Positions 1 to 64,000 of a DNA stretch of 64,000 nucleotides are shown here, piece after piece. A model generated the notes under the pieces. It saw only the letters and a program-made list of their open reading frames with translations. It did not search any database and was not told the DNA's origin. The position numbers were made by a program, and so were the translations under genes. Position 1 is the stretch's first letter. The number at the start of each line of letters is the position of its first letter. The DNA is from Candidatus Hadarchaeales archaeon. GTDB taxonomy: Archaea; Hadarchaeota; Hadarchaeia; Hadarchaeales; WYZ-LMO6. The stretch is from NCBI GenBank assembly GCA_038736355.1, contig JAVYML010000002.1, forward strand, positions 1 through 64,000, in the 5' to 3' direction.

Positions 1-1
1 C

Positions 2-118
2 TATGATGGTTCGGGGAAGGACCTCCTCCACTACAGCTGTTTGGCCGACAGGAAGCTGGGACAGTACGGGAAGACCATCATGCTGGGGACGATGCCCTAC
101 AAGCTTCCTGAGGAATGA
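2..118 (+). CDS. C-terminal end of an unrecognised protein (partial)
   Basis: Only the last 38 codons of a rightward gene lie inside the window, ending in TGA at 116-118. The readable tail contains a DLLHYSCLADRKLGQYGK stretch and ends in LPEE. I do not recognise the family from so short a piece. It has no stop in this frame and the G+C is similar to the core genes. It converges on the pectinacetylesterase gene with a gap of 13 bases. Confidence 0.5.
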   Translation, partial: YDGSGKDLLHYSCLADRKLGQYGKTIMLGTMPYKLPEE

Positions 119-131
119 GTTTAGCTAGCTA

Positions 132-1355
132 TTAACAATCCCTTTCCACCAAATCCATCGGTTGTCTTCCCTCGAGCCTCAATAAGCCTTTCACCCATTC
201 GCACACCGATATTCCGTTTATTTCCCTGGTGTAAAAGTCAGAACCCACGAGGGGATAGCCATAGAGCACGGTGTGGCCCATTCCAAATGGCAAGAATCTG
301 AAGAGGTTGTTTGGACATGAGTTCTTGAGTTCACCCCAAACCTCCAACAGTTTTTCTTTGAATTCCTTTCCCGTATACCATAGAAACACGTTACCTATAA
401 CGAAATCCTTCTGATCTTCGTAGAGAGCATAAATACTGTCCCTATACTTTGGATCGTTGTAAAGATCCAAAAAGTACAAGAGACCATATGCCACCTCCCC
501 CCTCTCCAGGATTATTTTCCTCACATTTTCGGGTTGATTTTGGAGGAACCCCCAACAATAATCCGTCATCTCGAGCGTGAAATTCGGATTCCTCTTGGAA
601 GTCAAGCCCGGACCGGCATCGTTTATGATAACAACGGGTTGGTTGAAGATTTCGATCACGTTGAGAGCATGGGCAAGCGTTCCATATCCTCCAGCACTCG
701 AGCCCGCCAACACGATTTTACCGGGGTTTTGGAACTCCTGTGCCGCCCAACGGAGGGCGACCGTGGCATTAACATAACCCACGTGATATACTACCTTGCT
801 TTTCTTCGGATTAATCGGATTCAAGTATTTCATTACCCTATTACCTGAGTGAACATCCGCAGTACAATAAGGAACGAAAACAAAGGTCCAATCCCTGAAG
901 GGGTTGTCGGGGTTCCTCCTGTCAAAAATACCACACTTGGGTGGTAACAACTCACAAATGTAGCTGAAAGCCATGGTGTAGTAAGTGACGAAATCAGTGG
1001 CAGCTCCACCCCCTTCTAAATATATGAGGAGATTGTTGGAGCTTCCCTTGCTCACCATGATATAGGTTCTCTTATTATCGGCATTAACACACGGATACGG
1101 AAGATAGATTTTTTCCCAATCGATACCATTGGCTGGATCATCTATCATCAGCTCGTTTGCTCTTTTCATGGAGGAAATGTCTATCTTGAAGGGATCCGCG
1201 TAATACGATACAAGGATTTGTCTATAAGCGCAACTAGAGCTTCCGGTATTGGCCGTGGCACTTTGGAAAGAAACTAAACAAATGAGTACCGAAACACACA
1301 CCGCTAACAGAGGATACCGGATCGAATCCTTCTCATTCTGTTTAAGTCTCCCCAC
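132..1355 (-). CDS. Secreted pectinacetylesterase/Notum-family carboxylesterase
   Basis: A 407-residue serine esterase of the pectinacetylesterase/Notum family, which removes acetyl or acyl groups from polysaccharides or acylated proteins. A hydrophobic segment at residues 15-31 looks like a signal peptide or membrane anchor, so it probably acts outside the cell. The oxyanion-hole-like YLEGGG lies near residues 112-117, the nucleophile motif GSSAGG at 218-223 (Ser220), an NDAGPG acid region at 245-250 and GMGH (His361) near the end; together these give a complete Ser-Asp-His set. The gene is A+T-richer than its neighbours and stands alone, which suggests transfer from another lineage. The substrate cannot be inferred. 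Confidence 0.85.
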   Translation of the reverse strand: MGRLKQNEKDSIRYPLLAVCVSVLICLVSFQSATANTGSSSCAYRQILVSYYADPFKIDISSMKRANELMIDDPANGIDWEKIYLPYPCVNADNKRTYIMVSKGSSNNLLIYLEGGGAATDFVTYYTMAFSYICELLPPKCGIFDRRNPDNPFRDWTFVFVPYCTADVHSGNRVMKYLNPINPKKSKVVYHVGYVNATVALRWAAQEFQNPGKIVLAGSSAGGYGTLAHALNVIEIFNQPVVIINDAGPGLTSKRNPNFTLEMTDYCWGFLQNQPENVRKIILERGEVAYGLLYFLDLYNDPKYRDSIYALYEDQKDFVIGNVFLWYTGKEFKEKLLEVWGELKNSCPNNLFRFLPFGMGHTVLYGYPLVGSDFYTREINGISVCEWVKGLLRLEGRQPMDLVERDC

Positions 1356-1412
1356 CTTTTTTTCTTTAGCGAAGTCGTTTATAAATTTGACTTACCTCGG
1401 AAAACGAGATAG

Positions 1413-1523
1413 TGCCGGGGGCGGGACTCGAACCCGCGATCTCCGGATTTCCCATCATCCCTGAGGTCAGCACTCATAGCAGGGCTATGAGTCCGGCGCT
1501 CTAACCATCTGAGCCACCCCGGC
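1413..1523 (-). tRNA. tRNA-Met (elongator, anticodon CAT) with intron
   Basis: On the minus strand the acceptor GCCGGGG pairs with CCCCGGC, the D stem GCTC pairs with GAGC, the T arm is GCGGG-TTCGAGT-CCCGC, and the anticodon stem CCGGA pairs with TCCGG around a loop that reads CTCATA-A once a 37-base insert is removed. The mature form is 74 bases with discriminator A. The body closely resembles archaeal elongator tRNA-Met rather than the initiator. CCA is not encoded (the next bases are CT). Confidence 0.9.
1449..1485 (-). other. tRNA-Met intron (37 nt, predicted)
   Basis: The insert lies at the canonical 37/38 position of the anticodon loop. Loop bases CTCA can pair with TGGG two bases from the intron's 3' end, giving a bulge-helix-bulge-like junction for the archaeal splicing endonuclease. 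The intron also carries a copy complementary to the anticodon region, so an alternative hairpin is possible. Boundaries are inferred from the requirement for a seven-base loop. Confidence 0.75.
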
Positions 1524-1555
1524 CAAACAAAAATAAGGGGTCAAAAACTTATAAC

Positions 1556-2299
1556 TTACTCCAAAGTAAGCCCCCAACCTTTCAGCGATTCACCAAGCCT
1601 TTTTCCCTTGCAGAGTGCTGTACACCCTTCCTCGTGTCCCACCACCACTACATCCGCCAAACCACTAAAAATTCCGTTCTCTACCACTCCAGGCACCGAG
1701 TTTATTCTCTTCTCGAGCTCTCGGGGCCTTTTTATCAGACCAAAAAACACATCCAGCACATAATTCCCGTTGTCTGTGAGGAAGGGCCTACCCTTCTCCT
1801 CTCTTATTGAAGCTTTTCCTCCCAGTCTTTCAAGCCTTGTCGCCGTTTGCTTCCAACCAAAGGGAAGAACCTCAACTGGAACAGGCCTCTTTTCTCCCAA
1901 GACCCTCACCAACTTGGTTTTATCCACGGCAATCACCACTTCCCTCGAAACCAGTGCCAAGAGTTTCTCCCTTGTATGTGCTCCCCCTCCCCCCTTGAGG
2001 AGATCCAATTCCGGATCGACTTCGTCTGCCCCATCTATCGTCAAATCCACTTCCCCATATTCTTCCAACGTACCCAATCTAAGTCCCACTTCTTTACAAA
2101 GACTTTCCGTGGAGCGGGAAGCAGGGATGAAAATCGACCTGGGTCTTCTTTCTCCCAGCATCTTCACCATCTCCGCCACCGTAGTACCAGAACCCAAACC
2201 CACCACCTCTTTACCATCCGCCAATTCGACTGCTCCCCTAGCGGCCTTCCTTTTCCATTCCGCCACTGCTGAAGGAGTCGGAACCACCTTCTTTTCCAC
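1556..2299 (-). CDS. rpiA: Ribose-5-phosphate isomerase A
   Basis: RpiA interconverts ribose 5-phosphate and ribulose 5-phosphate, supplying ribose for nucleotides. The RpiA signatures are present in order: GLGSGTT (phosphate loop), TIDGADEVD, LLKGGGGAHTREK and DKTKLV. I chose the GTG at 2299 (247 residues) because a GGAGGGG ribosome-binding sequence sits just upstream and because the open frame further upstream runs antisense through the CBS gene. The family is usually about 225-235 residues, so the first 10-15 residues may be extra. It is divergent from the CBS/zinc-ribbon gene. Confidence 0.93.
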   Translation of the reverse strand: MEKKVVPTPSAVAEWKRKAARGAVELADGKEVVGLGSGTTVAEMVKMLGERRPRSIFIPASRSTESLCKEVGLRLGTLEEYGEVDLTIDGADEVDPELDLLKGGGGAHTREKLLALVSREVVIAVDKTKLVRVLGEKRPVPVEVLPFGWKQTATRLERLGGKASIREEKGRPFLTDNGNYVLDVFFGLIKRPRELEKRINSVPGVVENGIFSGLADVVVVGHEEGCTALCKGKRLGESLKGWGLTLE

Positions 2300-2377
2300 T
2301 TCCTTCCCCTCCCACAAGCCTTTCTTTTCAGGGAAGGAGGGGTTAAATATGGTAGTGGACAAAAAAAGGAGGAGCCT

Positions 2378-2902
2378 ATGAAGACCATACCTGTAAGGGA
2401 AATAATGACAGAAAACGTGGTAACCTGTACGCCCAACACCAACGTAGCTAAAGCCGCCAAACTGATGACCGAAAAAGGAGTGGGATGCGTAGTGGTAACA
2501 AGGAACAGAAAACCCGTGGGTATCCTCACGGAACAGGATATTCTCACGAAAGTGGTGAGCGTGGATTTGAAGGCCAGCAAAATAAAGGTGGGAGACATCA
2601 TGTCGAAGAAACTCATCACCATAGAAGCCGATTCCGATGTACTCGACGCTGCCAGGCTCATGACCAAGCACAAGATAAGAAGGCTTCCTGTGGTGAAGGG
2701 AGGGGTTTTGGTGGGGATCCTCACCGCCTCCGACATAGCTTCCTTTTCTCCAGGAATGGCCGAAACCATCGAACACCACGAAGTGCTCAGAAGGGAGGAA
2801 ATAGGGAGGAGCGTCTGCGAACTCTGCGGGGAGGTCAAGGAGGGGCTTAGGGAAGTAAACGGAAGATGGGTTTGCGAAGACTGTGCTGAAAGCGAAACCT
2901 AG
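2378..2902 (+). CDS. Two-CBS-domain protein with C-terminal zinc ribbon
   Basis: This 174-residue protein has two CBS motifs, one beginning VREIMTENVVTC (residues 5-60) and one beginning VGDIMSKKLITIEAD (residues 70-125), forming a Bateman module that usually binds adenine nucleotides. It ends with a small treble-clef-like zinc ribbon, CELCGEV...VCEDC (about residues 148-170). The ATG is preceded by AAGGAGGAG. Such proteins are common in archaea as energy sensors or regulators, but the partner here is unknown. It shares a divergent promoter region (2300-2377) with rpiA. Confidence 0.85.
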   Translation: MKTIPVREIMTENVVTCTPNTNVAKAAKLMTEKGVGCVVVTRNRKPVGILTEQDILTKVVSVDLKASKIKVGDIMSKKLITIEADSDVLDAARLMTKHKIRRLPVVKGGVLVGILTASDIASFSPGMAETIEHHEVLRREEIGRSVCELCGEVKEGLREVNGRWVCEDCAESET

Positions 2903-2998
2903 AACCAAAACTGAAGGGGAGAAACCTTCCAGCAAAACTTTTTACTCTCCCCCTTCTTCGACGATAAAGTTAAAGTTGGTAAGGAAGAGGGGGATAGG

Positions 2999-3096
2999 GC
3001 GGCCGTGGTCCAGCCTGGTCTAAGACCCGGGCTCCCCGTGAGCCAAGGGCTCGGGGAGGGCCCGTGACGCGGGTTCGAATCCCGCCGGCCGCACCA
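2999..3096 (+). tRNA. tRNA-Gly (anticodon CCC, tentative) with intron and encoded CCA
   Basis: The acceptor GCGGCCG (2999-3005) pairs perfectly with CGGCCGC, the T arm is GCGGG-TTCGAAT-CCCGC, the discriminator is A and CCA is encoded (3094-3096). The anticodon stem is CGGGC/GCCCG. Removing 20 bases leaves a loop TCCCCGG, giving anticodon CCC and hence glycine, which matches the archaeal tRNA-Gly acceptor type. Base 33 is then C instead of the near-universal U, and one D-stem pair is mismatched. The isotype is likely but the anticodon loop is unusual, so a degenerate tRNA cannot be excluded. Confidence 0.75.
3039..3058 (+). other. Predicted 20-nt intron in tRNA-Gly
   Basis: The insert folds as GAGCC-AAG-GGCTC extended by TCCCC/GGGGA with the anticodon loop, an archaeal-type hairpin expected for a tRNA intron at position 37/38. 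Boundaries are inferred by leaving a seven-base loop. Confidence 0.55.
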
Positions 3097-3197
3097 CTGC
3101 CTTTGGCGAGGGTTAAAAGCTCCAAATCTATTCGTTTGGGTGAAGGATTCCCCCAGTACCTCCGTAATCCTCGTACTGGATCCCTTGGAAATTGTAC

Positions 3198-3560
3198 TTA
3201 TTCGATTCTCCACTTCTTCGCTGCCTTTACGATGAGGAAGATCACGAAAGCCACGATGATAAAGGTTAGGAGGGCACCCAAGAAGTGACCCACCCTGAAG
3301 GGACCCACCTCCAGTCCTTCCCAAGGTCCCGGGGTCACCAGCTGGATGATGGGCATGATCAAATCCGAGACCAAGGCCTGTACCAGTGCACCCAAGTAAA
3401 GACCTAGGATGAAAGCCACTGCCATCCCCAAGACTTTATATTTGGAGAGAAAGTCCATGAACTCTGCCCTGAAACCTTTAGGAGGCGGAGGAGGAGGTTT
3501 CGGCTCCAAAAGGGTCCTTATGCGCTTTAACTCCTCCAGCATTTCTTCCTCTTTAGCCAC
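3198..3560 (-). CDS. mscL: Large-conductance mechanosensitive channel (MscL family)
   Basis: A 120-residue membrane protein with two transmembrane helices (about residues 44-70 and 90-110) that match MscL: an amphipathic EFMDFLSKYKV followed by a glycine/alanine-rich pore helix (GMAVAFILGLYLGALVQALVSD) and the conserved IMPII. The channel opens under membrane tension to release solutes in hypo-osmotic shock. Two differences from bacterial MscL stand out: a charged, coiled-coil-like N-terminal extension with a six-proline run (residues 23-28), and almost no C-terminal cytoplasmic helix. Confidence 0.85.
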   Translation of the reverse strand: MAKEEEMLEELKRIRTLLEPKPPPPPPKGFRAEFMDFLSKYKVLGMAVAFILGLYLGALVQALVSDLIMPIIQLVTPGPWEGLEVGPFRVGHFLGALLTFIIVAFVIFLIVKAAKKWRIE

Positions 3561-3582
3561 ATTTCTTTTTCTCCCCCAATTT

Positions 3583-4056
3583 TTAAAGCCTATCCTTTAT
3601 CCTCTCCAACCAAGCCGGTAGAGTAGGCTCTGGAAGGATCCTGCGGGGAACATATGGTCTAAGGTCCAAAACGGGTGTACCGTTGAAGAGGTCCAAGCCC
3701 GAGACCCTCAGGAATCTCCCCCTCCTTTCCTCCAACTTCACCACCGTTATGCCCAGAGGATTGGGACGGTGGGGGGAATCGGTACAGAAAACTCCCACTT
3801 CGGGTATTTCCTCTTCGGGAACCCCCAACCCGATTAACCTCCTGGGTCTCACTTTCAGGACCTTCCTCTCCCTTTCTCCAACCTTATGCAGCCAAACCAA
3901 CAGTTTAAGGTGAGAGAAGTTTTCTATTCCATCCAACGCCTGCTCGTATTCGGGATAGATCTCTATCTCTCCCTCCACCCCTCCCGTTTTCCAGGCCTCT
4001 TTCACTTGCTCGTCACTCAGGTTCACTCTAACTACCCCGATCGGTCTGAGTTCCAT
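3583..4056 (-). CDS. trmO: TrmO-type tRNA N6-methyltransferase (TsaA/YaeB, UPF0066)
   Basis: A 157-residue member of the TsaA/TrmO family, which in bacteria methylates the N6 of threonylcarbamoyladenosine at tRNA position 37 using SAM. The family core is visible: PIGVVR at the start, DGIENFSHLKLLVWLH, and GVFCTDSPHRPNPLGITVVKL (about residues 88-107), followed by GLDLFNGTPVLDLRPYVP. I start at the ATG at 4056 because homologues begin with this PIGVVR strand; the frame stays open upstream but would run through the promoter and into the peroxiredoxin gene. Confidence 0.88.
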   Translation of the reverse strand: MELRPIGVVRVNLSDEQVKEAWKTGGVEGEIEIYPEYEQALDGIENFSHLKLLVWLHKVGERERKVLKVRPRRLIGLGVPEEEIPEVGVFCTDSPHRPNPLGITVVKLEERRGRFLRVSGLDLFNGTPVLDLRPYVPRRILPEPTLPAWLERIKDRL

Positions 4057-4113
4057 CAGCACACAACGACCCTTCGTGGGAAAACTTAAAAAATGGTCCT
4101 CGAAGGTTAGCCG

Positions 4114-4779
4114 ATGGAGGAAAAGAAAGGGATACCTCTGCTGGGAGACAGGTTTCCCGAAATGAGGGTTAGAACGACACACGGTGAAAAACTCTTACCC
4201 AACGACTATGCCGGAAAATGGTTCGTGCTCTTCAGCCATCCTGCGGACTTCACCCCGGTATGTACCACCGAGTTCGTGGCTTTCCAGAAGAGGTACGAAA
4301 GGTTCAAGGCTCTCAACTGTGAGCTCATAGGCCTCAGCGTGGATCAAGTCTTCTCCCATCTCAAATGGATGGAGTGGATCAGGGAAAAACTGGGTGTGGA
4401 AATCCAGTTCCCCATCATCGCCGACACGGGGGCTGTGGCGGAGAAGTTGGGACTCATCCATCCGGGCAAAGGAACGAATACGGTAAGGGCCGTTTTCGTG
4501 GTGGATGCGGAGGGAAAAATACGCATCATCATATACTATCCCCAAGAGCTGGGGAGGAACATCGATGAAATCCTCAGGACGGTGGAAGCCATGCAGCTCT
4601 CCGACAAGTACGGGGTAGCCATGCCCGCCAACTGGCCCAACAACGAACTGGTGGGGGACCATGTGATCGTTCCTCCAGCGAACACCGTGAAAGCCCTGCA
4701 GGAAAGGCTGGAAAAGGCCAAGGCTGGAGAAATAGAGTGCTTCGACTGGTGGTTCTGTCACAAGAAACTCCAGCGCTGA
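4114..4779 (+). CDS. Peroxiredoxin (archaeal thioredoxin peroxidase, Prx6 type)
   Basis: A 221-residue peroxiredoxin that reduces hydrogen peroxide and alkyl peroxides in the cytoplasm. The peroxidatic cysteine is Cys50 in [12 protein letters not shown]. Two further cysteines near the end (about 209 and 215, in ECFDWWFC) have the same spacing as the resolving cysteines of the Aeropyrum-type enzyme. The length and the C-terminal arm with DHVIVPPA match that group. The gene starts divergently from trmO. The thioredoxin at 6.8-7.2 kb is a plausible electron donor (inference). Confidence 0.95.
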
Positions 4780-4829
4780 AGCCTAGAAATCCGGCATGAT
4801 TTAAGGGAAAAGACGGCGAAAAGAAAAAG

Positions 4830-5699
4830 ATGGAAATAAGGGCAGTGAAGCCTCTCGTGTGGAACTTTCAAATAGTGGGGGGAAGGGATGCGTGGAGAGA
4901 AGTAGTCTATTCCGCTAGGCTTTCGGGGGTACCGGAAAACCTGGAGGAGGAAGAAGTCTTCAGGATGATGGTGAGGAACGATTACGGTTCCGCATTGGAA
5001 CACATCGTGATCAAGTTCGATGTGAAGATGTCGAAAGGGATGGCCCCCGAATTCCTCGAGCATAGGATCGTCAGCCACACAGGCTTTTCCACCAGGTATC
5101 TAAAGGCGGACGAGGGTATAGAGAAGGAAAAGCGTGTTTACGAAGTGATAGTGCCTTGGCATCTCCTGGGAAAGAAGGAAGACGATCCCTTCTTGAAGGG
5201 TTTCTGGAGGGTGGTGGAGGAATGCTTGAGGGAATACGAGAGGATGCTGGAAGGGGGATTGCCTAGGGAAGCTGCGAGGTATCTCCTTCCCTTTTGCCAA
5301 GCGGTGGGAATCTACCATGTCACCATGAACCTCCGCTCCCTCCTCAACCTCCTGGGCCTGAGGCTCTGCGTCAGGGCCTCTCCCGAATTCAGATGCTTGG
5401 CCTCCCAGCTCTATTTCCTGCTCCTCGAACACCTCCCCCTCCTCAGGGGGCTGGTGGGATGCAGGGGTTTCATGCTCAGGGTCTGCCCGGAGGAAGGAGT
5501 AACTGGGGTGAGAAGTGGAAAACCGCATCCCTTCTATCCCCCCTGTCCTTTCAGGAATCCCAAGAGCAAGATCTTCCTTCCCACGAAGGGAGAAAAACCC
5601 TCTTCCTTTGATCCCTCCAAGGCCCTGAAGGTACAGGAGGAGCTTTTCCTCCAATGGGCCTCTTGGGGTGAAAAACCGAGCAGAGAACCCCGTAGTTAA
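4830..5699 (+). CDS. thyX: FAD-dependent thymidylate synthase ThyX, divergent
   Basis: ThyX makes dTMP from dUMP with methylene-tetrahydrofolate (or an archaeal pterin) and FADH2. The ThyX motif appears at about residues 79-92 as EHRIVSHTGFSTRY, with the usual first arginine of RHR replaced by glutamate. The second half has the expected ARYLLPF...TMNLRSLLNLLGLR and ASPEFRCLA. A C-terminal cysteine-bearing extension (VGCRGFMLRVCPEE..PPCPF) is longer than usual. It directly precedes, without a gap, the DRG GTPase gene. ThyX identity is likely; whether the altered motif retains activity is unknown. Confidence 0.8.
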   Translation: MEIRAVKPLVWNFQIVGGRDAWREVVYSARLSGVPENLEEEEVFRMMVRNDYGSALEHIVIKFDVKMSKGMAPEFLEHRIVSHTGFSTRYLKADEGIEKEKRVYEVIVPWHLLGKKEDDPFLKGFWRVVEECLREYERMLEGGLPREAARYLLPFCQAVGIYHVTMNLRSLLNLLGLRLCVRASPEFRCLASQLYFLLLEHLPLLRGLVGCRGFMLRVCPEEGVTGVRSGKPHPFYPPCPFRNPKSKIFLPTKGEKPSSFDPSKALKVQEELFLQWASWGEKPSREPRS

Positions 5700-6821
5700 A
5701 TGCCCGCCAACCTTCCCCCAGAGTACTTCAAGGCCGAACAAAGGTACTTGCAGGCCAAGACCCTCGAGGAGAAAATCCAGGCCACCCAGGAGCTCATCAG
5801 GATCGCCCCAAAGCACAAGGGTACTGAAAAGCTCCTCCGGATGCTGAAACAAAGGCTCGCCAAGCTGAGGAGGGAATTGGAGGAAAGGGAGAGGAGGAGG
5901 GGTGGAGGGGGACCCAGCTTTGCCGTGAAGAAAGAGGGATGCGCCCAGGTGGCTCTGGTAGGACTGCCCAATTCTGGTAAATCCACCCTCCTCAGGAAGC
6001 TCACGAATGCTAGACCAGAAGTGGCGGACTATCCCTTCACCACCAGGTTCCCCGTTCCGGGTATGATGGACTACGAGGATGTGCAAGTCCAGCTCGTGGA
6101 GATACCCTCAATCGTGGAAGGGTCCAGCTGGGGTAGGGGACTGGGGGCTCAACCTTTGAGCGCCGCTAGGAACGCGGATGTCATCGCACTCGTCTTGGAC
6201 GCCTCTTCCCATCCCCTCCAACAACTGGAAATCCTGGTGAAGGAACTGGAGGAGAGCGGGGTTAGGTTGAACCGTTCCCCACCTAAGGTCACCATAGAGA
6301 GGAGGGAGGAGGGGGGAATAGTGATCAGGGGAAAGGAATTGATGGAGGGAGGGGAGGAAGAAATCAAGAGGATTTTGAGAGAACACAGGATACATAACGC
6401 CTTCGTGGTGGTGGAGGAAAGGATAACTCCTCAGACCTTCGAGGAGGTGCTGGAGGGATCGGTGGTCTATCGCCCATGCTTCGTTCTCCTCACCAAGACC
6501 GATCTTTGCCCCACACCCTCCCTCCCCATACCCTTCAAGGTAATAGACGCTGGGAAGGACCCCGGGGAGCTCAAGAGGGAAATTTTCCAAAGCCTTGGTC
6601 TCATCAGGGTCTACACCAAAAAACCCAACGAGGAACCCTCCGACAAACCCCTCGTTTTGCCCAAGGGATCCACCCCCATAGATGTGGCGAGGGCCATCCA
6701 CAAGGAACTCGAAAGGGAAATGAGGGCGGTGAGGGTGTGGGGATCCACCCGCTTCCCCGGACAATGGGTGCCCAGAGACTATCCCCTCCAAGACGGGGAT
6801 GTGGTTGAGCTTCACACCTAA
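5700..6821 (+). CDS. DRG/Obg-family GTPase with TGS domain
   Basis: A 373-residue GTPase related to eukaryotic DRG proteins, which associate with ribosomes. It has an N-terminal helical region (residues 1-75), the P-loop GLPNSGKST (about 88-96), TTRFPVPG as switch I, NKxD-like TKTD, and a C-terminal TGS domain (about 300-373) ending LQDGDVVELHT. The G3 motif normally reads DLPG but here is EIPS, a notable change. The ATG begins on the base after the thyX stop, so both are probably one transcript. Confidence 0.9.
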   Translation: MPANLPPEYFKAEQRYLQAKTLEEKIQATQELIRIAPKHKGTEKLLRMLKQRLAKLRRELEERERRRGGGGPSFAVKKEGCAQVALVGLPNSGKSTLLRKLTNARPEVADYPFTTRFPVPGMMDYEDVQVQLVEIPSIVEGSSWGRGLGAQPLSAARNADVIALVLDASSHPLQQLEILVKELEESGVRLNRSPPKVTIERREEGGIVIRGKELMEGGEEEIKRILREHRIHNAFVVVEERITPQTFEEVLEGSVVYRPCFVLLTKTDLCPTPSLPIPFKVIDAGKDPGELKREIFQSLGLIRVYTKKPNEEPSDKPLVLPKGSTPIDVARAIHKELEREMRAVRVWGSTRFPGQWVPRDYPLQDGDVVELHT

Positions 6822-7222
6822 AGGAGCCTCTTGATCCTCTCCTCTATCACACTTGCGGGCAGGGCCCCTACCGTCTCATCCACGAGCTTTCCTTCCTTGA
6901 AGTAGAGGAGGGTGGGAATGCTCATGATCCCGAAGCGCTGTGCCACGGAGGGGTTCTCATCCACGTTCAGCTTTCCGAAGACCACCCTTCCGGCATATTT
7001 CTTCGCCAGCTCCTCTACCACGGGTGAGAGGAGCCTGCAAGGGGGACACCAAGCGGCCCAGAAATCCACCACCACTCGAGGATTCGCCCTGATGAACTCG
7101 TCGAAGTTCTCCTCCGTAACTTCAACCGGTCCTTCGGTACCCATTTTCCTCCCCTTTAGCCACCTCTCTTCCAACTCTTTAAGCTTCCTCTCCCGTATCC
7201 TCGCGAGTTCCTCATCCTCCAT
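6818..7222 (-). CDS. trxA: Thioredoxin with N-terminal extension
   Basis: A 134-residue thioredoxin with active site WCPPC (about residues 58-62) in VDFWAAWCPPCRLLSP, the cis-proline segment SIPTLLYFKEG and GALPASVI near the end. A charged helical extension of about 30 residues precedes the thioredoxin fold; such extensions occur in some archaeal members. It reduces protein disulphides in the cytoplasm. Its stop codon interlocks with that of the DRG gene through the shared tetranucleotide CTAA at 6818-6821. Confidence 0.93.
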   Translation of the reverse strand: MEDEELARIRERKLKELEERWLKGRKMGTEGPVEVTEENFDEFIRANPRVVVDFWAAWCPPCRLLSPVVEELAKKYAGRVVFGKLNVDENPSVAQRFGIMSIPTLLYFKEGKLVDETVGALPASVIEERIKRLL

Positions 7223-7292
7223 CCTACTACCCCTTCTGCCCCTAAAATACCTCCAAGTTAATTTTTAAAGAAGACCCCCTAAGGAGAGAGGG

Positions 7293-7961
7293 ATGAAAAA
7301 GCCCAAGCTCATCGTCATAGCCGGAGGGGGAAGGGTAGGTTCCCACCTGGCCGAGATCCTCACCAAGAAGGGAAAGGATGTGGTCCTCATAGACAAGGAT
7401 CCCCAGGTGTGCGAAAAACTGGCCGAAAGGCTCAACGCCCTCATCCTCTGCGGTGATGCCACCGAGAGGGAGACGTTGGAGGAAGCCAAGATAAAGGAGG
7501 CGGATGTCTTCGTGGGGGCTACGGGAAACGACAACGACAACATCGTGGCCTGCCAGCTGGCCAAAAACGCCTATGGTGTTCCCCTGGTGATGGCCAGAGT
7601 AGAGGATCCGGAGATGGCCAAGATGTCCAAGAGCTTCAACATCGACCTGATGGTCAGTCCCTCCCATGTGGCTTCCATGGTGCTTGAGAACGCCATTTCC
7701 CTTCCAGGCACCACCTCCATCTTCCTCTCGGATACTCCCATGACGGCGGCGGAGATAAGGATCCCAGAGGGTTCGAAGGTGGTCCACAAGAAACTCTCGG
7801 AGCTCGCCATACCCAGGGGATGCATCATAGGAATGATCTACAGGGATGGGGAACTCGTCGTCCCCAGGGGGGAAACCGTGCTGGAGGCGGGGGATATCGT
7901 GGCAATCATGGGTAAGGAGGAGGCTATAGCCAAGCTGGTGGACCAAATAAGGGGTAGGTGA
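7293..7961 (+). CDS. trkA: TrkA potassium-uptake regulatory subunit
   Basis: A 222-residue RCK protein. The N-terminal Rossmann fold (VIAGGGRVGSHLAEIL, residues 7-22; DKDPQVCEKL; GDATERETLEEA) binds NAD(H) or adenine nucleotides, and the TrkA-C domain (about residues 140-220, with PEGSKVVHKKLSEL) follows. It sits on the cytoplasmic face of the TrkH channel and gates K+ uptake. It is the first gene of a rightward operon with a 49-residue peptide gene, trkH and a membrane OB protein. Confidence 0.93.
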   Translation: MKKPKLIVIAGGGRVGSHLAEILTKKGKDVVLIDKDPQVCEKLAERLNALILCGDATERETLEEAKIKEADVFVGATGNDNDNIVACQLAKNAYGVPLVMARVEDPEMAKMSKSFNIDLMVSPSHVASMVLENAISLPGTTSIFLSDTPMTAAEIRIPEGSKVVHKKLSELAIPRGCIIGMIYRDGELVVPRGETVLEAGDIVAIMGKEEAIAKLVDQIRGR

Positions 7962-7963
7962 AG

Positions 7964-8113
7964 ATGGCCTTCAGAAAGCTCGGACTGAGGGGATTCTTGG
8001 AAAAGAACTGGGATTTCCTGAGCGGGCTCGTGGTGGAGTTCACCATCGCCTCCGCCCTCATCCTCCTCTCCGCGGCTCTCTGCTTCCTAGTCGTAACCCT
8101 CTCCTCCCTTTGA
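7964..8113 (+). CDS. Small single-span membrane protein (49 aa) in the trk operon
   Basis: A short gene between trkA and trkH: ATG two bases after the trkA stop, TGA at 8111-8113. The product begins MAFRKLGLRGFLEKNWDF, a basic amphipathic stretch, and continues with one transmembrane helix (about residues 21-47, VEFTIASALILLSAALCFLVV). The upstream GGGGTAGGTG can serve as a ribosome-binding site. I do not recognise a family. Position and topology suggest an accessory peptide of the Trk channel, which is an inference. Confidence 0.75.
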   Translation: MAFRKLGLRGFLEKNWDFLSGLVVEFTIASALILLSAALCFLVVTLSSL

Positions 8114-8122
8114 GGTGCTCGC

Positions 8123-9634
8123 TTGCTTTTCCGTCTCACGGGAGGGGACTGGAAGATCATCCTCTACAATCTGGGGAGGATGCTCCATCTCCTCTCCTTC
8201 GTCTTCCTCCTCCCCCTCCTTCCCGCCTTCCTTTACGAAGAACTCGACACCCTGCCCTACTTCTTCCTCACCTCCGGTCTGACACTCCTCATAGCCACCT
8301 TCCTCTCCCACTCGTTCAGGACGGAAGAACAAATGGAACTCAAACATGCCCTATGTTTGGTGGCTCTGGCCTGGCTCCTCACCTCTCTCTTGGCCTCCTT
8401 TCCCCTCTGGCTGGGAAAGGCCTGCTCTTCCTTCCTGGATGCCTGCTTCGAATCTCTAAGCGGCTTCACGGGCACGGGTCTCACCCTAGCCGTTGATCCC
8501 GACCACCTCGCCCGCTCCCTTCATTTCCACCGCCATCTCCTCCAGTTCCTGGGTGACGGGGTGGGAATCGTGGTGGTCTCCCTCGCCGTGCTGGGGAGGA
8601 CCGAGATGAGCAGTGTACTGGCCTTCAGGGGGGAGGCGAGGGAGGAAGGGATCAGACCGAGCGTGATAAGGACCACCAGGCTCATCTTCGGCATAGCCTT
8701 CACCTTCTTCATACTCGGAGCCCTTCTCCTCACCCTTGCGGGAATCTACGAGGGAGCCGACCCCGATACGGCCCTTTTCGACGGTGTTTGTCACTCCTTC
8801 ACCGGATACGCCACGGGCGGGTTCAGTCCCCATTCCCAGAACCTCATGTACTACCACGGAATGGTTTACGAAATCGTGGCCATGATCCTGGCGGTAATAG
8901 GGGCCCTGAACTTCAACTTGCATTATGCCCTCCTCACGGGCAGAAAGAATGAAATTTTCAAGAACACGGAAGTAAAGGTCTTCTTCTCCACCACCTTCCT
9001 CCTGTGCACCCTTACCACCCTCTTTCTCTTTGGAAAGGGGATATACGCCTCGACCGAGGCCCTCTTCAGGAGGGGTGTCTTCCAGCTCATCTCCGCCCAA
9101 ACCACCACCGGTTTCTACACCATCCCTCCCCCCCACTTGGTACTGATCTGGCCCCTCTCCCTCCTCCTGATCCTCTCCCTCTCGATGTTGCTGGGGGGCT
9201 GCGCCAACTCCACGTCCGGAGGCATCAAATCCCTAAGGGTTGGAATCCTGCTCAAATCCTTCGCCTTGGAGCTCAAGCGCCCCTTCCTTCCCAGATCCGC
9301 GGTAATAGGGGACAGGTTCCACCATCTGAAGGATTCTCCCCTCACCTCGGCGGTGGTTAGGGGTGCAGCGGTGGTGGCCACTTCTTACCTCCTCCTCTTC
9401 TTCTCGGGAACCTTCATCACCGCGGCCTATGGTTACGGTGTTGGGGAAGCCATGTTCGAAACCGCTTCCGCCCTCTCCAACGTGGGACTGAGCTGCGGGA
9501 TCACCCATCCCTCCATGCCAGCGGGTCTCAAACTGACCTACATGATGCTCATGTGGATGGGGAGGCTGGAGGTCCTGACCGTCCTCGTCCTCCTCATCGC
9601 CCTAGCCCTGAGCTTGGGGAGGAAGGTCGAATGA
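8123..9634 (+). CDS. trkH: TrkH-family potassium channel subunit
   Basis: A membrane protein of up to 503 residues with four degenerate membrane-pore-membrane repeats. Selectivity-filter-like loops are visible as GFTGTGLT, GYATGGFS, TTGFYTIP and SNVGLSCG, and the cytoplasmic-gate loop GGCANSTSGGIKSLR is present. It imports K+ under TrkA control. The start used is a TTG at 8123 with GGTG upstream; an in-frame ATG about 19 codons later is an alternative. The final TGA overlaps the next ATG in ATGA. Confidence 0.93.
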   Translation: MLFRLTGGDWKIILYNLGRMLHLLSFVFLLPLLPAFLYEELDTLPYFFLTSGLTLLIATFLSHSFRTEEQMELKHALCLVALAWLLTSLLASFPLWLGKACSSFLDACFESLSGFTGTGLTLAVDPDHLARSLHFHRHLLQFLGDGVGIVVVSLAVLGRTEMSSVLAFRGEAREEGIRPSVIRTTRLIFGIAFTFFILGALLLTLAGIYEGADPDTALFDGVCHSFTGYATGGFSPHSQNLMYYHGMVYEIVAMILAVIGALNFNLHYALLTGRKNEIFKNTEVKVFFSTTFLLCTLTTLFLFGKGIYASTEALFRRGVFQLISAQTTTGFYTIPPPHLVLIWPLSLLLILSLSMLLGGCANSTSGGIKSLRVGILLKSFALELKRPFLPRSAVIGDRFHHLKDSPLTSAVVRGAAVVATSYLLLFFSGTFITAAYGYGVGEAMFETASALSNVGLSCGITHPSMPAGLKLTYMMLMWMGRLEVLTVLVLLIALALSLGRKVE

Positions 9635-10131
9635 TAGAAAGGATCCTCCTCTGCCTCCTCCTCTCTTTGCTCTTCCTTCCCGCGGTGGGAGCCATTCCGG
9701 TGGAAGAACTGATGAAGAATCCCCAAGAATGGGATGGAAAATCCCTCACCGTAAGGGGGGAAGTGGTGGGAAGGCTGGAAAAGAAGGGGGGTGTCTGGTT
9801 GAACCTTCTGGACAACGGCTGGCCGCTGGGAGTTTGGTGTACGAAGGAACTGGCAAGGGAGGTGAGGGTGATAGGGGACTACAAACAGGTAGGGGATACG
9901 GTAGAGGTAACGGGGATCTTCCATGCCAAATGCAGGGAACACGGAGGGGAACCGGATTTCCATGCCGAAAACTTGAAGGTGGTATCGGAGGGATACGCGA
10001 TCCGGAGACCCATAAACTTTCCCCTCCTAATCCTCTCCCTTTCCCTCTTCTTGGCCGGTCTCTCCACCGCCCTCCTCCTCCGCCTGAGACGCAGGGAACC
10101 CTTCTGGGGCTACTCCCCTGAAAGCTTTTAA
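9631..10131 (+). CDS. Membrane-anchored OB-fold-like protein
   Basis: A 166-residue protein that starts with a signal peptide (residues 1-22, LLCLLLSLLFLPAVGA), then an OB-fold-like segment (PVEELMKNPQEWDGKSLTVRGEVVGRLEKKGGVWLNLLDN, then VGDTVEVTGIF), and ends with a second transmembrane helix near residues 133-155 and a short basic tail. The fold assignment rests on the strand pattern resembling periplasmic OB proteins, so it is tentative. Coupling to trkH by ATGA overlap suggests an extracytoplasmic partner of the transporter. Function unknown. Confidence 0.75.
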   Translation: MIERILLCLLLSLLFLPAVGAIPVEELMKNPQEWDGKSLTVRGEVVGRLEKKGGVWLNLLDNGWPLGVWCTKELAREVRVIGDYKQVGDTVEVTGIFHAKCREHGGEPDFHAENLKVVSEGYAIRRPINFPLLILSLSLFLAGLSTALLLRLRRREPFWGYSPESF

Positions 10132-10154
10132 CCCCGGGTGGGGGGAATGGGTGG

Positions 10155-11051
10155 ATGCTCCAAGAACAAGAACTGGAAGCCTACAGGAAGGCGGGAAAGC
10201 TGCTGGCAGAGGTGAGGGAAAAGATCAAGCCCATGGTGAAGGTGGGGGAGTCCCTAGTAAGAATAGCGGAGGAGGCGGAAAGGCTCATCCAAGAAAAGGG
10301 GGCCAAACCCGCCTTCCCCTGCAATGTTTCCCTCAACGAGGTGGCGGCACACTACAGTCCCCCGGCCGACGATCCAACCGTGATCAAGGAAGGGGACTTG
10401 GTGAAGGTGGACCTAGGGGCCCACCTGGACGGCTACATCGCCGACACTGCCTTCACGATAGCCACGGACGAGGAGGGAGAAAGGTTGAAGGAAGCTGCCG
10501 AGAAGGCCCTGGAGGCAGCCATAGCAACGGTGAAACCGGGAGTGGATGTGGGGGAAGTGGGAAGGGCCATAGAAGAGGCTGCCAAAGGGGCTGGCTTCAA
10601 ACCCATCGCCAACCTCACGGGACATGCCCTCTCCCGCTGGACCTTGCATGGAGGCCTCACCATCCCCAACCTCTCGGGACGAACGGGACAAAGGCTGGAG
10701 GCGGGGGAGGTCATAGCCCTGGAACCCTTCGTGACGGGAGGGGCGGGTTATGTGGAGGATACCAAGGAAGTTCTCATCTTCAGGTACCTTAGGGAACGCC
10801 CGGTGAGGCTGAGGATGACGAGGGAGCTCCTGAGGGACCTCAAAAAGATGTACAACGGTCTTCCCTTCGCGGAGAGATGGTTGGCCAAGCGCATGTCCAA
10901 ACTTAGACTCAGGCTCACCCTCAGGGAACTGGTGGAAGTGGGTGCCCTCTGGCCATACCACGTGCTGGTGGAGAGGTCTGGTAAGAAGGTGGCCCAGGCG
11001 GAGCACACGGTTTTGGTAACGGAAGAGGGGTGTGAGGTCCTCACCGTCTGA
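10155..11051 (+). CDS. map: Methionine aminopeptidase, type II
   Basis: Removes the initiator methionine from nascent proteins. The 298-residue pita-bread protein shows the metal ligands in DLGAHLDGYIADTAF (two Asp), the His of GHALSRWTLHGG, the Glu of ALEPFV and the C-terminal Glu of QAEHTVLV. The type II helical insertion (about residues 195-260, RYLRERPVRLRMTRELL...) is present, as expected in archaea. It follows the trk operon closely and its last 11 bases overlap the end of the convergent MFS gene. Confidence 0.95.
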   Translation: MLQEQELEAYRKAGKLLAEVREKIKPMVKVGESLVRIAEEAERLIQEKGAKPAFPCNVSLNEVAAHYSPPADDPTVIKEGDLVKVDLGAHLDGYIADTAFTIATDEEGERLKEAAEKALEAAIATVKPGVDVGEVGRAIEEAAKGAGFKPIANLTGHALSRWTLHGGLTIPNLSGRTGQRLEAGEVIALEPFVTGGAGYVEDTKEVLIFRYLRERPVRLRMTRELLRDLKKMYNGLPFAERWLAKRMSKLRLRLTLRELVEVGALWPYHVLVERSGKKVAQAEHTVLVTEEGCEVLTV

Positions 11052-12171
11052 GATCACTGAGGGAAAGGACACCCAGCACTAGGCTGAGAAGGGAGTAGGG
11101 AAAGAGGAGGAAGGCGAAATTGCCCCTGCTTAAAACTGCCCCACCCACCAGAGGACCCACCACATGGCCCACGGAATAAGCCATGAGGAAAAGGGCCGAA
11201 GCCACCCCTGCTTCGGGGACGGCTTCGGTGATGAGGGGAAGAGCGGAGGAGAGGGGTGCCCCTATGGCCAGACCCAACAAACAAAAGGTGGCGGTCGCCT
11301 GCAAGGGGGAATTCACGAAGAGAACCGTTGGAAAGGAAACCGCACAAAGGAGGAGGCCCCACCCTATTACTCTCCTCCTTCCGAACCTATCGCTGGCGAA
11401 GCCGAAGAGGGGTCTGGAGATCACCAAAGAGAGGGCTGCCAGCCCGAACATCGTGCCTATCTCACCCTGTCCCAGCCCCAGATGGGAGGAAAGGTAGGGA
11501 GGGGCGAAGGGTTCCAGAAAGCCAAAGCCCATCCAGACGAGCAGGGCCACCGAGCAGGAGAGGACGGCATCGGGATTCCTAACCCCTTTGAGGAAAGGGG
11601 AGGAACCGAGGCCCAAGCCTGAAGAAGGGGGCTCCCGGAGGAGTAAGAAGGAGAGGATGCCCAACAAAAGGGAGAGAAGGGCCCATACCTCGAAGGGTCT
11701 GGAATAACCACCCACTTCGGCCAACCATCCCCCGAAGGGAGGTCCCGCTATGGCTCCCAAACCCATGGAAGCGGTTACCCACCCCAACGTCCTCCCCCTC
11801 CTGGAAGAAGGGGTGAGATCCGTCAGGAGGGCCAGGGAAGCGATCCAGATCGAGGCCGCCGCCATTCCCTGGATACTCCTGCTCAAAAAGAGCTGGACAA
11901 AGGAAGAAGAGAGGGAGAAAGAGAGACTGGAGAGGGCCAGCGCTATCATCCCCAAACCCAGCAAAGACTTCCTCCCCATCCTTTCACAGAGGATGCCCAA
12001 GGGAAGGGTGACCAGAAGGTGGACCAAGGGATATGCGGCAAAAACCAAACCCAAGAGGGTGGGGGAAAGGTGGAATTCCGAGGCCCTCAGGGGGACGGTG
12101 GGAATCACTATTCCATAACCTGCTGCATCCAGGAAAACCGCAACACAGGCCAAGAAGAGAGCCCTTTTCAT
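11041..12171 (-). CDS. MFS transporter (drug:H+ antiporter type)
   Basis: A 376-residue major facilitator with about 11-12 transmembrane helices and the loop-2 signature GILCERMGRKSLLG, repeated in the second half as FASDRFGRRRVIG. The topology and the Pro/Gly-rich motif in helix 5 (GAIAGPPFGGWLAE) point to an exporter of the DHA1 type. The substrate cannot be predicted. It lies 34 bases downstream of flpA on the same strand and may be cotranscribed. Confidence 0.88.
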   Translation of the reverse strand: MKRALFLACVAVFLDAAGYGIVIPTVPLRASEFHLSPTLLGLVFAAYPLVHLLVTLPLGILCERMGRKSLLGLGMIALALSSLSFSLSSSFVQLFLSRSIQGMAAASIWIASLALLTDLTPSSRRGRTLGWVTASMGLGAIAGPPFGGWLAEVGGYSRPFEVWALLSLLLGILSFLLLREPPSSGLGLGSSPFLKGVRNPDAVLSCSVALLVWMGFGFLEPFAPPYLSSHLGLGQGEIGTMFGLAALSLVISRPLFGFASDRFGRRRVIGWGLLLCAVSFPTVLFVNSPLQATATFCLLGLAIGAPLSSALPLITEAVPEAGVASALFLMAYSVGHVVGPLVGGAVLSRGNFAFLLFPYSLLSLVLGVLSLSDLRR

Positions 12172-12205
12172 CTCTCCTCTTCTCGACCTGAATAAAAACC
12201 GATGC

Positions 12206-12883
12206 TCATTCCTTACGGAGTACCAGGAGGACGTGGTCCTTCTCGTATGGCTCCAGCAACTTGAAGTCCACGAGCTTCATTTCCTCACCCAGTTTCTCCC
12301 TCTCCTCCCTGAAAACTTCCTTGACACTTTTGGTAACGTCTATGCTTTTTGCCTTAAGGAAGAAGAGGACCCAGCCTCCGGGTCTCAAATAAATCAGGTT
12401 CCTCTTCAGGATCTCCGTTTGATCGGGTTGGGCCACGTCCTGATAGATCACGTCGGCCTCCTCCAAAAGGAAGCGGTAGGAAGAAGGATACCTGGCGTCG
12501 GAGAGAATGGGAATCATGTTCTTCCTCTTCTCGCAGAGGGGAAGGAGATCCCTCATCGGACGGAAGGAGAGCTCCACACACCAGATCACCCCTCTTTCCC
12601 CCACGATGTCGGAGAGATGGCTGGCCGTAGTACCCGAAGCCGCGCCCAGGTAGAGGACCCTAGACCCCCTGCCCACGGGCATTTCCTTCAGTCCCAGATG
12701 GAGGGCTGAGGAGAGTTTGCTCCTGTAGGGATCCCAAACCCTATACTCCGTTCCATCCACCCTCACGAGCTCCTCCCCATACACCCTCTCTCCAGGAAGG
12801 AGGTTCCTGGTCGCCAGCTTCTTCCCTTCGGGAAATCTAAGCCAATAAACTCCTGGAAACCTCTCCTCCACTTCCACCCTCAC
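12206..12883 (-). CDS. flpA: Fibrillarin-like rRNA/tRNA 2'-O-methyltransferase
   Basis: The catalytic subunit of C/D-box sRNPs, which methylates rRNA and tRNA riboses using SAM. The 225-residue protein carries the fibrillarin core: YRVWDPYRSKLSSALHLGLKEMP, the SAM loop VLYLGAASGTTASHLSD, VELSFRPMRDLL, DARYP and VDVIYQDVAQPDQTEIL, ending with KDHVLLVLRK. Its ATG overlaps the nop5 stop by four bases, the usual archaeal nop5-flpA arrangement. Confidence 0.97.
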   Translation of the reverse strand: MRVEVEERFPGVYWLRFPEGKKLATRNLLPGERVYGEELVRVDGTEYRVWDPYRSKLSSALHLGLKEMPVGRGSRVLYLGAASGTTASHLSDIVGERGVIWCVELSFRPMRDLLPLCEKRKNMIPILSDARYPSSYRFLLEEADVIYQDVAQPDQTEILKRNLIYLRPGGWVLFFLKAKSIDVTKSVKEVFREEREKLGEEMKLVDFKLLEPYEKDHVLLVLRKE

Positions 12884-14010
12884 TTCTTTCCACCCCTTAT
12901 TTCGGATAGACGCCTTTCGAGCTCGAGGGATAGCCTGTCACCCAAGTAGCTCCCTCCCATCAGATCCACCCTAGCCGCTATGCTGACCTTTCCCGCCACC
13001 GCCCTCGCTATCTTTCCCCTCAGCTTTTTGGGAGCAGAACGGAGGGGAGGGAAGCGATAGAGTACTCCGTGCTTGGGCGGTTTTCCTTTGGAACGTAGGG
13101 CCCTGAAGAGGGCCTTTTCCGCCCCCAAGATTTGGATGGTGCTGGTGGGCATCCTAGCCAACTTCTCCAGCCCACCCGCGAGCGAGATGAGGCGAGCGCC
13201 CAGGAGACTTCCCACCACGGCTTTCAAGTTGGGTGCCACCTCCTCCATCTTCCTTTCCAAATACTCGGTCAGCTTCTTCCTGAGGGAGAGGAGTTCCAGG
13301 ATCTTCCTCCCGCCCTCCTTCATGACTTCCAGGTCTTCCCTCCCCACTTCTGCCCCAAGGGAGTTCCTAGCTGAGGAGGCGATCTTTTTGGCCCTCTCGG
13401 GGGGAAGACCCAACCCCACCAGTTTTTCCTCCGTAAACTCTTCCCTCTTTCCCAAGAGAACCAGCAACCTGACATATTCCTCATGATCGGCCACCAGTTC
13501 ATCCAGTTCCGGGAAGTGTAGGGAATACCATTCCCTCAGGAGGTTTACGAGGAGGTTGAGGGTCCTGTCCAGCTCCTCCAGCATCTTGGAGGCCCCGATC
13601 ACACACCTGTCCCTTTCCGCCATTTTCTCTCCCACTTCCTTCCTCGCCAGCTCCAGCGAGACCTCCCTCACCCTCTCCGAGAGGGGGATTCCGCAAATGC
13701 TGGCTATCTCCCCTCCCCTCCTCCTCAGTTCCTCCCCCCCCTTCCCAGGAAACTCGGCGCGGAAGAGAATCCCTGGAAAACGGGATCCCAGCCTCCTCGC
13801 CAGCTCCTCTTCTTCCACCACGAACTCCCTGTACCCCTTCCCCACCAGCTCCTCCACCAACTGGAGATGCTCTGGGGTGGGCTCCCCCCTCCGGAGGATT
13901 GAGATCCTCTCCGCGGCCTCGGAGGGTGAACCGAAGATCCTGAAGGCCACTACCCTCTCCCCCTCGAAGGCGAAGACCCCTAGCACGTTTTCCGCCAGCT
14001 GGAGTTCCAT
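12880..14010 (-). CDS. nop5: Nop5 (Nop56/58) C/D-box sRNP core protein
   Basis: The scaffold that links fibrillarin and L7Ae on C/D guide RNAs. The N-terminal fibrillarin-binding domain comes first, then a long coiled coil (about residues 110-230) and the Nop RNA-binding domain with APNLKAVVGSLLGARLISLAGGLEKLARMPTSTIQILGAEKALFRALR, then PKHGVLYRFPPL. I place the start at the ATG at 14010 (376 residues) because GGAGGGAAGG precedes it and homologues begin MEL; the open frame extends 15 codons further. No L7Ae gene is in the window. Confidence 0.96.
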   Translation of the reverse strand: MELQLAENVLGVFAFEGERVVAFRIFGSPSEAAERISILRRGEPTPEHLQLVEELVGKGYREFVVEEEELARRLGSRFPGILFRAEFPGKGGEELRRRGGEIASICGIPLSERVREVSLELARKEVGEKMAERDRCVIGASKMLEELDRTLNLLVNLLREWYSLHFPELDELVADHEEYVRLLVLLGKREEFTEEKLVGLGLPPERAKKIASSARNSLGAEVGREDLEVMKEGGRKILELLSLRKKLTEYLERKMEEVAPNLKAVVGSLLGARLISLAGGLEKLARMPTSTIQILGAEKALFRALRSKGKPPKHGVLYRFPPLRSAPKKLRGKIARAVAGKVSIAARVDLMGGSYLGDRLSLELERRLSEIRGGKK

Positions 14011-14039
14011 CTTCCTTCCCTCCTCCGCAGACGATAAAG

Positions 14040-15143
14040 CTACCTGAGTAGCCATGGATTACCAATCCTCACCTTCACTAGTCCCTCCTTCTTACAGAGG
14101 GCCAAGTACCTCTCCGCCTCCTCTCTCCTCGTGTAGGGGAGATCCCCCATCCAGTGAAGGGGATGGAAGGCCAAAAGGACATACGGAATGGTGGGGTCGA
14201 GGTCGGCGATGAAGGAGGCAAGGGCCCTCACCTCCTCTTCGTCCACGTAACCTGGAACGAGCAGGGTGCTGGCGCGAAGGAAGGGTACCTCCGGTCTCTT
14301 TGCGTGCAAACGGGAGAGTCTCTCGAAATTTTGATAGGGGACCCTCGTCCTCACGCCGGAAAGAGCATAAAGCATTTCCTCAGACCAGCATTTGAGGTCG
14401 GCCTTTATCCCTCCCCCGCTCTCCAAACAAATCCTTCCCACTTCCTCCAGATCCTTCGGATGCTGGTTCAGGTTGGTCTCCAAACATATCCTAAGGAGCC
14501 TTCCCTCCCTTTCCGCCCTTTCCCTCAGGGCCCTGGCCGAGGAAAGGACGAAGGGCATTTGACTTGAAGGATCCCCCCCGAAATAACAGGCACACCCCAC
14601 CCTTTCATCTGCCTCCTCCGCCAGCTCCTCCGGTCCCGCCACCGGACCGCCCTGCCTGAGCATGGTCTTGAAGCTAAAGTTCTGACAGAAAAGACAGTTG
14701 TAAGTACAGCTTCCCAAGAAGATGGCGAGGTTGAAATATCCCAAGTCCCCCCTGGGAGAACGACACCACTTGGGATAACCCGCTCCCCCAGAACCTGCGC
14801 AGAACTCGGCGGGCACGCAGTTGGTGGGGAGGGGATCCAGATACCAACTGACCAGTCCCCTTTCGGCGGTTCCCCATCTCCTCACCAACTTTCCCCCCTC
14901 GTTCTTTACCAGTCCACAATAACCCCATCCCCCCTCGGGTATCCTGCAGGCGTTTCCGCATCCCTCACAAGCCGGAGCCCCAGGCTCTTTGGGAACCAGC
15001 GGAGGAAGACCCATCCCCTTCCTGGTCCTAGCGTGGGCTGCCTCTATCCAAGGCTTGGCCTCTTCGAAGCGTTCCCTCACGCAACGTGGACAGACAGCGA
15101 GCACGGAAGAAAGGGCCTCCTTCCCGCATACCCTGCACTCCAT
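14040..15143 (-). CDS. Radical SAM protein, pyruvate-formate-lyase-activase-like
   Basis: A 367-residue radical SAM enzyme with N-terminal cysteine pairs (CRVCGK..CPRC, residues 3-22; CEGCGNAC, about 58-65) that may bind zinc or a second cluster. The radical SAM cluster motif CTYNCLFC is near residue 148-155. The PflA-related (COG1313-like) pattern continues with ETNLNQ and ADLKCW. The substrate is unknown. It precedes nop5 by 29 bases on the same strand, so it is probably cotranscribed with the C/D RNP genes, although an RNA-related role is only a guess. Confidence 0.85.
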   Translation of the reverse strand: MECRVCGKEALSSVLAVCPRCVRERFEEAKPWIEAAHARTRKGMGLPPLVPKEPGAPACEGCGNACRIPEGGWGYCGLVKNEGGKLVRRWGTAERGLVSWYLDPLPTNCVPAEFCAGSGGAGYPKWCRSPRGDLGYFNLAIFLGSCTYNCLFCQNFSFKTMLRQGGPVAGPEELAEEADERVGCACYFGGDPSSQMPFVLSSARALRERAEREGRLLRICLETNLNQHPKDLEEVGRICLESGGGIKADLKCWSEEMLYALSGVRTRVPYQNFERLSRLHAKRPEVPFLRASTLLVPGYVDEEEVRALASFIADLDPTIPYVLLAFHPLHWMGDLPYTRREEAERYLALCKKEGLVKVRIGNPWLLR

Positions 15144-15175
15144 CAGAATCCTTTAAGGAAGGAGGGAAAGTATAG

Positions 15176-16063
15176 ATGATGAAGCTCTTCGGTACGGAGA
15201 GGCTCAAGAGGGGTTTTGCCAGCATGTGCAAGGGCGGGGTGATCATGGACGTGACCACGCCGGAACAGGCCAGAATAGCCGAGGAGGCGGGTGCGGTGGC
15301 GGTGATGGCCCTGGAGGCGGTTCCGGCCGATATAAGGAAGGCGGGAGGGGTGGCCAGGATGGCCGACCCCGCCAGGATCAAGGAGATCATGGACGCCGTC
15401 TCCATACCCGTGATGGCGAAGTGTAGGATAGGACACTTCGCCGAGGCCCAAGTGCTGGAGGCCCTCGGAGTGGACATGATAGACGAGTCCGAAGTTCTCA
15501 CCCCTGCCGATGAGGAATATCACATAGACAAGAGGAAATTCAAGGTCCCCTTCGTTTGCGGGGCAAGGGATTTGGGGGAGGCCCTGAGGAGGATCCACGA
15601 GGGGGCGGCCATGATAAGAACGAAGGGGGAGGCCGGGACGGGAAACATCGTGGAGGCCGTCAGGCACATCAGACTCACCCTTCGCCAGATAGAGGAACTG
15701 AAGAGGCTGAACAGGAAGGGACTGGAGCAGAAGGCCAGGGAGTACAGGGTGCCGGTGGAACTGGTAAAGGAAGTGGCCAGGCTGGGAAGGTTACCCGTGG
15801 TATGGTTCTGCGCGGGTGGGATAGCCACGCCCGCCGATGCCTCCCTAGTGATGCAGTTTGGAGTGGATGGAATTTTCGTGGGTTCGGGTATTTTCAAGTC
15901 CTCCGATCCCCCACGCATGGCAAGGGCCATCGTGGAGGCCACCAGGTACTACGACGATCCCGAGGTTGTCCTGAGGGCCAGCTGGAACCTCCCCACCCCC
16001 ATGAAGGGCACGGACCTCAGGACCCTAAGGCCAGAGGAGCTCCTCCACACGAGAGGGATTTAA
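15176..16063 (+). CDS. pdxS: Pyridoxal 5'-phosphate synthase, PdxS subunit
   Basis: PdxS condenses ribose 5-phosphate, glyceraldehyde 3-phosphate and ammonia into pyridoxal phosphate, in a complex with PdxT. The 295-residue TIM barrel shows [22 protein letters not shown], the catalytic-lysine region [24 protein letters not shown]-like [13 protein letters not shown], and the phosphate loop [17 protein letters not shown]...[14 protein letters not shown] (with small changes). It starts divergently from the radical SAM gene and precedes pdxT by six bases. Confidence 0.97.
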
Positions 16064-16069
16064 TCCCGG

Positions 16070-16687
16070 GTGGACTCTTTGAGGATAGGCGTTCTGGGAC
16101 TGCAGGGAGCCGTTTCGGAACATCTCCTCTCCCTCAGGAGGGCCCTGAAGGTCTTGGGCATGAAGGGTGAAGCCCTTTGGGTGAGCAGGAAGGAGCAACT
16201 GGATGGTCTGGAGGGTCTCATCCTCCCGGGAGGGGAGAGCACCACCATAGGTAAACTCATGGTAACTACAGGAATCTTCGATAGGATTCAGGAGGAGGCG
16301 AGGAAAGGTCTACCCCTGATGGGGACCTGCGCCGGGATGATCCTCCTGGCGAAGGAGGGTGATGAGGAAGTGAGGAGGACGGGACAACCCCTCCTGGGTC
16401 TCATGGACATGAAAGTGATCAGGAACGCCTTCGGTAGACAGAGGGAATCCTTTGAAGCCGATCTGAGGGTGGAGGGTCTGAAGGGGGGACCCTTCAGGGG
16501 CGTTTTCATAAGGGCCCCCATCGTGGAGCGTCTGTGGGGAGAAGCCAGGGCAATAGCGGAATTCGAGGGTAAGATCGTGGGGGTAAGGCAGGGAAAGATG
16601 CTGGCCCTGAGCTTCCATCCTGAGCTCACTTCCGATACCAGAATACACGAGTACTTCTTACAACTGTGCAGGGGAGGAAGGCCCTAA
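16070..16687 (+). CDS. pdxT: Pyridoxal 5'-phosphate synthase glutaminase subunit PdxT
   Basis: The class I glutaminase that feeds ammonia to PdxS. The 205-residue protein shows the PdxT signatures GVLGLQGAVSEHL, LILPGGESTTIGKL, the nucleophile Cys in LMGTCAGMILLA, FGRQRESFEADL, GVFIRAPIV and the catalytic His in ALSFHPELTSD. The start is GTG at 16070. Its stop interlocks with that of the convergent small gene through CTAA at 16684-16687. Confidence 0.97.
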   Translation: MDSLRIGVLGLQGAVSEHLLSLRRALKVLGMKGEALWVSRKEQLDGLEGLILPGGESTTIGKLMVTTGIFDRIQEEARKGLPLMGTCAGMILLAKEGDEEVRRTGQPLLGLMDMKVIRNAFGRQRESFEADLRVEGLKGGPFRGVFIRAPIVERLWGEARAIAEFEGKIVGVRQGKMLALSFHPELTSDTRIHEYFLQLCRGGRP

Positions 16688-16884
16688 CCCGTGCTGTCGA
16701 ACTTCCTCATCCTGAGTTCTTTCTTCTTCTGGTCTATCTCCACCAAAAGATAATCGCCGGGTTTGAAGGGAAAGGCTGAGTCCCTCACCAGCTCGGTGGG
16801 GAGGTAGATGAAGAACTTATCGTACTCCTTCTCCCCCGTCTTCGTGGGCCTGTTGATCAGCCTTCCTCTTCCCTTGGAAGCCAT
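16684..16884 (-). CDS. Small AbrB-like protein (66 aa)
   Basis: A 66-residue basic protein, MASKGRGRLINRP..., whose central part (KFFIYLPTELVRDSAFPFKPGDYLLVEID) resembles the swapped-hairpin AbrB/SpoVT fold used by archaeal DNA-binding proteins and antitoxins. The resemblance is by strand pattern only. I chose the ATG at 16884, rather than the longer open frame to 17016, because a TATA sequence lies 23-30 bases upstream of it, fitting a leaderless transcript. No toxin partner is adjacent. Confidence 0.7.
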   Translation of the reverse strand: MASKGRGRLINRPTKTGEKEYDKFFIYLPTELVRDSAFPFKPGDYLLVEIDQKKKELRMRKFDSTG

Positions 16885-16906
16885 CCCTACGCTTCCCACG
16901 AATTCC

Positions 16907-16914
16907 TTTATAGG
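16907..16914 (-). promoter_or_regulatory. TATA box of the AbrB-like gene
   Basis: The minus strand reads CCTATAAA ending 23 bases before the ATG at 16884, the spacing expected for an archaeal TATA element driving a leaderless mRNA. Confidence 0.55.
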
Positions 16915-17047
16915 CTTTCCGGTTTTCCCTTCCCTTTTAAATGGGAGGACAGTTTGGTACCCCAATGTTATAAAAAGGGGGAAATCTTGGGGAAGGGTAA
17001 AAATTTGTTGACACAAAGTTTAAACCTTGGATTGAAAAGAAAAAACG

Positions 17048-17188
17048 GTGCAATCCCAAGAAAAAAGGAAAAACTGCCCGGAATGTGGGGCTGAATTCTA
17101 CTCAACTTTAGGGTTGGTCCTCCATCTACAACAACACGGCTATTCCAAAAGGGAAGCTTGGGAGAAGGCCAGGAAAGCTCAGAAATAA
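17048..17188 (+). CDS. C2H2-type zinc-finger micro-protein (46 aa)
   Basis: A GTG-started frame of 46 codons ending at TAA 17186-17188. The product has CPECGAEF followed by a LGLVLHLQQHG helix, giving Cys-x2-Cys-x12-His-x3/4-His spacing (Cys10, Cys13, His26, His30), then a basic tail YSKREAWEKARKAQK. This is a classical single C2H2 zinc finger, a type common among small archaeal proteins. An in-frame TGA lies just upstream and a TATA-like TTATAAAAAG lies at 16968-16977. Its end overlaps the convergent sppA stop by 10 bases. Confidence 0.72.
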   Translation: MQSQEKRKNCPECGAEFYSTLGLVLHLQQHGYSKREAWEKARKAQK

Positions 17189-17928
17189 ACCAGTCGGTAG
17201 GTACCCTTCTTCAACCCAGCGAACTCCTCCACCTTGTCCACCGCATCCTTGAAGGTACCAAGCCCGTCCACCAAACCGAGGGCCAAAGCCTCCGTTCCGT
17301 AAACGGTGGAACCATCCTTGAGGGACTCGAGCACGTTCTCCAACTGGGGACGGTTGCGCTTGATGCGGTCCGTCATCTCCCTCAGCATGTTCTCCACCAG
17401 GCTCTGCAGATACCTATTCTCCTCCGGAGTCGGACTCCTATACCATGCCCCCATGTCCTTGAGTTCCCCCGTACACCACCTGTAGTACTTTATTCCCTCC
17501 TTCTCCAGCCAGTTCTCATAGCTCACCCAAATGGCTATCACCCCCAAACCCGCAGTGAGGGTGGTGCTACGGGCGAAAAGATACCGAGCAGGAGTGGAGA
17601 GGAGGTAGGCACCGGAGGTGGCATACTCCTTCATGCTGACCACCACCGGCTTCTCGGAGGCGAGCTTGCGCATGACCGCCTCCGTCTCAAAACAGGCCTG
17701 AACGGTTCCACCCGGACTGTTCACTTCCACCACCACTCCCTTCACCCGAGAATCCCTCAGGGCCCTATCGAGGAGATCCGCATACCTGAAGTCTTCCACC
17801 TCCCCCTCCACCCTTATCACGACCACCTTGTCCTTGGGGCCCAAGAAATGGAGAGAGGCGAAGGAGAGGGAGGAAAGCAGGAGCAGGGCCACCAATCCCC
17901 AGAGATACTGTTTCTTCTTGTTCCTCAT
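17179..17928 (-). CDS. sppA: Membrane-anchored SppA-like serine protease (S49)
   Basis: A 249-residue ClpP-fold protease of family S49, thought to cut signal peptides or other peptides within or at the membrane. It has one N-terminal membrane anchor (residues 8-28), the strand-turn NSPGGTV (about 69-75) and the nucleophile region EYATSGAYLLSTPA (Ser near 107), then TGELKDMGAW with a candidate general-base lysine. It is short, as in other archaeal S49 proteins. It lies 22 bases downstream of rad50 on the same strand. Confidence 0.88.
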   Translation of the reverse strand: MRNKKKQYLWGLVALLLLSSLSFASLHFLGPKDKVVVIRVEGEVEDFRYADLLDRALRDSRVKGVVVEVNSPGGTVQACFETEAVMRKLASEKPVVVSMKEYATSGAYLLSTPARYLFARSTTLTAGLGVIAIWVSYENWLEKEGIKYYRWCTGELKDMGAWYRSPTPEENRYLQSLVENMLREMTDRIKRNRPQLENVLESLKDGSTVYGTEALALGLVDGLGTFKDAVDKVEEFAGLKKGTYRLVYF

Positions 17929-17950
17929 CTTTTTTTCTCGTACTCCAGCC

Positions 17951-20332
17951 TTAAAACATCTCGGGAAGGGAAATTTGTTCCACCATCGTGGGTCCTTCCC
18001 TATCCTTATCCCTATAGAACCGATAGAGGTAACCGCTCACGGCGGCCTCCAGTCTCTCCTCGTGGGTGATGAGCAGAACCTGACGCACCAGAGAAGGAAG
18101 ACGTTCCCTTAAAACCCTCGCCAGCTCTTGGATGGCTTCGGCATCCAAGTTGTGGGTGGGTTCATCCAGCACGATCCAACCAAGGCCTGGGGCTAAAACC
18201 CTAGCCAGGGCTACCCTGATCACGAAACATGCATCCGTCCTTTCTCCTCCGCTGGCCACTCCTTCGAGGGGAAGCCAGTTGCCCTTTCTGTCCCTGAGTT
18301 CGAATTCGTAGTTCCCCTCCTCATCCACCGAGAGTCTGAGAGAGGTATAATCCCCATACGGATAAACTTCCTGCCAGAGATCTTCCATCAGCTGGTTTAC
18401 CTGCTCCACGAAGAGCGAACGCATGAGGGCTTGAGTCCTGGAAAGGGCGGTTTGGATGAGTCCCAAGGCTTCTGAGGCTTCCTTGAGCTTTAGGGCTTCG
18501 AGCTCCAGTTTCTGCAGCTCGAGGAGGTTTTCCTTCAGGAGTTCCATCCTTTCCCCTTCCTCCTTCAGGATCCTCTCCAAACCCCTGAGCTCCCCCCTCA
18601 CGCCCTCCAGCTGGGAGGAGAGGGCTTCCTTTTCTTCCCTCATCCTCCTCACCTCATCCTCCTTGTACCTCCTTTCCAGCTCCCAGAGCTCCCTCTGGAA
18701 ATGGAGGCGCTGGACCTGTCTTTCCCTGAGCTGCCTTTCAAGTTCAAAGAAGCTCTTGGCCATCTCCAATCGGTTCTTGGCTTCCTGACAGTTTCTCCAG
18801 CTTTCCTCCCTCTTTTCCTCCGCCTTCCTGTGCTTTTCCTTTAAGACCTTCAACTCCTCCTCGCAGGTCTCCAATTCCCTTTCCTTCTCCCTCCTTTCCC
18901 CCTCCAACCTCTCCAGTTCCTTCCTCAACTCGGGCAGTTCCTTCAGTTCCCCCTCTATTCTCCTTACTTCCCTATCGAGTTCGGAAAGCCTTTTCACCTC
19001 TTCCCTCAGCTTCCTCAGCTCGGTCTGTAGCTCGACCTTCCTCGCTGCCAATTCTTCCAGTTCCCTCTTGCGCTTCTCCACGAGGGCCTCCTTTCTCTCC
19101 CTTCCCAGAGGGGCTTCACAGACGGGGCAGGAAGGGCCGGCGGAAAGGAGCTCCCTCAATCCCCTCCCCACTTCTCCCTCCCTAGCCTCCACCTTGGCCA
19201 GTTCCTTCCCAACCTCCTCCATCCTTTTTCCAGTTTCCTCCAGTCTCGAGGGAAGCTCCCTCGCCCCCTTTTCCTCCAACCACTTCTCCTTCCCCTCCTT
19301 CTCCCTCACCCTCCGTTCCAGTTCCTTCCTCCTCTCCTCCCTTTCCCTCAACTCCGCCCTCAGGGTTCCCACCCTCCTTTCCAGGGAAAGGAGTTCCAAG
19401 CGTAATCTTTCCTCTTCCTCCTTGGCCTCGGAGAGGATCCTCTCCGCCTCCCTCCCCTCCCTCTCCAAGACTTCCAAATCGGAAATTCTACCCAGCTTGG
19501 ATTTCATTTCCTCCAACTGCTTCTGGAGCTGTTCGATCCTAGCCCCTTCCTCCTTCTCCCTAATCCTGAGCCTCTCCACCCTTCTCCCCAGCTCCTCCAG
19601 TTCTTCCAGCTTCCTCTTCACCTCTTCCAGCCTGGAGGAAAGTCTCCCCTCCTCACGCTTCATTTCCGCCATCCTCTTCTCATCCTCCTCCTTCTTCCTC
19701 CTCAGCTCTTCCAGCTGCTTGAGGAGGGTCCCCCTGTCCCTTCCCTCCACCATCCTTTTCTTTTCCTTGGCCTCTTCCAAGAGTCTCCTAGAAAGGGATC
19801 CGAGCTTCTGACGGGCTTCCTCCAACCTATCCATGCCCGTCAGCTCATCTATCTTCTTCTTCCTCTCCGAAGGAGAAAGGAGGAGGAAGTAATCGAGCCT
19901 GTTCTGCTGGGAGTAAACGGCCCTTTCAAAAAGTTCGTAGCTCACCCCCAGTAACTTTTCCACCATCTCCGTGACCTTTCCGGCCGTTGACCCTTCCACC
20001 AAAGTACCATCCGCCTTCCTCAGCTCCGCGGAGGTTCCACCCTTCCTCCTTATCACCCTCCTCACCAGATACTCCTCACCCGTGGGAAGCATGAACCCAA
20101 CTTCTATTTCCGCCAACTCCGCGGGCTCCGGCTTGCTCCTGATCAGATCCTCCTGCTTTATCCCCCTCTCCCTGAGCCCGGGAATCTTGCCGAAGAGGCC
20201 CATCGAAATGGCTTCCAGCACGCTGCTCTTCCCACTCCCCATCCCCCCCACCAGCAAGTTGGTGCCGTCACCGAACCTCAATTCGGTTTGGGCATGCGAT
20301 TTCCAGTCTTTCAGTCTTACGCGGGTGATCAT
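17951..20332 (-). CDS. rad50: Rad50 DNA repair ATPase
   Basis: An SMC-like ATPase that with Mre11 tethers and processes double-strand breaks. The N-terminal half has the P-loop GGMGSGKSSVLEA (about residues 29-41) and the Q-loop region YSQQNRLDYFL; long coiled coils flank the zinc hook CPVC at residues 402-405; the C-terminal half has the signature ASGGERTDACFVIRVALARV and Walker B WIVLDEPTHNLD with the D-loop. At 793 residues it is slightly short because the coils are short. Its ATG overlaps the mre11 stop in ATGA. Confidence 0.97.
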   Translation of the reverse strand: MITRVRLKDWKSHAQTELRFGDGTNLLVGGMGSGKSSVLEAISMGLFGKIPGLRERGIKQEDLIRSKPEPAELAEIEVGFMLPTGEEYLVRRVIRRKGGTSAELRKADGTLVEGSTAGKVTEMVEKLLGVSYELFERAVYSQQNRLDYFLLLSPSERKKKIDELTGMDRLEEARQKLGSLSRRLLEEAKEKKRMVEGRDRGTLLKQLEELRRKKEEDEKRMAEMKREEGRLSSRLEEVKRKLEELEELGRRVERLRIREKEEGARIEQLQKQLEEMKSKLGRISDLEVLEREGREAERILSEAKEEEERLRLELLSLERRVGTLRAELREREERRKELERRVREKEGKEKWLEEKGARELPSRLEETGKRMEEVGKELAKVEAREGEVGRGLRELLSAGPSCPVCEAPLGRERKEALVEKRKRELEELAARKVELQTELRKLREEVKRLSELDREVRRIEGELKELPELRKELERLEGERREKERELETCEEELKVLKEKHRKAEEKREESWRNCQEAKNRLEMAKSFFELERQLRERQVQRLHFQRELWELERRYKEDEVRRMREEKEALSSQLEGVRGELRGLERILKEEGERMELLKENLLELQKLELEALKLKEASEALGLIQTALSRTQALMRSLFVEQVNQLMEDLWQEVYPYGDYTSLRLSVDEEGNYEFELRDRKGNWLPLEGVASGGERTDACFVIRVALARVLAPGLGWIVLDEPTHNLDAEAIQELARVLRERLPSLVRQVLLITHEERLEAAVSGYLYRFYRDKDREGPTMVEQISLPEMF

Positions 20333-21603
20333 CTCTCCCCCTCCAGCTCTATCTCCACCATCTTCCTGACGAAGGCCCTCACCTTCTCCTCCACCTCTCC
20401 CTCCTTTCCCTCCAGCATGAGGGTGTAGAGACTCCTGGCTTCGAGCCCATAGGAATACTTCAGCTCAGAGAGTTGTTGCTCCAAAAGCCTCAGGGTCATC
20501 TCCTCGAGTGAACGAGCATCCTTCAACCTCTCCAAAACCTCCCTCCTAACTTCCTCCTGTGGGGAGGAGAGGTCTTCCTTGCTTATCACGAGTAAAGCCC
20601 TGTCCGAAAACTCCTCCACCAAAGATGAGTCTTCGAAGTCTCCCTTCTTCCCCCTCGCCAACCTTCCCTTCAACCTCAGGCGGATGAGCGGGAGCTTTTT
20701 CATGTTCCTCCTCCTCGAGGAAAGGAGGGTTTCCACCCTTTCCCTCACCCTCTCCTGCAGCTGATGGACATCCATTCCCTCCGCATCCACCTCTTCATAG
20801 AAGAAGTCGCGGGGAGTCTCCAATTCCACGAAACGCGGTCTTCCCCCCTCCACCAAGTAAAAGCCCTTCTGGCTCTGGGCTTCTATCGGAAGGAGCTGTG
20901 TCCTTTCCGTGCTTCCGGGGAAGAGGAGGGGCCTTCCCCAGACACTGGCCTCGGCCCTGTAATGCACGTGTCCGCAGAGGTAGAGGTCGAAACCCTTTGG
21001 AAGGTCCTCGGGAAAGATACCCGGGGACTCCTCGGTTGAAAAAACGTACTGGCCTAGGGACTGATGAAGCATGAGCACGTTGAAGGCACCCTCCACGGGC
21101 TTGGGATTCCAAGTTTGCAAAAAGCTCTTCGAATATCTCTCCGGAACGTGGCTCATACCATGGACTGCCACCCTTCCTCCCGGACCCTCAAAGATCACGG
21201 TTTCCCTGTGGAGGTGGATGAGCATTCCAGCCGCCTCCAACACTTCCACCGGATTCTTCAATCCTTCCGTCCTGCTCTCATGGTTTCCATGAAGGGCCAC
21301 CACCGGGATTCCCTGCAGGGAGAGGGGTGAGATTTCCTTTTCCTCCTTCCCCTTCACCCCAACCAACCTCATCCTTCCCTCGGCCATCCTAGGAAGGGTA
21401 AAGAGTCTCATTGCCTTGGCCCACACCTCATGCCTGGGAGCCCTAGTGTCGAAGAGATCTCCCAACAGGAGGATGAGGTCCACATCTCCCTCCACGGCCT
21501 TCCGCAACGCTTCCTCGGCCTGATCGAAGGGATCTTCCTCCCTTTGAGTGCCCCATTTTGCTCCCAGGTGGGTATCCCCTATCACGGCGAGCTTCAAGTT
21601 CAT
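20329..21603 (-). CDS. mre11: Mre11 double-strand break repair nuclease
   Basis: The manganese-dependent nuclease partner of Rad50. The 424-residue protein has the phosphoesterase motifs in order: GDTHLGAKW (residues 9-17), LLGDLFDTRAP, GNHESR after VVALH, HQSLGQ, and CGHVHYRAE. The C-terminal part (about 300-424) is the Rad50-binding and DNA-capping region. It begins the mre11-rad50-sppA operon and diverges from rfcL. HerA and NurA, often linked to this pair in archaea, are not in the window. Confidence 0.97.
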   Translation of the reverse strand: MNLKLAVIGDTHLGAKWGTQREEDPFDQAEEALRKAVEGDVDLILLLGDLFDTRAPRHEVWAKAMRLFTLPRMAEGRMRLVGVKGKEEKEISPLSLQGIPVVALHGNHESRTEGLKNPVEVLEAAGMLIHLHRETVIFEGPGGRVAVHGMSHVPERYSKSFLQTWNPKPVEGAFNVLMLHQSLGQYVFSTEESPGIFPEDLPKGFDLYLCGHVHYRAEASVWGRPLLFPGSTERTQLLPIEAQSQKGFYLVEGGRPRFVELETPRDFFYEEVDAEGMDVHQLQERVRERVETLLSSRRRNMKKLPLIRLRLKGRLARGKKGDFEDSSLVEEFSDRALLVISKEDLSSPQEEVRREVLERLKDARSLEEMTLRLLEQQLSELKYSYGLEARSLYTLMLEGKEGEVEEKVRAFVRKMVEIELEGER

Positions 21604-21694
21604 TCCCCCTTTCTTTTTTCCGCCATCCTTTAACCCATGGGGTGAAAGTATTCTCCTGTCAAGGGCTTTATCCCTGTGGGGCCAAAAATCTACG

Positions 21695-22912
21695 ATGTTC
21701 CTTCCCTGGTCCGAGAAATACAGACCAAAGAAACTGAGCGAAGTGGTGGGACAAAAGGCTGCCCTCCAGAAGGTGAAGGAGTGGGTGGAGGGCTGGAAGA
21801 GGGGAAAACCCGAAAAGAGGGCGCTCTTGCTCTACGGCGCCCCCGGAACGGGAAAGACCTCCATCGCCGAGGCCCTGGCGGGAGAGGAGGGATGGGATGC
21901 CATCCAGCTGAACGCCAGCGACCAGAGAACCTTTGAGGTATTGAAGAGGGTGGCGGGGGAGGCTGCCGCCACGGGTACCCTCACGGGAAAGAAGGGTGAG
22001 AAGAGGCTGGTGATCCTGGACGAAGCCGACAACCTTCACCCTCACGAGGACAGGGGGGGATACAGGGCGGTGAAGGAAATCCTGGAGACCACCAAGAATC
22101 CCATCATCCTCACCGCCAACGATCGCAGGAACTTACCGCAGGAAATTCGGGAGCTCTGTTTGGAAGTGAACCTGAGACGCTTCACCCCTTCAGAAATAGA
22201 GGAGATCCTCAGGAGGATCTGCCTGAAGGAGGGAATAGAGGTGGATCCGATGGTACTGAAGAGGATTGCGGAAACCAGCAGGGGTGACGCGAGGGCTGCC
22301 ATCAACGACCTCCAAACCTCCTGCGGGGCCAAAAGAAAATGCGGGATCCAAGATTTGGCCCTCTACTTGAGGGACCTGGAAACCAACGTCTTCGAGGTTT
22401 TGGGAAAACTGCCCCATGTGGACTCGGTGGAGAAGGGGAGGAGGCTGGTGATGGAACTGGACCTTCCCCCCGATGAGTTCCTGGGGTGGGTAACGGAGAA
22501 CCTCCCCCCTGCCCTCTCTCCCAAGGATAGGGCCAGGCTCTACGATGCCCTCTCGAAGGTGGAGATCTTCCTATCGAGGGCGGTCAGGAGAGGGCACTAC
22601 GGGATGTGGAGCTACGCTTCGGAAATAATGGGTGCCGGTCCAGCCCTCCTGAGGGAAGGGGAACTTTCCCCAAGAAGGCCCCAGTATCCGAGCTCCGCCC
22701 TCTTCTACGCCAGAACGAGGGGGAAGAGGGCCCTCCGGGACTCGATAGCCAAGAAGTGGGCCCTCCGCTCCCATACCTCCTCCAGGAGGTGCAGGGAGGA
22801 ATTGGGGTATCTGGCCCTGATGGTGGAGGGGAAGATGGGGGAGAAAATCATCGGGGAGTTGGAACTCACGGAACAGGAGAGGGAATACCTGAAGAGCCTG
22901 GTGAAGACTTGA
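21695..22912 (+). CDS. rfcL: Replication factor C large subunit
   Basis: The clamp-loader subunit that opens PCNA at primer ends. The true start is the ATG at 21695 (405 residues), which begins MFLPWSEKYRPKKLSEVVGQ as in other RfcL; the frame upstream is a chance extension into mre11. Walker A GAPGTGKTS (about residues 49-57), Walker B LVILDEADN, sensor 1 LTANDRR and the arginine region GDARAAINDLQ are visible. It is shorter than many RfcL proteins, with a reduced C-terminal tail ending ELTEQEREYLKSLVKT. Confidence 0.95.
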   Translation: MFLPWSEKYRPKKLSEVVGQKAALQKVKEWVEGWKRGKPEKRALLLYGAPGTGKTSIAEALAGEEGWDAIQLNASDQRTFEVLKRVAGEAAATGTLTGKKGEKRLVILDEADNLHPHEDRGGYRAVKEILETTKNPIILTANDRRNLPQEIRELCLEVNLRRFTPSEIEEILRRICLKEGIEVDPMVLKRIAETSRGDARAAINDLQTSCGAKRKCGIQDLALYLRDLETNVFEVLGKLPHVDSVEKGRRLVMELDLPPDEFLGWVTENLPPALSPKDRARLYDALSKVEIFLSRAVRRGHYGMWSYASEIMGAGPALLREGELSPRRPQYPSSALFYARTRGKRALRDSIAKKWALRSHTSSRRCREELGYLALMVEGKMGEKIIGELELTEQEREYLKSLVKT

Positions 22913-22914
22913 AG

Positions 22915-24000
22915 GTGGTAAAGAATCTGAGGTTGGGGAAGCTGGTCACGGATCTCCCCAACCGTGGGGTTCCAGTGTATGGCTGGTTTCCCCTCAAGGA
23001 AGCCTTCTCCAGGTCCCTTGTGGTGATGCTCCTTCAGAACCTCTGGATGGGAAGGGGCGATAGGGTACTGGACCCCTTTTGCGGGAAGGGAACCACCCTC
23101 CTAGCATGCAAGGAGCTGGGGGTGGACGCGGTGGGTTATGAGGTACATCCCCTTCTCCTCTTCCTCTGCAGGGTGGAGACGAGGGATTACGACCTCTCCT
23201 CCCTGAGGAAGGCGGGGAAGGAGCTCCTCTCCACTCCCTTTCATCCCCCCAGCACCTCCCCTCCGAAATTCCTGCAGAAGTTCTTCCATCCCGGTGTTCT
23301 CCAGGATCTCCTCTTCTTCAGGGAGGAAATCCTCAAAAGGGAGGAAGGGGAGAGAGAGTTCCTCCTCACGGCCCTCATGCTGGCGGCGGTGGAGAGTAGC
23401 TGGGCCTTCAGGGATGGGGAGGTGCTGAAGGTCAGGAAGAGGAAAACCCCTCCCCTGAGGGAAGCCCTGGCCAGGAGAATAGGATGGATGTGTGATGATC
23501 TGGAAAAGCTGGGAACGAAGAGGGTGGACCTCACCATCGTGGAAGGGGATGCCAGGGAAATGGAGGTGGAGGAGGAAGCCTTCGACGCCGTGATCACCTC
23601 TCCACCCTATCCCGGAAAGCTGGAATATGTCCATGCATATCGGTTGGAGGAGGAAATCCTGGGCCTCCCCCCACCCCCACCGGAAAAACTGTTGGGGGTG
23701 AGAATGGAGGAGGGGGAACCCAAGTTCGAGAGGGAAGCCTATCTGGAAGACCTCTCAAAGGTGGTGGAAAAACTGTATGTGGCCTGTGTGGAGGGGGGGG
23801 AGGTGGCGATGGTGATCTCCGATGGATGCTTCCCGAACGAGGGTGGTGTCTTCGAAGTCTTCACCCCCGTCTGCGAGATTGCGGAGAGGGCAGGCTTCAA
23901 GGTGAGGAAGGCCACCATCGTGAACGAGAGGTTCTGCACCACACCCTCCAGGAAGAAGCTGGGGATCATGAGGGAGTACCTGCTCCAGTGGAGGAAGTAG
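22915..24000 (+). CDS. SAM-dependent amino-methyltransferase (DNA or RNA), SPPY type
   Basis: A protein of about 361 residues with SAM-binding motif I VLDPFCGKGTTLLACKELG (near residue 42) followed 150 residues later by the catalytic TSPPYPGKLEY. That motif order resembles N6-adenine or N2-guanine methyltransferases, and the DPFCGKGTT form is shared with COG0863/COG1041 proteins. The target (DNA, tRNA or rRNA) cannot be decided. No restriction enzyme is adjacent. The start is uncertain: GTG at 22915, or TTG at 22909 overlapping the rfcL stop. It is cotranscribed with rfcL and overlaps the convergent arsC-like gene by 35 bases. Confidence 0.8.
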   Translation: MVKNLRLGKLVTDLPNRGVPVYGWFPLKEAFSRSLVVMLLQNLWMGRGDRVLDPFCGKGTTLLACKELGVDAVGYEVHPLLLFLCRVETRDYDLSSLRKAGKELLSTPFHPPSTSPPKFLQKFFHPGVLQDLLFFREEILKREEGEREFLLTALMLAAVESSWAFRDGEVLKVRKRKTPPLREALARRIGWMCDDLEKLGTKRVDLTIVEGDAREMEVEEEAFDAVITSPPYPGKLEYVHAYRLEEEILGLPPPPPEKLLGVRMEEGEPKFEREAYLEDLSKVVEKLYVACVEGGEVAMVISDGCFPNEGGVFEVFTPVCEIAERAGFKVRKATIVNERFCTTPSRKKLGIMREYLLQWRK

Positions 24001-24379
24001 CCAGCCTCCCGACCAGTTCGAGCACTCTCCTCTTTATCTCCCCCACCACCCTCCTGGCCTCCCCTGGCTCCATGTCCGCCGGGTCGGGGAGTTCCCACCT
24101 CTCCACGGGAGCATGCACGACGGGACATCGCGCCCCGCAGACCACCACTACCATATCAGCTCCCTCGAGGAGTTCGCGGGTGAGGAAGCGAGGCTTCCTG
24201 TCGCCCAGCTCTATCCCCTCTTCCCTCACGAGCTCGGCGGCGATGGGGTGTACGACCTGAGCGGGGGAGATTCCGGCACTCACCGCTCTCCACCCCTTGG
24301 GTGCATATCTGTTGAAGTAGGCCTCTGCCACCACACTCCTAAAACTGTTCTCCACACAGACGAAAAGAACGGTCCTCAT
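23966..24379 (-). CDS. Low-molecular-weight phosphatase / arsenate reductase family protein
   Basis: A 137-residue protein whose P-loop CVENSFRS (Cys8 to Arg14, C-x5-R) and acidic ELPDPADM segment match the LMW-PTP/ArsC family. Additional cysteines in VVVCGARCPV match the redox pair of thioredoxin-coupled ArsC, so arsenate reduction is more likely than tyrosine dephosphorylation. It is the last gene of the leftward Mo-cofactor operon; its ATG overlaps the stop of the DUF438 gene. Confidence 0.85.
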   Translation of the reverse strand: MRTVLFVCVENSFRSVVAEAYFNRYAPKGWRAVSAGISPAQVVHPIAAELVREEGIELGDRKPRFLTRELLEGADMVVVVCGARCPVVHAPVERWELPDPADMEPGEARRVVGEIKRRVLELVGRLATSSTGAGTPS

Positions 24380-25578
24380 CCTCCCCAGTCCAGGAGCCTC
24401 CTCTCCCCTTCGATCCTCTTCAGCTCCGTTATGTCTTGGGTCACCTCCAGCGTACCCAGGTACTTCCCTTCTCTGTCCCTCACCGCGAAGTACCTGATGT
24501 AAATTAGGCGTCCGTCCTTCTGAATCCAGAACTCCGCTACGTCCCTTTCCCCCCTCCTGAAGGCCTCCAGAATCCTGTTGACCACGTGAACACTTTTCTG
24601 TGGGTGACAGAGCTGGACCTTCCTCCCCAAGACTGCCTTCGTCCTGACGAAGAAGCGTTTCTCCGGCTTGTTGAAGTACCTCACGGTATCGTCCTCTCCC
24701 ACGAAGGTGAGGTCCACGGGCAGGGTGTTCAGGATGGCTTCCACCTCACGCTCGGAGAGGGAACCCGTCTCGAACTGGAGCAGGTTTACCTCTTTCTCCT
24801 CGACCTTTCCCTCCTCCGCGGGCACCGGTGACAGCGGAGGGGTGAAGCAGCAGTAACCTATCTCATCGAAGCCTCTCCTCACCTCCCGCCACTCCTCAGG
24901 GGTGATGACCCGGAGGGCGGAGGGGAAGAGGATGCGGTTCTCCTTGAGGATGTGGCCCTGGAGGAGGCGGTCCAGCGAAAGCACGCGTTCCTCCAGCCTC
25001 TTCTTGAACTCCCCAAAATCCATCGCCGGGCCCTCCTGAAGGAGGCCGTGAAGCTCCTTTTTCTCCCTGCGGAGCTGGTCGTGCTCCATCCACATGATGG
25101 CCGGAGGCTCGGTTATCCCGTGCTTCTCCAGCATCGGGAAGAGCACATTCTCCTCCCTCAGATAATGCTTCTCGGCCTCCAGCAGTTCCTCCGAAAGCTT
25201 GAGCATGGTGGAGAGCTCCCCTTCCGCAGAGGGGGGTCCCCCCGCCTCCGCGATTCTGCTCACCCCCTCCTTCATCTTCCCCATTCTCTTCTGCAGCTCC
25301 TCGTGCTCCCCCATCAAGATTTCCAGAGGATTGCCTGGAGGAACCTCGACCCTCTGCCTTTCCAGCTGCTCCCTGAAAACCTCCAAGTGCACCTCGCACA
25401 GCCTGCGGATTTCCTCCCTGGGAAAGCCTTCCTGCACGAGTTCCTGCTCCACCCTTGCGATCTCTAATGGGCTCACCCCCTCCAGTACCTTCTTAAAGTT
25501 CTCCTTGACCTCCGCGGGGGAGGCGCCGGCGTGCAGCCGCCTGAGGAGCTCCCTCAGGGCTTCCTTCCTCTCCTCCAT
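24376..25578 (-). CDS. DUF438-hemerythrin-PAS protein
   Basis: A 400-residue protein with three parts: an N-terminal DUF438 domain (residues 1-75, EALRELLRRLHAGASPAEVKENFKKVL), a hemerythrin-like four-helix domain (about 85-225) with iron-ligand candidates in GEHEEL, EKHYLREENVLFPMLEKHG, WMEHDQL and GHILKENRILFP, and a C-terminal PAS domain (about 275-390) with RTKAVLGRKVQLCHPQKS. Proteins of this arrangement are thought to sense oxygen, nitric oxide or redox state. There is no kinase or HTH output. It abuts moaA directly. Confidence 0.9.
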   Translation of the reverse strand: MEERKEALRELLRRLHAGASPAEVKENFKKVLEGVSPLEIARVEQELVQEGFPREEIRRLCEVHLEVFREQLERQRVEVPPGNPLEILMGEHEELQKRMGKMKEGVSRIAEAGGPPSAEGELSTMLKLSEELLEAEKHYLREENVLFPMLEKHGITEPPAIMWMEHDQLRREKKELHGLLQEGPAMDFGEFKKRLEERVLSLDRLLQGHILKENRILFPSALRVITPEEWREVRRGFDEIGYCCFTPPLSPVPAEEGKVEEKEVNLLQFETGSLSEREVEAILNTLPVDLTFVGEDDTVRYFNKPEKRFFVRTKAVLGRKVQLCHPQKSVHVVNRILEAFRRGERDVAEFWIQKDGRLIYIRYFAVRDREGKYLGTLEVTQDITELKRIEGERRLLDWGG

Positions 25579-26532
25579 CTATCTCCCCTCTCCTCCCATT
25601 CTTCGGAAGATGATAAATCCCTGCCTGACCATCCCGAAGTATGGCCTCCTCCTCCTCACCGCCAGCTCGAAGGCCTCCCTCACCCCATCCTCCTTTCCCT
25701 CCCTCAGGGGAGAGAGCACGTCTACCAGGTTGTCGTTCCTCATGAGGCAAGGCTTGAGATAGCCATCGTGGGTTAGCCTGAGGCGGGTGCAGTGGAGGCA
25801 GAACTCGGAGTTGTGCATGGGCCTCACCACCTCCACCTCCACCCCGTCCAACTCGTAAACCCTCCTCGCGTGCAGTTCCTTTCTCACCTTCACCCTCCCC
25901 CTCTCCTTCAGCCTCTCCTCTATCCCCGATAGGTCCACGTGGAACCTCTCGTAAATCTCGGGGGGGTCGGTGGGGAGGCGGATGAGTTCGAGCAACTGTA
26001 GCTTTAAACCCATCCTCCTGGCGAACTCCACCATCCCCTCCACCTCTTCCTCGTTGATCCCCCTGAGCAGGAGCATGTTGAGTTTTACGGGATGCAGCCC
26101 GGCATCCAGGGCTGCCCTTATCCCATCCAGAACCCCGTCGAGGGCCCTCACGCCCGTGAGTTTGGCATACTTCTCCGGGTTCAGGGTATCCAAGCTTACG
26201 TTCACCCTCTTCAATCCTGCCTCCGCGAGGCCCGAAGCCCTCTCCTTCAGTCCTATTCCGTTCGTCACCATGGAAACCTCTTCCGAGGAGGAAGAAACTT
26301 CCCTCACTATCTCTTCCAAATCCTGGCGCAGGAGGGGCTCCCCACCCGTGAGTTTAACCTTTCCCATCCCCAGACCACAAGCCACCTCCGCTATCCTCCC
26401 TATCTCCCACGCCTCCATCCTCCTCCCACCTCCCTCCAGACCTTCCCTGTGGCAGTAAAAGCAACTCAAGTTGCATTCCTCCGTGACGGAAATCCTCAAG
26501 CTCTTCAAGGGCCTGCCAAACCCGTCTTCCAT
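25579..26532 (-). CDS. moaA: GTP 3',8-cyclase MoaA
   Basis: The radical SAM enzyme that starts molybdopterin synthesis from GTP. The 317-residue protein has the N-terminal cluster motif CNLSCFYCH (residues 19-27), KLTGGEPLLR, and the C-terminal second-cluster cysteines in CLHCTRLRLTHDGYLKPC. It lies in the operon moeA-mobB-moaA and abuts the DUF438 gene. Confidence 0.96.
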   Translation of the reverse strand: MEDGFGRPLKSLRISVTEECNLSCFYCHREGLEGGGRRMEAWEIGRIAEVACGLGMGKVKLTGGEPLLRQDLEEIVREVSSSSEEVSMVTNGIGLKERASGLAEAGLKRVNVSLDTLNPEKYAKLTGVRALDGVLDGIRAALDAGLHPVKLNMLLLRGINEEEVEGMVEFARRMGLKLQLLELIRLPTDPPEIYERFHVDLSGIEERLKERGRVKVRKELHARRVYELDGVEVEVVRPMHNSEFCLHCTRLRLTHDGYLKPCLMRNDNLVDVLSPLREGKEDGVREAFELAVRRRRPYFGMVRQGFIIFRRMGGEGR

Positions 26533-26533
26533 C

Positions 26534-27256
26534 TCACCCCCTCCTTATCCTCAGTTCCACCTCCCTCCCCCTTCCCCCCTTGAGGGAGGAAAGCATGCCG
26601 AGAATGGTTCTGGAGACGATTCTCCTCACGAAGGGATTGAGGGGGACTCTCTTCCCATCCACCCAAAGCTCCACCCCTCCCATCAAGGCCGCACACTCCC
26701 TCCTTCCCTTCCTACCCGAAGCGGCTGCCCGTAAGAACTCCCTGCAGGTCCCAAAACCGCACTCCCCACAGTCAAGACCACCCGTGGGAGTGGTGGCCCT
26801 CTCCACCACCAAGTCCGCCAACCGACGGTAAGCCCCAAAGGGGAAAACGGGCTTTCCCTTCACCCCACATCCCACGAAGGCTGCGGTGAAGTCGTCGTCC
26901 AGTTCCTCCGCCTCCCCCTCCCTCCTGGCCACCATCACCTTCACCACCTCCTCCCTTTTGAAACCTTCCAAGATGACGAAATCCAGCCCCCTCAGGGAAA
27001 GCAGGACCTCCCTCAGCTCAGGTTTTCCCTTCCTCTCCCTGACCGCCACCTCCCTCTCACCCACCGCCACTACCACCTCGCTTCCCGCCTCCCCATGCTT
27101 CCAAGTATCCGTTCCCACCCTATCCATCGAATGCTTGGAGAGATGCTTCACCGTTCCCACCCTGTACCCCCTCCCCACCAGCTCCCTTACCAGTCCCACC
27201 ACCACTTCCGTCTTACCACTGTCCTTGTATCCACCCACTCCCAGCACCCTGAACAT
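26534..27256 (-). CDS. mobB: MobB-like GTPase fused to an iron-sulfur cluster domain
   Basis: Residues 1-165 are MobB: P-loop GVGGYKDSGKTEVV, VGTVKHLSKHS and DFVILEGFKREEVVKVMVAR, a nucleotide-binding helper for molybdopterin guanine dinucleotide formation. Residues about 175-205 carry CGECGFGTCREFLRAAASGRKGRREC, the four-cysteine pattern of a [4Fe-4S] domain like that in CO dehydrogenase/acetyl-CoA synthase subunits. I use the second ATG at 27256; the first (27259) overlaps the moeA stop. The longer open frame to 27412 runs through moeA and is not used. Confidence 0.88.
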   Translation of the reverse strand: MFRVLGVGGYKDSGKTEVVVGLVRELVGRGYRVGTVKHLSKHSMDRVGTDTWKHGEAGSEVVVAVGEREVAVRERKGKPELREVLLSLRGLDFVILEGFKREEVVKVMVARREGEAEELDDDFTAAFVGCGVKGKPVFPFGAYRRLADLVVERATTPTGGLDCGECGFGTCREFLRAAASGRKGRRECAALMGGVELWVDGKRVPLNPFVRRIVSRTILGMLSSLKGGRGREVELRIRRG

Positions 27257-28479
27257 CATCCACCTCCGAAGAGGAAGACCTCCACTTCCTCCCCCTTTTC
27301 CAGTCTTTCCCTTTCCCTGGGGATACGGAAATACCCATCCACCTCCAGGAGAGAAGTGATGGCCCCCGATCCCTTCCTCACCACTTCCGCCCACCATCCC
27401 CCGTCCTTCCATCTGAGCCTCACCGGGACCAACTCCTCCCTTCCCCTCGCCTTTTCCATTCCTTCCGAGAGTCTCGCCCGGAGGGAGAGGAGGGGTGGTT
27501 CGGGAAGACCGCCCATCCTCCTGAGATAGGGCTCCACCAACAGATGGAAGACCAGGAGGGCGGAGAGGGGATAGCCAGGCAGGCCGAAGAGGGGCTTGTT
27601 CCCCACTAGGGCGAAGAAGGTGGGCTTTCCCGGTTTGAGGGCCAGACCGTGAAAGAGAAGCCTCCCCATCTCCCCTACCACCGAAGGAACCAAATCCCTC
27701 TCTCCCTCGGAGGAACCTCCAGTCACCAAGAGGACCTCACAGGAGGAAATCCCTTCCCTTATCTTTTCCCTGAGATCCTCCGGTCTATCCCTAGCCACTC
27801 CCAACCAAAGGGGAAGACAGCCACAGGAACTCAGGGCAGAGCAGAGCATGGGGCCGTTGGAGTTGAATATCTTCCCCCTCCCCAGTTTTCTCCCCGGTTC
27901 CTCCAGTTCATCACCCGTGACCAGCACCCCCACCTTCGGCCTAGCGTAAACCCTTACCCTTCCCACCCCGGCTGCCGCCAGGGCCCCAATTTCCCTGCAC
28001 GTGAGGATACGGCCTGGGTCGAGGAGGAGGTCCCCCTTCCTCCTTTCCGTCCCCCTCTTCCACACGTTTTCCCCCGGAGAGACGGGACGGTAGATCTTTA
28101 CCCCTTCCCCCTCCTCCGCGGTGTATTCCACCATCACCACCGCATCCGCACCCGGGGGGAGGGGTGCCCCCGTCGCCACGCGCACACATCCTCCCCTCTT
28201 CACTCCAACCGAAGGCCACTCACCCGCCTCCACCTTTCCCAGCCTCTTCAAGAAAACGGGGGAAGCCTCACCCGCCCCAAAGGTGTCCTCCGCCCTCACG
28301 GCGTAACCATCGTAAAGGGCCCTGTCGAAAGGTGGAAGGTCCACCCCACACCTCACCCTTTCCGCCAGAACCCTCCCAGTTGCCTCCCAAATCCCCACCT
28401 CCTCCACCCGTGGCGAAGGCTTCCATTCCCTTTCCAGCCTCCTCTTGGCTTCCTCCAATCCTATTACCTTCTTGACCAT
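27256..28479 (-). CDS. moeA: Molybdopterin molybdenumtransferase MoeA
   Basis: Inserts molybdenum or tungsten into adenylated molybdopterin. The 407-residue protein shows the MoeA signatures PPFDRALYDGYAVRAEDT, VATGAPLPPGADAVVMVE, GVLVTGDEL, NSNGPML, LLVTGGSSEGERD, KPGKPTFFAL and GLPGYPLSALLVF. A tungsten or molybdenum enzyme is therefore expected elsewhere in the genome. Its start overlaps the glycosyltransferase stop by 16 bases. Confidence 0.96.
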   Translation of the reverse strand: MVKKVIGLEEAKRRLEREWKPSPRVEEVGIWEATGRVLAERVRCGVDLPPFDRALYDGYAVRAEDTFGAGEASPVFLKRLGKVEAGEWPSVGVKRGGCVRVATGAPLPPGADAVVMVEYTAEEGEGVKIYRPVSPGENVWKRGTERRKGDLLLDPGRILTCREIGALAAAGVGRVRVYARPKVGVLVTGDELEEPGRKLGRGKIFNSNGPMLCSALSSCGCLPLWLGVARDRPEDLREKIREGISSCEVLLVTGGSSEGERDLVPSVVGEMGRLLFHGLALKPGKPTFFALVGNKPLFGLPGYPLSALLVFHLLVEPYLRRMGGLPEPPLLSLRARLSEGMEKARGREELVPVRLRWKDGGWWAEVVRKGSGAITSLLEVDGYFRIPRERERLEKGEEVEVFLFGGG

Positions 28480-29141
28480 TCCCTTGCCTCCTGGGCGAGC
28501 AGGGAGAGGAAAATCCTGAAGCCGCTCAGGATGGTCGTACCCTTGGCCTTGCTGTACTCATGGTAGAAACACTTGACGGGGACCTCTCTCACCCTCCATC
28601 CCTTCTTCGAGGCCTGGAGGATGAACTCGGAAGAGACGGCATATCTGTTGCTCTCGATCTCCAGTTCCCCAAGTGCCTTCCTGGAAAATCCCCTATTCCC
28701 CGACTGTGAATCCGTGAAGATCCCGCTCAGCAGAAAGGTTAGAACGTCGAGCAAAAAATTGCCGAGGCGCTTGTTCAGGGGAATTCCCACACTCCTCCTC
28801 TTACCCACCACGAAATCCGCCCCTTCCAGGGCCTCCACGATCTTCTCCACGGAATCGGGATCATGCTGCCCATCCGCATCGAAGGTTACCGCTGCCTTTG
28901 CCCCCCTCCTGAAGGCCTCCCTGAGACCCGTACGCAGGGCAGCCCCCAATCCCGAGTTCACCTCGTGTCTGATCACCACGGCTCCAGCCTCTCTGGCCAC
29001 TTTCCCCGTGGCATCGCTCGAACCATCGTCCACTACCAACAGGTTCTTCCATCCCCTCTTCTTCAGTTCCTCCAAAACCCTACCCACGGATCTTTCCTCG
29101 TTGTAGGCGGGTATGACTATCCAAACCTCTTCTTTCCTCAT
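28464..29141 (-). CDS. Family 2 glycosyltransferase (dolichyl-phosphate mannose synthase-like)
   Basis: A 225-residue GT-A glycosyltransferase with VIPAYNEERSVGRVLEEL (residues 9-26), DDGSSDAT and the metal-binding FDADGQHDP, closely following the pattern of dolichol-phosphate mannose or glucose synthases. It lacks the C-terminal membrane segment found in some homologues. It probably charges a lipid carrier for surface glycans or N-glycosylation. It is the first gene of the six-gene leftward operon; about 240 bases of non-coding DNA lie upstream. Confidence 0.88.
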   Translation of the reverse strand: MRKEEVWIVIPAYNEERSVGRVLEELKKRGWKNLLVVDDGSSDATGKVAREAGAVVIRHEVNSGLGAALRTGLREAFRRGAKAAVTFDADGQHDPDSVEKIVEALEGADFVVGKRRSVGIPLNKRLGNFLLDVLTFLLSGIFTDSQSGNRGFSRKALGELEIESNRYAVSSEFILQASKKGWRVREVPVKCFYHEYSKAKGTTILSGFRIFLSLLAQEAREWSRR

Positions 29142-29325
29142 TTACCCGCAACCCCCCTTTCCCCATCAAGGAAAGGAATGCGAAACAGCATGCTTGGGAA
29201 GAGAACAAAACGAAGCCCAAACGAGGGACCATGCCCTTTCATCTTCTCTCCTGGCCTCAGGGAAGTAAAAGCCTTGCATCAAAGGTTAGCAATCTCAATC
29301 CTTTTTGAAGAGAGGTGGTGACTTT

Positions 29326-29368
29326 ACCCAGTCCCCTCGCCAAAAACTAAAGGGACTCTAGACTGGGT
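29326..29368. terminator. Candidate hairpin between the PH-domain and glycosyltransferase genes
   Basis: ACCCAGT (29326-29332) pairs with ACTGGGT (29362-29368), with an inner CCC/GGG extension and an overlapping AGTCCC/GGGACT alternative. It lies just past the stop of the leftward PH-domain gene and its loop contains a T-rich run on that strand. It could mark transcript termination. The rest of the 29142-29379 gap shows no gene. Confidence 0.35.
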
Positions 29369-29379
29369 TAAGACTCTTC

Positions 29380-29958
29380 TCATCTCCCCCGCTCCAGCAA
29401 CTCCCTAATTTTCACCAGTTCTTCCACTATTCTACCCGAATCCCCAAACAAAGGTCTTCCCCTCACCCTTCTCAACACTTCTTCCTTGATCTCCCTGAAG
29501 TTGGAGAGATGGATAAGGGAAGCCTCCGCTCTCCTGGTGCCCGGACCTCCCCCACCTCCTGCCTGGCCCGTGTAACCAGCCGTGTAGATGTCCACGGAGC
29601 CTATGCCCAACCTCCTGGAGAGGGGACCCTGAACGGTATCCACGCTCATCACCCTGGCATAGGGAACTGTGTGTTCCATCTTCCACCACACACCCTTTCT
29701 CACCCTCACCTCCTCCTCCCTCAGCTCGTACCTAAGGGAGGAATAGTATCTTGGGATCCAGTAGAGCACGAGGGTCGTTGCAAGAAAAAGGGGCACGAAG
29801 TAAAGGGAGAAGAAGAGCAGGAAATAGAGAGTTCCGTACTTCAGGATGAGGAGGGAGAGACCCAGACCCAGCAGGAGTAAGGGCAACAGGACCAACAAAA
29901 GGTAGAGATGGTAAAGCCTTTTCATGTTGGGGTGGGGACCGAATTCCTTATCCGCCAT
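29380..29958 (-). CDS. Membrane protein with bacterial PH domain (YdbS-like)
   Basis: A 192-residue protein with two adjacent transmembrane helices (about residues 12-35 and 40-65), then a bPH2/DUF304 domain (about 75-165) recognisable by YELREEEVRVRKGVWWKMEHTVPYARVMSVDTVQGPLSRRLGIGSVDIYTAG. A glycine-rich loop (about residues 130-137) interrupts the last strands. The function of this family is not established; membrane-bound scaffold roles are suspected. It stands alone. Confidence 0.85.
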   Translation of the reverse strand: MADKEFGPHPNMKRLYHLYLLLVLLPLLLLGLGLSLLILKYGTLYFLLFFSLYFVPLFLATTLVLYWIPRYYSSLRYELREEEVRVRKGVWWKMEHTVPYARVMSVDTVQGPLSRRLGIGSVDIYTAGYTGQAGGGGGPGTRRAEASLIHLSNFREIKEEVLRRVRGRPLFGDSGRIVEELVKIRELLERGR

Positions 29959-30030
29959 TCTCTTCTTTTAGGCCCCTCGAGTAAAAGCTTTACACCAAAG
30001 GATAATAATGAAGTTTCCCATTCTTCTCCG

Positions 30031-30441
30031 ATGAAGGTCTGGTACAGCGAAATAACCTTCTCCACGAGGAGGAAGAGCGAAGTGGTGGACCTCACCGATC
30101 AAATCCTCCAGGAAGTTCGGAAGTCTGGAATAAAGAACGGCCTGCTCGTGGTGAACCTTCCCCACGCCACCGCCTCCCTCACGCTCAACGAAGGGGAGAG
30201 CGGTTTGAAACACGATCTCCTGAAGAAGCTGGATGAACTCATCCCTCCCGTAGGGAATTATGAGCACGATAGGATAGACGACAATGCCCATGCCCACCTG
30301 AAATCTGCCCTGTTGGGTACCTGTAAGGTGCTCCCCGTGGTGGAGGGGAGGGTCGTGAGGGGCACCTGGCAGAACTTCCTAGTAATAGAGGAAGACGGCC
30401 CCAGGACTAGGAGGCTCTCCGTCTTCCTGATGGGTGAGTGA
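30031..30441 (+). CDS. YjbQ family protein (UPF0047)
   Basis: A 136-residue member of the YjbQ family, some of which have weak thiamine-phosphate synthase activity. The family pattern is clear: the conserved asparagine in TLNEGESGL, then NYEHDRIDDNAHAHLKSALLG and WQNFLVIEEDGPRTRRLSVFLMG. The His and Asp residues probably bind a metal. The start is the ATG at 30031, since the longer frame overlaps the divergent PH gene. It begins an operon with an exonuclease and a uracil-DNA glycosylase. Confidence 0.92.
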   Translation: MKVWYSEITFSTRRKSEVVDLTDQILQEVRKSGIKNGLLVVNLPHATASLTLNEGESGLKHDLLKKLDELIPPVGNYEHDRIDDNAHAHLKSALLGTCKVLPVVEGRVVRGTWQNFLVIEEDGPRTRRLSVFLMGE

Positions 30442-30984
30442 GTGCTCCTCTATCTGGACATAGAAACTTCATCCAAAACGGCTGACGAGGGTTCCATAGT
30501 AGCCCTTGGCATGCTGAAGGGGGAAAAACTCTCCGTAAAGTTCTGTGCCGATGAGGGGGAGGAGAAGGAGGCGCTGGAGGAGCTGGCTAAGGAACTGGAG
30601 GGATGTGAGGGGGTGGTTACTTGGTACGGTTCCGGTTTCGATCTTCCCTTCCTCACGGCCAGGGCCCTCCTCCTCGGAGTGGATCTCAGGAAGCTTCTCC
30701 TCCTCCCCTCCCTCGACCTCTATGTCTGGTGCAAACAGCACCTTCTCCTCTCGAGCTACCGTCTGGACTCGGTTGCCAAGTTCTTCGGTCTGAGCAGGAA
30801 GGTGGAATTCGAGGGAAGGGATGTCTCCACCCTCTTCAGGCTGGCCAAGAGGGGAGACCCTACCTCCAGGGAACTGATCCTCCAGCACTGTGCGGAGGAC
30901 CTGGAGCTCCTCAGGGAGGTACACAAGAGGATGGAGCAGTGGGTGGGGCATGGAAAGGAGACTGGAGGATCTGAAAAGGCTTGA
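30442..30984 (+). CDS. DEDD-family 3'-5' exonuclease-like protein
   Basis: A 180-residue ribonuclease H-fold protein with the exonuclease motifs LYLDIETSS (ExoI), GVVTWYGSGFDLPFLTARA (ExoII) and HCAEDLELL (ExoIII), resembling the stand-alone exonuclease domain of family B DNA polymerases. The GTG start follows the yjbQ stop immediately. Its last 35 bases overlap the uracil-DNA glycosylase gene, so a joint DNA-repair role is likely, although the substrate is inferred. Confidence 0.85.
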   Translation: MLLYLDIETSSKTADEGSIVALGMLKGEKLSVKFCADEGEEKEALEELAKELEGCEGVVTWYGSGFDLPFLTARALLLGVDLRKLLLLPSLDLYVWCKQHLLLSSYRLDSVAKFFGLSRKVEFEGRDVSTLFRLAKRGDPTSRELILQHCAEDLELLREVHKRMEQWVGHGKETGGSEKA

Positions 30985-31522
30985 AGCAGAGGTCTCCGAA
31001 TGCAGGAAGTGCGGACTCTGGAAAACCAGGACCCAAACCGTCTTTGGCTCCGGCCCTTCCCTTCCCAGACTGGTAGTGGTGGGGGAAGCCCCCGGTTCCC
31101 AGGAGGATAGGGAGGGCCTTCCCTTCGTTGGTGCCGCCGGAAAATTCCTCACTTCCCTTCTTCTCTCGGCTGGGGTGAAGAGGGAGGAAGTATACATCAC
31201 CAACGTGATCAAATGCCGCCCTCCAAACAACAGGACCCCCCTCCCGGAGGAGACGGAGGCCTGCAAACCCTACCTAGAGGAACAGCTGAAGATCCTGAAG
31301 CCAAAACTGGTAGTGGCACTGGGGAGGGTAGCGGCTTCGGTCCTTTTGGGGAGGCCCGTGGAGATGGCGAAAGAACATGGGAGGAAGGTGAAGTGCAGGT
31401 TCGCTGACCTGGATTTTTCCCTCTTCCTCACCTATCATCCAGCCGCAGGACTTTACAGCGGCAAAAACCGCTCCTCCCTCGAGGAGGACTTCAGGAAGCT
31501 TGGAAGGCTCCTCAGATCCTGA
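30950..31522 (+). CDS. udg: Uracil-DNA glycosylase, family 4 (Fe-S)
   Basis: Removes uracil from DNA, important where cytosine deaminates quickly at high temperature. The 190-residue enzyme has the cluster cysteines CRKCGL (17-22) and IKCRPPNNRTPLPEETEAC, motif A VVVGEAPGSQEDREGLPFVG and motif B TYHPAA. The ATG at 30950 lies inside the exonuclease gene, giving a 35-base overlap. Its end overlaps the convergent queC by 11 bases. Confidence 0.95.
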   Translation: MERRLEDLKRLEAEVSECRKCGLWKTRTQTVFGSGPSLPRLVVVGEAPGSQEDREGLPFVGAAGKFLTSLLLSAGVKREEVYITNVIKCRPPNNRTPLPEETEACKPYLEEQLKILKPKLVVALGRVAASVLLGRPVEMAKEHGRKVKCRFADLDFSLFLTYHPAAGLYSGKNRSSLEEDFRKLGRLLRS

Positions 31523-32195
31523 CCTCGTACTCCGTCCTATCCTCTATCCCTGCCCTCCTGAAGGCCTCCTTCCTGTTGAGACAGGATTCACACCTTCCAC
31601 AGTGCAGCCTTCCGCTCAGATAACAGCTCCAGGTCTCATAGATGAGATCTCCCATCACCCTGAAGCTGCGCCTCAAACACTCCACCTTGTCCATTCCCTC
31701 CTGGGCCGGCGAGGTGATCTCAACTAGCCTGTTGAAGTGTCCCACGGCTAGGGCCCCCGAGAGTAAAGAGGAGAAAAGGGGGGTGGTATCCGGGTACTTC
31801 ACCCATCCCGTCCTGCCATCCACTTCCGTATCGCTGAGTGTGGCACCGTAGAGGACCTTCTCCGCCCCCACCGTATGGGCGTAAGCCGTGGCGAGGGTGA
31901 GGAAGACCGCGTTGCGCAGTGGCACCACCACATCCGGCCGGTATTCCCCCTTGACTTCTACCCCCTCATCCGTGAGCTGGGTTCCCCTCCAGATCCCCTT
32001 CATGAACTCCATCTCCACCACCATGGGTTCGTGGAAGCCAAGCTTCCTACAGAGGGAGAGGGCGACCTCCACCTCCTTTTCCCCTTTCTGACCGTACCTG
32101 AAGATCATCGGATAAACTTCGTATCCCTTGGCCCCGTACTGGGAAGCAAAACCCGTACTGTCCATTCCCCCGCTGACCAAGGCCACTACTTTCAT
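31512..32195 (-). CDS. queC: 7-cyano-7-deazaguanine synthase QueC
   Basis: Makes preQ0, the precursor of archaeosine, the modified base at position 15 of archaeal tRNAs. The 227-residue protein has the PP-loop VALVSGGMDST (residues 4-14), VPLRNAVFLTLATAYA, GATLSDTE and a C-terminal zinc site CGRCESCLNRKEAF. The start at 32195 fits the family; the frame remains open for 14 more codons. It is divergent from gatD. Confidence 0.95.
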   Translation of the reverse strand: MKVVALVSGGMDSTGFASQYGAKGYEVYPMIFRYGQKGEKEVEVALSLCRKLGFHEPMVVEMEFMKGIWRGTQLTDEGVEVKGEYRPDVVVPLRNAVFLTLATAYAHTVGAEKVLYGATLSDTEVDGRTGWVKYPDTTPLFSSLLSGALAVGHFNRLVEITSPAQEGMDKVECLRRSFRVMGDLIYETWSCYLSGRLHCGRCESCLNRKEAFRRAGIEDRTEYEVRI

Positions 32196-32242
32196 CTCCC
32201 CTCCTTTTCCATGGGACTTAATATCCTTCCCCTCCAAGTTCG

Positions 32243-33556
32243 ATGATGTTTGGATATTCCGGGGAGCTGGCCAAACTCCTCTCGGAGCTCTCCATCAAGG
32301 TGGGGGACCTCGTGAGGGTGGAGAGCGGGGAAAGAGTATACGAGGGAATCCTGATGCCCAGGACCGAACTGGGCGATCCCACTTGCTTGGTGCTGAAGCT
32401 CCCAAACGGTTACAACATAGGAGTGAGGATAGGAAAGGAGACTAGGATCACCAAGTTGGGAGAAGGGGAGGGTTGGAAGGGACTCCCCCCACCCTCTCCC
32501 CCCGATCCCTCCAAACCCCTCGTGAGGCTGGTGGGAACGGGGGGCACCATAGCTTCGAGGGTGGATTACAGAACGGGGGGAGTCCACCCTGCCTTCTCAC
32601 CGGAAGAGCTCTATTCCTTGGTCCCCGAGCTGGCTGAACTGGCTAGGCTGGAAACGGTGGAGGCCTGTAGCGTTTTCAGTGAACACATGACCCCTGAACT
32701 CTGGGTGAGGATAGCGGAGAAGGTGGCGGAAGGTCTGAACGCCGGGGCTAAAGGGGTGGTGGTGGCGCATGGTACCGATACCATGGCCTACACTTCTTCC
32801 GCCCTCAGCTTCATGCTGAAAAACCTCACCGGACCCGTGGTCCTCGTGGGCGCCCAGCGTTCCTCCGATCGTCCGAGCACCGACGCCCATCTCAACCTCT
32901 TGAGTGCGGTAACGGTTGCCTCCCGCTCCGACCTTGGGGAGGTTTGCGTGGTCATGCATGGCTCCATGAACGACGATTACTGCCTGATCCACAGGGGCAC
33001 GAGGGTGAGGAAATGTCATACGAGCCGGAGGGATGCCTTCGTGAGCATCAACGAGGGGCCCTTGGGAATGGTGAAGAACGGGGAAGTGAAGATGCTGAGG
33101 GAATACAGGAAAAGGGGAGAAGGGAGGGTGGAAGTGGACGGCAAGCTAGAACCGAGGGTGCTCCTCCTAAAGGTCACGCCGGGAATGGGCGCCGATCTCC
33201 TCCTTTCCGCCCTAGAACTCGGATACAGGGGGATAGTGCTGGAGGGAACGGGACTGGGGCATGCTCCCGAGACCCTCTTCCCCGCCCTGAAGAGGGCGGA
33301 GGAGGAAGGGATACCGGTGGTGATGACTTCCCAATGCCTCTGGGGAAGGGTCAACCTCCACGTTTACTCCACCGGAAGGGACCTGCTGAAGATGGGGGTA
33401 ATCCCCGCGGAGGACATGCTCCCTGAGGTCGCCTATGTGAAACTCATGTGGGTACTGGGCCACACGAGGGAACCCCAGCAGGTGAGGAGGCTCATGCTCC
33501 AGAACCTGGCGGGCGAGCTTTCCCCCAGGAGTCCCCCTACCCCTTCCCCTCCCTGA
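32243..33556 (+). CDS. gatD: Glutamyl-tRNA(Gln) amidotransferase subunit D
   Basis: The archaeal asparaginase-like subunit that releases ammonia from glutamine or asparagine for GatE. An N-terminal beta-barrel (residues 1-75) is followed by the asparaginase domain with VRLVGTGGTIASRVDY (catalytic Thr), VVAHGTDTMAYTSSAL and VGAQRSSDRPSTDAHLN, all diagnostic. The 437-residue length is typical. Its partner gatE lies about 4 kb downstream on the same strand rather than adjacent. Its end overlaps convergent purC by 20 bases. Confidence 0.97.
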   Translation: MMFGYSGELAKLLSELSIKVGDLVRVESGERVYEGILMPRTELGDPTCLVLKLPNGYNIGVRIGKETRITKLGEGEGWKGLPPPSPPDPSKPLVRLVGTGGTIASRVDYRTGGVHPAFSPEELYSLVPELAELARLETVEACSVFSEHMTPELWVRIAEKVAEGLNAGAKGVVVAHGTDTMAYTSSALSFMLKNLTGPVVLVGAQRSSDRPSTDAHLNLLSAVTVASRSDLGEVCVVMHGSMNDDYCLIHRGTRVRKCHTSRRDAFVSINEGPLGMVKNGEVKMLREYRKRGEGRVEVDGKLEPRVLLLKVTPGMGADLLLSALELGYRGIVLEGTGLGHAPETLFPALKRAEEEGIPVVMTSQCLWGRVNLHVYSTGRDLLKMGVIPAEDMLPEVAYVKLMWVLGHTREPQQVRRLMLQNLAGELSPRSPPTPSPP

Positions 33557-34613
33557 GGTCCCTATCTTCGGCATACTCCCTGTAGGCCCTCACCACCTCA
33601 CGGAGATTGGGTACCTCGAACATCCTCCTTCCCGTTAGGGCGTTGGCGGCCGCCATGTACATCTGACTCACGATCTTCCTCAGCTGTGGATCGAGCCTGG
33701 GGGGTTCCAGCCTGCAGAGGCTTTTCCAATTCTCTACCCCCTTCTCCGCAGCCTCCCTTTTGGCCCTCTCCGTGTCCAAATACCATTCCGTTTTTCTGTA
33801 GTAGAAGCGGGCCACCTCCTTGCTCACGTGGATGCCTTCATAGGTAAACCTGCATTCATCCAGGGTACCCACCACATCCACCACCATCAACCTCCTCTCG
33901 GGATCGAAAGCCAGTTCTATCTTGCCATCCTCGTTCACCATTCCGGCCCGTTGGGCTATTTCCGTTATGACCTCATCCACCCTGAGGAGCAAAGACTTAA
34001 CCTCCTCCACCTCCCTATCCGTCAATCCAGCTATTTCCCTGGCTTCCCTCCAACTGATATACCTGTCACCCTCCTCCAACTTGGTGCTCACCTCGAAGAT
34101 GGGTCTGGCCAACCTCTCACCCGGTTTGGGCATGTGATCCAAGCCCAAATCCTGAAGGGTCACGAGTCCCTGTTGCAGTCTCTTGAAAACAGAGGAACCC
34201 TCGGGGAGGCCGTTCCTGTATATTATCTCGAGGGGAAGCAAGTAGTTTCTCAGGGAGGGACGGTAAACGGTATAATCGTATCTGAGTTTTCCCCCCTCCA
34301 AGTAGGCCTTTGGTCTGTAAACGTTGACCAAATGGATCTCCATTATCCTGGAGGGTTCCTGGAGTTCCTCGAAGCGTACCACCCTTCCCCTCCCATCCAC
34401 CACCCCCCTGTAATGGGTTCTGATCCCCCTTTCCTCCAGCTTCTCGAAGCAGTGGGCTCCCATCAGGCACAGGGCCGCACCCTTTCCTTCGATGTGATCG
34501 GGCATTTCTCCCCAGTCGAAAACCGAATAGCGATCCGAGAAATGGAACCTACCTATTCCCATCTTCGTAGGGGTGGGCTTCTCGATTACCTCCAGATCCT
34601 TGACACTACCCAT
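33537..34613 (-). CDS. purC: SAICAR synthetase PurC
   Basis: Phosphoribosylaminoimidazole-succinocarboxamide synthase of purine biosynthesis. The 358-residue protein follows the longer archaeal form: GIGRFHFSDRYSVFDWGEMPD at the start (FSDRYS is the family ATP-site motif), YDYTVYRP, LPLEIIYRNGLPEGSSVFKRL, PIFEVSTKLEEGDRYIS and a VVDVVGTLDECRFTYEG segment in place of the DTPDSSRFW of the common form. The identification rests on these motifs and is firm at family level. Confidence 0.9.
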   Translation of the reverse strand: MGSVKDLEVIEKPTPTKMGIGRFHFSDRYSVFDWGEMPDHIEGKGAALCLMGAHCFEKLEERGIRTHYRGVVDGRGRVVRFEELQEPSRIMEIHLVNVYRPKAYLEGGKLRYDYTVYRPSLRNYLLPLEIIYRNGLPEGSSVFKRLQQGLVTLQDLGLDHMPKPGERLARPIFEVSTKLEEGDRYISWREAREIAGLTDREVEEVKSLLLRVDEVITEIAQRAGMVNEDGKIELAFDPERRLMVVDVVGTLDECRFTYEGIHVSKEVARFYYRKTEWYLDTERAKREAAEKGVENWKSLCRLEPPRLDPQLRKIVSQMYMAAANALTGRRMFEVPNLREVVRAYREYAEDRDLREGKG

Positions 34614-34640
34614 CTACCCTTTTCTCTTTTTCACAATAAA

Positions 34641-36893
34641 TTACCCCTTCTTTCTTTCGAAGGAAAACACGGAGAGGAGGAAAAGGAGGGCTGCTAGAAA
34701 GGCGTAGAAGATGACCAGGGCTACCAGTTCCCCAAACCTAGCCATGGCAGGCATCTTCGAGAGGGAGAGGACGAGAAAACCTCCACCCATAGTCACCGCG
34801 GAAGCCAGTACTGCCCTCCCTATGCTTCCCGCCGTGCGGGAGGCGATTTCCTCAGGCGATCCACCCTTCCCCTTTTCCTCCCTCAACCTCGAGGAGAGCT
34901 GGACACTGTAGTCTATTCCCATCCCGATCATGAGGGAGAAGCTACCGAGCGTGAAAACGTCTAGGGACCAGCCGAGCAGGTAGAAGGTCGCCAGTTCCCA
35001 CATCACCACCATCCCCACGGGAAGGATGGTGAGGGTACCCACCACGGGAGAACGGAAGAGGAGGATCAGGACGAAGAAGCAGGCGAGGAGGGCCAGGACC
35101 GTCGTCTTCACCATATTGGGAATGACCCTCGAGAAAAGATCCGAGATGACGGCGGGTGCCCCACCCACCGCCGGCTCCCCATCCAACCTCAGGGTAAAGA
35201 AGGGGCTGGAAAAGTTCCTCACGTGTTCCCTCACCACCTCCGTGGCCTTTTTGAAGTCCCTATCGGTTCTGCCAAGCACATAAAAGATCACGAGGGTCTT
35301 CTCCCCCGAAAGGGGTAGGAAAACGCTGTTGGTCCTGCGCAGGTTCTCCAATACCTCCAACACCCCTTCCTTGGTCTGGGGAAGGTTACCCAGCGTGTAA
35401 CCGTAGACGGCATCGGCCACGCTGTAACTACCCCCTATGAGACCCCTGACCCTCGGATCTCCCACCACTTCCCTTTCCAGCACCAGCAACTGTTGAAGGG
35501 CTTGGGGTTGCAGGAAGTCCCCCTGCACCAGGACGAAGAGCTGGTTCTGGCCCCCGAAGAGCTCCTCCATCCTGTGCTGGGTCTGAAGGGATTCCACCCC
35601 CGAAGGCAGGAGGAGGTTAAAGGACATGGTGGACCCCACCCTTGGAGCAACGAGAGCGGAGAGGACCACGGTTACCGCCAAACCCAATAGGATGACCTTG
35701 CGGTGGCGGGAAATTCCCCTCCCGAGGGAAGCCAAACCCCTACTCACTCCCCCCTCCCTTTTGGCCCTACCCACTTCTTCCCTGTGAACGAGTGCTGGGA
35801 GAAGGGTCAGCGTCAGGAGGAAGGCGAAACCCACCGCCAGGGCAGCGAATTGTCCCAGGGTTCTGACCGGTGGGAGATCCGAGATGGAGAAGGAAAGGAA
35901 ACCTATCATGGTGGTCAGGAAGCACATGGCAACGGCCCCACCCACCCTGCTGGCCGAGGTCCGCAGGGCCCCCTCTACCCCCTCTCCCTTCCTCCTCTCC
36001 TCGTAGTACCTGGAGAGGAAGTAGAGGGAGTAATCTATTCCCGCCACCATGGAGATGGGTACGAGGGCCACGTGGATGGAAGTGAAATCAGAACCCGTTA
36101 GACCCATTATTCCCATCGTCCAGAGGGCCGCCAGTCCTACCACCAACAGGCACCTGCCCACATCGGAGAACCTCCTGAAGGTCAGAAAGAGGAGGAAGAG
36201 GATGAAGAGAAAGGTGGCGGGCATGAGCACCCTGTTGTCCCTGTTCATAACCTCCCTTATGTCCCTCTCCATGGAATAGGATCCGGTGAGGTGGAGGCTC
36301 AGACCCTCTACCCCCTTGATCTCCCTTCCCATTGCCTCCACCGCTTCCATGAGCCTCTCCTTGGGCAGGGAAGAATTCAGATATACCATCATCTTCCCCG
36401 CCCTCAAATCGGGCGTCAGGTAGCCGGAGAGCTGTGCGGAGGTCTGGGGATTGGACATGAGGGTAAGGTAGGCAGCCATTACCATCTGTTCGACGAGGGG
36501 ATCGTTGGAGGGATTCCCAAGCATCTCCCTCACTTGGGGGAGATGCTGGAGGAGGAGATCGGCATAGGAAGGACATCTCAACACCACGTTCTCCAGTTCG
36601 GGAGAGGAGAGGAGGAAATTCTCCAAGTAGAGGATCCTTCTGAGAGCCTCGGCCCTGAGTAGGTTCTCCCCCTCTATCAGGACCGTTTCAAAGATCATTC
36701 CCTGGAACTCGCTGGCAACGAGCAGGGTCACTTTAACCGAGGGCTGTTCGGAGGAGAGGAACTTCTTGTAGTCGGAGGTCTGCCTTACCTGACCGGCACC
36801 ATAGGCCATGAAACAGGAAAAGAGGAGGACGACGAACAGGATGGTTTTCTTCCTCCTAGCACAGGAAAGGGCGACCCTATCAAGCATCTGCAA
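34641..36893 (-). CDS. RND-superfamily (MmpL/COG1033) membrane protein
   Basis: A 750-residue exporter-like protein with one helix at the N-terminus, a large extracytoplasmic loop, a sterol-sensing-domain-like block of helices (about residues 200-365, with GIDYSLYFLSRYYEERRKG), and a repeat of the same layout in the second half (GIDYSVQLSSRLREEKGKG near 665). The duplicated GIDYS motifs in helix 4 carry the Asp expected for proton coupling. Archaeal members may transport lipids or hydrophobic compounds; the substrate is unknown. Confidence 0.92.
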   Translation of the reverse strand: MQMLDRVALSCARRKKTILFVVLLFSCFMAYGAGQVRQTSDYKKFLSSEQPSVKVTLLVASEFQGMIFETVLIEGENLLRAEALRRILYLENFLLSSPELENVVLRCPSYADLLLQHLPQVREMLGNPSNDPLVEQMVMAAYLTLMSNPQTSAQLSGYLTPDLRAGKMMVYLNSSLPKERLMEAVEAMGREIKGVEGLSLHLTGSYSMERDIREVMNRDNRVLMPATFLFILFLLFLTFRRFSDVGRCLLVVGLAALWTMGIMGLTGSDFTSIHVALVPISMVAGIDYSLYFLSRYYEERRKGEGVEGALRTSASRVGGAVAMCFLTTMIGFLSFSISDLPPVRTLGQFAALAVGFAFLLTLTLLPALVHREEVGRAKREGGVSRGLASLGRGISRHRKVILLGLAVTVVLSALVAPRVGSTMSFNLLLPSGVESLQTQHRMEELFGGQNQLFVLVQGDFLQPQALQQLLVLEREVVGDPRVRGLIGGSYSVADAVYGYTLGNLPQTKEGVLEVLENLRRTNSVFLPLSGEKTLVIFYVLGRTDRDFKKATEVVREHVRNFSSPFFTLRLDGEPAVGGAPAVISDLFSRVIPNMVKTTVLALLACFFVLILLFRSPVVGTLTILPVGMVVMWELATFYLLGWSLDVFTLGSFSLMIGMGIDYSVQLSSRLREEKGKGGSPEEIASRTAGSIGRAVLASAVTMGGGFLVLSLSKMPAMARFGELVALVIFYAFLAALLFLLSVFSFERKKG

Positions 36894-36938
36894 AGATACC
36901 TTCCTCTCCTTTAAAGGATTTCTTGAAATCCTTCTTGA

Positions 36939-37616
36939 ATGGCACCCCTTCCCAGATCCTTCTACGAAAGGGATCCCTCAAAGGTGGCGAGGGAACTGCT
37001 TGGGAAGATACTGGTACACCGCTCGAAGGAGGGTCTCACCTCGGGAAGGATCGTCGAAACGGAAGCCTACTACGGGGAAGGGGATCCCGCCTCCAGGGCC
37101 TCGAAGGGAAAGACCAAGAAGAACGAGGTGATGTGGGGACCGAGGGGAATTTCCTTCGTCTACATGGTACACGGGAACTGGCTCTTCAACGTCGTCGCGG
37201 GAAGAAAGGGGGAAGCGGGTGCGGTACTGGTGAGGGCCCTAGAGCCCCTGGAAGGGACAGAACTCATGAAGAGGAGGAGGGGGGTGGAGGAGGAAAGGGA
37301 ACTGACTTCCGGTCCGGGGAAGCTCACGAAGGCCATGGGTATCACCGGTCTCCACCACGGAAAGGATCTCACGGATCCCGAAGGAGACCTCCTCATCCTT
37401 CCCGGAAGGAGGGTTGGGAAGATAGCGAGTTCCCACCGAATAGGGGTGAAGGAGGACCTTCCTCAAAAGCTCCGCTTCTACCTCTCAGGAAATCCCTTCG
37501 TTTCCAAAGCGTTGCTTTCTAAAGCTCCACGAACAAAAGAGGTGGATGGAAAGGGACTACTCCAAGCTGGGCTTGAAGGTGGGTCTGGAAATCCATCAAG
37601 AGCTCGACACGAATAA
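36939..37616 (+). CDS. DNA-3-methyladenine glycosylase (AAG/MPG family)
   Basis: Excises alkylated purines. The 225-residue protein matches the AAG fold: RSFYERDPSKVARELLGKILVHRS, GRIVETEAYYGEGDPASRASKGKTKKNEVMWGPRGISFVYMVHGNWLFNVV (active-site Glu in VETEAY) and LTSGPGKLTKAMGI. The last 24 codons overlap the gatE start by 71 bases in another frame, and the overlapping tail (about residues 202-225) is not conserved in character, so the original end may have been earlier. Confidence 0.93.
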   Translation: MAPLPRSFYERDPSKVARELLGKILVHRSKEGLTSGRIVETEAYYGEGDPASRASKGKTKKNEVMWGPRGISFVYMVHGNWLFNVVAGRKGEAGAVLVRALEPLEGTELMKRRRGVEEERELTSGPGKLTKAMGITGLHHGKDLTDPEGDLLILPGRRVGKIASSHRIGVKEDLPQKLRFYLSGNPFVSKALLSKAPRTKEVDGKGLLQAGLEGGSGNPSRARHE

Positions 37617-39438
37617 ACTCTTCTGTCGATGTCCCTCCGTCCTACGCGAGGAGAAGGCCCCCCTCGAGGTGAGGAGGAGGTTGCATGTCTCCCAGAGCGA
37701 GCTCGGGGAGGTGGATAGGGCCGCCCTCCTCGAGGTCTCCAAGGAGAGGGAATTCAGATATCAAGTCTATCCCGATACCACATGCTTGGTGGAGCTGGAC
37801 GAGGAACCTCCCCATCCCCTCAACGAGGAAGCCCTGGAGGTGGCCCTCACGCTCTCCCTCATGCTGGAAGCAAAACCCGTGGATGAGATCTACGTGATGA
37901 GGAAAATCGTCGTGGACGGAAGCAACACCTCTGGCTTCCAGCGGACGGCCCTCATAGCCACGGACGGAAAGATCAGGACGGAGAAGGGAGTCTTCCGTCT
38001 CCCCACCATCTGCTTGGAAGAGGATGCTGCCAGAAAGGTGGGAGAAGGGGAGGGATATGTGGAGTACAGGTTGGACAGGTTGGGAATTCCCCTTCTGGAA
38101 GTGGCCACGGCACCGGAATTCTCAGACCCAAAGACTCCGGCGGAGGTAGCCCTCCGACTGGGAATGTTGATGAGGGCCACGGGAAAGGTGAAGAGGGGAT
38201 TGGGCACCATAAGACAGGACCTGAACATCTCCATCTCCGGAGGGGCCAGGCAAGAGATCAAGGGTATCCAAGAACTGGAGCTCATACCCATCGTGATAGA
38301 GAGGGAAGTCCAGAGGCAGCTGTCCCTTCTGGAGATAAGGGAGGAATTGAGGAGGAGGGGTGCGGGAGGAGTGGAGAGGAAGTTTTTGGATGTCACCCGC
38401 CTCTTCGAGAAAACGGGCTCCCAGCTGGTGAGGAGGGCCCTCGAGAAGGGGGGGAAGGTGATGGCCCTCAAGTTGCCGGGTTTCTCCGGTCTCCTCGGAA
38501 GGGAAATACAACCGGGTAGGAGGTTGGGCACGGAACTCTCCGATAGGGCAAGGGTGGAGGGAGGTGTGGGAGGAATCCTCCACACGGACGAGTTACCGGG
38601 ATACGGGATCTCGGAGGAAGAGGTGGAGAGCCTCAGAAAGGAGGTGGGGGCGGGAGAAGGGGATGCCGTGGTAATGGTGATGGGACCGGAAGAGAGGTGC
38701 AGGAAGGCCCTTGAAGCTGTGGCCAAAAGGGCGGAAGAAGCGAAGGAGGGTGTGCCGGCCGAGACCCGAAGGGCCCTGCCCGACGGAAACACGGAATTCA
38801 TGAGACCCCTTCCGGGGGCAGAAAGGATGTATCCCGAAACCGACATACCCCCCATCCCCATCACCCCCGAGAAGCTGGCTTCCCTGAGGCTCCCCGAACC
38901 TCCCGAAAAAACCAAGGAAAGGTTAAGGGGATATGGACTCTCGGGAGAAACCGCGGATCGCCTGCTCTATTCCGGGATGGTGGAGACCTTTGAGAGGCTG
39001 GTGAGGGAATCCGGCGCATCCCCCAAGCTAGTGGCCTTTACCCTCCTCGAAACCATGGTGAGCCTGAGGAGGGAAGGAAGGAGGGTGGAAAGGATTGGGG
39101 AGGAATTCCTGCTGGAAGCCTTTAGGAAGGTGGCCTCAGGGGAAATCGCCAAGGAAGCCCTCCCGGAACTCCTGAAGCTGGCGGCGGAGGGAAAGGAGGT
39201 GGGGGAAGCCATAAGGGAACTCGGTTTGGAAAGGGTGGGGGAGGAGGAGCTTAGAGCCAAGGTGGAGGAAGTCGTTTCCTCCCATCTGGAGCTCGTGAGG
39301 GAAAGGGGGGAGGGGGCCGTGCGTCCCCTCATGGGCATCCTCATGAAATACTTCAGGGGGAAGGTGGACGGAAAGGTGGTGAACGAATTACTCACGAGGG
39401 AAGTGAAGAGGAGGCTGGGAGAGTGTGTGGAATCATAG
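37546..39438 (+). CDS. gatE: Glutamyl-tRNA(Gln) amidotransferase subunit E
   Basis: The GatB-like kinase/transamidase subunit that converts Glu-tRNA(Gln) to Gln-tRNA(Gln) with GatD. The 630-residue protein begins LGLKVGLEIHQELDTNKLFCRCPS as expected, has VDGSNTSGFQRTALIA and LEEDAARKV, the archaeal-specific AspRS-like insertion (about 280-400, with LPGFSGLLGREIQPGRRLGTELSDRA) and the helical YqeY tail at about 490-630. It overlaps the upstream glycosylase gene by 71 bases and glmS by 16. Confidence 0.97.
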   Translation: MERDYSKLGLKVGLEIHQELDTNKLFCRCPSVLREEKAPLEVRRRLHVSQSELGEVDRAALLEVSKEREFRYQVYPDTTCLVELDEEPPHPLNEEALEVALTLSLMLEAKPVDEIYVMRKIVVDGSNTSGFQRTALIATDGKIRTEKGVFRLPTICLEEDAARKVGEGEGYVEYRLDRLGIPLLEVATAPEFSDPKTPAEVALRLGMLMRATGKVKRGLGTIRQDLNISISGGARQEIKGIQELELIPIVIEREVQRQLSLLEIREELRRRGAGGVERKFLDVTRLFEKTGSQLVRRALEKGGKVMALKLPGFSGLLGREIQPGRRLGTELSDRARVEGGVGGILHTDELPGYGISEEEVESLRKEVGAGEGDAVVMVMGPEERCRKALEAVAKRAEEAKEGVPAETRRALPDGNTEFMRPLPGAERMYPETDIPPIPITPEKLASLRLPEPPEKTKERLRGYGLSGETADRLLYSGMVETFERLVRESGASPKLVAFTLLETMVSLRREGRRVERIGEEFLLEAFRKVASGEIAKEALPELLKLAAEGKEVGEAIRELGLERVGEEELRAKVEEVVSSHLELVRERGEGAVRPLMGILMKYFRGKVDGKVVNELLTREVKRRLGECVES

Positions 39439-41231
39439 GGTACGTGGGTACGAGGAAGGCCGCCCCCCTTCTCCTGGAGGGGCTGAGAAGGCTGGAATAC
39501 AGGGGGTATGACTCAGCGGGAATAGCCACTCTGGAAGGAAAGCTTTGGGTGAAGAAGGATGCGGGAAAGCTGGAGGAGATAGAAAGGAGGTTGGGCCTCT
39601 CCTCTCTGCCCGGAAGGGTGGGGATAGGGCACGTGAGATGGGCCACACACGGAAGTCCCACGAGGAGGAACGCCCATCCCCACCTCGACGACTCGGGGGA
39701 GGTGGCGGTGGTACACAACGGCATCATAGAGAACTACTTGGAGCTGAGGAAGGTGCTGGAGAGGAAGGGACACAGGTTCGTTTCGGAAACGGATACGGAG
39801 GTAATCCCCCATCTCATCTCCCACTTCCTCAGGAAGGGTGAGGGACTGGAGAGGAGTGTGGAGAGGGCGGTGGGGGAGTTGAAGGGAAGCCTGGCCATGG
39901 CCGTGCTCTACGTGGGGGAACCGGAGAAGCTCATAGGGGTGCGCCGCAATTCCCCCCTCCTGGTGGGGAAGGGGGAGGGGGAGAGCTTTCTGGCCTCGGA
40001 CATTCCCGCCCTCCTCCCCTTCACCAGGAAGGTGGTACCCCTCCAAGAGGAAGAGATGGTCGTCCTCACCTCCTACTCCTTTTCCCTAAGACACCTCCCT
40101 TCCCGAAAGACCATCGAGAGGAAGCCCATGACGGTGAAATGGACGGCGGAGATGGCTGAAAAGGGAGGATACCCACACTTCACCCTGAAGGAAATCTTTG
40201 AACAACCTTGGGCGGTGGGGGAGACCCTGCGGGGGGCAGGGGAAGAGGTGGGGAAGCTCTCCCGTTTCCTGCTGAGGGCAGAGCGCCTCTATTTCGTGGG
40301 GTGCGGAACCTCCTACCATGCCGCGGTGGTGGGGAAATATCTACTCGCCAAGCTGGCTGGTCTGCCCGTGGAAGCCGTGGTAGCTTCCGAATTCTCCGAA
40401 AGTTGCGGAGGGGATGGAAGGACGGCCATACTCGCCATCAGCCAATCCGGGGAGACCGCAGACGTGCTCAGGGCGGTGAGGACGGTGAGGGCCTTTGGAG
40501 GAAAGGTAGCCTGCCTCACCAACGTGGTGGGAAGTTCGGTGACTAGGGAGAGCCAGCTCTCCTGCTACATCAGGGCGGGACCAGAGGTGAGCGTGGTGGC
40601 CACCAAAACCTTCACCTCTCAAGTAGCCTATCTACTCCTCCTCTCGCTGGAGCTGGGGGAGGAGAGCGGGAGACTCGGAAGGGGCGAAAAGAAGGAACTC
40701 CTCTCCGATCTCTTGGGCTCCCCCAAGCTCATGGAAAGCACCCTCCGTCCCTCCATGAGGAAAACGAAGGCGCTGGCGAGGGAAATGCTGAGGGAAGAGC
40801 ATCTCTACCTAGTGGGGAGGGGACTGGGATATCCCATCGCCATGGAGGGCGCCCTCAAGGTCAAGGAGATTTCCTACCAGCACGCAGAGGCGCTGGCAGG
40901 GGGGGAGCTGAAGCACGGAACGCTTGCCCTACTCGAGAAGGGAACTCCTGTGATAGGGGTGGCCGTGCCGGGTGAGACCAAGGGGAAACTCATGAACAAC
41001 CTGGAGGAAATGAGGGCGAGGGGGGCTAGGATAATAGCGGTGGCGGAGGAGGGTGATGGGGAAGTGGAGGAGCATGCGGATCTCCTGCTCCCCGTATCCA
41101 AGACGGGAGAGTTCCTCAGCCCCCTCACCTTCATCCTCCCCCTCCAGCTCCTAGCCTACCACCTCTCCGTGGGAAGGGGTCTGGACCCAGACAGGCCCCG
41201 TTCCCTGGCCAAGTCCGTGACGGTGGAGTGA
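39423..41231 (+). CDS. glmS: Glutamine-fructose-6-phosphate aminotransferase GlmS
   Basis: Makes glucosamine 6-phosphate, the entry to amino-sugar synthesis. After GTG initiation, the catalytic Cys is residue 2 (MCGIIGYVG). The glutaminase domain shows RLEYRGYDSAGIA, GIGHVRWATHGSPT and HNGIIENY; two SIS domains follow with GCGTSYHAA and QSGETADVL (about residues 298-350), and the final PRSLAKSVTVE is the conserved tail. Length 602 is normal. It overlaps gatE by 16 bases. Confidence 0.97.
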   Translation: MCGIIGYVGTRKAAPLLLEGLRRLEYRGYDSAGIATLEGKLWVKKDAGKLEEIERRLGLSSLPGRVGIGHVRWATHGSPTRRNAHPHLDDSGEVAVVHNGIIENYLELRKVLERKGHRFVSETDTEVIPHLISHFLRKGEGLERSVERAVGELKGSLAMAVLYVGEPEKLIGVRRNSPLLVGKGEGESFLASDIPALLPFTRKVVPLQEEEMVVLTSYSFSLRHLPSRKTIERKPMTVKWTAEMAEKGGYPHFTLKEIFEQPWAVGETLRGAGEEVGKLSRFLLRAERLYFVGCGTSYHAAVVGKYLLAKLAGLPVEAVVASEFSESCGGDGRTAILAISQSGETADVLRAVRTVRAFGGKVACLTNVVGSSVTRESQLSCYIRAGPEVSVVATKTFTSQVAYLLLLSLELGEESGRLGRGEKKELLSDLLGSPKLMESTLRPSMRKTKALAREMLREEHLYLVGRGLGYPIAMEGALKVKEISYQHAEALAGGELKHGTLALLEKGTPVIGVAVPGETKGKLMNNLEEMRARGARIIAVAEEGDGEVEEHADLLLPVSKTGEFLSPLTFILPLQLLAYHLSVGRGLDPDRPRSLAKSVTVE

Positions 41232-41264
41232 GGGACCCTTTCTCGGGCTTCCAGGCCCCTCAGG

Positions 41265-42374
41265 CTAGCCCTTGATCTCCTCTTCGTAAATCTCCCCAAC
41301 CAATTCCGCTATGGCTGGGGCTGCCGTAAGACCGGGTGACTCTATGCCTACCAAGTTTATGAAACCGAAAAACCCCCTATCGGCTTCGTGCCTTATGACG
41401 AAGTCCCTGAACCCCTCCCCAGGACCATGCAGTTTGGGTCTCACTCCCGAAAACTCGGGTATGAGCTGGTACTCCTGAATGGAGGGCAGGAACCTCCCTA
41501 TCTCTTTCCTGAATTCAAGCTCCTCCGAAGTCACACCGTATTCCGGCTGTGAAACATAGTAAGCGTTGGGTCCAGCCCTCACGGTTCCCCCCAGGTCGGG
41601 AGTGAGATGGATCCCCAACCCCTCACCTCGGGGAACGGGGTACACGGGCATTCTCACGGGTGGTCTGTTGAACCTGAAATAATCGCCCTTACAGTAGTGG
41701 ATCCTGTAGCCGAGCTCGTCCACCCTCAAACCCACCAGAGAAGCCACTCTGTCCGAGCTGAGGCCGGCACAGTTGACCACGCTGCTGGCTTTTATTTCAA
41801 ATTCCTCCCCCCCGCTGATCCCCCTCAGCTCATACCCATCCACCACCTTCCGAATACCCGTGACCTCCGTCCTGGTGACCAAGATGGCACCTTTCTGAGA
41901 GGCCCTCGCCCGGAAATATTCTAGAAGTGAGTCGGGATCCACTATGCCCGTGGAGGGGGAATAAAGGGCTTCCACAGCCCTTATCCTGGGTTCCATCTCC
42001 CTGATCTCCTTCTCTTCCAGGAGCCTCAGACCCTCCACTCCATTCTCTTCCCCCCACCGCATGAGCCTCTCCAGTTCTCCCATTTCTTCCTCCTCCACCG
42101 CCACGGTAAGTTTTCCCGTCCTCCTGTGCGGAAGCCTGTATCTCTCGCAGATCTGGTAAAGGAGGGAATTGCCCCTCACGCACAGCTTGGCCTTCAGGGA
42201 ACCTGGGGGATAGTGGATGCCCGAATGGATCACCCCGCTGTTGTGGGTGCTCGTTTCCTGCCCGAACCTTTCCCTTCTCTCCAGCAGATATACCCCCTGG
42301 CTCCTCTCGGATAGTTCTGCGGCCACTGCCAGGCCCACTACCCCCCCTCCTATCACCACCGTCTCCACCCTCAT
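41265..42374 (-). CDS. FAD-dependent oxidoreductase of the LhgO / glycerol-3-phosphate dehydrogenase type
   Basis: A 369-residue DAO-fold flavoprotein with the FAD loop VVIGGGVVGLAVAAELSER (residues 6-24), ETSTHNSGVIHSGIHYPPGSLKAKLCVRG, VVNCAGLSSDR and GIESPGLTAAPAIAELV at the end. The HNSGVIHSGIHY motif is characteristic of L-2-hydroxyglutarate oxidase-like enzymes; some archaeal relatives act on glycerol 1/3-phosphate or geranylgeranyl lipids. The exact substrate is uncertain. It converges on glmS with a gap of 33 bases. Confidence 0.88.
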   Translation of the reverse strand: MRVETVVIGGGVVGLAVAAELSERSQGVYLLERRERFGQETSTHNSGVIHSGIHYPPGSLKAKLCVRGNSLLYQICERYRLPHRRTGKLTVAVEEEEMGELERLMRWGEENGVEGLRLLEEKEIREMEPRIRAVEALYSPSTGIVDPDSLLEYFRARASQKGAILVTRTEVTGIRKVVDGYELRGISGGEEFEIKASSVVNCAGLSSDRVASLVGLRVDELGYRIHYCKGDYFRFNRPPVRMPVYPVPRGEGLGIHLTPDLGGTVRAGPNAYYVSQPEYGVTSEELEFRKEIGRFLPSIQEYQLIPEFSGVRPKLHGPGEGFRDFVIRHEADRGFFGFINLVGIESPGLTAAPAIAELVGEIYEEEIKG

Positions 42375-42414
42375 CCCCCCACCTCCGCCTCACCGAACAT
42401 CGCAGTTTGTCTAA

Positions 42415-42795
42415 AAAGATATAGAGCACGTATCTAGCCTTTGGCCCGTTAGTTCAAAGTACGCCCAAGTGGCTAAAGTGAGTGGCGCTGAACTTGAAGA
42501 AAGGTTGGAGGCCCAAATGGAATGCTGGTGTGCCAAAGAGTAACTCGCTCAAATTGCCAAAAAGCGCTCGCAAGAACGTGATAAAATAATCGCGGAAATG
42601 AAAGCACCGTGTCTGAAACCAACGCGTCATCTCCAGCGGAGATATGACACTGCAATACCGGCGTACGAACAAACGGTTTCCCGGCAGAAAGGATACCCCT
42701 GGGACAACAAGGCTGTGCCTCACCGCCAGGGCTTGCTCGCTAACTCTCAAGCTAGCAGGTGGGACTGCTTTGCGACCCTTCTAAGGATGTCATGA
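42415..42795 (+). pseudogene. Unexplained segment with a stop-interrupted open frame
   Basis: The 507-base gap between the LhgO-type gene and mscS has a composition unlike its neighbours (fewer GG/CC runs, more CAA, CGC and GCG). One rightward frame is open from 42415 to TGA at 42793-42795 except for a TAA at 42541-42543; it reads KVSGAELEERLEAQ before the stop and LAQIAKKRSQERDKIIAEM after it, resembling a helical protein. There is no good start. A GTCAT..CTCC/GGAG..ATGAC hairpin lies near 42625-42650. It may be a decayed gene or inserted fragment; I cannot name a family. Confidence 0.35.
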
Positions 42796-42881
42796 AGGAG
42801 TGAGTCCCTTCCCTGAGAACTAGCCTACAGAAACTGGCCTCCGTCACCGTTTGGGGAATAGGGCTGATCCTCGCCATTGGG

Positions 42882-43433
42882 ATGCTGGGACTCAACACGA
42901 ACCTGCTTCTCCTGCTGGTGGGCCTGCTGGGATTGGGGATGCTCCTCGCCATGAGGGAGGTTCTAGAGAACGTGGGGGCCAAGTACTTCACCGACATCTA
43001 CGTTCCCTTCAAGGTGGGAGACATCATCAGGGTGGGGGAGTACTCAGGAAAGGTCATTGAGATAAACCCAGTGGCCACCGTTCTCCTCACGAAGGACGAG
43101 CACCTGATCTCCATCCCAAATTCCTCCTTCCTGAAGGAGAAGATGGTCAACCTGACCCCCCATGTCTGGAAGGAGATACTGATACCCATCACCATAAGCT
43201 CCTCTCTAAGCCTCCCCGAGTTCGAAAGCGAGGTTCTCAGGGCTTGCAACAGGCTCAGGCAGTACCTAGACGAGCGCTTCCCCCCCATCCTCACGGTGAG
43301 GAGGAGAAACACCAAGTACGTGAACCTCTTCCTCACCCTGATGGTGAAGGAGCCCTCCAAGAAGGGAGAAATCGTGGAAACGCTTAACCGCACGATTTCG
43401 GAGATAGAGGATAAGCTGAGGAAGAGGAGATAA
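42882..43433 (+). CDS. MscS-like mechanosensitive channel, N-terminally truncated
   Basis: A protein of 183 residues from the first ATG, or up to 210 codons if read from the preceding stop at 42801-42803. It keeps the pore-lining third helix (about residues 1-35, GLLGLGMLLAMREVLENVGAKYF), the MscS beta domain (PFKVGDIIRVGEYSGKVIEINPVATVL...ISIPNSSFLKEKMVNLT) and part of the alpha-beta C-terminal domain. The first one or two transmembrane helices found in the family are absent and no ribosome-binding site precedes the ATG, so it is probably a truncated gene. Confidence 0.75.
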   Translation: MLGLNTNLLLLLVGLLGLGMLLAMREVLENVGAKYFTDIYVPFKVGDIIRVGEYSGKVIEINPVATVLLTKDEHLISIPNSSFLKEKMVNLTPHVWKEILIPITISSSLSLPEFESEVLRACNRLRQYLDERFPPILTVRRRNTKYVNLFLTLMVKEPSKKGEIVETLNRTISEIEDKLRKRR

Positions 43434-43455
43434 ATCATCCCCAGTCCCCGCATGG

Positions 43456-43471
43456 TCTCGCCAAAGCGAGA
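43456..43471. terminator. Short perfect hairpin after mscS
   Basis: TCTCGC-CAAA-GCGAGA is a perfect six-base-pair stem 23 bases past the mscS stop. No T-run follows, so a role as terminator is weakly supported. The remaining bases to 43525 hold an A+T-rich TATA-like stretch (AACATAATATA) ahead of the nucleotidyltransferase. Confidence 0.3.
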
Positions 43472-43525
43472 GTTGCCCCTCCGTTGTGATACCAAATGCT
43501 AAAATCCGGCCAAAAAACATAATAT

Positions 43526-44521
43526 ATGATGAAGGGTCTCATCCTAGCCGGTGGTTTCGCCACCCGTCTCGGCGCCATAGGGGAGGTCTTTCCCAAAGCC
43601 ATGCTGATGGTGGAAGGAAACACCCTTGTGGGACATCTCCTCTCCAAGCTCGAAAGACTGGGAATAGAAACCGTGATCACCACCAACAGGCGTTTCGCGG
43701 AATTCTTCCGTTCCTATCCCCATGTCTTGGTGGAGGAAGCCACGAGGGAAGAGGAGAAGCTGGGGGCCGTGACGGCCATAGCCAACGCCATAAGAAAGGA
43801 AGAGATCAGGGAGGATTTGTTGGTGGTGTGTGCCGACAACTATTTCTCCTCCGACCTGAGGGGTTTCGTTTCTTCTTACCAGGGCGACCCCACGGTGGGG
43901 GTTTACTACGCTGGAGGGGATCCGGGAATGCGCCTGCAGGAGATGGCCACGGTGAAGTTTTGTGGAAGTGAATCCTACCCCCCTCCCACCCAAAGCTTCT
44001 GTCTGGAGGACTTCAAGGAAAAGGTGGATCCTCCCCTCAGCCCCTACGTGAGCACCGGCCTCTACCTCTTTCCCCCCAAGATTTTCCCCATCCTGCTGGA
44101 ATATTCTGCCGAGAAGAAAAGGGATGCTCCCGGATTCTTCATCCAGCACCTGATGGAGAGGGGAATCACGGTGAGGGGATACTTGCTCGGAGGGGAATGG
44201 TTCGATGCCTCCTACCAAAACTATCTCCTGATGTTCAAAGATTCAAAACTGGTGAGGAGGGATGAGGACCTCATCCAGTTCAGGAGGGAAAGCGGAGGAA
44301 TGGTGATGCTCCTTTCCTTCCTCAGGAAGGGAGGAATGTATTACGTTTCCAAGGGGGAGAGACTCCTCTTCTTCATAGAGGGAGGGGTGGAGATGAAGAT
44401 GGGGATGAAGAGGATGAGGGTGAGGGGGAGGGAGGTGGTGGAAATCCCTCCAGGGGAAGAAGTGAGTCTACTCAATCCCTCCCATCCCTACTCGATCTTC
44501 CTATCCCTCAAATGGGAGTAG
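43526..44521 (+). CDS. Sugar-phosphate nucleotidyltransferase with C-terminal beta domain
   Basis: A 331-residue protein. Residues 1-240 are a nucleotidyltransferase: GLILAGGFATRLGAIGEVFPKAMLMVEG (NTP loop), VCADNYF (metal-binding Asp) and GGEWFDASYQNYLLM near the end. Residues 245-331 look like a cupin-like beta domain (GGMYYVSKGERLLFFIEGGVEM...VVEIPPGEEVSLLNPSHPY). It probably activates a hexose 1-phosphate for glycan synthesis; the appended domain may sense or modify the sugar. The start may be either of two tandem ATGs. Confidence 0.88.
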   Translation: MMKGLILAGGFATRLGAIGEVFPKAMLMVEGNTLVGHLLSKLERLGIETVITTNRRFAEFFRSYPHVLVEEATREEEKLGAVTAIANAIRKEEIREDLLVVCADNYFSSDLRGFVSSYQGDPTVGVYYAGGDPGMRLQEMATVKFCGSESYPPPTQSFCLEDFKEKVDPPLSPYVSTGLYLFPPKIFPILLEYSAEKKRDAPGFFIQHLMERGITVRGYLLGGEWFDASYQNYLLMFKDSKLVRRDEDLIQFRRESGGMVMLLSFLRKGGMYYVSKGERLLFFIEGGVEMKMGMKRMRVRGREVVEIPPGEEVSLLNPSHPYSIFLSLKWE

Positions 44522-45485
44522 CAAGCGTCTCCCCATCGGAATAGAGCTCCTTCCCCAGTCTTTTCCTTCCCCTTACCAAGGGTCTGGGACCCTCCAAAAC
44601 CTCTGCCCTGATCAGGCTGGAGGCGTACCAAGGAACCGTGGCCCTCCCGAATTTCCGGAAGAAGAGGGTCTTTTCCTCTCCCGCAAAGGTGGGAGGATAG
44701 AGGCTGAAGTTCCTGCGAATATCCGTGATCACCAATCCCATCTTCAACAGTCTCCTCTCCACTTCCAGCCACTTCCTCCTGGAGGCTTCCAAGGTGGTGA
44801 GTCCAAAGTAGAGGGCTCCCCCCACACCCTTCAGCGCCGAAACCGCCCGAGAAAGGAAAAGCTCCAAACCCGGCAGACTCTCCACCGGTTCCGTTACCGA
44901 AACATCGAACTTCCCCACCAATTCCTCCGGCAAGGGATCCCGAACATCGTAGACCAGGGCCCTGAGCCTCCATCCCTCCCTTCTGGCCATGGAATTGAGG
45001 AACTCCACCAATCTTCCATCTATCTCCGCCACCACCACTTCTTCGGGGAGGAGGGTAAGGGAGGCGGCTATGCTGAAGAGATCATCATCCCCTATGACCA
45101 AAATCCTTCCTTGAAGGTCTCCCCTCTCGTAGATGAACTCCACCCTCCTCACCACCTCTTCCTCCAACATGTAGGCTTGGGTGTATCCCTCCAGGGGAGG
45201 AGGACGTTTCTTCGTCCTTTTCCTGAATTCCTTCAGGAGCTTCCCGAAGGTGAGAGAATACCCCGTGCCCCGGCATTTTCCACACTTCACCCCCGGCAGA
45301 AACCTTCCCTCCTCCAACATCCTGACCCTATCCCCTCTCACCTCCACCTTCCCCTTTTTCTCCAGGCTTTCCAGAGCCTTCAGAAACTCCTTGAGGGAAC
45401 CATCCTGAACGGAAAGGAGCTCGTATACTCCAGCCTCCCCTTTTCCCAACAATCCCTGCAGGATTTGCCTCTCTATTCTTTCCAT
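44508..45485 (-). CDS. bpsA: N4-bis(aminopropyl)spermidine synthase (branched-chain polyamine synthase)
   Basis: Adds two aminopropyl groups to the internal nitrogen of spermidine, giving the branched polyamine that protects nucleic acids in thermophiles. The 325-residue protein has an N-terminal winged-helix-like region, a cysteine pair CGKCRGTG (about residues 68-75), and the catalytic core ILVIGDDDLFSIAASL and VSVTEPVESLPGLELFL, the defining BpsA motifs. It lies two bases downstream of speH, so precursor supply and use are encoded together. Confidence 0.95.
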   Translation of the reverse strand: MERIERQILQGLLGKGEAGVYELLSVQDGSLKEFLKALESLEKKGKVEVRGDRVRMLEEGRFLPGVKCGKCRGTGYSLTFGKLLKEFRKRTKKRPPPLEGYTQAYMLEEEVVRRVEFIYERGDLQGRILVIGDDDLFSIAASLTLLPEEVVVAEIDGRLVEFLNSMARREGWRLRALVYDVRDPLPEELVGKFDVSVTEPVESLPGLELFLSRAVSALKGVGGALYFGLTTLEASRRKWLEVERRLLKMGLVITDIRRNFSLYPPTFAGEEKTLFFRKFGRATVPWYASSLIRAEVLEGPRPLVRGRKRLGKELYSDGETLATPI

Positions 45486-45487
45486 CT

Positions 45488-45826
45488 TTAACCCCTGTCC
45501 AAAACCACCCTTCGGTAGGATTTGGGCTTGAGCCTCTTCAGGATGAGCTCAAAAACTTTCTCCGCTTTCGAGGGATCACCGCATGTGAAGATATCCAAAT
45601 TCACAAGGCCATATTCCGGCCAAGTATGCAAAGAAATATGACTTTCCGAGATGAGGACCACAGCCGTAACGCCCTTCGGCCTGAACTGTTTGAAGATACT
45701 CCCCACTCTCGTGAGCTTCGCTTTTTTCACCACTTCCTCCAGCAATTTCTCTATCTCGTCCCTCTTGGCGATGAGCCTCTCCTCTACTCCATAGAGTTCT
45801 GCCACTATATGCCTCCCTACTATCAT
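45488..45826 (-). CDS. speH: S-adenosylmethionine decarboxylase proenzyme
   Basis: Produces decarboxylated SAM, the aminopropyl donor for polyamines. The 112-residue proenzyme contains SESHISLHTWPE (about residues 62-73), where self-cleavage before the second Ser of SES-type SESH creates the pyruvoyl cofactor, and the conserved VNLDIFTCGD. The ATG at 45826 follows GGTGGGG; the longer TTG-started frame is not needed. First gene of the speH-bpsA operon. Confidence 0.95.
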   Translation of the reverse strand: MIVGRHIVAELYGVEERLIAKRDEIEKLLEEVVKKAKLTRVGSIFKQFRPKGVTAVVLISESHISLHTWPEYGLVNLDIFTCGDPSKAEKVFELILKRLKPKSYRRVVLDRG

Positions 45827-45859
45827 CGAACCCCACCTTCTCCCCCCTGTTTTTTTATC

Positions 45860-45946
45860 AATTTCTTTTTGCAACTTATTTAATTTTTATTTTTTTTCGA
45901 TGGTTTGCGAAAAAAAAGTCGATGAGTAAGCTGTAAAAAGAAACAA
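45860..45946. promoter_or_regulatory. Divergent A+T-rich promoter region between speH and purA
   Basis: A strongly A+T-rich stretch (TTTAATTTTTAT and flanking T and A tracts around 45880-45920) separates the oppositely directed speH and purA genes. It contrasts with the G+C-rich coding DNA and is the obvious site of both TATA boxes. Exact elements cannot be assigned. Confidence 0.5.
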
Positions 45947-46984
45947 ATGGGAAGAGGAAAAGGTGAGCGTTTGCCCTGCATCTTGGTCTGCGGTGGCCAA
46001 TGGGGAGACGAGGGGAAGGGAAAGATCGTCGCCTATCTCTCCCTCAAGTACAAACCCCACATAGTGGTCAGAGCGGGGGTGGGCCCGAACGCAGGACACA
46101 CGGTTTATTTTGCTGGGAAAAGGTTTGGCCTCCGACAAGTTCCCTGCGGTTTCGTTTACGAAGGAGCCAGGCTCCTGATAGGTCCGGGAGTCCTGGTGAA
46201 TCCGGAAGTCCTCCTCAAGGAAATGGAAGAAACGGGAGTGAAGGGAAGACTGGGAGTCGACGGGGGATGTGCCATCATAGAACCCAAACACATAGAAAGG
46301 GACAGGAGCTCCGAACATCTGAGCAAGAAAATTGGGACCACGGGAAGCGGATGTGGACCGGCGAACGTCGACAGGGTGAACAGGGTGGCCAAACTGGCCA
46401 GGGAAGTGGAAGAGCTGAAGCCTTTCCTAACCGACGTTCCCCTGGAACTAAACGAGGCCCTGAACCAGGGAAAAAAGGTACTCGTGGAAGGGAGTCAGGG
46501 TTTCGGACTTTCCCTCATCCACGGCACCTATCCTTACGTCACCAGCAAGGACACCTGTGCGGGAACGATGCTGGCCGATGTGGGAATAGGACCAACCAAA
46601 GTCTCGGAGGTGCTCCTGGTCTTCAAAGCCTATGCCACAAGGGTGGGTGAGGGAACCTTCCCCACCGAGATACCGGCGGAAGAGGCTGAAAGGCTGGGGT
46701 GGGTGGAATACGGTACCGTCACGGGAAGGAGGAGGAGGGTGGGACATTTTGACTTCGAAATGGCGAGGAGGGCAGCCCTCATCAACGGGGCCACGCAGAT
46801 AGCCATCACCTGTCTGGACAAAGTCTTCAAGGAATGTGCTGGGGCCAGAAGGGTGGAGGAGCTGAGCGAGAGGGCCAAGGAATTCGTGAGAAAGGTGGAA
46901 GAAGCCACGGGAACCCCCGTCACCCTCCTCTCGACGGGAGAGGAAATGGAAAACACGATAGACCTGAGCAGGGGCAGACTTTGA
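45947..46984 (+). CDS. purA: Adenylosuccinate synthetase PurA
   Basis: Converts IMP and aspartate to adenylosuccinate using GTP. The 345-residue protein matches the shorter archaeal form, with [18 protein letters not shown] (P-loop with catalytic Asp), [57 protein letters not shown] and [12 protein letters not shown]. The next gene overlaps its TGA by four bases. Confidence 0.96.
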
Positions 46985-47544
46985 AGAGACTCGTGATAGC
47001 CGTCACGGGAACTCCCGGGACGGGAAAAACGAGCTTTGCCTTGGAATTGAGCAAGAAAATAGGGGGCAGGCTGATCAGGCTCAACGAACTGGTGGAAAGG
47101 GAAAGGGCCTACACGGAGGAAGGGGAGGAAAAGGTTGTCAAACTAAGGGAAATGATCAGGGCCGTGGGTAGGATCCTGAAAGAGACGGAAGGCCCCGTGG
47201 TGATCGAAGGACATCTCTCCCACTTCCTTCCGACGAGATACCTCTCCCATGTGGTGGTGTTGAGAACCCATCCCAAACTCTTGGAAAAGAGGCTGAGGGA
47301 AAGGGGTTACCCTGAGGGGAAAGTAAAAGACAACGTGGAGGCGGAGGCTTTGGACCTCATCCTTTGGGAGGCGGTACAGAGACATGGAGAGAAGGTTTAT
47401 GAGATAGACACGAGCAAGAGGAGAAACACCGTTTCCCTTTTCCTGCAGGCCCTGGAGAAAGGTACCAGGTTGCCCCCTGGGAAGGTGAGGTGGCTCGAGG
47501 AATACTTAAACCTCAAGGAGCGCGCCGGAAGACGTAAAACCTAA
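46981..47544 (+). CDS. AK6/Fap7-type adenylate kinase-like NTPase
   Basis: A 187-residue P-loop protein of the AK6 (Fap7/hCINAP) group: [22 protein letters not shown] at residues 4-25, then [26 protein letters not shown] and [27 protein letters not shown]. In eukaryotes and archaea this group helps 18S/16S rRNA maturation as well as having adenylate kinase activity. The start is a TTG whose TTGA overlaps the purA stop; a longer frame starting at 46834 inside purA is not used. Confidence 0.9.
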
Positions 47545-47612
47545 CTCCCCCACCTTCGGCGGATCCTAGTAGGCATAGGTTTAAAAGCCCTAAAACCGAG
47601 AGTGGCGAACAA

Positions 47613-49448
47613 ATGAAAAAAATCCTTTCCGCAGTGGCGATATCGATCGTGGTCCTTCTCTCCACCGTTCTGTTCTTCCACCTGGGCCAAAAACCCTCCG
47701 AGGAATCCCCCTACCTTTTTACTAGGGACTGGATTGGAAAGGGAAACCTCTGGGTATTCGACCAGCCACCCTTAGCCTACCTGAGGGAGCTAGGTGCCAC
47801 GGGGACGGCCTTTTCAGTTTACTACCACGGCTTCAACGAGTACGATTGGGATTACGTGAAAACCCTGCATCGACATGGCTTCAAGGTCACCGCCAACCTC
47901 CCGCTGGGACAGGGAACTACCACCGAAAACATGCAACTCAGGGAAGAAGCGGCCAAGAGGGACATCCACAACAATCCCATCTTCCTGCTGGGGCTGGAAG
48001 GCCTCTACAACATGTGTGGCAATCACCCGCTCTGGCGCGAGTTCCTCATGAACAGAATAGCCGAGCAGGCACGGGGGGGTGTGGACGGAATACTCCTCGA
48101 CGAACCGGGGGATCTGGGGGACTGTTTTTGCGACCACTGCATGCAAGCCTTCAACCATTATCTGGCCGACCATTACTCCCCAGGCGAGCTGCAGCATCTC
48201 TTCGGAATAGCGGATCTTTCCTCTTTCAACTACAGGGAATATCTTCTGGCACACGGGGGTTCCCAGTGGTGGGACGACCCCAACCCGCAGTTGCAGCTCG
48301 CGTACCTCCAGTTCAGGTACTCCGAAAGGGTAAAGTTCATCGGAGAACTCATCCAGCACGCCAGGCAAGCAGCGGGATGGGAGCTTCCTGTAACGGCAAA
48401 CGTGTACGGGCTGGAACCGAACCACCAGATCTTCGTTCCCCTCCTCGATTTCGTGATTTTCGAGATGCCCTTAACCCTTGAGGTCCATCCCAACATGCCC
48501 CATCTCAGACCCAGACCAGGCAAACATTTCACCACCTACCTCCTCGCCGAGGCCCTCGACCCGGAGAAGCCCTTCTCCGCCTTTCCCGATGTCTTCGAAC
48601 TGCTCCACCTCTCGGAGGATGAGTGGTGGTTATGGAGACAATGGCTGGCGGAGGCGAGGGCCTTAGGGGCCTCCTTCATGATACCATACCAAGCCTACGT
48701 CTACGGAGGGGAGCGATCCTATACCCTCCCCGCCGACCGGATTTCCCCCTACATCAGATTCTTCGCCGAGCATCCCCAGTATTACGAGAACTTGGAAAGG
48801 ATAGCCAAGATAGCATTACTCTACGACCTGCATTCCACCCTGATCAACCGGTACACCTGGAGGACCTATCTAGCCTGGGAGAGCTTCGAGAACTTGGGAC
48901 TGATGTTGCAGGAAGCTCATCTTCCCTTCGAAGTGGTGTACAGGGGAGACGGAAAGTTCGTAAAGAAGCCCTTGACACTGGAGGGACTAGAAAAGTACAG
49001 CGTAGTGGTGGTACCGAGGTACTACGACCTCGACCAAGATACCCTCAACCTCCTGCAGCAGTACTCGGCTGGGGGAGGCCTCGTTTTGAAGTGCGACGAT
49101 CTGGCCGACGACTCCCAACTCATACCAACCCTGAAGGGGTTGAAAATCGATTTCGGACTGGAAACGAACGCCTCCCAAGACCTGTCTTTGGTGGCCTACC
49201 GGGGAAAGGACTCTCTCTTGGTCCACCTGATAAACTATAGATACAACAGGCAGGCACTCGACTTCTCAGACCTAACGAACATACGGGTGACCTTAACCCT
49301 TCCCGAGGGTCTTACCCTGGAGGGAAAAACGCTGAAGATCCTCAGTCCGGACGAGGGGGAGCTCACACTGGATTTCATACTGGAGGGGGGAAGGGTCACT
49401 TTCACCCTCCCCCGTCTCCACTGTTATTCCGTTGCCTCTTTCGAGTGA
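47613..49448 (+). CDS. Secreted glycosidase-like TIM-barrel protein
   Basis: A 611-residue protein with an N-terminal membrane anchor or signal (residues 4-24). The body resembles a beta-galactosidase-type TIM barrel (about 60-360) with the strand-end acids in GVDGILLDEPGDLGDCFCDHCMQAFNHYL, a motif seen in GH42-like or uncharacterised glycoside hydrolases where two Cys pairs follow the acid. A Rossmann-like trimerisation-type domain (about 400-540) and a beta-sandwich end follow. The enzyme class is uncertain. A TTTAAAAG element lies about 30 bases ahead of the ATG. Confidence 0.7.
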   Translation: MKKILSAVAISIVVLLSTVLFFHLGQKPSEESPYLFTRDWIGKGNLWVFDQPPLAYLRELGATGTAFSVYYHGFNEYDWDYVKTLHRHGFKVTANLPLGQGTTTENMQLREEAAKRDIHNNPIFLLGLEGLYNMCGNHPLWREFLMNRIAEQARGGVDGILLDEPGDLGDCFCDHCMQAFNHYLADHYSPGELQHLFGIADLSSFNYREYLLAHGGSQWWDDPNPQLQLAYLQFRYSERVKFIGELIQHARQAAGWELPVTANVYGLEPNHQIFVPLLDFVIFEMPLTLEVHPNMPHLRPRPGKHFTTYLLAEALDPEKPFSAFPDVFELLHLSEDEWWLWRQWLAEARALGASFMIPYQAYVYGGERSYTLPADRISPYIRFFAEHPQYYENLERIAKIALLYDLHSTLINRYTWRTYLAWESFENLGLMLQEAHLPFEVVYRGDGKFVKKPLTLEGLEKYSVVVVPRYYDLDQDTLNLLQQYSAGGGLVLKCDDLADDSQLIPTLKGLKIDFGLETNASQDLSLVAYRGKDSLLVHLINYRYNRQALDFSDLTNIRVTLTLPEGLTLEGKTLKILSPDEGELTLDFILEGGRVTFTLPRLHCYSVASFE

Positions 49449-49459
49449 AAACTGAAAAC

Positions 49460-50413
49460 TCAAAGGAGCTCCCACTCGATTCTTTCTCCTTCCTCCACCC
49501 TCCTAACCTTTCCCTTCCCCTCCAGGTACCTCAGGTGGGCCAAGGCCTCTCCTGTTGCAAACCATTTCTGAATGGGTGGGAAGTTCTCCCAAGAACCCGG
49601 GAGGTCCCAGGTCATGCCCGAAGCCAGCTCGTACGCCGTCTTCCTTCCCCTCTCGAGCAGGGAGAGGACCTCCTCCGCCCTCAGGTAATGGTGGAGTCTG
49701 AGCTCTTCCACCCTACCACGGAGATCCTCGAAGGGCTCTCGATGTCCGGGAAGGACCAGATCGACCTCAAGGGAAGCCGTTCTCTCCAGACTCCTGAGGT
49801 AATCCTCCAGCGGATTCTCCTGCCCGGAGAGAGGTGTGAGGTTGGGAGTGATGTCCTGAAGCACGTGGTCTCCCGAGAGGAGGAGCTTGCGCTGGGGTTC
49901 GTAAAGACAGAGATGCCCCCTCGTATGCCCCGGAGTTGCCAAACAGCGAAAGAGGAAATCCCCCACCTCTATTTCGCTACCCTCCTCCAAGAAGGTGAAA
50001 GGTGGGAGGGTGGTGGGACCGTACAGGCGGCCTGGATGGGTTTCCAGCATGCGGTAGAGCTCCGTCTCTGGAATCCCACTCAGAAGGATCACTTCACCTA
50101 TTCCCTCCCAAGAGGTGAGGAGTCCAGCCTCGAGACGATTAAAGTATACCCTGGAGCCTTCGGAAAAGAGGGAGGAAACCAGACCCAGATGATCGGCATG
50201 GAGGTGGGTGATGAAGAAGTCTGTTTTGCGCAGGTCTATCCCCAGCTTCCTTATTTCACTCAGCAGAACGGAAGCGCATTCTTCCCTATTCATGCCCGTA
50301 TCCACGATAAGGTTTCTCTCCCCTCCCCTCACCACATAGGAATTCACGGCCCTCAGGGGGTTGCGTGGGAGGGGCACCTCCACTCTGTAGAGACCAGGCA
50401 GGACTTCTTCCAC
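49460..50413 (-). CDS. Metallo-beta-lactamase-fold hydrolase
   Basis: A 317-residue MBL-fold protein with the metal motif THLHADHLG (about residues 68-76), the later ligands ATPGHTRGHLCLY and LLSGDHVLQDI, and PGHREPFEDL. A helical C-terminal winged-helix-like region (about 235-317, LRAEEVLSLLERGRKTAYELA...ALAHLRYLEGKGKVRRVEEG) matches the LACTB2-like group that acts on thioesters or RNA. The precise substrate is unknown. A TATA-like CCTAAATA lies about 25 bases ahead of the ATG. Confidence 0.88.
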   Translation of the reverse strand: MEEVLPGLYRVEVPLPRNPLRAVNSYVVRGGERNLIVDTGMNREECASVLLSEIRKLGIDLRKTDFFITHLHADHLGLVSSLFSEGSRVYFNRLEAGLLTSWEGIGEVILLSGIPETELYRMLETHPGRLYGPTTLPPFTFLEEGSEIEVGDFLFRCLATPGHTRGHLCLYEPQRKLLLSGDHVLQDITPNLTPLSGQENPLEDYLRSLERTASLEVDLVLPGHREPFEDLRGRVEELRLHHYLRAEEVLSLLERGRKTAYELASGMTWDLPGSWENFPPIQKWFATGEALAHLRYLEGKGKVRRVEEGERIEWELL

Positions 50414-50478
50414 CCTCCTCCATCGCAGGGATGGTATTTAGGTTAAGTGCTTTGGGAGGACGAAAACCGTGAAAAAGC

Positions 50479-50502
50479 TTGGATTAAACCGTTTTTATCC
50501 AA
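50479..50502. promoter_or_regulatory. Inverted repeat between the MBL and htpX promoters
   Basis: TTGGAT (50479-50484) and ATCCAA (50497-50502) form an imperfectly extended inverted repeat in the 162-base divergent intergenic region. It lies upstream of both TATA elements and could bind a regulator. No partner is known. Confidence 0.35.
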
Positions 50503-50542
50503 AATCTCCCTTTTTCTCTCCTCTTTTTTCCTTATCGATATC

Positions 50543-50550
50543 TTTATAAA
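50543..50550 (+). promoter_or_regulatory. TATA box of htpX
   Basis: TTTATAAA ends 25 bases before the ATG at 50576, the spacing expected for an archaeal promoter producing a leaderless mRNA. Confidence 0.65.
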
Positions 50551-50575
50551 CCATCTTCACCCCTCTTCCTAATTG

Positions 50576-51442
50576 ATGTGGGTTCTGAGAACTACTCTGC
50601 TCCTGGGAGCCATGACTGGGCTCCTCCTAGCGGTAGGAGTGGCCCTAGCCTACGTTGCCAGTCTCCCCTTCCTCCCCACCCTCACGGTGGCCTTCGTGCT
50701 GGCCATGTCCATGAACCTCATCATGTTCTTTTACGCCGACAAATGGGTGCTGCGGATGTACAGGGCCAAACTGGTGAGCGAGCAAGAACAGCCCACCCTC
50801 CACCGCATCGTTTCCCGCCTGGCGGAGAGGGCTGGAATTCCCAAACCCAGGGTGGCCGTGGTACCCCTGGATATTCCCAACGCCTTCGCCACCGGGAGGA
50901 ACGCCAAGAATGCCGTGGTGGCCGTTACCAGGGGGGCCATGGAGATCCTGAAGGAGGAGGAGCTGGAGGGAGTAATAGGACACGAGCTCGCCCACATCAA
51001 GAACAGGGACATGCTGGTGAGCACGCTTGCCGCCATCGTGGCCGGTGCCATCTCCTACTTGGCACTGGTGGGAAGGATGCACCTCTTCTGGGGGAGCGGG
51101 GAAAGGAGGAGCGGGGGAAGTACCTTCCTTCTCCTCTTGGCCCTCATCCTCGTGCCCTTGGCCGCCCTGATGATAAGGCTCGCCGTTTCCAGAACGAGGG
51201 AATATGGGGCGGACGAGGAGGGGGCTAGGATTTCGGGCAAGCCCCTGGCCTTAGCCTCGGCCCTGAAAAGGCTCGAGGACTATTCCCTTTCCGAGAGGAT
51301 GGCGGAAGGGAATCCAGCCACTTCCCACCTCTTCATCGTCAATCCCTTCAGGGGATCTTCGCTGGTGGAACTCTTCTCCACCCATCCCTCCACGGAAAAG
51401 AGAATTCAGAGGTTGGAGGCCCTGGCGAGGAGAGGCCGCTAA
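50576..51442 (+). CDS. htpX: HtpX-type membrane zinc metalloprotease (M48)
   Basis: A 288-residue membrane protease involved in quality control of membrane proteins. Two N-terminal helices (about 5-28 and 30-50) precede the zinc motif VIGHELAHIKNRD (HExxH near residue 137), a further hydrophobic pair, and the third ligand region SRTREYGADEEGARISG. The C-terminal FSTHPSTEKRIQRLEAL is typical of the family. I start at the ATG at 50576, matching the TATA spacing. Its stop interlocks with secG in CTAA at 51439-51442. Confidence 0.95.
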   Translation: MWVLRTTLLLGAMTGLLLAVGVALAYVASLPFLPTLTVAFVLAMSMNLIMFFYADKWVLRMYRAKLVSEQEQPTLHRIVSRLAERAGIPKPRVAVVPLDIPNAFATGRNAKNAVVAVTRGAMEILKEEELEGVIGHELAHIKNRDMLVSTLAAIVAGAISYLALVGRMHLFWGSGERRSGGSTFLLLLALILVPLAALMIRLAVSRTREYGADEEGARISGKPLALASALKRLEDYSLSERMAEGNPATSHLFIVNPFRGSSLVELFSTHPSTEKRIQRLEALARRGR

Positions 51443-51615
51443 AACATCAAATGAAGAAAGACCACTGCCAGGATAAAGGCCACGGAAAAGCCCACCACTG
51501 CTCTGGGGGAAACCTTTATCCCAGAACCCTCTTCGGAGAAATACCTCATCAAACCGGCGCCACTGGGTGGGAGCCTTTCTTCCCTCCTGCGCATCTTTTT
51601 CCCTTCCCCACCCAT
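51439..51615 (-). CDS. secG: Preprotein translocase subunit Sec61-beta
   Basis: A 58-residue tail-anchored subunit of the archaeal SecYE-beta translocon. The reading on the minus strand gives an N-terminal basic region, then LPPSGAGLMRYFSEEGSG and IKVSPRAVVGFSVAFILAVVFLHLMF, which is the canonical Sec61-beta order: a conserved S/T-AGL-x-RYF-EE motif, IK-x-P, and one C-terminal transmembrane helix. Two ATGs are possible starts (51615 or eight codons in). It is divergent from the PIN ATPase gene and convergent with htpX. Confidence 0.93.
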   Translation of the reverse strand: MGGEGKKMRRREERLPPSGAGLMRYFSEEGSGIKVSPRAVVGFSVAFILAVVFLHLMF

Positions 51616-51646
51616 CTTTTAACCCTTCCGGGAAGAATACGGTAGC

Positions 51647-53017
51647 ATGACGAGATATCTACCCGACGAGAGCGTGCTGCTCAATGGAATGCTCAGGAAG
51701 AAGGTGGAGGAAGAAGAGGGCTGCGAGGTAATCATTCCCAACCTCCTCTTGGCCTACTTTGAAGTCCAGGCGAGGGAGGGAAAGGACTCTGGACTCGTGG
51801 CCCTAGCAGAACTCTCCCACCTGAAGAAGCTTTCCGAGGAAGGAAGGATCAAGTTGGATTTTTGGGGAGAGCGATGGATCCCCAGCGAAAACGATCTGAG
51901 CTGGCACCTCAGGGAGGCGGCCGATCAATCCGATTCCATCCTTCTCACCAGCGACCAAGTGACGGCGGAACTTGCCAGGATAGAGGGAAGGAAGGTGGAG
52001 TTACTCCTTCCCTCTCCAGAAGAAAGGAAGCCCAAGCTCTTGGAGTATTTCGGGCCCGATACGATGTCCGTCCACCTGAAGGCTAGGGTGAGGCCCCTAG
52101 CCAAGGTGGGAAGACCGGGGAAGCTGAAAGTACAGTATGTGGGGGAAAGACCCCTCACCGAAAAGGAGCTCAGGGAAATGATTCACGAACTGGTGGAACT
52201 CGCCAAGCGCGATCCCGAATGCTTCGTGGAAATAGAGAGGAAAGGCGCCACCGTCATTCAGTACAGGGAATACAGGATAGCCATAGCCAGACCTCCCTTC
52301 AGCGATGGTCTGGAGATAACGGCCGTGAGACCCGTGGCAAAGGTGAAGCTGGAGGACTACAAGCTTTCCAACAAGCTGAAGGAAAGATTGAAGAGTAGTG
52401 CGGAAGGCATCCTCATCGCGGGACCACCGGGCGCCGGAAAAAGCACCTTCGCCCAAGCGTTGGCGGAATTCTATCGTTCCTTCCATAAGATCGTGAAAAC
52501 CATGGAATCCCCCAGGGACCTTCAAGTGGGGGATGAGATCACCCAATACACCTCACTGGAAGGGGACATGGAAAAGACTGCTGACATCCTCCTGCTGGTT
52601 AGACCGGATTACACCATCTACGACGAACTCAGGAAAACCTCCGATTTCCAGATCTTCACCGACATGAGGCTGGCGGGGGTGGGGATGGTAGGGGTGGTGC
52701 ACTCCACGAGGGCCATCGATGCCATCCAGCGTCTCATAGGGAGGGTGGAACTGGGGATGATCCCCATGATCGTGGATACCGTCATTTTCATCAAGGACGG
52801 GGAAATCTCGCAAGTCTATTCCCTCAGATCCTCCATCAAGGTACCCTCAGGCATGAGGGACGAGGACCTCGCGAGGCCCCTCGTGGAGGTATTGGACTTC
52901 GAGACCGAAGAACCCGTTTATGAAATCTATACCTTTGGAGATCAAGTGGTGATCAGCGATTTGAGGGAGCTTCATAGAGAGGCTCCTTTTAGGTATTCGA
53001 GGAAGAGGTGGAGGTAG
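51647..53017 (+). CDS. PIN-domain ATPase (VapC-PilT type), without KH tail
   Basis: A 456-residue protein of the archaeal PIN-ATPase family (COG1855). An N-terminal PIN nuclease-like domain (residues 1-125, with YLPDESVLLNG and SILLTSDQVTAELA) is followed by a PilT-like ATPase domain with GILIAGPPGAGKSTFAQALAEF (about residues 262-283), a degenerate Walker B region and VHSTRAIDAIQRLIGRV. Relatives usually continue for about 150 residues into a KH domain that is missing here. Its 3' end overlaps tsr3 by 29 bases. Confidence 0.88.
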   Translation: MTRYLPDESVLLNGMLRKKVEEEEGCEVIIPNLLLAYFEVQAREGKDSGLVALAELSHLKKLSEEGRIKLDFWGERWIPSENDLSWHLREAADQSDSILLTSDQVTAELARIEGRKVELLLPSPEERKPKLLEYFGPDTMSVHLKARVRPLAKVGRPGKLKVQYVGERPLTEKELREMIHELVELAKRDPECFVEIERKGATVIQYREYRIAIARPPFSDGLEITAVRPVAKVKLEDYKLSNKLKERLKSSAEGILIAGPPGAGKSTFAQALAEFYRSFHKIVKTMESPRDLQVGDEITQYTSLEGDMEKTADILLLVRPDYTIYDELRKTSDFQIFTDMRLAGVGMVGVVHSTRAIDAIQRLIGRVELGMIPMIVDTVIFIKDGEISQVYSLRSSIKVPSGMRDEDLARPLVEVLDFETEEPVYEIYTFGDQVVISDLRELHREAPFRYSRKRWR

Positions 53018-53513
53018 GAAGGAACTTCTTCTGTGTCTCCAGCACTTCCTCACTGTTGGCCGCCTTGGCATATTCCTCCAGCCGGTGGAGGTTTAGCTGG
53101 AAAAAGGTAGTTCCCCACTTGAAGGGCTCCAGCATCTCCTCGGCCTCTTCCCTGTATCCCAGGATGAAGAGGGCTGCAGAAAGGGCCTCCGCCGTGCTGA
53201 GGACCGTGGGCCTTCCATAATGGACCGGGTTGGCGGCCACGAGATAGGGCAGGATCCTCGACACCAAACCCTTCGGGGAGCCCCACTCGGGAAAACGTCT
53301 CCAGGAGAAGTCCAGAGCCACCAATCCCTTCCTCTCAGCGATCTCCCTGTCCTCCCTCGAGAGGGCCTTCTCCGCCCTGGGATCGAGCAGAATGGCACCC
53401 TTGGGCAGATCGCGGAAACGGGAAACCATTTCTATCTTTCCAAGCCTGTGCAGGCGGAGGGCGGTGCACTTCTTGGGATCGCACTCCCCGGCACGATAAA
53501 CCACTATCCTCAC
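52989..53513 (-). CDS. tsr3: Tsr3-like rRNA aminocarboxypropyltransferase (DUF367)
   Basis: Transfers the aminocarboxypropyl group of SAM to a hypermodified pseudouridine of small-subunit rRNA. The 174-residue protein shows the DUF367 pattern: RAGECDPKKCTALRLHR, ILLDPRAEKALS, LVALDFSW, R-x-LPYLVAANPVHYGRP and LSTAEALSAALFILGY. It is the last gene of a leftward trio with a radical SAM enzyme and DUF488. Confidence 0.94.
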   Translation of the reverse strand: MRIVVYRAGECDPKKCTALRLHRLGKIEMVSRFRDLPKGAILLDPRAEKALSREDREIAERKGLVALDFSWRRFPEWGSPKGLVSRILPYLVAANPVHYGRPTVLSTAEALSAALFILGYREEAEEMLEPFKWGTTFFQLNLHRLEEYAKAANSEEVLETQKKFLPTSTSSSNT

Positions 53514-53528
53514 TTTCCCCTTTCTGAA

Positions 53529-54542
53529 CTAGGCACTCCTCCCCCTAAAGGGACATTCGGGGTCGGAAGCGGAAAGTCTCCCCTGTACCCTGAGGACCCT
53601 CGACATACACCCAAAGCACTCTTCGAAATGGAAACATGAGGAACAGGGTGCTTCCCTCTTACCCCTATCCTTGAACCCGCGGATGAGTTCCGAATTCCTC
53701 ACCCTTTCCCATCCTTCCTTCAAACTCCTCTCCGGATAGCGGGAGAAAGGGAAGGAAGTGGGAAAGAACATGCAGGGAAGGATCCTGCCGTCGAAGGTGA
53801 CGTAAAGGGTAGTCCCGCAGGCACATCCCCTTACCTCGGGGATGGTGATCCCGCTCCTCCCCTCCGGTAACGGAACTCCCTCCCTCTCAGAAAAGGCCCA
53901 GAGGAAGGGTGCGTCGTAGTACACCTCCACCTTCCACTCCCTCTCGTAAATCCGGTGCATCGCCAAAAGATGGTCTTGGGGAGAAAGACCATGGGTTCGG
54001 TAATAGGGATCGTTGCCTCCGTTCCTGGGCTGGAGGGGGATGAAGGTCACGAACTTTCCCCCATGTTCCTCCACGAATTTTATCGTCTCCTCCATCTGGT
54101 GGAAATTCCTTTTCGAAAGGACCACCGTGACCCCATGGAAGATTCCCTCCCTCCTGGCCTCCTCCACCCCCTTACAGAAATCCCTGAAACTGGCTCCACC
54201 CTTCGTTCCCTCGTAAACCTCCTTGCTTGCCCCATCCATGGAAAAGAGTACCTTTACCCCCCTCCTTCCCAGCTCCCTCGCCACCTCCCCCCTCAACATG
54301 GAACCGTTCGTGATGAGGTAGAGATCGAGCCCCTCCAACTCTCTGAGGAGAAGGGAGAGGTCCTCCCTCAAAAGGGGTTCTCCCCCCTCTAAGATCACCC
54401 AGTCCGGCCCCAGTTCCTTCACCTCTCCAGCCAACGCGAGGAGCTGTTCCCTAGGGAGCTCTTCCCCCCTCTCCGCTAAGCAGTGACTGCATCTCAAGTT
54501 GCACTTGGAGGTTATGGCCCAATCCACGAAACGGGGTCTCAT
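53529..54542 (-). CDS. Radical SAM/SPASM-domain protein
   Basis: A 337-residue radical SAM enzyme with the cluster motif CNLRCSHC (residues 14-21), EGGEPLLREDL, and a C-terminal SPASM-like auxiliary-cluster region with GCACGTTLYVTFDGRILPCMFFP and CSSCFHFEECFGC. It resembles heme d1/heme (NirJ/AhbD) and peptide-modifying (PqqE-like) families. No precursor peptide gene is obvious nearby, so the substrate remains open. It lies 15 bases upstream of tsr3 in the operon. Confidence 0.88.
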   Translation of the reverse strand: MRPRFVDWAITSKCNLRCSHCLAERGEELPREQLLALAGEVKELGPDWVILEGGEPLLREDLSLLLRELEGLDLYLITNGSMLRGEVARELGRRGVKVLFSMDGASKEVYEGTKGGASFRDFCKGVEEARREGIFHGVTVVLSKRNFHQMEETIKFVEEHGGKFVTFIPLQPRNGGNDPYYRTHGLSPQDHLLAMHRIYEREWKVEVYYDAPFLWAFSEREGVPLPEGRSGITIPEVRGCACGTTLYVTFDGRILPCMFFPTSFPFSRYPERSLKEGWERVRNSELIRGFKDRGKREAPCSSCFHFEECFGCMSRVLRVQGRLSASDPECPFRGRSA

Positions 54543-54575
54543 CCTTCTTCCTCCCCGGTATCCCCCTTATAAAAG

Positions 54576-54977
54576 CTACTCCAGTTCCACCACCTTCCAA
54601 CCCCTCCTCTTCAATTCTTCTATGACGAAACGTCTGTGACATATGGAAGAGAGGGGCTCTACACACATCAAACAAACCTTCTTCTCCCTAGCCCTTCTTT
54701 CCAGTTTTTCCATTCCAAGTGAGAATTCCTTTGTCTTCATGAACTTGAGGTAACCACCCTTCCTATAACCTCCCAACTCCGGGAGGTGAAAATATGAAAG
54801 ACCGTGGAGGGGAAGATTCTTCTCCAATTCCTCCTTTTTGAACTCCTCCCGTTTGGAGGTGGGGAAGGCCCTTATGTCCACCACCTCCTCCACTCCCGAA
54901 CGATGCAGGAGTTCCACCAATTGCTTCAAACTTTTGTTTCCATAACCAACTGCCCAGATCTTCTTTCCTTCACCCAC
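54576..54977 (-). CDS. DUF488 family protein
   Basis: A 133-residue DUF488 protein recognised by IWAVGYGNKSLKQLVELLHRSGVEEVVDIRAFPTSKR at the start, LPELGGYR in the middle and KKVCLMCVEPLSSICHRRFVIEEL near the end. The Cys-x2-(D/E)-x4-CHR arrangement is the family hallmark. Its biochemical function is not established. It is the first gene of the leftward DUF488-radical SAM-tsr3 cluster and diverges from the amidohydrolase. Confidence 0.92.
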   Translation of the reverse strand: MGEGKKIWAVGYGNKSLKQLVELLHRSGVEEVVDIRAFPTSKREEFKKEELEKNLPLHGLSYFHLPELGGYRKGGYLKFMKTKEFSLGMEKLERRAREKKVCLMCVEPLSSICHRRFVIEELKRRGWKVVELE

Positions 54978-55024
54978 CTGGTTATATCGGGAAAGGAAGG
55001 ATTTAAGGAAGGACCGGTGATGGA

Positions 55025-56137
55025 ATGAGGATCTCGGGGGCTAGGATCCTAGAAGGAGAAGAATTGGAGATAGTGGAAGGCTACCTGGAAATCCGAGAGG
55101 GGAGGATCGAGAAGATAGGGAGGGGCTTCAGTCCCAAATCGGACCTCGATCTCAAAGGAGGTTTCGTCCTCCCTCCCCTCACCAACGCCCATACCCATCT
55201 GGCCGACTCGGTGGCGAGGGAACTTTACTCGGGAAGAACTCAGGAGGAAACGGTGGGACCGGGAGGGCTCAAGTTCAGGGTGTTGGAGGGAACCGGGGAT
55301 GAAAGACTGATCGAAGAAATGGACCTCACCCTGAAGAACATGGCAAAGATGGGTATCCTGGCCCACTGCGATTTCAGGGAGGGTGGGAAGAGGGGTGTGG
55401 AGCTCCTGCGCAGGATCAAGGGGGAGTGTAAGAGCGTGGTACTGGGCCGCCCCCTTCCAGGAGAAGATTTCCGCGAACTCCTTTCGGAAGCGGACGGGAT
55501 GGGTCTTCCCTCCCTCCTCCATCACTCCCTTTCCGAACTCAGAAACTTCGCGAAGGAAACCAGGGAGAAGGGAAAGATCTTCGCCTCCCATGTGGCCGAA
55601 TTGCCTCAAAGGGCTGAGGAAGAAATTGAAAGGGCGCTGAAATTGGGGCTTTCCTTGGCCGTCCATCTCACCCATGCCTCGCAGGAAGATCTCTCCTCCT
55701 TCAGGAAGAGGAGGATACCCGTGGTTTTCTGTCCCAGGTCCAACTCCCTCCTCTCCTCCGGAAGCCCCCCCATAGCTACAGCCTTGGAGGAGGGAGTAAG
55801 CTTCATGCTCGGAACGGACAACGTTTGCGTTTGTCCCCCCAACCTCTGGGAAGAACTCAAGTTTGCTTGGGCTTGCGTGAGGAGGGAAAATCCCAGGGCT
55901 GGAGGAGAGGAGGCGAGGATCCTTCTCAAAGCCGTCACCCTCGAACCTTCGAGGCTCTTCCACCTTCCCTGGGGACCCCTGGAGGAAGGAAGGGAAGCAA
56001 CCTTTCTCCTCCTCTCCGCCACAGGGGAGCTGAGAAACCTCAAGGATCCCTATGCCGGCCTAGTCAACAGAACCCAGCCTGAAAACCTCATAGCCGTGTG
56101 GTATAGGGGAAAGGATATTTTAAGGAAAAGGAGGTAA
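55025..56137 (+). CDS. Amidohydrolase-superfamily enzyme (cytosine-deaminase-like)
   Basis: A 370-residue metal-dependent hydrolase with the metal motif TNAHTHLADS (about residues 56-65), a His in FASHVAELPQ, ALKLGLSLAVHLTHAS, and the catalytic Asp in FMLGTDNVCV. Its layout fits the deaminase/chlorohydrolase group (COG0402), which commonly deaminates nucleobases, nucleosides or SAH analogues. The actual substrate cannot be read. It precedes a CBS protein and glycyl-tRNA synthetase on the same strand. Confidence 0.88.
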   Translation: MRISGARILEGEELEIVEGYLEIREGRIEKIGRGFSPKSDLDLKGGFVLPPLTNAHTHLADSVARELYSGRTQEETVGPGGLKFRVLEGTGDERLIEEMDLTLKNMAKMGILAHCDFREGGKRGVELLRRIKGECKSVVLGRPLPGEDFRELLSEADGMGLPSLLHHSLSELRNFAKETREKGKIFASHVAELPQRAEEEIERALKLGLSLAVHLTHASQEDLSSFRKRRIPVVFCPRSNSLLSSGSPPIATALEEGVSFMLGTDNVCVCPPNLWEELKFAWACVRRENPRAGGEEARILLKAVTLEPSRLFHLPWGPLEEGREATFLLLSATGELRNLKDPYAGLVNRTQPENLIAVWYRGKDILRKRR

Positions 56138-56175
56138 TTTTCTGAAGCGGGGGGAGATACCTGAAGGTAAAGGAA

Positions 56176-56994
56176 GTGATGACCGGAGATGTGAAGTACG
56201 CCGAGATTCCGGGAACGAGAGCGGAGGCCATCGAGCTCCTCAAGAAATTGGAGGTAAGTGCAATCCCAGTGGTGAATAGCAACACCAGGCAACTGGTGGG
56301 GATGGTAACCCTGAGGAAGCTTTTGGAACACCCGGAGGAGGACCAGCTCGCCATGTTGGTAGACAGGGATGTGCCGAGGGTTAGTCCTGAGGACGATTTG
56401 AGCGTGGCCGCTAGGCATATCCTCACCACGGGTAACAGGAGGCTGCCCGTGGTGGAGAACGGGGAGTTGGTGGGTGTGATAACCGTCAGGGATATCGTGT
56501 ACCGTGCTCTGGCCAACATGAATTTGGAGAGACCGGCTTCGGATTTCATGCAACCGAGCGTGGCGGCCGTCTGGGAGGGCACCCCCCTGAGGGCAGCCGT
56601 GGAAATCATGAGCTTGGCGAGGGTTAGGGCCCTCCCGGTTATAAACGAGATGGGGGACCTGGTGGGGATCATCGACGATTCGGACATCATAAAGTTGGCG
56701 GAAGTGGAGACCACTTCCAAGATCAGCCAGCTGGCGGGTAAAAGCGAGGGGGATAGCTGGAGCTGGGATAGCGAAGCCAGGATCTACATTACCAAAACCG
56801 AGTTGAAGCTTCCCCCCATCCCGGTAAAGGAGGTAATGGTCAGGGATCTCATTTACATCACCAAGAAAACCTCCGTGAGCAAATGCGCCCAGCTCATGAA
56901 AGAGCACAGGATTGAGCAGACTCCAGTTCTTTCCGCCGACAACAAGTTTTTGGGACTGGTGAGGGACATCGACCTGCTGGGTGCTCTCCTCTGA
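56176..56994 (+). CDS. Four-CBS-domain protein
   Basis: A 272-residue protein made almost entirely of four CBS motifs (starting near VMTGDVKY, VDRDVPRVSP, MQPSVAAVWEGTPL and VMVRDLIYITKK), which form two Bateman modules for binding adenine nucleotides. The start is not firm: GTG at 56176 is in frame, but family members usually begin MKVKEVM, which would need the CTG at 56161 next to GGGGGAG. It lies seven bases upstream of the glycyl-tRNA synthetase start, so the pair may be cotranscribed. Confidence 0.88.
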   Translation: MMTGDVKYAEIPGTRAEAIELLKKLEVSAIPVVNSNTRQLVGMVTLRKLLEHPEEDQLAMLVDRDVPRVSPEDDLSVAARHILTTGNRRLPVVENGELVGVITVRDIVYRALANMNLERPASDFMQPSVAAVWEGTPLRAAVEIMSLARVRALPVINEMGDLVGIIDDSDIIKLAEVETTSKISQLAGKSEGDSWSWDSEARIYITKTELKLPPIPVKEVMVRDLIYITKKTSVSKCAQLMKEHRIEQTPVLSADNKFLGLVRDIDLLGALL

Positions 56995-57000
56995 CACGGG

Positions 57001-58560
57001 GTGAAGCCCTTGTCGTCAGGGGAAGAGCTGATGGAGCTTGCCAAGCGCAGGGGTTTTCTTTGGCCCTCCTTTGAGCTTTACGGGGGTATCAGCGGCTTTT
57101 ATGATTTCGGCCCTTTGGGGACCATCCTGAAAAACAAAATCGTGGAAAAATGGAGGGAGCACTTCGTGAAGAGGGAGGGTGCCTTGGAGATCGACTCTCC
57201 CACCCTCACCCCCGAAGAGGTTTTCAGAGCCAGCGGACACGTAGAACATTTCGTTGACCTCATGAGTGAATGTCGGAAATGCGGGCAACCCTTTAAGGTT
57301 TCGGAATTGGTGAAGGAGAAAACTGGACTGGATGTTGAAGGGAAACCGGCTGAGGAGATAGAAAGACTGTTGAGGGAGAAGGGAATTACCTGCCCCGAAT
57401 GTGGTGGAGAGTTGGGGAGGGTTTTTGAATTCAACACCATGTTCAAGACCACCATAGGACCTGGAGGGAAAAAGGTGGGCTATCTGAGACCGGAAACCGC
57501 TCAGGGAATCTTCGTGGATTTCAGGAGGCTGTGGAGGCACGGTAGGGAAAGACTCCCCCTCCCCGTGGCGCAGATAGGGAAAGGATACAGGAACGAAATC
57601 TCTCCCAGACAGGGTATAATAAGGCTAAGGGAATTCACGATGGCGGAACTGGAAGTCTTCTTCGATCCGAAGAATCCCTCCCATCCCTCCTTCGAAAGGG
57701 TTGCGGGGGAGAAGCTGAGGCTCTGGAGGGCAGAAGATCAGCTAAAGGGTGAGGAAAAAACGGTGGAAGTGAGTGCGGGGGAAGCCGTGCAGAAGGGGAT
57801 GATCTGCAATGAACTCATGGCCTATTATCTCGTCCTCACCAAAAAGTTTCTCTTGGACCTGGGACTTCCCGAGGAGCGCCTGAGGTTCAGGGAACAAACT
57901 CCAGGTCAAAGGGCCCACTATTCCAAAGAAACTTGGGACGCGGAAGTGAAAACGGAAAGGTTCGGATGGGTGGAGGTGGCGGGGATAGCCTACAGGACGA
58001 ATTACGATCTCTCCAGGCATGCCGAAGCCAGCGGGGAGGATCTCTCCGTAGTCCTTCAACCTGATCGGAGGAAGGAAATTTGCCATGTGGTGGAACCATC
58101 CTTCGGCATCGACCGGATTTTCTACTGCGTGCTAGAAACGGCCCATCTGCAGGGGAAAAAGGGACTCAAGTTCAAGAGGGAACTTTCCCCCATAGAAGTG
58201 GGCGTTTTTCCCCTCCTCAGAAGGGATGGTCTGCCCGAAAAGGCCAAAGAAATAGCCGAGCTGCTGAAGGAGAAGGGCTTCTGGGTGGAATACGATGAAG
58301 CGGGATCCATAGGGAGGAGATACGCCAGGGCGGATGAAGTGGGAACCCCCTACTGCGTCACCATCGACCACCTCACCCTCTCCGATAACACGGTTACCAT
58401 AAGGGAGAGGGAAACCGCCAAGCAGATCAGGGTCCACCTCGATAAACTTCCTTCCGTTCTATCTTCCCTCATGAGTGGGGAACTGGAGTTCGAAAAAGCG
58501 GGTATTCCGTTAGAGAAAGAAGAGGAAGGGAAGGAGGAAGAAGAGGGAAAAGAGGGTTAG
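57001..58560 (+). CDS. glyS: Glycyl-tRNA synthetase (archaeal/eukaryal type)
   Basis: Charges tRNA-Gly. The 519-residue class II enzyme begins near ELAKRRGFLWPSFELYGGISGFYDFGPLG (the family's start motif), contains the zinc-site Cys pairs CRKCGQPF and CPECGG, motif 2 GKGYRNEISPRQGIIRLREFTMAELEVFF, motif 3 PSFGIDRIFYCVLE, and a C-terminal anticodon-binding domain (about 400-490). The GTG start follows the CBS gene closely. A highly acidic repeat-like tail (EEEGKEEEEGKEG) ends it and overlaps the convergent transporter by 51 bases. Confidence 0.97.
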   Translation: MKPLSSGEELMELAKRRGFLWPSFELYGGISGFYDFGPLGTILKNKIVEKWREHFVKREGALEIDSPTLTPEEVFRASGHVEHFVDLMSECRKCGQPFKVSELVKEKTGLDVEGKPAEEIERLLREKGITCPECGGELGRVFEFNTMFKTTIGPGGKKVGYLRPETAQGIFVDFRRLWRHGRERLPLPVAQIGKGYRNEISPRQGIIRLREFTMAELEVFFDPKNPSHPSFERVAGEKLRLWRAEDQLKGEEKTVEVSAGEAVQKGMICNELMAYYLVLTKKFLLDLGLPEERLRFREQTPGQRAHYSKETWDAEVKTERFGWVEVAGIAYRTNYDLSRHAEASGEDLSVVLQPDRRKEICHVVEPSFGIDRIFYCVLETAHLQGKKGLKFKRELSPIEVGVFPLLRRDGLPEKAKEIAELLKEKGFWVEYDEAGSIGRRYARADEVGTPYCVTIDHLTLSDNTVTIRERETAKQIRVHLDKLPSVLSSLMSGELEFEKAGIPLEKEEEGKEEEEGKEG

Positions 58561-59436
58561 GAACATCACCGCCGCTCCATACAGATCCCTTTCACTCTTG
58601 TAGGTATGTGCCAGGAGCAGGTTGAAGGCCGCCGGAGGCATGATGGAGAGAAGGAGGGAAGGTTTGGGGGAGAGGTCATGGGCGAAACTGAGGTCCATCA
58701 TCATCATGGCAAAGATGGTGATGGCTGGTGAAAAGAGGAATCTAGCAACCCCTATCAACAACAGCTCCTCCTTATACTTCCTGGGACTAACCAACTCCAG
58801 ACAATACCCTGCGAAAAGCAACATGAGAAGGAAGAAGGGTCCTGCCAAGTAATCGTCGAAAAAACCCCAAACTTCCTCCGGAAGGGTGGCACCCGCTCCC
58901 ACAAAAACCATGGCGAAGAGAAGGGCCAACAGGGGAGGAAAGCCTATGAAGTAATTCAGGGGGTGCTTTCCCCCATTCGAAAGGGAAGAGAGCATGTAAA
59001 CTCCCATCACCAAGTTGAGAACCGCCACCGCCACCGCATAGAAACTGGCGGGCAAGAGATATTCGGTCCCCAAAAGGACATAGACCAACGGAAGGCCCAG
59101 ATGTCCCACGTTCATAAAGGATGAGTTCAGAACCACCCCCACTGTCCTTTCCCTCCCAAACCCAGCAAGGAAACTTATTCCGGTGGAGAAAAGGAAGCAC
59201 CCCCCTACCGCCAACAGGGCCATCGCCATCGCCGCCAGTCCCCCCATGAGTTCGGAAAGGGAGTACCTAGCCACGGAAACCAAAACCGTGAGGGGGAGGA
59301 TTACACACATGATCATGTTTTCCAGCTGGTTGAAGAGAGGAATCGTGAAGGGTCTCAACCTTTTCATCCTTTTGAGAAAGGCCCCAGTCAGCAGGGGAAG
59401 GAGCACGTACAGAACGGTTCTTATGTAGCCCGACAC
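58510..59436 (-). CDS. AEC-family (auxin efflux carrier-like) transporter
   Basis: A 308-residue membrane protein with about ten transmembrane helices and the AEC signature SSFMNVGHLGLPLVYVLLG in helix 4, repeated in character near the end (IMPPAAFNLLLAHTY). Bacterial and archaeal members export or import organic anions or small metabolites. Its last 51 bases overlap the glycyl-tRNA synthetase gene. No substrate can be proposed from neighbours. Confidence 0.9.
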   Translation of the reverse strand: MSGYIRTVLYVLLPLLTGAFLKRMKRLRPFTIPLFNQLENMIMCVILPLTVLVSVARYSLSELMGGLAAMAMALLAVGGCFLFSTGISFLAGFGRERTVGVVLNSSFMNVGHLGLPLVYVLLGTEYLLPASFYAVAVAVLNLVMGVYMLSSLSNGGKHPLNYFIGFPPLLALLFAMVFVGAGATLPEEVWGFFDDYLAGPFFLLMLLFAGYCLELVSPRKYKEELLLIGVARFLFSPAITIFAMMMMDLSFAHDLSPKPSLLLSIMPPAAFNLLLAHTYKSERDLYGAAVMFLTLFSLFFLLPFLFFL

Positions 59437-59529
59437 AACTCCATTTCTTTTTGTTTCATAAAAAGTTCAGATAAAACGACAAGAGTCGAACTTCCCAAAC
59501 CTTATTTCCTCGAAGGGGAAAAAAGAAAG

Positions 59530-60042
59530 ATGGCCAACCGAAGACCCTCCATGGACGAATATTTCTTAGAGCTGGCGAGGGTAGTGGGTCTCAGATCCAC
59601 CTGTCTGAGGAGGAAATTCGGGGCCGTGATAGTGAAGGATGGGGTGGTGCTGAGCTCCGGTTACAACGGTGCTGCCAGAAAGGTTAGGGACTGTCTGGAA
59701 GTGGGTCTCTGTCTCAAGGATGTGGTGGGGGCTCCCCACGGTGAAGGATACGATGTCTGTCCCGCCGTGCATGCCGAAGCCAACGCCATCGTCAACGCCG
59801 CCAGATCTGGAGTGAGCATCCTCGGAGGAACCATGTATCTCTATGGACAGGATGCCCAAGGAAAGGTGGTTGAGGGAAAACCCTGTACCTTCTGTAGAAG
59901 GCTTCTGATAAACTCCGGCATAGAAAAAATCGTGTTCAAAAAAGAAGACGGTACGTTGGGATACTACGATGTCAAGGAATGGGTAAGGGACGAATCCTTA
60001 GACCATCAGAGAAAGATCCAGCAGTACACCGGAAAGGGATGA
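59530..60042 (+). CDS. dCMP deaminase / cytidine deaminase family (ComEB-like)
   Basis: A 170-residue zinc deaminase with VCPAVHAEANAIVNAA (zinc His and catalytic Glu, about residues 76-91) and GKPCTFCRRLLINSGI (the two zinc cysteines). The N-terminus, PSMDEYFLELARVVGLRSTCLRRKFGAVIVKDGVVLSSGYNGAAR, is typical of dCMP deaminases, which supply dUMP. That fits a genome using ThyX and an anaerobic ribonucleotide reductase. It converges on the winged-helix regulator with a one-base gap. Confidence 0.93.
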   Translation: MANRRPSMDEYFLELARVVGLRSTCLRRKFGAVIVKDGVVLSSGYNGAARKVRDCLEVGLCLKDVVGAPHGEGYDVCPAVHAEANAIVNAARSGVSILGGTMYLYGQDAQGKVVEGKPCTFCRRLLINSGIEKIVFKKEDGTLGYYDVKEWVRDESLDHQRKIQQYTGKG

Positions 60043-60043
60043 C

Positions 60044-60736
60044 TTAAACGCACTTACTTTCTTCCGGATACTTGGAATAGACGTATTCCAGTAATTCCTT
60101 GAGCCCCATCCCGTTGAACTTTTTCAGCTCCTCCATCTTTTTCCTGATTTCCTCCGGAAGACCGTTGAAGAGTTCGCTAGCCATCTTCTCTCCTTCAGGG
60201 GTCAGCGAACAAAATACGGGTTCCAGCAATTCCCTCTCAACCCTTACCAAACCAGCCCTTTCCAACTCCAGCACATCGTCCGGTATCTCCTCCGAATAAG
60301 GGCCCCTGAGGTAGGGGAGGAAGCGATAGGGGAGGGAATCCACCCCAAGTTCCCTTTTCAGGAGGAAGAGGAGTTTCTGAAGTCTTACGCTCCCTTCGAC
60401 CGCTCCCCCCAATGAGTAGAGGAGGGCCAGAATCCATTTTCCCCTTTCCATCACCTCCTCCCTCTCCCTCTTTCCAGGCTTGGAAACCGCCGAAACTTCC
60501 AGCTTGAGAATGGCCGCCACCCTCCTTCCCTCAGGCGTGAGCTCCAGTATCCTGCGGAAGGGCCACTCCTTCATCTCCCTTTCCCTCACCAAACCCTCCC
60601 TTATGAGCTCCTTCAAGCGCATCTCTATCGTCAGAGCGCTACCCTTAACCTCTGCCTGTAGTTCCCTAACGTGCTTGGGTCCTTTGAGCAGACTGAGGAG
60701 GATTTCCGGAGCCTTGCTTCTCCTCAATCTGTACAT
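60044..60736 (-). CDS. Winged-helix transcriptional regulator with SocA/Panacea-like C-terminal domain
   Basis: A 230-residue protein. Residues 1-75 are a winged helix (EILLSLLKGPKHVRELQAEVKGSALTIEMRLKELIREGLVRERE, then RRILELTPEGRRVAAIL). The second part (about 95-230) has a helix-rich domain SVRLQKLLFLLKRELGVDSLPYRFLPYLRGPYSEEIPDDVLELERAGLV, resembling a family found alone or next to HTH proteins in archaea; its ligand is unknown. Its promoter contains a perfect palindrome between TATA and start, so it probably represses itself. It faces nrdG. Confidence 0.8.
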   Translation of the reverse strand: MYRLRRSKAPEILLSLLKGPKHVRELQAEVKGSALTIEMRLKELIREGLVREREMKEWPFRRILELTPEGRRVAAILKLEVSAVSKPGKREREEVMERGKWILALLYSLGGAVEGSVRLQKLLFLLKRELGVDSLPYRFLPYLRGPYSEEIPDDVLELERAGLVRVERELLEPVFCSLTPEGEKMASELFNGLPEEIRKKMEELKKFNGMGLKELLEYVYSKYPEESKCV

Positions 60737-60744
60737 CCAAAAGT

Positions 60745-60761
60745 GTTACATTCGATGTAAC
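60745..60761. promoter_or_regulatory. Perfect palindromic operator in the regulator promoter
   Basis: GTTACATTCGATGTAAC is a 7-bp perfect inverted repeat around TCG. On the minus strand a TATA sequence (60763-60768, reading TATAAA) lies 27-32 bases before the regulator ATG at 60736, and the palindrome sits exactly between TATA and start, where a bound repressor would block transcription. Confidence 0.75.
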
Positions 60762-60833
60762 GTTTATACCTTATTCTAGACTACTTTCGGCCCTGCCATA
60801 TTCTACGGGTCAAGTATAACCTTTTTAAAAAAT

Positions 60834-60857
60834 GTTACGTGTTTTAAAAACGATAAC
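60834..60857. promoter_or_regulatory. Imperfect inverted repeat upstream of nrdG
   Basis: GTTACGT (60834-60840) and ACGATAAC (60850-60857) form an inverted repeat around a TATA-like TTTTAAAAA, ending 27 bases before the nrdG ATG. Its half-site shares GTTAC with the regulator palindrome, so one factor may bind both. Confidence 0.5.
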
Positions 60858-60884
60858 GCGGAGGGAGGTTTGGTGGGGGTTTTA

Positions 60885-61613
60885 ATGAACGAAGCCATGA
60901 AAATCCCTTCAGGGGAACTTCCCTGGGGAGGTCTTCAAAGGCTCTCCTTATTAGACTATCCGGGGAGGGTAGCCTCCATTCTCTTCGTGAAGGGGTGCAA
61001 TTTTCGATGTCCCTTCTGTTACAATCCACAGCTGGTGAGGGGGGAGGGAAGGGAAATACCCACCCAAGAGATCCTGGACTACCTGAAGAGGAGGAAGGGA
61101 TGGATAGACGGGGTGGTCATCACCGGAGGAGAACCCACTCTTTACCCGGGATTGGTGGAATTCCTGAGGGAACTGAAAGATGAAGGGCTCGAGATAAAGC
61201 TCGACACCAACGGCTCCAGGCCTGATCTTCTCCGGGAGCTTCTGGGGGAAGGTTTGGTGGACTATGTGGCCATGGACATAAAGGCTCCCCTCAGGGAAGA
61301 GAGCTACAGCAAAGTGGCGGGCGTTCCCCTTCACCCAAGGGAAATCAGGGAAAGCCTTGACCTCCTCCTCTCCTCACGGATAGATTACGAGCTCAGGACT
61401 ACCGTGGTTCCCACCCTGCTTGGGGAAGAGGAAATACTGGAAATAGCGGGGGAAATAAGGGGTGCCAAGAGGTATTGCCTCCAGCAGTTCAGGCGCACTC
61501 CTTTCCATCTGGATGAGCGTTTTTCCCGAGTTTCCCCTTACCCGAGGGAATTCTTGGAAAGGATCAGGGAAAAGATCTCCGGGTACTTCGGTGAGTGCCT
61601 GGTGAGAGGATGA
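60885..61613 (+). CDS. nrdG: Anaerobic ribonucleotide reductase activating enzyme
   Basis: The radical SAM enzyme that installs the glycyl radical on NrdD. The 242-residue protein has LLDYPGRVASILFVKGCNFRCPFCYNPQLV (cluster motif CNFRCPFC, near residue 38-45), VVITGGEPTLYPGL and LDTNGSRPDLLRE. The ATG at 60885 follows a GGTGGGGG ribosome-binding site; an upstream TTG at 60870 is in frame but less likely. Its stop overlaps the nrdD start in ATGA. Confidence 0.95.
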   Translation: MNEAMKIPSGELPWGGLQRLSLLDYPGRVASILFVKGCNFRCPFCYNPQLVRGEGREIPTQEILDYLKRRKGWIDGVVITGGEPTLYPGLVEFLRELKDEGLEIKLDTNGSRPDLLRELLGEGLVDYVAMDIKAPLREESYSKVAGVPLHPREIRESLDLLLSSRIDYELRTTVVPTLLGEEEILEIAGEIRGAKRYCLQQFRRTPFHLDERFSRVSPYPREFLERIREKISGYFGECLVRG

Positions 61614-64000
61614 GCCCGATTAGAACGGTGAAGAAGAGGGATGGATCGGTACAGGACTTCGATCCGAGGAGGATAGGGGAGGCGATAAGGAAGGCGGCGG
61701 AAGCGCAGGGATGGCTGGAGTTCGAGGGGGAGGCCAGGAGGCTTCAGGAAATCGTGGTCAGGAAACTGGAGGAGAAGGGGTACGGGGAGGAGAGGATCCC
61801 CTCGGTGGAGGAGATCCAGGACGAGGTGGAGGCGGTGCTGAGGGAGGAGGGATATGGGACGCTGGCGGAGAGGTACCACGAGTACAGGAGGAGGCACGAC
61901 GAGCTCAGGAAGAGCAGGAGCACCCTCTTCGATGTGGGGAAGATGGTGGAGGAGTTCATAGGGGAGAGGGACTGGAGGGTGAGGGAGAACGCCAACCTAA
62001 GGCCTTCCATTTCCTCGATGATGTTCAACTCGGCCGGCGCGATCAACGCCAGGTACCTCCTGGACAAGGTCTATCCTCCCGAGGTGAGCGATGCTCACAT
62101 CGACGGGGATCTCCATCTCCACGATCTGTATCAGGGAGTGTGCGGGTACTGTTTCTCCGAGGACACGAGGGTGCTGACGAGGGAGGGATTCAAGTACTTC
62201 TGGGAGGTCACGCCCGAGGACGAAATAGCGACGCTCAACCTCCGCACCGGCGAGCTGGAGTACCAGAAACCCCTGGCGAAGCAGGAATTCTATTTCGACG
62301 GTTACCTCTACCACTGGCAGAACAAAGCCGTGGACCTTCTGGTGACCCCCGAACACAGGATGCTCGTCAGGATGGCGCTCGTCAAGAAACGCGCAAAGCC
62401 CGACGGGGAGAGGCTCAGGAAGTACAGGAGGGTTTTCATGCTGAGGGATGGGGGTCTGAGTCTGAGGGGGGTCTCCGGCAGGGTTGGGATTCCGCTCGGA
62501 ACCATCCAGGAATGGATCTACCACGGGAGGAAGCCGGTTTACCGGGGGCACAAGCTCAAGGTGGAACCGCAGGTCCTCATCAACGGTTGGAGGATCCTGA
62601 CCGCCAAACAGCTCAGCGACCACTACTCCCTGTACGAGTTCAGGAAAGGAGGGGTGAGGTGGAGGGGCAAAGAGAGAGATTCCTTTGACTTTTTGTCGGT
62701 AAGGGTCTGGTGCGGGGAATGCGGGAGGAGGGTACCCCCGGATGCCCTGAACTGTCCGAGGTGCGGCTCCTCCTCCTTCACCAGGAAAGAGGAGGTGAAA
62801 CGCGTTCCGGCGGAGGTTTTCGTCAGGTTCATGGGGTGGTACCTTGCGGAAGGCAATGTTTGTATATCGAAAAAGGGGTATAGGATAGCCATCTCACAAC
62901 TCAACGGGAGGAAGCAGAAGAGGATAGCATCCATAATGCGCGAGATGGGGCTGAACCCATGCATTACCAGGTTCCATGTGTCCTCCCATGCAAGCTGGCT
63001 CTACGAGTACCTGAAGAGGCTGGGCGGGTCAAAGGAGAGGTTCATTCCGCAGGAGATCAAGGAACTTCCCCCGAACCTGCTGAGACTCTTCCTCTCCGAA
63101 CTCTTCGCCGGGGACGGCGTGAAGAGAAAAGGTAAGCTGATACGATATTACACGGCGTCCAAGAAACTGGCGGAGGATGTGGTGGAGTGTCTGATAAAGG
63201 TGGGGAAATGCGGGACGATAAGGGAAGAGAAGGGCCGCTATGAAGTGACGGTGATCCACAGACAACTCACTCCAGAATTTGAAGGCAAGCCCAAGCTGGT
63301 CCGCTACCGGGGGAAGGTCTATGACCTAACCGTTCCCAACGGGACCCTCCTGGTGGAGAGGAAAGGGAAGGTGGTGTGGTCGGGAAACTGCGCGGGCCAT
63401 TCGATGGAGGATATCCTGACGAAGGGGCTGGTGAGCGTGGGGAACAATCCCCATTCCCATCCCCCGAAGCACCTGGACGTGGCCCTGATGCAGGTCGTGA
63501 ACTACATAGGGGTGATGACGCAGGAGTGGGCGGGGGCGCAGGCCTTCTCCTGGATAGACGTTTACCTTGCCCCCTTCATCAGGGAGGATGGTCTGAGCGA
63601 CAGGCAGCTCAAACAGCTCCTCCAGATGTTCGTGTACAACCTGAACGTGACCTCCAGGTGGGGAGGGCAGTGCGTCTCCGAGGACACGGAGGTGTTGACC
63701 GAGGAGGGATGGAAGAGGTACGATGAGCTGAGCATGGAAGACAGAATAGCAACTCTTAATCCGGAAAAAAGAAGGATAGAATTCCTCAAGCTAGAAGGCA
63801 TCCACGTCTACGATTACGAGGGGGAGCTGATCCTCCTCAAAAACAGGGTTACCGAGCAGCTCGTCACACCCAATCACAGAATACTCAGGAAAAAGTTCAA
63901 TTCTGAGACCCTCGAATTCACCGAAGCGGAGAAACTCTTAGCCTTTGATTCTTCCCCCATCCTGCCCATAGCAGGGGAAAATGAGGGAAAGAAAGAGGTG
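61610..64000 (+). CDS. nrdD: Anaerobic ribonucleoside-triphosphate reductase, intein-containing (partial)
   Basis: The class III reductase that makes deoxyribonucleotides without oxygen. The frame starts in ATGA with nrdG and is open to the window end (797 codons). It has an N-terminal ATP-cone (VKKRDGSVQDFDPRRIGEAIRKAA), then ENANLRPSISSMMFNSAGAIN and HIDGDLHLHDL. The reductase is interrupted after Tyr180 by intein 1, resumes as CAGHSMEDILTKGLVSVGNNP... to TSRWGGQ, and is interrupted again by intein 2. The glycyl-radical C-terminus is beyond the window. Confidence 0.95.
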   Translation, partial: MSPIRTVKKRDGSVQDFDPRRIGEAIRKAAEAQGWLEFEGEARRLQEIVVRKLEEKGYGEERIPSVEEIQDEVEAVLREEGYGTLAERYHEYRRRHDELRKSRSTLFDVGKMVEEFIGERDWRVRENANLRPSISSMMFNSAGAINARYLLDKVYPPEVSDAHIDGDLHLHDLYQGVCGYCFSEDTRVLTREGFKYFWEVTPEDEIATLNLRTGELEYQKPLAKQEFYFDGYLYHWQNKAVDLLVTPEHRMLVRMALVKKRAKPDGERLRKYRRVFMLRDGGLSLRGVSGRVGIPLGTIQEWIYHGRKPVYRGHKLKVEPQVLINGWRILTAKQLSDHYSLYEFRKGGVRWRGKERDSFDFLSVRVWCGECGRRVPPDALNCPRCGSSSFTRKEEVKRVPAEVFVRFMGWYLAEGNVCISKKGYRIAISQLNGRKQKRIASIMREMGLNPCITRFHVSSHASWLYEYLKRLGGSKERFIPQEIKELPPNLLRLFLSELFAGDGVKRKGKLIRYYTASKKLAEDVVECLIKVGKCGTIREEKGRYEVTVIHRQLTPEFEGKPKLVRYRGKVYDLTVPNGTLLVERKGKVVWSGNCAGHSMEDILTKGLVSVGNNPHSHPPKHLDVALMQVVNYIGVMTQEWAGAQAFSWIDVYLAPFIREDGLSDRQLKQLLQMFVYNLNVTSRWGGQCVSEDTEVLTEEGWKRYDELSMEDRIATLNPEKRRIEFLKLEGIHVYDYEGELILLKNRVTEQLVTPNHRILRKKFNSETLEFTEAEKLLAFDSSPILPIAGENEGKKEV
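62150..63388 (+). other. Intein 1 of NrdD (413 aa, with DOD homing-endonuclease domain)
   Basis: Starts at Cys181 (CFSEDTRVLTREG, splicing block A), block B reads VTPEHRMLV, and the C-terminal end is TVPNGTLLVERKGKVVWSGN just before the extein Cys. The penultimate residue is Gly rather than the usual His. Two LAGLIDADG-like helices are visible, RFMGWYLAEGNV (about 62827-62862) and LFLSELFAGDGV (about 63088-63123). Between block B and the endonuclease lie a basic stretch with a helix-turn-helix pattern (RGVSGRVGIPLGTIQEWI) and a zinc ribbon CGECG...CPRCG (62710-62766). Confidence 0.93.
63671..64000 (+). other. Intein 2 of NrdD (partial, N-terminal splicing domain)
   Basis: Starts at TGC 63671 after extein residues TSRWGGQ; CVSEDTEVLTEEG is block A and VTPNHRILR is block B. 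The intein runs past the window end, so the endonuclease and the second splice junction are not seen. The insertion point is the conserved GGQ-(T/V)-PF active-site motif of ribonucleotide reductases. Confidence 0.92.

Follow-up and report, generated by a model that had tools for sequence, protein, structure and literature searches.

The locus described here lies between two intact genes in a 64-kb stretch of archaeal DNA, the whole of which is referred to as the window. Its features are listed in Table 1. The left-flanking gene, of the L-2-hydroxyglutarate oxidase type (LhgO-like), also matched NF008726 (E=7e-71, yet under the cutoff of that model), and its product shares 78% amino acid identity with the counterpart in the same position in G002, a genome of the same genus. 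The right-flanking gene (hereafter NTP-transferase) is conserved in G001, G002 and G003, with 82-88% identity within the genus. Elsewhere in the window, a GH42-like protein of 611 aa (47613-49448) is intact, and only shorter homologous fragments of it were found in G001, so that its gene may be a further case of decay within the genus. Rfam detected a minus-strand tRNA (1413-1523) that ARAGORN did not list under the bacterial setting; because of its length of 111 bases, it probably contains an intron.

Table 1. Features at and around the mscS locus (positions within the window)
Feature	Position	Strand	Basis or remark
glmS	to 41231		outer left flank
FAD-dependent oxidoreductase (DAO; L-2-hydroxyglutarate oxidase-like), intact	41265..42374	-	PF01266, E=7e-68; left flank
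Probable leftover promoter region of the LhgO-like gene (tentative)	42375..42424	.	AAAAAGATAT common to the window and G002
Filler, about 345-360 bp, lying where otsB, GT and the beginning of mscS would be	42425..42785	.	no homolog found; GpC outlier
mscS sequence 5' of the open frame, ending in TGA	42786..42803	+	12/18 ungapped identity; protein alignment
5'-truncated mscS remnant	42804..43433	+	TM2 (without start codon), TM3, beta domain, C-terminal domain
Longest standard-start ORF in the mscS remnant (183 aa)	42882..43433	+	beginning at TM3
Sugar-phosphate nucleotidyltransferase, intact	43526..44521	+	PF00483; right flank
purA	45947-46984		outer right flank

Synteny, gene loss and truncation of mscS

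The mscS remnant was identified by its match to PF00924 (MscS beta domain; E=1.2e-12, 48 bits, above the cutoff of 20.2). When it was compared with the MscS family, including E. coli MscS, its TM3, beta domain and C-terminal region were present and alignable. In contrast to these channels, TM1 is gone, TM2 is without a start codon, and a conserved Trp is replaced by a nonsense codon. As described in the initial annotation, the frame opens directly after a TGA (42801-42803) and has no start until TM3, the earliest ATG, GTG or TTG being ATG 42882 at the TM2/TM3 boundary in the hydropathy profile. Based on hydropathy and alignment, TM2 is located between this TGA and ATG 42882, and by hydropathy the standard start gives TM3 and the cytoplasmic part only; a complete TM1-TM3 set with a start codon is not present in the window mscS.

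The same locus is intact in G002, where a 6.4-kb contig (C196, hereafter L032) carries, in this order, glmS, the LhgO-like gene (minus strand), otsB (trehalose-6-phosphate phosphatase), a GT4 glycosyltransferase gene (GT), mscS, the NTP-transferase gene and purA. The otsB and GT genes overlap by 4 bp, as do GT and mscS, and the mscS gene (L032 3748-4491) encodes 247 aa, indicating that the window copy is truncated. OtsB of G002 (262 aa, stand-alone) is a trehalose-phosphatase by TIGR00685 (172 bits, cutoff 68), and the GT matched the OtsA model weakly (E=4e-10, 39 bits against a cutoff of 565), its predicted product being either trehalose-6-phosphate or another glucosyl solute. The flanks of the window and G002 agree in gene order and in nucleotide sequence (77-79% identity) right up to the gap on both sides. 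Relative to G002, the window locus is without otsB, GT and the first 32 or so codons of mscS. In the genome to which the window belongs (G000; 96% complete, 4 contigs), no otsB homolog was detected, and the GT ortholog is absent, the best matches (E=1e-18, compared with 4e-303 in G002 itself) being distant paralogs. The sister genome thus supports an insertion or deletion that truncated the channel, as the initial annotation had proposed, and the event was larger in that otsB and GT were lost as well. As for the channel itself, 5' truncation is borne out, but the lost coding sequence amounts to only about 32 of 247 codons rather than the 5' half. As a separate observation, G002 carries just upstream of otsB a second copy of the first 21 bases of the NTP-transferase gene, together with an imperfect copy of the promoter of that gene (L032 1533-1618 and 4523-4607). 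The two copies form a direct repeat that flanks otsB-GT-mscS and may be the footprint of an operon insertion or of promoter capture.

The right junction was located by alignment with the G002 gene. The segment 42786-42803 matches L032 3844-3861 at 12 of 18 bases, ungapped and in frame (empirical P of about 6e-4), so that mscS homology runs through the TGA (GATGTCATGAAGGAGTGA in the window, GATCTCTTCAGGGAATGG in G002), and the protein sequences correspond across it (DVMKE*VPSL in the window, DLFREWAPSL in G002). Upstream of 42786, the identity drops to 7/18. The TGA, taken at first as the edge of homology, thus lies inside the gene, and the alignment places the right junction at about 42768-42785, not at 42801. 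This stop codon takes the position of Trp38 in the G002 protein, a residue that is Trp in G013 as well. Recoding of this TGA as Trp, suggested by its position at a Trp codon, was considered and rejected, because several genes in the window end normally in TGA and readthrough would reach only unrelated DNA. The left junction falls somewhere between 42376 and about 42425. Within this interval, a 10-base match (AAAAAGATAT, window 42413-42422, L032 1584-1593), weak in that 16 of 200 shuffles were equally good, tentatively suggests that the promoter of the LhgO-like gene was kept in the window.

Downstream of the TGA, the remnant is 78% identical in amino acid sequence to the intact mscS of G002, without indels or further stops along 209 codons. 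Its dN/dS against G002 is about 0.23 (0.08-0.13 for the neighbouring genes), and the lineage-specific residue changes in this comparison numbered 15 versus 11. The dN/dS fits a mild relaxation, matching a recent truncation; residual selection on a shorter protein fits too. An intact ortholog stands at the same place in the sister genome, and the window copy has no start codon, no TM1, no translatable TM2 and, in place of a conserved Trp, a nonsense codon. It is therefore most likely a young pseudogene. The function of this channel has presumably been lost in the window's organism, in which a second, full-length MscS paralog of 364 aa is encoded elsewhere (G000:C3:170595).

In G001, a second congener, only about 430 bp separate glmS from the NTP-transferase gene, and the LhgO-like gene, otsB and this GT are absent. 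About 240 bp of this gap can be aligned with the 3' half of mscS, though with numerous indels and stop codons, and this copy reads clearly as a pseudogene, more decayed than that of the window. The operon is thus decayed in two of the three sampled congeners. The informative sites for the branching order of G000, G001 and G002 split 13:12:6, which is compatible with one loss or with two independent losses. Between glmS and the mscS remnant of G001 (L058, G001:C8:14000-26000, positions 6652-6790), there is also a stretch of about 135 bp of G+C-rich DNA, unlike the window filler and without Pfam match.

Composition and origin of the filler DNA

No gene-like ORF was found within 42375-42785. The codon log-odds of the filler under host usage were negative in all six frames, and a coding role was rejected on this ground. 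The stop-interrupted, helix-like frame previously noted on the plus strand (TAA at 42541-42543) turned out to be at chance level (p=0.11 for the longest stop-free run, p=0.46 for the minimum stop count). The distinct base composition upstream of mscS, also noted before, was supported by the dinucleotide signature, the shift in G+C being mild. The G+C content of 42400-42785 is 0.50-0.52 and thus mildly below the window average of 0.56 (9th-19th percentile). Its GpC odds ratio is 1.33, whereas the host averages 0.61; this is the top value among 5,312 host windows (about 0.32 Mb, taken from the 64-kb window itself and from thirteen host stretches of 20 kb), and its overall dinucleotide signature distance is in the top 0.4%. 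The next-highest GpC windows include an ordinary host gene, alba, and the bias by itself is therefore no proof of foreign origin.

A homolog of the filler was detected neither in its own genome, 60 relatives and 28 genomes of the phylum, nor among phage and plasmid records, IMG/VR and GTDB genomes. Two weak Synechococcus matches were antisense readings of a glycosyltransferase gene and were dismissed as due to chance. No transposase or viral match was obtained from PHROGs, Pfam, phages, plasmids and IMG/VR, and inverted repeats were not found in 42300-43000; the filler thus shows neither a database match nor the terminal repeats of a mobile element or virus. A search for structured RNA likewise gave no Rfam match and a fold z of -0.7. 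The composition fits the view that this DNA is foreign, but the searches of relatives, phage and plasmid records, IMG/VR and GTDB gave no positive match. On its composition, an origin of the filler from elsewhere is plausible.

Proposed history of the locus and alternative readings

We propose that the region 42375-43433 is a scar left when an osmolyte operon of the trehalose type was lost, with the 3' part of mscS remaining (probability of about 0.85). The ancestral locus would have carried overlapping otsB, GT4 and mscS genes between the LhgO-like gene and the NTP-transferase gene. In the lineage of the window, about 2.2 kb holding otsB, GT and the first 32 or so codons of mscS would have been deleted or replaced. 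The gap would have been left with about 345-360 bp of DNA that is unrelated and was probably acquired, and the mscS fragment with its nonsense codon at the conserved Trp would have become a young pseudogene. The process is ordinary gene decay. It resembles the pseudogenes produced by operon deletion in small archaeal genomes in its 5' truncation, nonsense codon, partner loss and further decay in a congener, but differs from a clean deletion in that the gap holds about 350 bp of compositionally odd, unrelated DNA.

It is unlikely that the remnant encodes a working short protein composed of TM3 and the cytoplasmic vestibule, either of 183 aa from ATG 42882 or of about 205 aa if translation began at a non-standard codon such as CTG 42813; such a protein might assemble with the second full-length MscS. 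The uninterrupted 209 codons, the dN/dS value, a GGAG (42797-42800) upstream of CTG 42813 and the presence of the 364-aa paralog are in agreement with such a protein, as is the msc protein of Thermoproteus tenax (see below), itself merely 197 aa. The T. tenax protein, however, covers the transmembrane region, the opposite part of the channel, while the remnant is missing TM1 and a translatable TM2. Both TM1 and TM2 are required for tension sensing in known MscS. In addition, the nonsense codon comes just after the junction, the promoter and the operon are gone, and the G001 copy is a pseudogene. A combined form is very unlikely. In it, the filler would be part of an archaeal mobile element or virus not yet described, which eliminated the trehalose operon on inserting, and half of MscS would have been kept as a short vestibule protein.

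The filler might also consist of otsB, GT and mscS sequences decayed past recognition instead of replaced DNA. The synonymous divergence within the genus is high (dS about 0.6-1.2), which makes neutral DNA hard to recognise, and decay in place is seen in G001. We consider this improbable, since 42375-42785 matches the G002 operon only at the level of dinucleotide shuffles (z=0.9 and -0.3), whereas the G001 remnant gave z=13.9; moreover, its GpC bias sets the filler apart from host DNA, and the adjoining mscS remnant is still 78% identical. An assembly chimera, with both the 400 bp and the deletion as artefacts, would agree with a filler that is unique and has no relative found, but it is highly improbable: the operon genes are missing genome-wide, G001 is decayed at the same site, the window lies within a 440-kb contig, and mscS homology through a stop codon is not something that a chimera would create. 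A further reading places a non-coding RNA or a regulatory element, either of them functional, in front of a compact mscS. The 400 bp without coding signal would suit it, but the Rfam and folding results argue against it, and the mscS genes of sister genomes are longer with an operon upstream. A sister genome sharing a short MscS with conserved upstream DNA was not found, as G002 mscS is long and the upstream DNA occurs in no relative searched; this last reading is hardly credible.

Relation to the trehalose operon of T. tenax

The characterised msc-gt-tpsp operon of T. tenax ties these kinds of gene to trehalose; its msc encodes 197 aa, and its structure was called unique to Thermoproteales (PMC3634074). 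The overlapping genes of the G002 operon likewise encode a GT4 glycosyltransferase, a trehalose-6-phosphate phosphatase and an MscS-type channel. In contrast to T. tenax, its gene order is otsB-GT-mscS, its phosphatase is stand-alone without a fused GT20 synthase, and its channel of 247 aa includes the beta domain, the match of T. tenax msc being to the MscS transmembrane region. The window has this operon only in destroyed form. By analogy with T. tenax, we infer that the parent operon made and vented trehalose.

The same GT-mscS pair was found in G013 and G047, and related GT-mscS or GT/MscS/otsB neighbourhoods in G013, G047, G003 and others. Other arrangements, in which otsB lies close to a related GT4 gene and to a gene for a longer MscS (about 350 aa), occur across the order (G003:C15, G010:C8, G011:C61, G013:C46 and G015:C22). 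Clusters of otsB, GT4 and mscS like the T. tenax trehalose operon therefore exist well outside Thermoproteales and are thus more widespread. Their occurrence there supports the view that the genes for making trehalose and for a pressure-release channel are passed on, and disappear, as one unit. The three congeners, with the locus intact, half-deleted and nearly erased, represent stages in the stepwise loss of a compatible-solute operon from a small archaeal genome.

Follow-up and report, generated by a model that had tools for sequence, protein, structure and literature searches.

A candidate autoregulated repressor and its operator at the nrdG-nrdD operon of Hadesarchaea

The window analysed here, a 64,000-nucleotide stretch of archaeal DNA, is part of a 1.27-Mb assembly whose named relatives are Hadesarchaea metagenome-assembled genomes. 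Its last part, 59530-64000, holds a dCMP deaminase-family gene (+), a gene for a 230-aa regulator (-), nrdG (+) and nrdD (+), with the following features:

59530-60042, plus strand: dCMP/cytidine deaminase-family gene (PF00383, E 6.5e-18)
60044-60736, minus strand: regulator, 230 aa, two domains, start ATG at 60734-60736
60745-60761, no strand: operator 1, a putative autoregulatory site, GTTACATTCGATGTAAC, with the conserved GTTAC-N7-GTAAC
60762-60770, minus strand: TATA-like box of the regulator gene, GGTATAAAC, assigned from sequence and abutting operator 1
60822-60831, plus strand: TATA-like box of nrdG, TTTTTAAAAA, assigned from sequence, its TTTAA core kept in G000, G001 and G003
60834-60838, no strand: extra half-site GTTAC, 7 bp upstream of operator 2, invariant in G000, G001 and G003
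60841-60857, no strand: operator 2, putative and degenerate, at the nrdG promoter, GTTTTAAAAACGATAAC, placed by alignment with relatives and matrix rank
60873-61613, plus strand: nrdG, NrdG2-type radical SAM activating enzyme (TIGR02495 NrdG2, 219 bits, above cut-off)
61595-64000, plus strand: nrdD, class III ribonucleotide reductase with an ATP-cone-like N-terminus, extending beyond the window to genome position 65872

The nrdG reading frame opens at 60870 (+) and nrdD follows. Because GGAGG and an xTGGGGGTT region align across relatives, the most likely start of nrdG appears to be the GTG at 60873 behind GGAGG, with the ATG at 60885 a possible one. The deaminase-family gene, another nucleotide gene, is convergent with the regulator gene, a single base separating the two; it is linked to the regulator only in the window's own family (G000, the genome of the window, G001 and G003).

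The regulator has eight full-length orthologues (46-71% identity), all in genomes of the same order, and a profile search of the phylum's 28 genomes, all metagenome-assembled, added no full-length copy to these nine. As the first-pass annotation had described for the window, the regulator faces nrdG-nrdD, and the divergent, back-to-back arrangement holds in 9/9 copies, with nrdD alone in G004. The neighbour on the nrdG/nrdD side is thus constant while the other flank varies, a linkage that genome comparison establishes for nine carriers; they represent three families of one order, and so few independent lineages, and several are incomplete. Among the matches listed from 394 archaeal genomes, those outside the phylum are essentially confined to a single domain, most often the C-terminal, and two-domain relatives elsewhere in archaea were rejected on these grounds. 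No viral relatives were found.

A perfect palindrome had been described between the regulator's own TATA box and its start, and it is there, at 60745-60761, between the minus-strand TATA-like box and the start codon. In operator 1, two perfect 7-bp arms enclose an asymmetric TCG centre (GTTACAT-TCG-ATGTAAC); the 17-mer has a single exact copy in the 1.27-Mb assembly. Within the adjoining TATA-like box, GTAACGTTTATACCTTA is invariant in G000, G001 and G003. Given the usual archaeal TATA-to-start spacing, transcription of the regulator gene is predicted to start at about 60739, which would make the message leaderless.

Conservation of this site can be read directly from the relatives. Every one of the nine regulator-nrd intergenic regions carries at least one exact GTTAC-N7-GTAAC; on the regulator side it is exact in G000, G001, G003, G004, G014, G021 and G025, and one mismatch away in G012 and G022. 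The nine regions together hold eleven exact sites, and fourteen at up to one mismatch, while 500 dinucleotide shuffles of the same regions gave a mean of 0.004 loci and a maximum of 1. The site thus stands far above chance. When every inverted repeat with 5-bp arms and a spacer of 0-15 bp was considered, the runner-up was common to only three loci. The intergenic DNA besides the site is hardly alike between families and the proteins differ by up to half of their residues, so the shared site is not accounted for by recent common ancestry alone. A matrix built from the relatives only (G000 excluded) ranks the 60745 site first in the 64-kb window. Palindrome and nrdGD linkage, on whose presence in relatives the first-pass annotation had staked its idea, were thus both found in all nine carriers, and the idea survived.

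The site is also specific to this locus. The pattern GTTACRN5YGTAAC occurs at 11 places in the phylum's 28 genomes, eight of them at the regulator-nrd locus, one at another promoter in G004, and two within genes of G010 and G013, both without the regulator; a reversed control pattern occurs at four places in three of the same genomes. In the genome of the window, the other exact GTTAC-N7-GTAAC (C2:35385) and all one-mismatch sites lie within genes, for which reason a wider regulon there was rejected, and the pattern search found no such site near the class II reductase gene. Upstream of the 13 nrdD genes unlinked to the regulator no site with one mismatch or fewer was found (up to 600 bp; 332 bp for G004 C9), and a two-mismatch match occurs in G005 only, 573 bp upstream. 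Five of these unlinked nrdD genes, with an ATP-cone-like N-terminus or type, were inspected and have no regulator alongside. G004 has a third exact operator (L094, C34:6563-6579), identical to its nrdD-side site, GTTACAGTTAGCGTAAC, and preceding a gene for a 70-aa CxxC-type protein, then Ku-like and ATP-dependent ligase-like genes (end joining); in that genome the regulon may also include DNA repair.

At the nrdG promoter of the window the picture is less clean. An inverted repeat with the GTTAC half-site had been proposed at 60834-60857 (GTTACGTGTTTTAAAAACGATAAC); a related site is indeed present, but its structure is better described as a degenerate 17-bp operator at 60841-60857 plus the extra half-site. 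Operator 2 has lost its left half and has three mismatches, and it aligns with GTTACAAAAATGATAAC in G003, one mismatch from consensus, and with GTTTTAAAAATGATAAC in G001. The relatives-only matrix places it sixth best in the 64-kb window and, taken alone, it barely stands out from shuffles of the stretch in which it lies (fraction 0.05), so the case for operator 2 rests on conservation: a block GTTACGYGTT..AAAAAYGATAAC is mostly identical in G000, G001 and G003. Second copies near nrdG or nrdD, exact or with one mismatch, occur in G003, G004, G012, G021 and G022. In three of these (G012, G021 and G022) overlapping divergent TATA-like boxes lie between the two sites, whose separation is 31-32 bp. 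A constant helical phase, or a general looping rule between the two sites, was rejected on the spacings observed (31, 32, 31, 92, 96, 131 and 139 bp). In G014 and G025 no second site was found in the intergenic region at up to two mismatches, so control of nrdGD there would have to act from one site in a shared region of 79-88 bp.

The regulator comprises an N-terminal winged helix, HxlR/MarR-like by Pfam and by fold (about residues 5-80), and a C-terminal domain like Panacea and the DarG C-terminus (about residues 88-228). The regulator matches Pfam HxlR (E 6e-7, 29.6 bits against a cut-off of 20.8), all nine orthologues match it at E <= 0.1, and the C-terminal half matches DUF4364 (Pfam, E 3e-6). 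In PADLOC, residues 89-226 match PDC-M19A, a candidate defence family (2.5e-13), a type I specificity subunit (2.8e-9) and DarG (1.2e-4). An AlphaFold2 model (pLDDT 82.6) has Foldseek matches to YodB, MarR proteins and DarG 7yk3, all weak by E-value, the DarG C-terminal domain being a weak fold match to the C-terminal half. None of the nine orthologues matches the Pfam Panacea model (PF13274), which is approached by the distant homologue G359 only (E 0.0019, below cut-off), and the Pfam search gave no macrodomain match in the regulator. The earlier description of a SocA/Panacea-like second domain is therefore fair in a broad sense: this C-terminus belongs to a broad Panacea/DarG-C-terminal group known for protein binding. 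The accompanying proposal that it senses nucleotides is only a guess, as nothing points to a ligand and the closest relatives of known function, Panacea antitoxins and the DarG C-terminal domain, bind proteins. No cysteine column is common to even three of the nine orthologues, and for that reason direct sensing of redox state or metals via conserved cysteines was rejected. The C-terminal domain also has a 171-aa homologue that stands by itself (L028, G026 C55, 8415-8930); it lies near a 1009-aa restriction-modification methylase-like protein, and no nrd gene was found near it.

NrdR, the bacterial repressor of reductase genes, is rare in archaea (PMC9110341). Its absence had been anticipated, and the comparison bears this out: TIGR00244 gives no match above cut-off in the 28 phylum genomes and none for the regulator itself, and NrdR as a hidden controller was rejected. 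The carriers possess another reductase besides nrdGD, a class II enzyme in G000, G001 and G003 and a second class III enzyme in G004, G012, G014, G022 and G025 (a fragment in G021), which hints at an accessory class III enzyme as the one under the regulator's control; two reductases also occur in the regulator-less genomes G005, G008 and G013, so this link is a correlation only.

The nrdD of the window is one 1425-aa reading frame with two large insertions (about residues 187-596 and 693-988) relative to the 695-aa G001 protein, which look like inteins; the class II reductase reading frame of the same genome (C1:238195-240519) is longer too, at 1035 versus 709 aa in G001. The nrdD genes of G000 and G001 group with those of the regulator-less G013 and G018 on a long branch (L032, L020, L021), unlike their regulator and nrdG, for which identity to the G003 counterparts is 61-71%; either fast evolution of nrdD or its replacement in situ beside a retained regulator may account for this.

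We consider it likely that the protein is a transcriptional repressor dedicated to the nrdG-nrdD operon and autoregulated. Autoregulation, as had been suggested, is supported by the operator at the regulator's own promoter, and control of nrdGD by the linkage and the related sites at the nrdG/nrdD promoter. We infer that the winged helices of the regulator, probably a dimer, contact the inverted repeat GTTAC-N7-GTAAC. In the promoter of the regulator gene this repeat occupies the space from TATA box to start, so that bound regulator would block initiation; the second, often weaker site overlaps the predicted start, near 60852 for nrdG in the window, at the nrdG/nrdD promoter, where binding would likewise block nrdGD, and the paired sites 31-32 bp apart in three relatives would switch both genes together. 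Archaeal repressor sites usually lie downstream of the TATA box or overlap the start. The C-terminal Panacea/DarG-like domain would receive a signal, a small molecule or a protein partner, that lifts repression under conditions requiring the accessory class III enzyme.

The regulator might instead control only itself, its adjacency to nrdGD being historical and the nrdG-side matches secondary. The regulator-side site is the stronger one in the window, G014 and G025 have no recognisable second site, and autoregulation alone would account for the strongest sites. We nonetheless regard this reading as improbable: the constant nrdG-nrdD (or nrdD) neighbour in 9/9 copies contrasts with a differing other flank, second sites are exact or one mismatch away in five genomes, the block at the nrdG promoter is invariant in G000, G001 and G003, and the site is absent where nrdD is unlinked to the regulator. 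Activation of nrdGD instead of repression seems very improbable, since the site at the regulator promoter lies downstream of the TATA box and the nrdG site overlaps the predicted start; the extra operator on G004 C34, just upstream of a TATA-like box, would suit an activator but is not direct support for one. That the sites lie between TATA box and start, or across the nrdG start, is what points to repression by blocked initiation.

That the protein is itself an antitoxin also has to be weighed, as antitoxins combining an HTH with Panacea are known (PMC8832971), the C-terminal domain is similar to DarG and to candidate defence proteins, and the stand-alone homologue in G026 is near a restriction-modification-like methylase. 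Yet no toxin gene was found in a two-gene operon with the regulator, whose neighbours are nrdG-nrdD plus the deaminase-family gene in one family; there is no DarT neighbour, the conserved neighbour nrdG-nrdD is divergent, and the Pfam Panacea model is reached by no orthologue. An antitoxin of the HTH-Panacea kind whose toxin has been lost or gone unrecognised is thus hardly probable at all.

Ribonucleotide reductase is an essential enzyme, and little is known of how archaea control its transcription; we found no account of an archaeal alternative to NrdR in the open-licence literature. The dedicated repressor proposed here points to a previously undescribed local switch for this enzyme in Hadesarchaea, which can be tested in vitro now that a candidate regulator, its operator and a very small regulon have been delimited. 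It is tempting to speculate, though we hold it rather unlikely, that a Panacea/DarG-type protein-binding domain was recruited as the sensor of a metabolic repressor, binding a pathway protein (e.g. NrdD or NrdG) or a nucleotide and closing a feedback loop on ribonucleotide reductase unrelated to NrdR. If true, an antitoxin-like domain would be serving in metabolic control.

Among known systems, NrdR would be a functional parallel: it is a dedicated controller of reductase genes, often of its own gene too, and its palindromic boxes overlap the promoter. Two such boxes are bound by NrdR at a distance of about three helical turns (PMC9110341), a spacing like the 31-32 bp between the two sites in G012, G021 and G022; NrdR itself is built of a Zn ribbon and a nucleotide-binding ATP-cone, whereas the regulator here joins a winged helix to a Panacea/DarG-like domain and has a different putative site. 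HxlR/MarR repressors such as YodB share the winged helix, by Pfam and by fold, and have an inverted-repeat operator at the promoter, to which the conserved GTTAC-N7-GTAAC would correspond, but the regulator has an extra C-terminal domain and lacks the conserved cysteine used by redox-sensing members. HTH-Panacea (PanA/SocA-like) proteins are antitoxins that bind their toxins (PMC8832971); they likewise combine an HTH at the N-terminus with a domain from this broad group behind it, with possible autoregulation, while the regulator is without a toxin partner, is divergent from a metabolic operon and is only distantly similar to the Panacea model. Finally, although it has neither the macrodomain of DarG nor a DarT neighbour, the C-terminal half of the regulator shares a weak sequence and fold match with the DarG C-terminal domain (7yk3).
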